A DNA stretch of 18,856 nucleotides from Oscillospiraceae bacterium (GTDB taxonomy: Bacteria; Bacillota_A; Clostridia; Oscillospirales; Ruminococcaceae): NCBI GenBank assembly GCA_017523995.1, contig JAFWUX010000056.1:1-18856 (forward strand), given 5' to 3'. Shown here in pieces: positions 1 through 18,856 of this stretch; within the stretch, counting starts at the first letter, position 1, and the number at the start of each line of letters is the position of its first letter. The notes under the pieces were generated by a model. The model worked only from the letters and a program-made list of their open reading frames with translations, was not told where the DNA came from and ran no database searches. The translations under genes and the position numbers were made by a program.

Positions 1-141
1 AAAAAGCTCGACCAAAACTTTTATTTTGACGCTCCGGCGGCGTAATGCGAATCCGGAATGCTTTAGCAATACGGAGCCGCGCACGGCGCGGTGAAAAAGC
101 TCGACCAAAACTTTTATTTTGACGCTCCTGCAGCGTAATGC
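1..141. repeat. Two direct copies of a 48-base intergenic repeat
   Basis: Positions 1-48 and 94-141 match at 46 of 48 bases (differences at offsets 36 and 39) with a 93-base period. The unit begins AAAAAGCTCGACC and ends GCTCC, a short GC-rich variable stretch, then CGTAATGC. Between the copies lies a perfect hairpin, CCGCGC (77-82) ACG GCGCGG (86-91). A third, more diverged copy lies at 4100-4142 beyond the radA 3' end in the same orientation, so this is a dispersed family. No gene is visible in positions 1-270. Confidence 0.85.
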
Positions 142-145
142 ATAA

Positions 146-173
146 CCGCTCCCGTTTACGAAAACAGGAGCGG
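146..173. other. Intergenic hairpin left of the pyk 3' end
   Basis: CCGCTCC (146-152) pairs with GGAGCGG (167-173). After a C/A mismatch the stem continues as GTTT (154-157) with AAAC (162-165) around a four-base loop. No clean T-run follows on either strand, although the plus side is moderately T-rich (CTTCGTTCTATTTC). It could be the terminator of a gene left of the window or another module of the repeat family here. Confidence 0.5.
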
Positions 174-197
174 CTTCGTTCTATTTCAGTATAAACA

Positions 198-252
198 TGG
201 GATTCCAAAGGGACAGTGTCCCTTTGGCGGGGTTTGGGGCAGCGCCCCATTA
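198..252 (-). terminator. Two-hairpin element at the pyk 3' end (candidate terminator and repeat unit)
   Basis: Read on the pyk strand, TGGGGC GCT GCCCCA (249-235) is followed by the 10-bp stem CCAAAGGGAC/GTCCCTTTGG (227-205, three-base loop), then AATCCCATGTTTAT. Its position about 20 bases past the pyk stop suits transcript termination, but the T-tract is short. The same layout, with different hairpin arms, follows radA at 4161-4231, so this is a repeat family as well as a possible terminator. Confidence 0.55.
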
Positions 253-270
253 TCAATCATCGCAGATGCC

Positions 271-1698
271 TTATTCAATCGCTTCGACCTTGAGGAGATT
301 CGTTGTGCCGGAGACGCCGAGCGGGACGCCTGCCGTAATGACAACCAGATCGCCGGGCTCTGCATAGCCTGCCTTGCAGGTTGCTTCGACCGCGTGCTTG
401 AACAGCGCATCGGTGCTGCTCTCCTCATCAATCACCAGCGGGTGCACGCCCCATGACATGTTCATCTGGCGCTGCACCATTTCATCCGTTGTGCAGGAGA
501 TGATCGGGAACATCGGACGGTATTTCGAGAGCAGACGCGCTGTCTCGCCGCCCTTTGTCACGGTGACAATCGCCGTTGCGTCGAGGTCATGCGCGGTTGT
601 GACGGTTGCATGCGCGATTGCATCCGCGATGGTCGCTTTTGCGTCAATGCGCGCGAGGAATTCGCTCTTGTAGTCGATGCTGCTCTCGGTGGTCAGGGCG
701 ATGCGCGCCATTGTCTGCACCGTCTCGACCGGATGCTGACCTGCGGCCGTCTCGCCGGAGGTCATGATCGCGCTGGTGCCGTCATAGATCGCGTTTGCAA
801 CGTCCGTGATCTCCGCTCGCGTCGGGCGCGGGTTGTTGATCATGGATTCCAGCATCTGCGTTGCGGTAATCACCTGCTTGCCCGCTTCGTAGCCCTTGCG
901 GATCAGCTTCTTCTGGATATCGGGAATCTGCTCGAACGGAATCTCGACGCCCATATCGCCGCGCGCGACCATGATGCCGTCCGCCGCTTCGAGGATTTCA
1001 TCAATGTTGTTGACGCCCTCGCGGTTCTCGATCTTTGCGATGATGCGGACGCCGTACCAGCCGAGGCTCTGCGTGAATTTGCGCAGATAGCGGATATCCG
1101 CGCCGGTTCTGGCAAAGCTCGCCGCGATGAAATCAAAGCCGAGCTTTGCGCCGAATTCCAGATCCTCCATATCCGCATCGCTGAGATACGGCATCGAGAG
1201 ATGGACATCGGGGAAGTTGCAGGATTTGTGGTTCGAGAGCGTGCCGCCGTGGATGATCCGGCACTCGATATCGGTTGCGGAGACATGCTCAATGCGCATT
1301 TCTACCAGACCGTCATTGATCATGACCGTGTCGCCGGGCTTGACGTCCTTGGTCAGGCGCGGATAGTTGACGCTGCCGATTTTCTCATCGCAGGGGACAT
1401 CGCGCGTGGTCAGCGTATACATATCGCCGTCATGGATTTCGACGGAGCCCTCCGGAAATGTGCGCAGACGCACCTCCGGACCTTTCGTATCCAGCATCGT
1501 TGCAATCGGGAGACCGAGCTCCTCGCGCAGGCGCTTGACCTGCTCAAAGCGCTTCTGATCCTTTTCGTAGTCGGCGTGCGAGAAATTGAAGCGGGCGACA
1601 TTCATGCCTGCCTGCATCATCTGGCGCAGAACCTCGTCCTTGTCGGTCGCCGGACCGATCGTACATACGATTTTTGTTTTTCTGAGCTGCTGAAGCAT
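271..1698 (-). CDS. pyk: Pyruvate kinase
   Basis: Encodes a 475-residue pyruvate kinase, the cytosolic enzyme that transfers phosphate from phosphoenolpyruvate to ADP as the last ATP-yielding step of glycolysis. Visible family motifs, in order: KTKIVCTIGPAT at the N-terminus, the potassium/nucleotide region NVARFNFSHADYE, MLDTKGPEVR, the active-site strand IIAKIENREGVNNIDEI, the metal-binding GIMVARGDMGVE, then ITATQMLESM, RPTRAEITDVANA and SGETAAG. The length fits the short form without the extra C-terminal phosphohistidine-like domain found in Bacillus enzymes. The ATG at 1698-1696 has an upstream AAAGGAG at good spacing. The gene follows four small same-strand genes after a 54-base gap; whether it shares their promoter is not visible. 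Its 3' flank holds a hairpin repeat. Confidence 0.98.
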   Translation of the reverse strand: MLQQLRKTKIVCTIGPATDKDEVLRQMMQAGMNVARFNFSHADYEKDQKRFEQVKRLREELGLPIATMLDTKGPEVRLRTFPEGSVEIHDGDMYTLTTRDVPCDEKIGSVNYPRLTKDVKPGDTVMINDGLVEMRIEHVSATDIECRIIHGGTLSNHKSCNFPDVHLSMPYLSDADMEDLEFGAKLGFDFIAASFARTGADIRYLRKFTQSLGWYGVRIIAKIENREGVNNIDEILEAADGIMVARGDMGVEIPFEQIPDIQKKLIRKGYEAGKQVITATQMLESMINNPRPTRAEITDVANAIYDGTSAIMTSGETAAGQHPVETVQTMARIALTTESSIDYKSEFLARIDAKATIADAIAHATVTTAHDLDATAIVTVTKGGETARLLSKYRPMFPIISCTTDEMVQRQMNMSWGVHPLVIDEESSTDALFKHAVEATCKAGYAEPGDLVVITAGVPLGVSGTTNLLKVEAIE

Positions 1699-1752
1699 AA
1701 TTGATACTCCTTTATCTATTTTTCAGGATCGGGAGATCCTGTGAATTGGCGG

Positions 1753-2259
1753 TTAGAATATTTTGATCCATCGTTCGACCGCAGCCGGACGCATATCTTC
1801 CTGAACAAACTTCACGGTATAAACCCATGTCCAGCCCTCGCAATCGCGCTCCATAAGAGAAATCATAAAGCCGTCTGCAACCGGATTCGGATCATGTCCC
1901 CAGCGGATTTTTCCGAAATGAAGCCCGTATAATATCAGTTCCTTCTCATAGATTTGATCCATTTCATCCGGAAACCACTGCGGATACTTGTGTGCAAGCC
2001 ATTTATCATTGGTATTCAGATTTTTCAGCCAGCCGTATGCCTTCCGGATGTATGCATCAAGATTGTTCAGTACATCAAGCATCCGTTTGACCGTTTCCGC
2101 AGGAATCATACGGTCGGGCGCATCCGCACAGATTTCGACCGCATCCCATTCCTCCGTATAAAACTCCGTAAATGCTATGCCGTCCGCAAAGTGAAAATGC
2201 GAAAGATCCCTGTTTTTCAAAAGGGCGATGACATCTTCTATGGAATTGTATTCATACAC
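1753..2259 (-). CDS. Unrecognised 168-residue protein, paralogue of the next gene upstream
   Basis: I do not recognise the function. The protein is acidic and probably soluble, with no signal peptide or membrane segment. It shares two blocks with the adjacent gene product: MLDVLNNLDAYIRKAYGWLK in the middle, and a late block around LHFGKIRWGH, then DGFMISL. The helical 'LNNLD...KA..WL' pattern recalls small DUF-type proteins that sit beside polymorphic-toxin or Smi1-like genes, but no named family is claimed. The start is taken as the GTG at 2259-2257, because AAGGAG lies eight bases upstream; an in-frame GTG three codons earlier overlaps that ribosome binding site. It follows its paralogue at 12 bases, so the two are probably co-transcribed. 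Confidence 0.75.
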   Translation of the reverse strand: MYEYNSIEDVIALLKNRDLSHFHFADGIAFTEFYTEEWDAVEICADAPDRMIPAETVKRMLDVLNNLDAYIRKAYGWLKNLNTNDKWLAHKYPQWFPDEMDQIYEKELILYGLHFGKIRWGHDPNPVADGFMISLMERDCEGWTWVYTVKFVQEDMRPAAVERWIKIF

Positions 2260-2271
2260 AGCAGTCACTCC

Positions 2272-2721
2272 TTATTCACATCCCCATGCTTCGAGCGTAA
2301 ACGGATGCCTGTCGGGATAATGAAACTTTACGGAAAAATCCAGAGGATAATATTCGACTGTTGTGAAGGTCATCACGAAGCCGTTTTCATCCGGATGATT
2401 GCCATGCCCCCAGCGAAAATGCCCGAAATAGATGCCGCAGACTGCAAAGCCTTTGTCCAGTGCATGCGGATAGGCGTCAAGGTCGATTTTCACATCTTTG
2501 AGCAGGCGGTGAGCCTTTTCGGTGCAGTCATCCAGATTGTTCAGCACATCAAGCATCTGATTCGCAGTTTGATCCGGAATCTGACCGTCCGGCGCTTCTA
2601 TGACAATCTCTCCTGCTTCACGGGAATACACATACGCACAGCCGTTCCGGAAGTCAAAATCTTCATAGTTCCGGTTTCCGAGCAGACAGATAATATGCTT
2701 GACAGAAAACAGTTTTTCCAC
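2272..2721 (-). CDS. Unrecognised 149-residue protein, paralogue of the following gene
   Basis: Function unknown. It aligns along its length with the neighbouring 168-residue protein: QMLDVLNNLDDCTEKAHRLL matches MLDVLNNLDAYIRKAYGWLK, and GIYFGHFRWGHGNHPDENGF matches the late block. It ends LEAWGCE. The chosen start is the GTG at 2721-2719, eight bases after a G-rich AGGGGGG site; a GTG nine bases further upstream would sit on that site. Both paralogues begin with the same TGACTGCTGTG sequence, consistent with a tandem duplication. The frame is open further upstream, but that part overlaps the preceding gene and has no start signal. Confidence 0.72.
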   Translation of the reverse strand: MEKLFSVKHIICLLGNRNYEDFDFRNGCAYVYSREAGEIVIEAPDGQIPDQTANQMLDVLNNLDDCTEKAHRLLKDVKIDLDAYPHALDKGFAVCGIYFGHFRWGHGNHPDENGFVMTFTTVEYYPLDFSVKFHYPDRHPFTLEAWGCE

Positions 2722-2746
2722 AGCAGTCACCCCCCTGTATTTCCGC

Positions 2747-3325
2747 CTATAAAACCGGATGCAGCACACCGTCACGGTCACAGGCGGCAATGTCGATCTG
2801 CGTGAAGCATTCCGAGAACAGCGCTTCGGTAAATGGCGCACCGTCGGTGATCTCGAGAAATTCGGATTCGCTGACCGTGCAGCCGAGCTGAATCCGGACG
2901 GCACACGCGGCATGCATCTGTTCCGTCTGCGGTTCGTAGTCCGCAGGGATTTCCGTGCCGCAGACCGCGCCGTCATAGCCATGATACCGGTTATCGAAAA
3001 TTACGGTCTCTGTGCCGCATGCCGTACACTGCACGCTGATGCGCTTCAGATCGGCAAACGCCGGTTTTTCCGGCAGGCGGAAATCGCGCAGATCCCCTGT
3101 CTGCATGTAGTCCGCCAGACGCGCCCAGCCGGTGCCGGATGTCATTGCGGCGACCGCATCCGCATAGGGCTTGCACTGTGCCTGCTCCTCTGCGGTCAAA
3201 GTATTCTGAAAGATGCGGAACTGTTTGCAGCCGCAGGGGCACCGGAGCTGCAAGGTCAAAGTATCCTTTGTGCAGGCGGTTTCCTCCGCAATGCCGCGCA
3301 GATGATACGGAATCGGCAGGCTCAT
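2747..3325 (-). CDS. Unrecognised 192-residue Cys-rich protein with a putative zinc site
   Basis: Function unknown. It has a compact CPCGC cluster (Cys29, 31, 33) and a later CTAC pair (Cys100 and 103), followed by TVIFDNRYHGYDG around residues 107-119. A CxCxC cluster, then CxxC, then an FD..(K/Y)HGYDG-like stretch is a pattern I associate with uncharacterised Firmicute zinc-ribbon proteins; this is recall, not a search. No membrane segment or signal peptide is seen. The start at 3325 has only a weak upstream GGGGCG. It lies 15 bases after the preceding same-strand gene and 25 bases before the next, so it looks like part of the four-gene unit. Confidence 0.75.
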   Translation of the reverse strand: MSLPIPYHLRGIAEETACTKDTLTLQLRCPCGCKQFRIFQNTLTAEEQAQCKPYADAVAAMTSGTGWARLADYMQTGDLRDFRLPEKPAFADLKRISVQCTACGTETVIFDNRYHGYDGAVCGTEIPADYEPQTEQMHAACAVRIQLGCTVSESEFLEITDGAPFTEALFSECFTQIDIAACDRDGVLHPVL

Positions 3326-3340
3326 GTCATGCGCCCCGCA

Positions 3341-3868
3341 TCAGTTTCCGCAGATGCGGCAGCCGCACCATGTCAGATAGGCGCCGTGCCGCTTGCAGCG
3401 CGGAAATCCGTTCAGCGCCGGATCGTCATCATCCATTTCGTCACACCAGTCCGCGAGCGCATCGGGGTTGATATCCGCCGCTTTGAGCCGGAAGAACCGC
3501 TTGCGGAACCACCCGAGCATCGGCATCAGGCGCTCCGCATTCGGGCGGAAATTCAGCGTATCCCAGCCGGTTTTCTGCGAGGCGGCGTCTGTCACGCGCA
3601 CCCAGAACTGACGGTCTGCCTCGAAGGATGCGGGGTCCCACGGCATATCGGCAATGCAGAAGCCGATGCTGCCCGTGCCGCGCGTTGCGTCATGCTCTGC
3701 CAGCCAGACTGCCATGCGCTTCTGCGAATCGGTCTCCGCGAGCGCTGAGGCTGCCAGCACTAAAATCTGAATGAGGACATCGGTGCCCTGATCGGAAATG
3801 CTGATCTGTTCTTCCGGCGGATCGCTGCGCCGGACGCTGAAAATATTTGCCATATGCTGCGTGTTCAC
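3341..3868 (-). CDS. Unrecognised 175-residue protein with a C-terminal Cys/His cluster
   Basis: Function unknown. The body holds Trp/Phe-rich segments (GWFRKRFFRL near the middle) and an acidic DWCDEMDDDD stretch. The last 18 residues carry Cys158, His161, Cys168, Cys170 and Cys173, a likely zinc-binding knuckle at the extreme C-terminus. The reading frame begins at a GTG (3868-3866) directly behind AAAGGAT, which is very close; an ATG at 3853 is the alternative, with that site rather far away. It is the first gene of the minus-strand group of four and lies next to the tandem-hairpin region. No convincing promoter was found upstream. Confidence 0.7.
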   Translation of the reverse strand: MNTQHMANIFSVRRSDPPEEQISISDQGTDVLIQILVLAASALAETDSQKRMAVWLAEHDATRGTGSIGFCIADMPWDPASFEADRQFWVRVTDAASQKTGWDTLNFRPNAERLMPMLGWFRKRFFRLKAADINPDALADWCDEMDDDDPALNGFPRCKRHGAYLTWCGCRICGN

Positions 3869-3920
3869 ATCCTTTTGATGATTTCAGAACGGACAAAAGC
3901 CTGATCTTGCATATCAATCT

Positions 3921-4109
3921 GTGAATTGCGCTGCAATTCACTTAGGGGAGCCCTCTATCGCAGGGCTCCCCTCTCCGAAAAACGATCCACCGGATCGTTT
4001 TATCGGATTCACCCCTGCGGAGCTCCTAAAGCAGGGGTATTTCGCACTCTGCGGAGTGCGACCAAAGGGCGCCGCCCTTTGGAAACCTGCGAGCTTTTGA
4101 AAAAGCTCG
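3921..4109. repeat. Train of seven consecutive hairpins
   Basis: Seven inverted repeats follow each other with almost no spacer. 3921-3941: 9-bp stem GTGAATTGC. 3944-3972: 11-bp stem AGGGGAGCCCT. 3975-4006: CCGA plus AAAACGATCC, 14 bp with one bulge. 4011-4038: 8-bp stem ACCCCTGC. 4042-4061: 8-bp stem TCGCACTC. 4062-4082: 9-bp stem CCAAAGGGC. 4090-4109: 9-bp arms CGAGCTTTT. All arms are perfect apart from the single bulge, and each hairpin has a different sequence. The region fills most of the gap between the start of the minus-strand four-gene group and the end of radA. I see no coding potential in it. Confidence 0.9.
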
Positions 4110-4142
4110 ACCAAAACTTTTATATTGGCGCTCCGGTAACGC
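4100..4142. repeat. Third copy of the AAAAAGCTCGACC repeat
   Basis: This stretch matches the repeats at 1-48 and 94-141 through AAAAAGCTCGACC and the following AAAACTTTTAT, with two substitutions before GCTCC, then diverges after the GG. As at pyk, it lies on the far side of the 3' hairpin element of a minus-strand gene (radA). Its first bases also form the right arm of the last hairpin in the 3921-4109 train, which links the two repeat types physically. Confidence 0.85.
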
Positions 4143-4160
4143 TTTTTATCCATACATAAA

Positions 4161-4231
4161 ATGGGGTCTGGGGATAATATCCCCAGCGGGGGATTGGGGC
4201 ACAGTTTGCGCAGCAACACTGTAAGCCCCCA
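4161..4231 (-). terminator. Two-hairpin element at the radA 3' end (candidate terminator and repeat unit)
   Basis: On the radA strand a long interrupted hairpin comes first: GGGGC/GCCCC (4225-4229 with 4196-4200), continuing with ACAGT/ACTGT and TTGC/GCAA. It is followed by the perfect 8-bp stem CTGGGGAT/ATCCCCAG (4186-4168), then ACCCCATTTTATG. The short T-run after the second hairpin fits an intrinsic terminator. The frame AATGGGG...GCCCCAA.CCCC...hairpin...CCCAT is shared with the pyk 3' end. Confidence 0.6.
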
Positions 4232-5635
4232 TTATGAATCCGTCGGAGACTCCTTTGATTCGAGTACCGAGAATGCCTCGCGCAGGCTGGAAACGCCGCG
4301 CAGCCGGATCGTGAACCGCTCGGTCTGCAAGGTGCGGAGCGTCTGCTTCGGCAGGATGCACTCCGTAAAGCCGAGCCGCTCTGCCTCCTGAATCCGCTGT
4401 GCCGCATTCGAGACCGACCGCAGCTCGCCGCCCAGACCGATCTCACCGAATGCGATGAAGGTCTCGGGGATGGGCTTGTTCATGATCGCGGAATACAGCG
4501 CGAGCGCGACGGCGAGGTCTCCGGCGGGTTCGTCGAGCCGGAATCCGCCGACAATGTTCAGATAGACATCGAGTGCCGCAACGCGCAGCCCGATGCGCTT
4601 TTCCAGCACCGCGAGCAGAATATACACGCGGTTGTAATCAAGCCCTGTTGCTGTGCGGCGCGGCGCCGAAAGTGTACTCTTTGTACAGAGCGCCTGAATC
4701 TCTGCGAGGATCGGGCGGCTGCCCTCCATCATGCAGCAGACGCATGTGCCGGAGACGCCGATCGGTCTGCCGTCAAGCAGCATTGCCGAGGGGTTCGCGA
4801 CTTCGGTCAGACCGGTATCGCGCATCTCAAAGACGCCGATCTCATTCGTCGAGCCGAAGCGGTTTTTGACCGCACGCAGCACGCGGATGCTCTGATAGCG
4901 GTCGCCCTCAAAGATCAGCACGGCATCGACCAGATGCTCCATGACCTTCGGACCGGCGATTGAGCCCTCCTTCGTCACATGCCCGACGAGAAAAACGGGG
5001 ATTTCCTTCGCTTTTGCCGTCTGCATGAACATCGCGGTGCATTCGCGCACCTGCACAACCGATCCGGCGCCGGAGCTTAAACCGGCAATATGCATGGTCT
5101 GGATCGAGTCGATGATGACGATATCCGGCTCGCTCTGCATGATCGTATCGCAGATGGATTCCGCGTCATTGACGGTCAGCAGATAGAGGTTTTCTGTGTT
5201 GACGCCGAGACGTCCGGCGCGCAGCTTGATCTGTCTTGCGGATTCCTCTCCCGAGACATAGAGCACGGAGTGATCTTCGCCGAGATACTGGCAGATTTGC
5301 AGCAGCAGCGTACTTTTACCGATGCCCGGTTCACCGCCGAGCAGCACCACGGAGCCCTTGACCAATCCGCCGCCGAGCACACGGTTCAGCTCCGGAATGC
5401 CCGTATCATAGCGGATATCCTCATTCAGGCTGACCTCGGCAAGCTCGCGAATCTGTCCGGAGACATCGGTCGGCGCGCTCCTGCTGACAGCGCTGCTGCC
5501 GCGCGCGGGGACGCGGATTTCCGGCAGGGCTTCTTCAATCGTGTTCCATGCGCCGCAGTTTGTGCATCTGCCGCTCCATTTGAGGTATTCGGCGCCGCAT
5601 GCGGTGCATTCGTATCTTGTTTTTGCTTTTGCCAT
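4232..5635 (-). CDS. radA: DNA repair protein RadA (Sms)
   Basis: Encodes a 467-residue RadA, a RecA-like ATPase that processes recombination intermediates and promotes branch migration. The four-cysteine zinc finger CTACG...CTNCG is at residues 10-27, Walker A GEPGIGKST at 101-109, the Walker B-like strand DIVIIDSIQT at 171-180 and the RadA-specific KNRFG at 257-261. The C-terminal third is the Lon-protease-like domain. Length is close to the usual 450-460. The ATG at 5635 begins MAKAKTRYEC, a typical RadA start. It lies 12 bases behind the stop of a 58-residue membrane protein and has only a weak ribosome binding site, suggesting translational coupling. The shared promoter is at 5867-5895. 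Confidence 0.98.
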   Translation of the reverse strand: MAKAKTRYECTACGAEYLKWSGRCTNCGAWNTIEEALPEIRVPARGSSAVSRSAPTDVSGQIRELAEVSLNEDIRYDTGIPELNRVLGGGLVKGSVVLLGGEPGIGKSTLLLQICQYLGEDHSVLYVSGEESARQIKLRAGRLGVNTENLYLLTVNDAESICDTIMQSEPDIVIIDSIQTMHIAGLSSGAGSVVQVRECTAMFMQTAKAKEIPVFLVGHVTKEGSIAGPKVMEHLVDAVLIFEGDRYQSIRVLRAVKNRFGSTNEIGVFEMRDTGLTEVANPSAMLLDGRPIGVSGTCVCCMMEGSRPILAEIQALCTKSTLSAPRRTATGLDYNRVYILLAVLEKRIGLRVAALDVYLNIVGGFRLDEPAGDLAVALALYSAIMNKPIPETFIAFGEIGLGGELRSVSNAAQRIQEAERLGFTECILPKQTLRTLQTERFTIRLRGVSSLREAFSVLESKESPTDS

Positions 5636-5647
5636 CGTGATCGGGGG

Positions 5648-5824
5648 TCAGCGCATCAGCGGGAAGATGACAAAGCCCAGCAGCATCACAACCAGACTCG
5701 CGATGATGAAGATGCGCAGCCAGAGCGGCTTGTTCGATCTGTGCGGCTGCGGATTGCGCGCTGCGGCACGCTTTTCCTGCCGGTTTCTGCCGTTGTTCGG
5801 CGTCTGCTTTTTGGATTTGCTCAT
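5648..5824 (-). CDS. Small single-pass membrane protein upstream of radA
   Basis: A 58-residue protein with a basic, Asn/Arg/Gln-rich N-terminal half (MSKSKKQTPNNGRNRQEKRA) and one hydrophobic helix, roughly residues 35-56, ending FPLMR. The positive-inside rule puts the N-terminus in the cytoplasm. AAAGGAG lies at good spacing before the ATG at 5824. It is the first gene of a two-gene unit with radA. I do not recognise a family; short basic single-helix proteins at this sort of position are common in Firmicutes and usually annotated as hypothetical. Confidence 0.8.
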   Translation of the reverse strand: MSKSKKQTPNNGRNRQEKRAAARNPQPHRSNKPLWLRIFIIASLVVMLLGFVIFPLMR

Positions 5825-5866
5825 TCGTAACAGCTCCTTTATATATCAGATTGCACACTTACTTTT

Positions 5867-5895
5867 ATTATAGCACATCCCTTCGCAAAACGCAA
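5867..5895 (-). promoter_or_regulatory. Promoter of the small membrane protein-radA unit
   Basis: On the minus strand, TTGCGT (5895-5890) and TATAAT (5872-5867) are separated by exactly 17 bases. The -10 lies about 43 bases before the start codon at 5824. Confidence 0.8.
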
Positions 5896-5905
5896 GAGCA
5901 CAGGC

Positions 5906-6022
5906 AAATTAGAAATGAGAAATTAGAAATGAGAAAATATGGTATGCGCTTCGCGCATGTATCTTAAATATAGTGAGGAGATAGGAGTGAGAAGTGAGGA
6001 GATGCGGTGTCCGCTGCGCGGA
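5906..6022. repeat. Two purine-rich microrepeat tracts, each followed by a hairpin
   Basis: The 14-base unit AAATTAGAAATGAG occurs twice in tandem (5906-5919, 5920-5933), followed by the hairpin ATGCGC TTC GCGCAT (5944-5958). A second tract has GTGAGGAGAT at 5973-5982 and 5994-6003 with related GGAGTGAG between, followed by TCCGC TGC GCGGA (6010-6022). The two units share the plan of purine microrepeat, hairpin, then AT-rich sequence. The rest of the gap (6023-6190) shows no further gene or clear structure. Confidence 0.75.
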
Positions 6023-6190
6023 TGAATATATAGATCGGCAGCTGTGCCTTTTGACTGCCGCGTATTGCGTAATCTCAGCTCATCGCGCTGAAATGCGGTT
6101 TGGTTCCTGGAAAGCGATAGAAAAACGGATGCAGGCACTGCCCGTCCGCAATATTCAGCAAATTATAAGATGTTGACGGGCGAATGCTAC

Positions 6191-6219
6191 TTGACAACCG
6201 AACAAATCTTTGATATAAT
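6191..6219 (+). promoter_or_regulatory. Promoter of the pspA gene
   Basis: Consensus TTGACA (6191-6196) and TATAAT (6214-6219) with a 17-base spacer. This is a strong vegetative sigma-A type promoter, unlike the sigma-54-dependent psp promoter of enterobacteria. The predicted leader is about 75 bases. Confidence 0.92.
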
Positions 6220-6301
6220 AGGCTTAACGGCAGCTTGATGCTGCATCGTCACATTTTATTTCATGAACAAAATCTCGAACGGAAACAGGAGGGTTACTCA
6301 G

Positions 6302-7072
6302 ATGGGTATTTTTTCCAGACTCAGTGATATTCTTAAGGCGAACATCAACGATATGCTCGATAAGGCAGAGGATCCGGAAAAGCTGGTCAAGCAGATCATT
6401 CTCGACATGCAGAAGGAGCTGACCAAATCGACACAGGCACTCGGCAAGGCTGTTGCCAGCGAGCGTATGGTCGAAAAGCAGTACCGCAATGCATGCGCTG
6501 TCTCTGCAAGCTGGGAATCCCGCGCAAAGGCTGCCCTGAAGGCAGGCGATGCTGAGCTCGCAAAGAAGGCTCTTGCAAGCAAGGTCAAGGCGGATGAGGA
6601 TGTCGCAAACTACCGCGAAATGTATGAGACCATTTCCAACCAGACTGAGGCGATCCGTTCTCAGGTCGAGGTGCTGAAATCCAAGATGCAGGAGGCAAAG
6701 TCCAGAGAGGCTATGCTGATTGCACGTTCTCAGATGGCTGATACCACGAAGGAGCTGGCACAGTCGCTCAGCGGCATTGATACCAACAGCTCGTTCGACA
6801 AGCTCTCCAAGATGGAGGAGAAGATCACCCGCAAAGAGGCAGAGGCTGCTGCGTTCAGCGAGATCCTCGGCAACGGCAAGCCCGAGGAGGTTGCAACCTT
6901 CGAGGAGCTCGAGCGCAATGCCAAGGTCGATACCGAGCTGGAGCGCCTGATGGCTGAGATGGGCATGACCCCGGCAGCAGATACCAGCTCTGTCAACGAT
7001 GAGCTTGCAGCGGCTATCAACGCGCTGGAGGCTGCACCGGCTGAGACTCCGTTGGAGGCACCGGGCGTCTGA
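6302..7072 (+). CDS. pspA: PspA/IM30 family membrane-stress protein
   Basis: A 256-residue PspA/IM30 protein, a mostly coiled-coil peripheral membrane protein that oligomerises on the inner leaflet to stabilise damaged membrane. It begins MGIFSRLSDILKANINDMLD, the characteristic amphipathic N-terminus, followed by EDPEKLVKQIILDMQ and long Ala/Lys/Glu-rich helices. The tail from about residue 226 is Ala/Pro-rich (AAPAETPLEAPGV) and probably disordered. The ATG at 6302 is chosen because AGGAGG lies at ideal spacing and the family starts at this residue; the frame is open to an ATG at 6263 that lacks such support. No pspB, pspC or pspF neighbour is present. It is a single-gene unit with its own promoter and terminator. 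Confidence 0.95.
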   Translation: MGIFSRLSDILKANINDMLDKAEDPEKLVKQIILDMQKELTKSTQALGKAVASERMVEKQYRNACAVSASWESRAKAALKAGDAELAKKALASKVKADEDVANYREMYETISNQTEAIRSQVEVLKSKMQEAKSREAMLIARSQMADTTKELAQSLSGIDTNSSFDKLSKMEEKITRKEAEAAAFSEILGNGKPEEVATFEELERNAKVDTELERLMAEMGMTPAADTSSVNDELAAAINALEAAPAETPLEAPGV

Positions 7073-7096
7073 TCCGGATTCCAGATTGAAACTTGC

Positions 7097-7132
7097 GGCA
7101 CAGTCTCACAGGGCGTGGGACTGTGCCTTTTT
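7097..7132 (+). terminator. Intrinsic terminator of pspA
   Basis: A perfect 9-bp stem, GGCACAGTC (7097-7105) with GACTGTGCC (7119-7127), is followed at once by TTTTT (7128-7132). It lies 25 bases after the pspA stop. Confidence 0.95.
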
Positions 7133-7170
7133 CCCGAATACCTGCGATTCTGACAAGGGAGGTTTTCCCG

Positions 7171-8250
7171 ATGGCTTCAAAACGCAGAATCCGCTGGGAC
7201 CGTGTCTCGGTCGCGGCGATTATTCTGATTATTCTGATCTTTCTGCTCGGCTCCTGTATGCAGAAATGTTCGGACTCCGAGGCGGAGCAGCCGACTACTG
7301 CACAGCAGGATTCTGTCCCGACCGACGAGCAGACGGAGGCGCCGCCTGTCACCGAGCCGACTACCACGCAGAACGGCGCGGATGCGACGCTTGCAAATGT
7401 GCCGGTGATCATCACGGATGAAAACAAAAATGTCGGTGACCTCGGCGTGACAACCACCACAACGGCGCCCGCGGGCGAAGATTCCGCTGAGCCTGCCTAT
7501 GTCCTGCCCGCCGGCTATGAGGAGATTCCGATTGAGCCGAGCGCGATGTACAAGGGCACGCTGGTGCTGGTGGACAAGACAAATCCCAGCCGCCTTTCGG
7601 CTGAGGACCTTGAGCTCGAGCAGGTCTATTATGCGAAGGACAAGCCCGATACCTACGAAATCTCGTATCCCGGACATACCTCGCTGAACACTGCGGCGCT
7701 CGCAAAGTTCAACCGCCTGATGAAGGCTTATTACTCCGCGACGAACAATACCGAGATTATGTTCAACTACGGCTATCTCGAAGCGGGCAAGGAAAAGAGC
7801 AATCCGGAATCCGCAACCGGTCTGGATGTTCAGATCCACCTGAAAAAGGAAAACGGCGGCTATGACTTCGTCAGCAATGTGACGCCGTATTCGTGGCTCT
7901 TTGACCACATGGCAAGCTACGGCTATACGCTGCGCTATCCGACCGACAAGGCGGAGATCACCGGCGAACGCGGCGGCTATACGGCGCTCCGCTATGTCGG
8001 TGTGCCGCATGCAGCCTATATGGCGGAAAATAATCTCTGCCTCGAGGAGTATCTCGATATGCTCCGCGGCAGCCACAATTTCTACAGCGGTACGGTTCTG
8101 AATTACAGCACAAGCGAGCTGAATTATCTGATCTATTACGTACCTGCAAATGCCGACAACGATTTCAAGATTCCTGTCCCGAAGGCGGGCTCCTATGAAA
8201 TCTCCGGCAACAACACGGACGGCTTCATCGTCACTGCGATTGTCAGCTGA
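7171..8250 (+). CDS. Exported VanY/M15B-like protein lacking the zinc-ligand motifs
   Basis: A 359-residue exported protein. Residues 1-28 form a basic start, a hydrophobic core and LLGSC, a plausible lipobox with Cys29; otherwise it is an anchored helix. Residues 35-110 are a Thr/Glu/Pro-rich linker. The C-terminal region resembles the VanY D,D-carboxypeptidase fold (peptidase M15B): MFNYGYLEAG near 197-206, SATGLDVQI at 214-222, WLFDHMASYGYTLRYP at 242-257, KAEITG at 260-265, LRYVGVPHA at 273-281 and LEEYLDML at 291-298. Active M15B enzymes carry SxHxxGxxxD and ExWH at two of these places; here they read ESATGLDVQ and GGYTALRYVG, so the zinc-binding His and Asp and the catalytic Glu/His appear absent. 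A structural or peptidoglycan-binding role is more likely than peptidase activity. AGGGAGG precedes the ATG at 7171. Confidence 0.8.
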   Translation: MASKRRIRWDRVSVAAIILIILIFLLGSCMQKCSDSEAEQPTTAQQDSVPTDEQTEAPPVTEPTTTQNGADATLANVPVIITDENKNVGDLGVTTTTTAPAGEDSAEPAYVLPAGYEEIPIEPSAMYKGTLVLVDKTNPSRLSAEDLELEQVYYAKDKPDTYEISYPGHTSLNTAALAKFNRLMKAYYSATNNTEIMFNYGYLEAGKEKSNPESATGLDVQIHLKKENGGYDFVSNVTPYSWLFDHMASYGYTLRYPTDKAEITGERGGYTALRYVGVPHAAYMAENNLCLEEYLDMLRGSHNFYSGTVLNYSTSELNYLIYYVPANADNDFKIPVPKAGSYEISGNNTDGFIVTAIVS

Positions 8251-8297
8251 CGGGAAACCGGCGCTTTCATCCGATTCTGAACGAAGGGGGTGTTTGC

Positions 8298-8843
8298 ATG
8301 GCAGCACAAAAACCGAAGCGTGAGAAGGGACTTTTTCTGCGCGCACAGGAGTGGCTGCAGCGCAGACACCCCCGTTTTTCGCGGAAATCCGAAGTGATTT
8401 TGCTGCCGCAGCGCGTGCGGTGCTTCGGAAAGCGGCTCCTGCTCTCGCTGCCTGCGGATTTCTACGCCGAGCAGCAGAAAAAGGGGCAGATTCTCTTTGC
8501 AGGGAGCAAATCCGGCTTGCAGATGAACGTCATGCGGCTGCCGTTCAGGCGCCCGCTGCACAGCATCTCTGCGATGGATCTGCAGCTTGCCTTCGGGCAG
8601 CTTCCCCTGCCGGACCGTCTGCCGGTGCTCAAGCGCGGCTTTCTGCGCTATTCGCCCGTGCTGACGGCATTCTGGGATGCTGCGGGACCGGAAAAAGAAA
8701 AAACCGTCCTGCACCTTGCGCAGGTGCGGGATACGGTTTTCCTCTTGTTCTTCCGGCATATCACAGCGGAGAATGAATCCGTTGTCAATGCGATTATTTA
8801 TGCGATGTCGATGAACGATCTTTCGGGCACGGGGGATCAGTAA
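8298..8843 (+). CDS. Unrecognised 181-residue basic protein
   Basis: Function unknown. The N-terminus is strongly basic (MAAQKPKREKGLFLRAQEWL), followed by Arg/Leu-rich segments. There is no signal peptide, no clear membrane helix and no motif I recognise. AAGGGGG lies before the ATG at 8298. It starts 47 bases after the VanY-like gene with no terminator between, so it may be co-transcribed with it. Its last 7 bases overlap the end of the convergent dCMP deaminase gene. Codon use looks like the neighbours, and the frame is long and well started, so I take it as real. Confidence 0.75.
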   Translation: MAAQKPKREKGLFLRAQEWLQRRHPRFSRKSEVILLPQRVRCFGKRLLLSLPADFYAEQQKKGQILFAGSKSGLQMNVMRLPFRRPLHSISAMDLQLAFGQLPLPDRLPVLKRGFLRYSPVLTAFWDAAGPEKEKTVLHLAQVRDTVFLLFFRHITAENESVVNAIIYAMSMNDLSGTGDQ

Positions 8844-9331
8844 CCTTTGCTGAGATCCTCGGAGAGCGAATCGTCATGCTCGATCCATTCCGCAGTCTCA
8901 ATGATAAAATATGTGTTCTGATCCTGCCGGATGATGACCTTTTCGATGCCGGCATTCAGGATCAGGCGCTTGCACATCGAACACGGCTCGACGGCTCCGT
9001 CGAGCTGATTCGTTGCTGCGTCATGGCAGGCGAGATACAGCACGGAACCAAGCAGATCGGCACGGCTTGCGCTGATGATCGCATTTGCCTCGGCGTGGAC
9101 GCTTCTGCAGAGCTCATAGCGCTGACCGCGCGGAACCTGCAGGCGTGCACGGTAGCAGTAATCCAGATCGCTGCAGTTCTGTCTGCCGCGCGGCGCACCG
9201 TTATAGCCGGTGGAAATAATCTCATCGTTCTTCACAACAATTGCACCGAACTTCCGCCGCAGACATGTGCTGCGCTCGGAAACCGCCTCGGCGATATCCA
9301 GATAATAGTTGATTTTATCCCTGCGGTCCAT
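8837..9331 (-). CDS. dCMP deaminase (ComEB-like cytidine/deoxycytidylate deaminase)
   Basis: A 164-residue zinc-dependent deaminase that most likely converts dCMP to dUMP for thymidylate synthesis. The zinc site is complete: HAE at residues 79-81 (ligand and catalytic Glu) and PCSMC at 116-120. Family features STCLRRKFGAIVVKND and GYNGAPRG are present, as is the insertion around CSDLDYCYRARLQVPRGQ expected in dCMP rather than tRNA-adenosine deaminases. The start is set at the ATG at 9331 (MDRRDK) because AAAGGGG lies eight bases upstream; an in-frame GTG at 9340 overlaps that site. It has its own promoter and its 3' end overlaps the convergent gene by 7 bases. Confidence 0.93.
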   Translation of the reverse strand: MDRRDKINYYLDIAEAVSERSTCLRRKFGAIVVKNDEIISTGYNGAPRGRQNCSDLDYCYRARLQVPRGQRYELCRSVHAEANAIISASRADLLGSVLYLACHDAATNQLDGAVEPCSMCKRLILNAGIEKVIIRQDQNTYFIIETAEWIEHDDSLSEDLSKGY

Positions 9332-9385
9332 AGATCGCACCCCTTTTCATGTGATTTGCTGCACGGTCAGCCGCGCAGCTGTTTC

Positions 9386-9414
9386 ATTATAGCAGAAAAC
9401 AGGAGAAATTGCAA
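9386..9414 (-). promoter_or_regulatory. Promoter of the dCMP deaminase gene
   Basis: On the minus strand, TTGCAA (9414-9409) and TATAAT (9391-9386) are spaced by 17 bases. The -10 is about 55 bases before the start codon. Confidence 0.8.
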
Positions 9415-9422
9415 GGGCGTTT

Positions 9423-9944
9423 TCAGGCTGCCGGATCATCTGCGGCTTTCTCTGTCCCGGCTTTGCGTTCCTTGATCGACTTTGCACCGGAACGGATCAG
9501 TTTGATTCCGATGAAAACGGAGAGAAACAGCATAAACCAGTGTGCGCCTGCCCACATGCCGTACATATCGGTTTCATGATATTCTTCCGAACCGCGGCGG
9601 TAAAGGCGGAGTTCAATCGGTTTATCGTTGTATGCGGCTTCGTCTTTGCGAATGTAGGTGTATGCCTGATTGCCGATTTGATACGCATATGTGACATCAT
9701 ACATCTGGTTGTAGCTGACAAATCCTTCGTCATCTGTTTCCTTTTCGACTTTGCGGGCATCGGCTTTGACAAAGTCAGCATTGACTGTGATTTTGTCGCG
9801 CGCGGTCAGATATCCCAGATGTTCAATCACACCGCGGCCGAATAATGTGCCGAAGCCTGCAATGATCGCTGCACCGATGATGATAAATGCAGCATCAAGT
9901 TTGTGAGCAGCTTTTCGGCTTTCTTTTGCTGTGTTATTTGCCAT
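9423..9944 (-). CDS. Two-helix membrane protein, DUF3592-like
   Basis: A 173-residue membrane protein with helices at about residues 18-40 (LDAAFIIIGAAIIAGFGTLF) and 131-151 (WAGAHWFMLFLSVFIGIKLI). The extracytoplasmic segment between them is predicted to be beta-rich (DVTYAYQIGNQAYTYIRKDE, then IELRLYRRG). The helix, beta domain with 'Y.Y.(V/I)....Y' and 'v.lrYdP'-like strands, helix layout resembles DUF3592 proteins; this is an architectural resemblance only. The C-terminal tail is charged. The ATG at 9944 has a purine-rich GGAAGGGCGGGA upstream. Transcription is divergent from rsmA, and its promoter lies in the gap between them. Confidence 0.8.
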   Translation of the reverse strand: MANNTAKESRKAAHKLDAAFIIIGAAIIAGFGTLFGRGVIEHLGYLTARDKITVNADFVKADARKVEKETDDEGFVSYNQMYDVTYAYQIGNQAYTYIRKDEAAYNDKPIELRLYRRGSEEYHETDMYGMWAGAHWFMLFLSVFIGIKLIRSGAKSIKERKAGTEKAADDPAA

Positions 9945-9971
9945 GGGGATCCCGCCCTTCCTTTTTTCTCT

Positions 9972-10000
9972 ATTATAGCAGGTGCAGACAGAATAGTCAA
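9972..10000 (-). promoter_or_regulatory. Promoter of the DUF3592-like gene
   Basis: On the minus strand, TTGACT (10000-9995) and TATAAT (9977-9972) are separated by 17 bases. It occupies most of the short gap to rsmA; no equally good plus-strand promoter for rsmA is visible there. Confidence 0.88.
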
Positions 10001-10027
10001 GAATTTTTATCGCAAGGAGTTGGAGAT

Positions 10028-10891
10028 ATGCTTGAACTGACCGATATGCAAGTCATTCGTGCGCTGACGAAGCGGCACGATTTTTCATTCTCAAAGGGAC
10101 TGGGACAGAACTTCCTGATTGATCCGGAGGTCTGCCCTGCCATCGCGGAATACGGCATTCCCGCGCCGGAATGCGGTGCGCTCGAGATCGGCACGGGCTT
10201 CGGTGTCCTGACGCAGCAGCTTGCACTGAAATCGGAGCAGGTTGTCGCCGTGGAACTCGACCGCCGCCTGAAACCCGTCCTTGCGGAAACACTCGCGGAG
10301 TTTCAGAATATCCGCGTTGTCTGGCAGGATATCATGAAAGTCGATCTGCGCGAATTTATCAAAGAGCAGTTCGGGGAACGGCAGGTCGCTGTCTGCGCGA
10401 ATCTCCCCTATTATATCACATCGCCGATTCTGATGCATCTGCTCGAATCCGATGTGCAGCTCAAGAGCATTACGGTCATGGTGCAGAAGGAGGCTGCGGA
10501 GCGCCTCTGCGCTGAGATCGGCAGCCGCAATGCCGGCGCAATCACGGCTGCGGTGCGGCTGCGCGGTGAGGCGGAGCAGCTCTTTGAAGTGCCGCGCGAT
10601 TCCTTCTTCCCTGCGCCGAAGGTCGATTCGGCTGTTATCCGCATCACGCCCTATGAGACGCCGCTCTGCGATGCCGAGACGCTCGGAAAGGTACTGAAAA
10701 CCGTCAAGGCGGGCTTTGCGCAGCGCCGCAAGACTGCGGTCAATGCGCTCTCTGCAGGTCTTGCTATGCCGAAGGAACAGGTCACAGAAGCGCTCGCTGC
10801 CTGCGGACAGAAGGAAACCGTCCGCTTTGAGCAGCTCGATATGGAGACGCTCCTGCGGCTGACAGATGCGCTTTTTGCCAAGGGAGAATGA
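10028..10891 (+). CDS. rsmA: 16S rRNA (adenine1518-N6/adenine1519-N6)-dimethyltransferase
   Basis: A 287-residue KsgA/RsmA that dimethylates two adjacent adenines in helix 45 of 16S rRNA late in small-subunit assembly, using S-adenosylmethionine. It has GLGQNFL at residues 24-30, the SAM-binding loop EIGTGFG at 53-59 (EIGPGxG is commoner), VELD at 75-78 and the catalytic NLPYYI at 125-130, then the C-terminal FFPAPKVDSAVIRI segment. The start at 10028 is chosen because AAGGAG lies eight bases upstream; the frame is open further upstream, but that part overlaps the divergent gene and its promoter. The next gene begins six bases after the stop. Confidence 0.97.
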   Translation: MLELTDMQVIRALTKRHDFSFSKGLGQNFLIDPEVCPAIAEYGIPAPECGALEIGTGFGVLTQQLALKSEQVVAVELDRRLKPVLAETLAEFQNIRVVWQDIMKVDLREFIKEQFGERQVAVCANLPYYITSPILMHLLESDVQLKSITVMVQKEAAERLCAEIGSRNAGAITAAVRLRGEAEQLFEVPRDSFFPAPKVDSAVIRITPYETPLCDAETLGKVLKTVKAGFAQRRKTAVNALSAGLAMPKEQVTEALAACGQKETVRFEQLDMETLLRLTDALFAKGE

Positions 10892-10897
10892 ACCGAT

Positions 10898-11434
10898 ATG
10901 CTGAAACCGGAGGAGGTCAGGGGCGTTCTGCTGCCCGATGCATATATCAAAGAACACGGCGTTTCTTATTACTCACTTGCTGATGAATATTACTACGATG
11001 AAAACGGTGTCTATCACTACGAGCGGATGTTTGATAAGCCGATGGATGAGGGCGGAAAACCGTTCACCGGTGTGGTGTTTGAGACTTTTGAAAACTCCGA
11101 TCAGATCGCGTTTTATACAGAATATCAGGACGGCTATCAGTTCGGCAATCATGCCAAATTTTATGAGAACGGCGCGCTGAGATGCTATTGCCGGATAGAT
11201 GAGAAGGAATATTACACATATGAGTGGCACGAGAACGGCGTTCTGAAAAAGATATTCGAGATGACTGAATGGTACAGAAAACACAAGCAGAATTACTATC
11301 GTATCAGGGAATATGATGAAAACGGCGTTCTTAGAAAGATGAAAGAAAGCAGGTTTAGAAAGCACGGACAGGATTCTTTCTGTATCCGAGAATATGATGA
11401 AAACGGCAAACTGATTCATAAGAGTTCCGGCTGA
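10898..11434 (+). CDS. YwqK/MORN-variant repeat protein
   Basis: A 178-residue acidic, Tyr-rich soluble protein built of repeats with the core Y(D/E)ENG(V/K/A)L: YYYDENGVYH near the start, FYENGALRCY, WHENGVLKKI, EYDENGVLRKM and EYDENGKLIHK at the end. This is the pattern of the MORN-variant repeat (PF07661) found in proteins annotated as YwqK-family antitoxins. The ligand or partner is unknown, and no toxin gene is adjacent. It starts six bases after the rsmA stop, with GGGAG at the end of rsmA as ribosome binding site, so it is probably co-transcribed with rsmA. Confidence 0.75.
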   Translation: MLKPEEVRGVLLPDAYIKEHGVSYYSLADEYYYDENGVYHYERMFDKPMDEGGKPFTGVVFETFENSDQIAFYTEYQDGYQFGNHAKFYENGALRCYCRIDEKEYYTYEWHENGVLKKIFEMTEWYRKHKQNYYRIREYDENGVLRKMKESRFRKHGQDSFCIREYDENGKLIHKSSG

Positions 11435-11701
11435 AAATGCGTATGCCATTACCGGAGCGCTTTCACGCAAATGAAGCAGGAGAAGGGCGAAGCAATCGGA
11501 AACGAGCACGGCTAACTTTGATTGATTCACGAACACATGATGAAACAAATAGACACAAAACAGACCTTTAGCAATATGGAAGCGGGCACTGCCCGCCACT
11601 GCCCGCCGCTGACAGATTGCCGACTGACGGGCGGAATTTTGACGGCAAATTGTCAAAATCCCCGAAAACATCAAAAAACCGCTTTGCGGCTGAAAAAATG
11701 C
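11435..11701. other. Intergenic stretch with three inverted repeats before the ribosomal promoter
   Basis: No convincing gene is seen. It holds GCGGGC ACT GCCCGC (11582-11596), overlapped by a 10-base tandem direct repeat CACTGCCCGC (11587-11596, 11597-11606). An 8-bp inverted repeat ATTTTGAC/GTCAAAAT (11636-11643, 11652-11659) has an 8-base loop, and a short CCGC TTT GCGG hairpin lies at 11679-11689, just before the -35 box. None is followed by a T-run. They may be terminator remnants of the upstream gene or operator sites. Confidence 0.6.
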
Positions 11702-11730
11702 TTGACAGAATCCGCAAATTGTGGTATGAT
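11702..11730 (+). promoter_or_regulatory. Promoter of the rpmG-secE-nusG-rplK-rplA operon
   Basis: TTGACA (11702-11707) and TATGAT (11725-11730) with a 17-base spacer and TGG just before the -10. The predicted start near 11737 leaves a leader of about 170 bases before rpmG. Confidence 0.9.
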
Positions 11731-11737
11731 TATCTTA

Positions 11738-11888
11738 CCTCTTTGCAGAGGCGCTTTTGTTGTGCCTGCATTCTGACGGCGTGCCTTTGTGCTTCGGCGC
11801 TGCCCACTGAGAATGTGCTCTGCCGGAAAGAGGGAGGCAAACTTTCTTCCGCAGTGTGCCCTGCGGCGCAAAATCTGCGGAAAATTTT
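11738..11888 (+). promoter_or_regulatory. Structured leader of the rpmG operon
   Basis: Near the predicted transcript 5' end, CCTCT TTGC AGAGG (11738-11751) is followed by CGCTTTTGTT, which could be a small attenuator or a stabilising 5' hairpin. At the other end, TTCCGCAG (11847-11854) pairs perfectly with CTGCGGAA (11875-11882) and is followed by AATTTT, ending seven bases before the rpmG AGGAGG. Its position could allow control of either transcription or translation. No known riboswitch was recognised. Confidence 0.5.
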
Positions 11889-11906
11889 ACACAGGAGGTG
11901 CCGACA

Positions 11907-12056
11907 ATGCGCGTGAAAATCACACTTGCTTGCACAGAGTGCAAGAACAGAAACTATGTTTCTAAGAAGAACAAGAAGAACGATCCTGACAGAATCGAAA
12001 TGATGAAGCACTGCAGACATTGCAACAAGCATACGCTGCATAAGGAAACGAAGTAA
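11907..12056 (+). CDS. rpmG: 50S ribosomal protein L33
   Basis: A 49-residue L33 of the large subunit. It is the zinc-binding form, with both cysteine pairs intact: CTEC near residues 9-12 and CRHC at 36-39. [17 protein letters not shown] is the classic N-terminus. AGGAGG lies seven bases before the ATG at 11907; the frame is open upstream to 11856 but that part is leader. It is first in the operon with secE, nusG, rplK and rplA, a common Firmicute arrangement. Confidence 0.97.
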
Positions 12057-12073
12057 GAATCCGTGCAGCGCTC

Positions 12074-12101
12074 TATGCAGTCCCGAAAATCAGGCTGCAT
12101 A
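12074..12101 (+). other. Hairpin between rpmG and secE
   Basis: TATGCAG (12074-12080) pairs perfectly with CTGCATA (12095-12101), with CC/GG able to extend the stem inside the loop. There is no T-run, so it is more likely a processing or stability element than a terminator. Confidence 0.5.
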
Positions 12102-12119
12102 AGCAGAAAGGAACGAACC

Positions 12120-12380
12120 ATGGCGAAGGACAAGGAGCTTGCTGTTTCCGAAAAGAAGGAAAGCAAGAAAAAGGACAAGTCCAAGAAGCAGGGCGGAATT
12201 TCCAAGTGGTTCAAGGATCTCAAACTTGAGCTCAAAAAGGTTGTCTGGCCTGACAAGAAAACGGTGGTGAACAACAGCATCGTTGTGTTCGCAGCCATGC
12301 TCGGATTCGCCGCATTCACATTCCTGCTGGATAAGGGCTTCCTTTGGCTCTTCCAGTTTGCAATCAGCGGCAAATCGTAA
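12120..12380 (+). CDS. secE: Preprotein translocase subunit SecE
   Basis: An 86-residue SecE, the small essential subunit that clamps SecY in the plasma-membrane translocon. The first 26 residues are Lys/Glu-rich. The conserved amphipathic helix FKDLKLELKKVVWPDKKTV at about 31-49 precedes a single transmembrane helix (NNSIVVFAAMLGFAAFTFLL). This is the short single-helix form typical of Gram-positives. AGAAAGGA lies before the ATG at 12120. It is 63 bases after rpmG and 69 before nusG, in the same operon. Confidence 0.95.
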   Translation: MAKDKELAVSEKKESKKKDKSKKQGGISKWFKDLKLELKKVVWPDKKTVVNNSIVVFAAMLGFAAFTFLLDKGFLWLFQFAISGKS

Positions 12381-12449
12381 AGATGATGCGATCAGCGAAG
12401 CACAATTCACCGCGAAAGCGCAATGATCGAAGAAAGCAGGGAATTCGTA

Positions 12450-12986
12450 ATGAGTGATAAAACCCCGAAACCAGAGTGGTATGTAATTCATACCTATTCC
12501 GGCTATGAGAACAAGGTTGCGCAGAGCATTGTGAAGAAGGCCGAAAATCAGCAGCTCACCGACAAGATCCTTGAGGTGCAGATTCCGACCGAACAGGTGC
12601 GCGAAATCACAGACGGCAAGGAAAAAGAGATCACAAGAAAGATCTTCCCCGGCTATGTTCTCGTGCATATGATCCACGATGATGAGGTCGCCTACCTGAT
12701 CCGCAGTATCCGCGGCGTCACGGGCTTCCTCGGTGCAGATCCCAACCAGCCGATTCCGCTGACTGCCAGCGAGATCGCGGCAATGGGAGTCGATCTCGGA
12801 GAAACCGTCGAGATCAATCTCAGTATCGGAGATTCCGTCCGGATCGTCGGTACTGCAATGGACGGCTTTACCGGTGTGGTGCAGAGCATCAACATCGAGG
12901 AGGGTACCTGCGAGGTGCTCGTTTCGATGTTCGGTCAGCAGACACCGACCAGACTCAAGCTGACGGAAGTCGCGCGAGAGAACTGA
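12450..12986 (+). CDS. nusG: Transcription termination/antitermination factor NusG
   Basis: A 178-residue NusG that binds RNA polymerase and modulates pausing, termination and coupling to ribosomes. The NGN domain begins WYVIHTYSGYENKV, continues through EVQIPTEQV and has the conserved RKIFPGYVLV. The C-terminal KOW domain carries IGDSVRIVGTAMDGFTGVV and ends RLKLTEVAREN. I prefer the ATG at 12450 because GCAGGGA lies at good spacing and MSDKTPKPEWYVIHTY is a typical start; an upstream in-frame ATG at 12423 lacks a clear ribosome binding site. Confidence 0.96.
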   Translation: MSDKTPKPEWYVIHTYSGYENKVAQSIVKKAENQQLTDKILEVQIPTEQVREITDGKEKEITRKIFPGYVLVHMIHDDEVAYLIRSIRGVTGFLGADPNQPIPLTASEIAAMGVDLGETVEINLSIGDSVRIVGTAMDGFTGVVQSINIEEGTCEVLVSMFGQQTPTRLKLTEVAREN

Positions 12987-13033
12987 AAACCGTCTCCGGA
13001 TGCAGACAGCGCATCCGCAAAAACGGCGCTGTC

Positions 13034-13079
13034 GTGGGAGAGATATCCTGCTTTTTGGGGATATCCCGCCATACACCAC
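13034..13079 (+). promoter_or_regulatory. Leader structure before rplK (candidate L1-binding site)
   Basis: GTGGGAG (13034-13040) is followed by the 7-bp hairpin GATATCC/GGATATC (13042-13048, 13059-13065), then CCAC (13076-13079), which can pair with GTGG. The same plan occurs before rplA at 13551-13603. In bacteria L1 represses the L11-L1 operon by binding an mRNA mimic of its 23S rRNA site; that this element is that site is inference. Confidence 0.5.
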
Positions 13080-13101
13080 ATTATTTGGAGGGTAAAATAC
13101 C

Positions 13102-13527
13102 ATGGCACAAAAAGTAGTTGGCTTTATTAAGCTTCAGATCGCCGCAGGCAAGGCAACTCCTGCTCCGCCTGTCGGTCCGGCGCTCGGTCAGCACGGCGTG
13201 AACATCATGGGCTTCTGCAAGGAGTTCAATGAGCGCACAAAGAATGAGGCCGGTATGATCATTCCGGTTGTTATCACCGTTTATGCAGACCGTTCTTTCA
13301 CCTTTATCACCAAGACCCCGCCTGCAGCAGTCCTCATCAAGAAGGCTTGCGGCATTGATAAGGCGTCCGGTGTTCCGAACAAGAATAAGGTTGCAACCAT
13401 CACCAAAGAGCAGATCCAGCAGATCGCTGAGAAGAAGATGCCCGACCTCAACGCTGCTTCCCTCGAAGCTGCTATGAGCATGATCGCAGGCACCGCTCGC
13501 TCGATGGGCGTTGTTGTTGCTGACTGA
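13102..13527 (+). CDS. rplK: 50S ribosomal protein L11
   Basis: A 141-residue L11, part of the GTPase-associated centre that binds 23S rRNA around helices 43-44. Signature stretches: [59 protein letters not shown] and the C-terminal [12 protein letters not shown]. Standard length. GGAGGG lies before the ATG at 13102. It is followed by rplA after a 104-base structured gap. Confidence 0.98.
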
Positions 13528-13550
13528 TCCGCTTGAGGGCATCTGCCCCC

Positions 13551-13603
13551 GTGGGAGGATTTTTCCGCCAGCCGGAAGCCTGAGATTGCTTCCGGTATAC
13601 CAC
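13551..13603 (+). promoter_or_regulatory. Leader structure before rplA, matching the one before rplK
   Basis: GTGGGAG (13551-13557) and CCAC (13600-13603) flank an 8-bp hairpin CCGGAAGC/GCTTCCGG (13572-13579, 13588-13595). The order and end elements match 13034-13079, although the internal hairpins differ in sequence. A shared regulator such as L1 is the likeliest reason. Confidence 0.5.
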
Positions 13604-13631
13604 AGAATGATGATAAAGGAGTTTTTCATAC

Positions 13632-14327
13632 ATGAAACACGGTAAGAAGTATGTCGAGAGTGCAAAGGCACTCGATAAGGCAAAGCTTTATGAGCCGAAT
13701 GAGGCTCTGGGCGCTGTTTGCCAGCTCGCAAAGGCAAAGTTCGATGAGACTGTTGAGGCTCACATCCGCCTCGGCGTTGATTCCCGTCACGCAGACCAGC
13801 AGGTCCGCGGCGCTGTTGTCCTGCCGAACGGTACCGGTAAGTCCGTTCGCGTGCTCGTCTTCTGCAAAGAGGATAAGTATGAGGCTGCTAAGGCAGCAGG
13901 CGCAGAGTACGTCGGCGGTCTGGATCTCGTTGAGAAGATCCAGAAGGAAGGCTGGATGGAGTTCGATGTCGTCATCGCTTCTCCGGACATGATGGGCGTT
14001 GTCGGTAGACTCGGTAAGGTTCTCGGTCCGCGCGGCCTGATGCCGAACCCGAAGGCCGGTACGGTTTCTCCTGACGTCGCAAAGGCTGTTCAGGAGGCAA
14101 AGGCCGGTAAGATCGAGTACAGACTCGATAAGTCCAACATCATCCACTGCCCGATCGGTAAGGTTTCCTTCGGCGCTGAGAAGCTCGAGGAGAACTTCAA
14201 TACCCTGCTCGAGGCAGTCGTGAAGGCGAAGCCGGCAGCCGCAAAGGGTACCTACCTGCGCTCTGTTACCGTCGCTTCTACTATGGGCGTCGGTGTTCCG
14301 GTTCTCACCACGAAGTTTGGTGTGTAA
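13632..14327 (+). CDS. rplA: 50S ribosomal protein L1
   Basis: A 231-residue L1, which forms the mobile L1 stalk at the exit side of the large subunit and also represses its own operon in many bacteria. It begins [20 protein letters not shown]. The signature [21 protein letters not shown] lies near the middle and [20 protein letters not shown] near the end. Full length. AAAGGAG precedes the ATG at 13632. It is the last gene of the operon visible here: rplJ and rplL, which usually follow, are not downstream. Confidence 0.98.
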
Positions 14328-14340
14328 TCTTTGATTCCAT

Positions 14341-14384
14341 GCAGCGGAGAGAACGGCTCTTGCCGTTTCTCTCTGATCTGCTGC
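14341..14384 (+). terminator. Hairpin after rplA (candidate terminator)
   Basis: GCAGC (14341-14345) pairs with GCTGC (14380-14384), enclosing GGAGAGAACGGC with GCCGTTTCTCTC (one bulged T) around the loop TCTT. It is a strong structure 13 bases past the rplA stop. There is no T-run, so factor-independent termination is uncertain. Confidence 0.5.
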
Positions 14385-14401
14385 GAATTCTCGCAAACCA
14401 C

Positions 14402-14430
14402 TTGACAAATCGCTCGATTTGTGCTATAAT
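14402..14430 (+). promoter_or_regulatory. Promoter of tRNA-Lys
   Basis: Perfect TTGACA (14402-14407) and TATAAT (14425-14430) with a 17-base spacer. An 8-bp inverted repeat, ACAAATCG (14405-14412) and CGATTTGT (14415-14422), fills the spacer and overlaps the -35 box. Confidence 0.93.
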
Positions 14431-14444
14431 ATCTAAGTTGCTAT

Positions 14445-14517
14445 GAGAAATTAGCTCAGTTGGCAGAGCATCTCCCTTTTAAGGAGAGGGTCGAGGGTTC
14501 GAACCCCTCATTTCTCA
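14445..14517 (+). tRNA. tRNA-Lys(UUU)
   Basis: A 73-base tRNA with a full cloverleaf: acceptor GAGAAAT/ATTTCTC, D stem GCTC/GAGC, anticodon stem TCTCC/GGAGA with loop CTTTTAA giving anticodon TTT, five-base variable loop, T arm GAGGG TTCGAAC CCCTC, discriminator A. CCA is not encoded. The sequence turns AT-rich directly after it, and tRNA 3' ends are frequent integration sites. Confidence 0.97.
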
Positions 14518-14533
14518 CTCATGAATATTTCGT

Positions 14534-14574
14534 AAATACGCTGTTTTCCTGTATCGGGAGAACAGCGTATTTTA
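14534..14574 (+). terminator. Terminator of tRNA-Lys
   Basis: A perfect 12-bp stem, AAATACGCTGTT (14534-14545) with AACAGCGTATTT (14561-14572), can be extended inside the loop by CC/GG pairing. It is followed by a short TA-rich tail and lies 16 bases after the tRNA. Confidence 0.8.
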
Positions 14575-14587
14575 TTGCCAAAGGGGC

Positions 14588-14626
14588 TTTGGACACTATT
14601 TGGACACTACGGAGAAATTTGGACAC
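14588..14626 (+). repeat. Three copies of TTTGGACAC
   Basis: TTTGGACAC occurs at 14588-14596, 14599-14607 and 14618-14626, each continuing as TA or CA, in direct orientation at 11- and 19-base spacing, right after the tRNA terminator. Short iterated motifs beside a tRNA 3' end resemble integrase arm-binding sites, but no integrase gene is visible. The rest of the gap up to 14760 shows no gene or other clear structure. Confidence 0.7.
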
Positions 14627-14760
14627 CAAGCTGCGCGCTTTTTGAGCGAACAACGAGACGGATTTTCGGAGTTTTATGGAATTTCTTGCGAAAATGGCGT
14701 TTGTTGAAAACAGAGAATTTTGATGCAGATTTTTAGGTATAATGCTAATTTCAATATCAC

Positions 14761-14789
14761 TTGTTTTTGAATGCAAATTATGGTATAAT
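14761..14789 (+). promoter_or_regulatory. Promoter of the methyltransferase-nuclease operon
   Basis: TTGTTT (14761-14766) and an extended -10, TGGTATAAT (TATAAT at 14784-14789), are spaced by 17 bases. The predicted leader to the ATG at 14982 is about 185 bases and contains only a weak dyad, ATCTAT (14897-14902) with ATAGAT (14912-14917). No controller (C) protein gene is present. Confidence 0.75.
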
Positions 14790-14981
14790 AAAGCATAATG
14801 GGGTCGTAAGTAGAATTATCACAGCGTCAATTCCAGACCGCTTTTCTTATAATCGCAATAGCATTTCTGCCTACCTAAATGGTAGAGATGTCATGAATCT
14901 ATCTGTATTGAATAGATGAAATCTAATCAATAGGATATGCATTCTTTGCTCTATTCTAGATAGGAACGAGGCTATAGATTT

Positions 14982-16886
14982 ATGCGTTTCTTAGGCAATA
15001 AAGAATCCATATTGAACGATATCGAATCTCTTTTGAGAGACAAAGGTTTGCTTGATCAGCAGTTAGTTTTTTTTGATGCATTTACTGGGTCAGGATCTGT
15101 TGCGGATTTTTTTAAACGCTATTTCAGTCTGATTATCAATGACAACCTTACTTGGTCGGTCTTATATTCCCGAGGACGAATCTGTGCTCCAAAATGCAGA
15201 TTTGACAAACTGGGTTTTGACCCATTTGACTTTTTCAACAGTATTAACACTATTAAACAAGGGTTTATTTATAATACATATGCCCCTACCTCAACCAATA
15301 GAATGTATTTCACACCGGAGAATGCAGGGCGAATTGATTACTTTAGGTACCAGATAGAGCAATGGAAAGAACAAGGACTACTATCTTACAATGAGTATTG
15401 TTACTTAATGGCAAGTCTCATCGAATCAGTTTCAAGCGTATCAAATACAGCTGGCGTTTATGGTGCATTCCTGAAAAAATGGGATGCGAGGGCCTTGAAA
15501 CCAATTGAATTCATGAAAGTCCCCTCTGTTGATGGAGAAGTTCATGCTATATCACAATTCAACGATAAACTAGAGAACATCATTGAGAATGTGAATTGTG
15601 ACATTCTCTATCTCGATCCTCCTTATACACAGAATCAATATGGGACTCAATATCATTTACTTGAAACACTAGTCCTGAACGATAATCCTTCTGTAAGTCC
15701 TATAACGGGATCGCGCAGCACCACACCGATGCGTTCTGATTGGTCAAAGGAATACAAGGCGCATATTCTCTTTGAACGTATTGTTGCAAAGACAAAAGCA
15801 CGATACATCATCTTGAGCTATAATAATGATGGCTTTATGTCCAAGACATACATTGAATCAGTATTGAAGCGTTATGGTAAGGTTGAGACATATGCATGTC
15901 GGAAAATCTCCTATAAAAAATATCAAAACTGGAAATCTCAGAATGAGAAGCCGCATTTTGAGTATTTGTATTTTATAGAGAAAAAAGAGCCGGATCAAAT
16001 TGTATTCGAATCGCCATTGAACTATATAGGTAGTAAAGCTAAAGTTGTTTTAGATATAAAACAGAATATTCCAGGGGGATGCTCAACTTTCGTGGATGCA
16101 TTTGCAGGCGGATTCAATGTTGGTATCAATATCGGTTTTAATCGTATCATATTTAACGATATTAACCGATTTGTAATGGAGCTGGTAAGGTCGTTTTCTG
16201 AATTTGATACTTATCAATATCTTTTATATATTAGAAAGATTACCAATAGATTTGGGCTAGAAAAAGCAAATAGTGATGCATATATTGCGGCTCGAAACTA
16301 TTACAATTCATTGCCTGAAGATAAACGAGACCCTAGATTGTTGTTTACAATTATTCTATATGGTTTTCAGCAACAAATCCGATTCAACAGCAACCACGAA
16401 TTTAATAATCCAGTAGGAATGCGATGGTTTAATGATAAAGTTCTGGAGAAAATGATCTCGTTTTCTCGAGCTATTAAAGAAAGAAATATAGTGTTTATCT
16501 GTGAAAACTATACCGAACTAGAAAATAGTCTTAATGAAGAGTCATTCGTTTATATGGATCCTCCCTACATGCTTACTACAGGTTCATATAATGATGGCAA
16601 GAGAGGATTCAAAGGCTGGAATAGCACGTTAGAAAGTGAATTATTCCTGTTTGCCGATCGTCTTAATGATAGAAATATTCATTTTATGCTTTCGTACGTT
16701 ATTGAACACAAAGGAAAAACCAATGAAAAACTTCTTACTTGGGTCAAGAAGAATGGATACCGTATTATTGAATTAGGCGATATTATAGGCATTTCTGGTA
16801 GCAGAAGAAAAGAGGTGTTAATTGTAAATTATGGAACACAGAACAATACCACACTTTGTGGTGAAGAAGAATCTACAAAAATCTAG
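14982..16886 (+). CDS. Two-domain N6-adenine DNA methyltransferase (M.FokI-like fusion)
   Basis: A 634-residue protein with two complete D12-class (Dam-type) adenine methyltransferase domains in tandem, which move the SAM methyl group to adenine N6. Domain 1 (about 1-335): MRFLGNKESILNDI, SAM motif DAFTGSGS at 32-39, catalytic DPPY at 212-215. Domain 2 (about 345-620): LNYIGSKAKVVLDI, SAM motif DAFAGGFN at 372-379, DPPY at 526-529. Both catalytic tetrads are intact. The layout and length match M.FokI, whose two halves methylate the two strands of an asymmetric site, so a non-palindromic target is likely; the target itself cannot be read from sequence. The ribosome binding site (GGAACGAGG) is weak and somewhat distant. 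Codon use is AT-rich, unlike the genes to the left, which suggests horizontal transfer. The nuclease gene overlaps its 3' end by 56 bases. Confidence 0.92.
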   Translation: MRFLGNKESILNDIESLLRDKGLLDQQLVFFDAFTGSGSVADFFKRYFSLIINDNLTWSVLYSRGRICAPKCRFDKLGFDPFDFFNSINTIKQGFIYNTYAPTSTNRMYFTPENAGRIDYFRYQIEQWKEQGLLSYNEYCYLMASLIESVSSVSNTAGVYGAFLKKWDARALKPIEFMKVPSVDGEVHAISQFNDKLENIIENVNCDILYLDPPYTQNQYGTQYHLLETLVLNDNPSVSPITGSRSTTPMRSDWSKEYKAHILFERIVAKTKARYIILSYNNDGFMSKTYIESVLKRYGKVETYACRKISYKKYQNWKSQNEKPHFEYLYFIEKKEPDQIVFESPLNYIGSKAKVVLDIKQNIPGGCSTFVDAFAGGFNVGINIGFNRIIFNDINRFVMELVRSFSEFDTYQYLLYIRKITNRFGLEKANSDAYIAARNYYNSLPEDKRDPRLLFTIILYGFQQQIRFNSNHEFNNPVGMRWFNDKVLEKMISFSRAIKERNIVFICENYTELENSLNEESFVYMDPPYMLTTGSYNDGKRGFKGWNSTLESELFLFADRLNDRNIHFMLSYVIEHKGKTNEKLLTWVKKNGYRIIELGDIIGISGSRRKEVLIVNYGTQNNTTLCGEEESTKI

Positions 16887-18033
16887 GAACACTGGCATTT
16901 ACTTTAGTGATATCTTGAGCGATCCTGTTCTTAAAGATGTTTGCATTAGGATTACCGGTCTGGAACACTATACTGTCGATTTTGTGGAAAACGATTACGA
17001 AGATGAATTTCTTGAAAAGACTTATAATAAAGGAAGACTAGCAATTCTGCAATATCAGGACACGGCACATTATATTTCATTTTCTGAATCATCTGTAAAA
17101 GGTCGAAATTCCAGCGTTCAGAGTGTTCCAACAGCGTTCAATTTGTTTTTCAGCAATCCATATCCAAATAAGAAGCTTCATTTTTATTTTCTTAATGTGC
17201 AGGCAGGAAACCTCGAGACAGATTATCTTTTATTGATGTATAGGCTAATGAGTACTATCGGGTTTAACTTCCTGAATGCTGATGTTGCTCTCCGTCAAAG
17301 AATACTTGCTTTTTCTTCGATTGAGGACATTATTTTCAATCGGCGTAATAATTCTGAAAAAAACCAAAGTAACAACTCAACTTATATTACTAAAAGCGGA
17401 GTAGATACTATAGATATTTATGGAAAGGTTTATGGAGCAAATAAGTATGAATCCAGCATGATGTGTTATGCACTTTCTGTGTTGCATCATGAGAGCCAAG
17501 AAATAACTTTGTATGAAGTTATTGAAAAAGACCTAACAGAGCTTCCAGAGAGCAGCCGAAAGATTATTGATCAGATGGGTGTCATTCGAATAGTACCCAC
17601 AGATATGACATTAGAGAAAAAACTCTTCGAGGAAAATGATAGCTTACGTTCACCGCGATACATTTATAATCTCCTTGATCGTATAGGGCCGAAAAGATGC
17701 GTGCTTTGTGAATGTGGAATACCCGAATTAATACAAGGTGCCCATGTTTGGCCTGTTGCTCAAATCAAAAAAGAGGCTGGAATGCCATTTGATAAAAAAC
17801 TTGAGTGCGCAATAGACGGGAATAATGGATTATGGCTTTGCGAAAACCATCATAAGCTTTTTGATGAGAATATTATAAGAATAAAAGAAAACGGCATAAT
17901 TCATTACAAAGATGGCATCTTGCCTGAGCATTCTAGTTTTATTACTAAAATCACAACGATTCCAGAACTGCCAAAGAGTATTATGACTGATAAATTTTTA
18001 GAGTATCTATGGCGTAGAAATAGAGCAATTTGA
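16831..18033 (+). CDS. HNH endonuclease, probable restriction enzyme partner of the methyltransferase
   Basis: A 400-residue protein ending in an HNH nuclease domain. It has CVLC plus Cys295 (290-295), GAHVWP with His305, and DGNNGLWLCENHHKLFD at 329-345 with Asn332 and His340/341; these give the H-N-H metal site, with the cysteines possibly holding structural zinc. The first 270 residues match no family I recognise and probably recognise DNA; the IYGKVYGANKYES segment at 196-208 looks like a conserved core. The ATG at 16831 has AGAGGTG upstream and lies 56 bases before the methyltransferase stop, so translation is coupled, a common restriction-modification arrangement. HNH active sites are known in Type IIS enzymes such as Eco31I and MnlI. 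The gene is AT-rich like its partner. A repair or non-restriction nuclease is possible but less likely. Confidence 0.85.
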   Translation: MEHRTIPHFVVKKNLQKSRNTGIYFSDILSDPVLKDVCIRITGLEHYTVDFVENDYEDEFLEKTYNKGRLAILQYQDTAHYISFSESSVKGRNSSVQSVPTAFNLFFSNPYPNKKLHFYFLNVQAGNLETDYLLLMYRLMSTIGFNFLNADVALRQRILAFSSIEDIIFNRRNNSEKNQSNNSTYITKSGVDTIDIYGKVYGANKYESSMMCYALSVLHHESQEITLYEVIEKDLTELPESSRKIIDQMGVIRIVPTDMTLEKKLFEENDSLRSPRYIYNLLDRIGPKRCVLCECGIPELIQGAHVWPVAQIKKEAGMPFDKKLECAIDGNNGLWLCENHHKLFDENIIRIKENGIIHYKDGILPEHSSFITKITTIPELPKSIMTDKFLEYLWRRNRAI

Positions 18034-18044
18034 TAATGTATGTT

Positions 18045-18079
18045 GAAACGGGAACCGACACGCAGCCGGTTCCCGTTTC
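18045..18079. terminator. Terminator between the nuclease gene and the convergent partial gene
   Basis: A perfect 13-bp stem, GAAACGGGAACCG (18045-18057) with CGGTTCCCGTTTC (18067-18079), has a 9-base loop and lies 11 bases after the nuclease stop. A modest T-rich tail (CCCTTTTGTTGTT) follows on the plus strand. It may serve both convergent genes. Confidence 0.75.
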
Positions 18080-18103
18080 GTTATACCCTTTTGTTGTTGG
18101 AGC

Positions 18104-18856
18104 TCATTTCCTCCGCGAAGACATCCGCGGCGGTTCCTGCGGGGCATCGGCATCGGTCTGGCCGTTCGGGACAGCACCACTTTCCGCTTTTCGCCGCTGA
18201 TCCTCCTGCCGTTCCAGCACTTGCAGGAAAGAGCCGCCAAGCACCTGCTCTGCCGTCGTCAGATAACCGACCGCTTCGCGCAGTTCCGCTTCTGCCTGCC
18301 GCAGATTGTCAGTCACATTCTGCCGGTATGATTTGGCTTTTTCAATCCGTTGCTCCGATTCCCGCCAGTTGCCCGCGTTAAGATACGACTCCTTCCTGAG
18401 CAATTCGCGTGCCTCTTCTGGCGTGAAACGGGCGGATTGCTTGTCGTAAAACACAATCTGCGCACACTCCACCAAATCCTCATGATGCCGCACATAGCAG
18501 TCGAGTTCTTCCAGGCGCTCAGTCAGTTCGTTGACCTTCTGCTGCTTCTTTTCTGCATCCCGCCGCATCGAATCGAGTGTCGCGCCCTGATTAATTTTCA
18601 CATTCAGCGCGGTCAGTCTGTCCAACTCGGCATCATTCTGCCATGACAGAATGCCTTTGGGGTTCTTCTTGCGAACGGGGAAGTGCCCGTCTGAAAAAAG
18701 AATTGTGTAGCGCCGCATCATTTCGAGGACGCGGAGGTTCGGTGCGTGCATATCTCTTGCCGCCTGAATCATCCGTGCAAGATTTTGCTCATAGGCTGCC
18801 TTGATTTCCAGCCGGTTCCGCAGCACATCTTCACTGTAAGCGCTGCCGAGCGATTT
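18104..18856 (-). CDS. C-terminal part of a relaxase/mobilisation-like protein (partial)
   Basis: The frame stays open to the window edge, so this is the last 250 residues of a longer protein; an in-frame GTG at 18826 is not taken as the start. The visible part begins KSLGSAYSEDVLRNRLEIKA, which resembles the 'LG..YT.e.ir.Ri' segment following the nuclease domain in Firmicute MobA/relaxase proteins. It then shows long charged helices predicted as coiled coil (DSMRRDAEKKQQKVNELTER) and a Pro/Arg-rich tail ending MSSRRK. The middle HHEDLVECAQIVFYDKQ... region is typical of the helical C-terminal region of such relaxases. Codon use is GC-rich like the chromosome, unlike the adjacent nuclease gene. 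The relaxase call is inference from this tail only; the catalytic region is outside the window. Confidence 0.5.
   Translation of the reverse strand, partial: KSLGSAYSEDVLRNRLEIKAAYEQNLARMIQAARDMHAPNLRVLEMMRRYTILFSDGHFPVRKKNPKGILSWQNDAELDRLTALNVKINQGATLDSMRRDAEKKQQKVNELTERLEELDCYVRHHEDLVECAQIVFYDKQSARFTPEEARELLRKESYLNAGNWRESEQRIEKAKSYRQNVTDNLRQAEAELREAVGYLTTAEQVLGGSFLQVLERQEDQRRKAESGAVPNGQTDADAPQEPPRMSSRRK

Follow-up and report, generated by a model that had tools for sequence, protein, structure and literature searches.

The palindrome block behind a radA-like gene in the window, by which we mean the whole 18,856-nt stretch of DNA analysed, is very probably the body of a single old copy of a MITE-like transposable element, small and non-autonomous, which is a palindrome mosaic comparable to BIMEs and is dispersed in Oscillospiraceae-type gut bacteria. 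The same ordered palindrome core, approximately 180 nt in length, occurs in dozens of intergenic copies per genome in some genomes, and some copies possess terminal inverted repeats and target duplications, with at least two kinds of end. Lacking intact ends, the window copy is a relic, and no target duplication was seen around it; hence, its membership is assigned from the core. By analogy, the element appears to work like a BIME and to move like a MITE. It contributes a large number of hairpins to the intergenic DNA of gut bacteria, and is unnamed in the open-licence literature searched.

An inverted-repeat search of the window showed positions 3921–4109 to be tiled by seven inverted repeats with 100% complementary arms, as the initial annotation had described. 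That annotation gave arms of 8–14 bp, of which the lower limit is right and the upper too generous, arms of 8–11 bp having been found (five palindromes of 9–11 bp and two of 8 bp); likewise, its interval of 3921–4109 covers the array, but misses a right-end remnant at approximately 3895–3920 and a 5′ part reaching to about 4135. The array sits 3′ of the stop codon of the radA-like gene, in the same direction, and ahead of a gene without a Pfam match (gene X). The features are as follows, with hairpins numbered P1–P7 in minus-strand order, and where R1 denotes a model built from an alignment of 25 cores.

4232–5635, minus strand: radA-like gene, with Pfam AAA_25, KaiC, LapB Zn ribbon and ChlI domains, a set from which we presume the name radA
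4110–4135, minus strand: 5′ part of the core, AATATAAAAGTTTTGG, with a variable upstream hairpin slot, from an alignment of 21 copies
3921–4119, minus strand: palindrome-array core, present in dispersed copies; R1 covers 3942–4119
4090–4109, minus strand: P1, 9-bp palindrome, with stem alleles CGAG, CAAA and CAAG among related copies
4062–4082, minus strand: P2, 10-bp palindrome, with alleles CCAAAGGGC, CCAGAGGC, CTTAGGGC and others
4042–4061, minus strand: P3, 8-bp palindrome with a conserved CGCA loop; its stem is the most variable of those compared
4011–4038, minus strand: P4, 8-bp stem, its loop with a conserved G-N-GCTC
3979–4001, minus strand: P5, 10-bp arms, AAAACGATCC/GGATCGTTTT, in an A-tract/stem/T-tract arrangement like that of a two-way terminator
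3944–3972, minus strand: P6, 11-bp palindrome with a conserved loop, TGCGATAGA here and TGCAAGAGA in other genomes
3921–3941, minus strand: P7, 9-bp palindrome GTGAATTGC, present in many, not all, copies and lying outside R1
3895–3920, minus strand: decayed right end, from alignment to the related locus L001
3341–3868, minus strand: gene X, downstream of the array, its start more likely at 3853
1–128, minus strand: 5′ parts of two further core copies, cut by the window edge, behind a gene at 271–1698 that by eye looks like pyruvate kinase

The minus strand of 3911–4119 folds to −111.1 kcal/mol, compared to −67.6 (sd 5.3) for 200 dinucleotide shuffles, none of which did as well (z −8.3), and 212 related copies average 4.3 stems of at least 7 bp each, compared to 0.26 when mononucleotide-shuffled. 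The hairpin array is therefore far beyond chance. The window matches R1 with 202.1 bits, being itself one of the 25 sequences from which R1 was built.

A scan with the RadA protein provided 52 loci for comparison. One of these, L001 (Clostridia MAG pig4.7; RadA 98%), the closest relative with a name, has an array at the same place behind radA, which lacks 45 and 12 nt inside the array relative to the window and has 41 nt extra downstream; L001 thus has the orthologous site, the two arrays differing in length internally. Within the 41 nt absent from the window, L001 keeps sequence that by eye resembles the IS4-like right end described below. In eight other loci (L005, L006, L010, L011, L013, L014, L016 and L025), only a short, array-free spacer separates radA from gene X behind it. 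When the 52 loci were searched with R1 (E 0.001), the core was found at the radA site in L001 only, and elsewhere in the locus in L005, L006, L013 and, weakly, L007.

Dispersed copies are numerous. BLAST of the array against the genome containing L001 (G001) returned 59 pieces, 16 of which span more than 170 of the 209 nt at 75–95% identity, and 17 of 148 genomes of the same family have a match at E 1e-10. With R1, matches were found in 50 of 295 genomes of the order (E 0.001) and 12 of 291 of the class (E 1e-4), G001 being included in both. A depth search of four genomes, with 150 candidates scored in each, gave 63 matches in G001, 92 in G149, 64 in G034 and 87 in G130 at E 0.01, weak matches included; such copy numbers are approximate, since many of the genomes are MAGs, which lose repeats. 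All named loci with a core come from MAGs titled Clostridia, Clostridiales or Oscillospiraceae at NCBI. A plasmid collection contained no match. A viral collection contained 12 exact matches of a 15-mer from the P6 loop (the surroundings of the matches lying outside the comparison), and one partial match (63 of 209 nt) lies in an unverified faecal phage scaffold.

The 212 copies used throughout comprise two sets of R1 matches. In the first, 108 of 151 matches were kept, after removal of 35 under 45 bits, the twice-fetched L173, L130 (twice), L144 (twice) and L143, the G001 copy at the radA site (L096) and L081:1356-1496 (49.6 bits); in the second, 104 of 105 were kept, L307 being cut at a contig end. 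The modular palindrome family proposed in the initial annotation is borne out; copies are many and pairing is conserved, the opposite of the two outcomes (no other copies, no conserved pairing) that it had set against itself. Its suggestion that the array grew by adding palindromic modules needs correction: growth hairpin by hairpin did not take place at this locus, where all seven hairpins in their order make up a single copy of a dispersed element, inside which modules vary and reassort. A CRISPR array, attC sites and a retron were dropped on sequence appearance, the copies being dispersed and palindromic. An additional palindrome (GGTTTGC/GCAAACC) is nested inside P3 in L157/L089 (G001:C137) and L086.

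The copies are intergenic, and their usual place is a gene 3′ end. Genes were called by codon score, longest-ORF calls having been dropped for doubtful orientations; 32 copies in close pairs were excluded, and 27 of the 180 remaining had no called gene on one or both sides. Among the other 153, 57 occupy convergent gaps, 16 divergent gaps and 80 tandem gaps, the core lying sense to the genes in 53 of the latter and antisense in 27 (binomial p 0.005). Element-free gaps of at least 80 bp at the same loci comprise 39 tandem, 10 divergent and 5 convergent, so that the convergent share is 57 of 153 for copies and 5 of 54 for element-free gaps (p 6e-5), while the depletion of divergent gaps is not significant (p 0.15). 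These p values are guides only, because copies within one genome are not independent. Only 3 of the 180 single copies overlap a gene by more than 60 nt.

This distribution is what would be expected of a block of terminators or insulators, whose hairpins stop transcription from both sides and which has spread by selection for transcript ends, and P5 lends that explanation further substance: its A-tract/stem/T-tract arrangement is found in 102 of 212 copies and in none of 212 shuffled copies. Against it, a consensus scan found no intrinsic terminator inside 3921–4109, the six other hairpins have, by eye, no T run behind them, and an ordinary terminator hairpin is already present, and doubled, where copies with IS1182-type ends sit (see below). 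We consider a dedicated terminator block possible but doubtful. For one hairpin, P5, a role as a transcription block, which the initial annotation had offered for the array, is possible judging by its sequence. Under the transposable element reading, the element may settle at the ends of genes, the sites of least harm, and may contribute to the termination or protection of transcripts; it would be tolerated at 3′ ends because genes remain uncut and because its hairpins, above all P5, would help transcripts to end.

Element ends are recognisable in subsets of copies and unrecognisable in most, including the window copy. The first type, CAATGCTAACAACTTAAG, has 20 matches in G001 at up to two mismatches (13 forward, 7 reverse), compared to three in G002, none in G004 and none in a backward control; with one mismatch, it is present in 6 of 396 genomes of the family. 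Three copies possess both type 1 ends at up to four mismatches per end, measuring 237, 270 and 273 bp, and two of them are flanked by 10-bp duplications (one exact, one mismatched at the last base), the third having none. An automatic end search yielded three clear cases among 108 copies, although one of three reshuffled controls also produced a top-scoring case. In PMC2266710, ends of the IS4 subgroup are given as -AATR--------WTW---- and target repeats as 10–13 bp; CAATGCTAACAACTTAAG fits this consensus by eye and the 10-bp duplications fit the repeat length. The copies resemble the MITEs and mobile insertion cassettes of the IS4 family in being short and gene-free and, in subsets, in having terminal inverted repeats and duplications of about 10 bp, but their body differs, being a conserved array of palindromes also found with unrelated ends. 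The IS4-family transposase domain PF01609 was found in none of four genomes (G001–G004), a weak observation given that MAGs lose multi-copy IS. Another genome, G025, has five core-less elements with IS4-like ends on both sides and 10-bp duplications, recognised by eye (L386, L389, L390, L391 and L393); these are approximately 95–117 bp long and partly N in the record.

The second type of end is shared with complete insertion sequences. Its left end, TCAGYCTGTCGAWAAA, occurs together with a recognisable right end in two whole IS (L265/L272 in G097 and L269/L273 in G029), both of which encode a transposase with DUF772 and DDE_Tnp_1_6, a set that we take to indicate the IS1182 type. Exact copies of a terminator-like hairpin, 30 nt in one case and 38 nt in the other, flank the two IS on both sides. 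All 14 left IS ends tested abut an inverted repeat, with a longest uninterrupted stem of 5–17 bp (at least 8 bp in 12 of 14); these ends were chosen by pattern, L268 falling outside it, and L264 and L265 share one flank. In the genome G406 the core stands behind the same left end: 17 elements were fetched and 15 scanned with R1, the short internal-deletion forms L282 and L289 being left out, and the core was found in 14 of the 15. By eye, L276 has part of the core, and in L277 the core is inverted within its ends. Seven of the 17 have a type 2 right end recognisable by pattern, and the flanking hairpin recurs on the right in 9 of 17, a candidate target duplication; redealing the right flanks 20 times gave a mean of 0.5 and a maximum of 2. 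The link to DUF772/DDE_Tnp_1_6 elements applies to G406-type copies only, and not to the window copy. The whole IS1182-type IS sit in genomes other than those of the carriers (G097 and G029), and among six carriers searched for PF13751 there was none in G406, G130, G006, G009 or G067 and a single piece with three stops in G001; this scarcity of transposases is a weak objection, because MAGs lose multi-copy IS.

According to PMC5678879, IS1272, a member of the IS1182 family, targets inverted repeats and replaces the target hairpin without duplication. The likeness therefore extends to the transposase domains and to inverted repeats as target; whereas IS1272 is reported to replace its hairpin, the hairpin here is found on both sides of two whole IS and nine of 17 G406 elements. 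The doubling of an adjacent terminator hairpin by IS1182-type elements is a clear, testable target rule. A third kind of end was recognised by eye in G067, G243 and G295, where a longer inverted repeat encloses paired cores in tail-to-tail orientation. In six loci of these genomes (L329, L332, L334, L335, L336 and L345) the two cores are different and approximately 470–550 nt apart, start to start. With several end types around the same core, it follows that the core rides in at least two, and probably three, chassis. DDE transposases supplied in trans would move such elements into gene 3′ ends and terminators.

RNAalifold on the 25 cores gave 47 pairs, of which 24 show changes on both sides, and 97.5% of cells are paired, so that the initial annotation was right to say that pairing is kept while sequence differs. 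The covariation score of 0.348 exceeds that of all 500 shuffles (0.156) and of slid alignments (at most 0.110). Taken with the conserved loops and the sense bias in tandem gaps, this makes the case for a functional structured RNA, either a 3′-UTR element or sRNA in many copies, whose stems are kept by RNA selection.

The manner of change points elsewhere. Rates were compared in 14 of the 25 alignment rows (from the window, G001, G002 and G004) for 56 unpaired columns and helices P1, P3, P5 and P6; neither P2 and P4 nor the variable linkers aligned cleanly, and these were left out. Among these 14 copies, pairs had changed on one side in 1.9% of comparisons and on both sides in 11.7%, compared to 6.2% for the alignable unpaired columns, a low estimate because variable linkers were left out; among the 43 closest copy pairs, the values are 1.5%, 10.6% and 2.7% respectively, both sides thus changing seven times as often as one. 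Two-sided changes number 390 (P3 247, P1 85, P6 58 and P5 none), although they are not independent events, because copies share ancestry. Stepwise compensation fits poorly, because one-sided states are too few.

Across the 212 copies there are 326 distinct stems, of which 269 are perfect and 57 have one mismatch. G-U does not significantly outnumber A-C among these mismatches (18 versus 14, p 0.60), and the 18 G-U compare with 3105 Watson-Crick pairs counted. Terminator-like hairpins at the same loci are less often perfect (56 of 95; p 6e-6) and have 19 G-U to 8 A-C (p 0.05), but the G-U/A-C ratio does not differ significantly between them and the array (p 0.38, computed on a smaller set), making this a weak test. 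Hence, the structured RNA raised in the initial annotation is not favoured by wobble counts, weakly as these discriminate, and the core inverted within its ends in L277 also speaks against it. Rfam has no match to the array: at gathering score only tRNA was found, elsewhere in the window, and the best weak match in the array region has E 0.44. This also agrees with the initial annotation, which could name no element of this form, and no description was found in the open-licence literature, a scope outside which most subscription journals lie. Overall, we regard a functional RNA as unlikely.

Hairpin alleles are also reassorted between copies. In the window and G001 copies, P2–P3 alleles form 15 combinations in 27 copies with 10 four-allele squares, P1–P2 alleles 9 combinations in 25 copies with 3 squares, and P3–P6 alleles 12 combinations in 19 copies with 4 squares. 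The allele calls were scripted, a few of them being apparent artefacts, and recurrent mutation may be the source of part of the reassortment. From these patterns we conclude that whole hairpins have probably been exchanged between copies and arms recopied. Template switching has been proposed as maker and keeper of perfect RNA-hairpin stems (PMC8794818); that proposal of arm recopying concerns RNA hairpins, and the scarce one-sided states and unfavoured G-U of the array would fit it. In the transposable element proposed here, palindromes would stay perfect and change in concert when one arm is recopied from the other by template switching, a process read from patterns, with no single events seen, and whole hairpins would be swapped between copies by gene conversion that spans the conserved linkers and loops. 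Stepwise coevolution of an RNA appears to explain the stem patterns less well than arm copying and the exchange of modules in DNA.

A broader proposal, which we advance tentatively and rate as somewhat less than probable, is that the core is a module of its own moving between unrelated chassis (IS4-like, IS1182-type and the third, long inverted-repeat type), that its stems, above all P3, outpace alignable loops and linkers by single-event recopying or exchange, and that the covariation reflects DNA mechanics. Functional RNAs are held to be best recognised by covariation, and the array shows near-perfect covariation with scarce one-sided intermediates and G-U unfavoured. If the proposal is true, the array offers a natural system for following the evolution of perfect hairpins, and cautions that RNA function does not have to lie behind covariation taken by itself.

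Among known repeats, pneumococcal BOX elements are also modular, intergenic, hairpin-forming mobile repeats. BIMEs and REPs, as portrayed in PMC2817692 and PMC1525189, are likewise many-copy mosaics of extragenic palindromes, and REPs are hot spots for IS insertion; the array differs in having approximately seven different palindromes in fixed order and DDE-type ends. A REP or BIME proper, moved by a RAYT transposase, would also be extragenic, palindromic, mosaic, abundant and found at 3′ ends, but is very improbable, because 7 of 11 carriers searched have no match to Y1_Tnp (PF01797), including G001 with its 63 core matches (3 of 11 exceed the cut-off), and the ends found belong to DDE-type elements. 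G149 contains five Y1-transposase-like matches (L374, L378–L381), three with an internal stop.

A second dispersed repeat, GGATTYATAATGGGGGC...GCCCCAA, adjoins the core, at window positions 4150–4253 (minus strand) and approximately 150–265 (minus strand), and also in L083, L086, L090 and L091, often with a palindrome of the CCAAAGGGAC/GTCCCTTTGG type; its window copy has a 21-nt stretch missing from L001. A palindrome at 4168–4186, outside the array block, lies within a dispersed repeat other than the core. Behind a tRNA gene, at 14445–18033, the window has matches to a D12-class adenine methylase (in two stretches) and to an HNH protein. As similarity to L001 ends at 14519, the segment has the look of a restriction-modification island inserted here.
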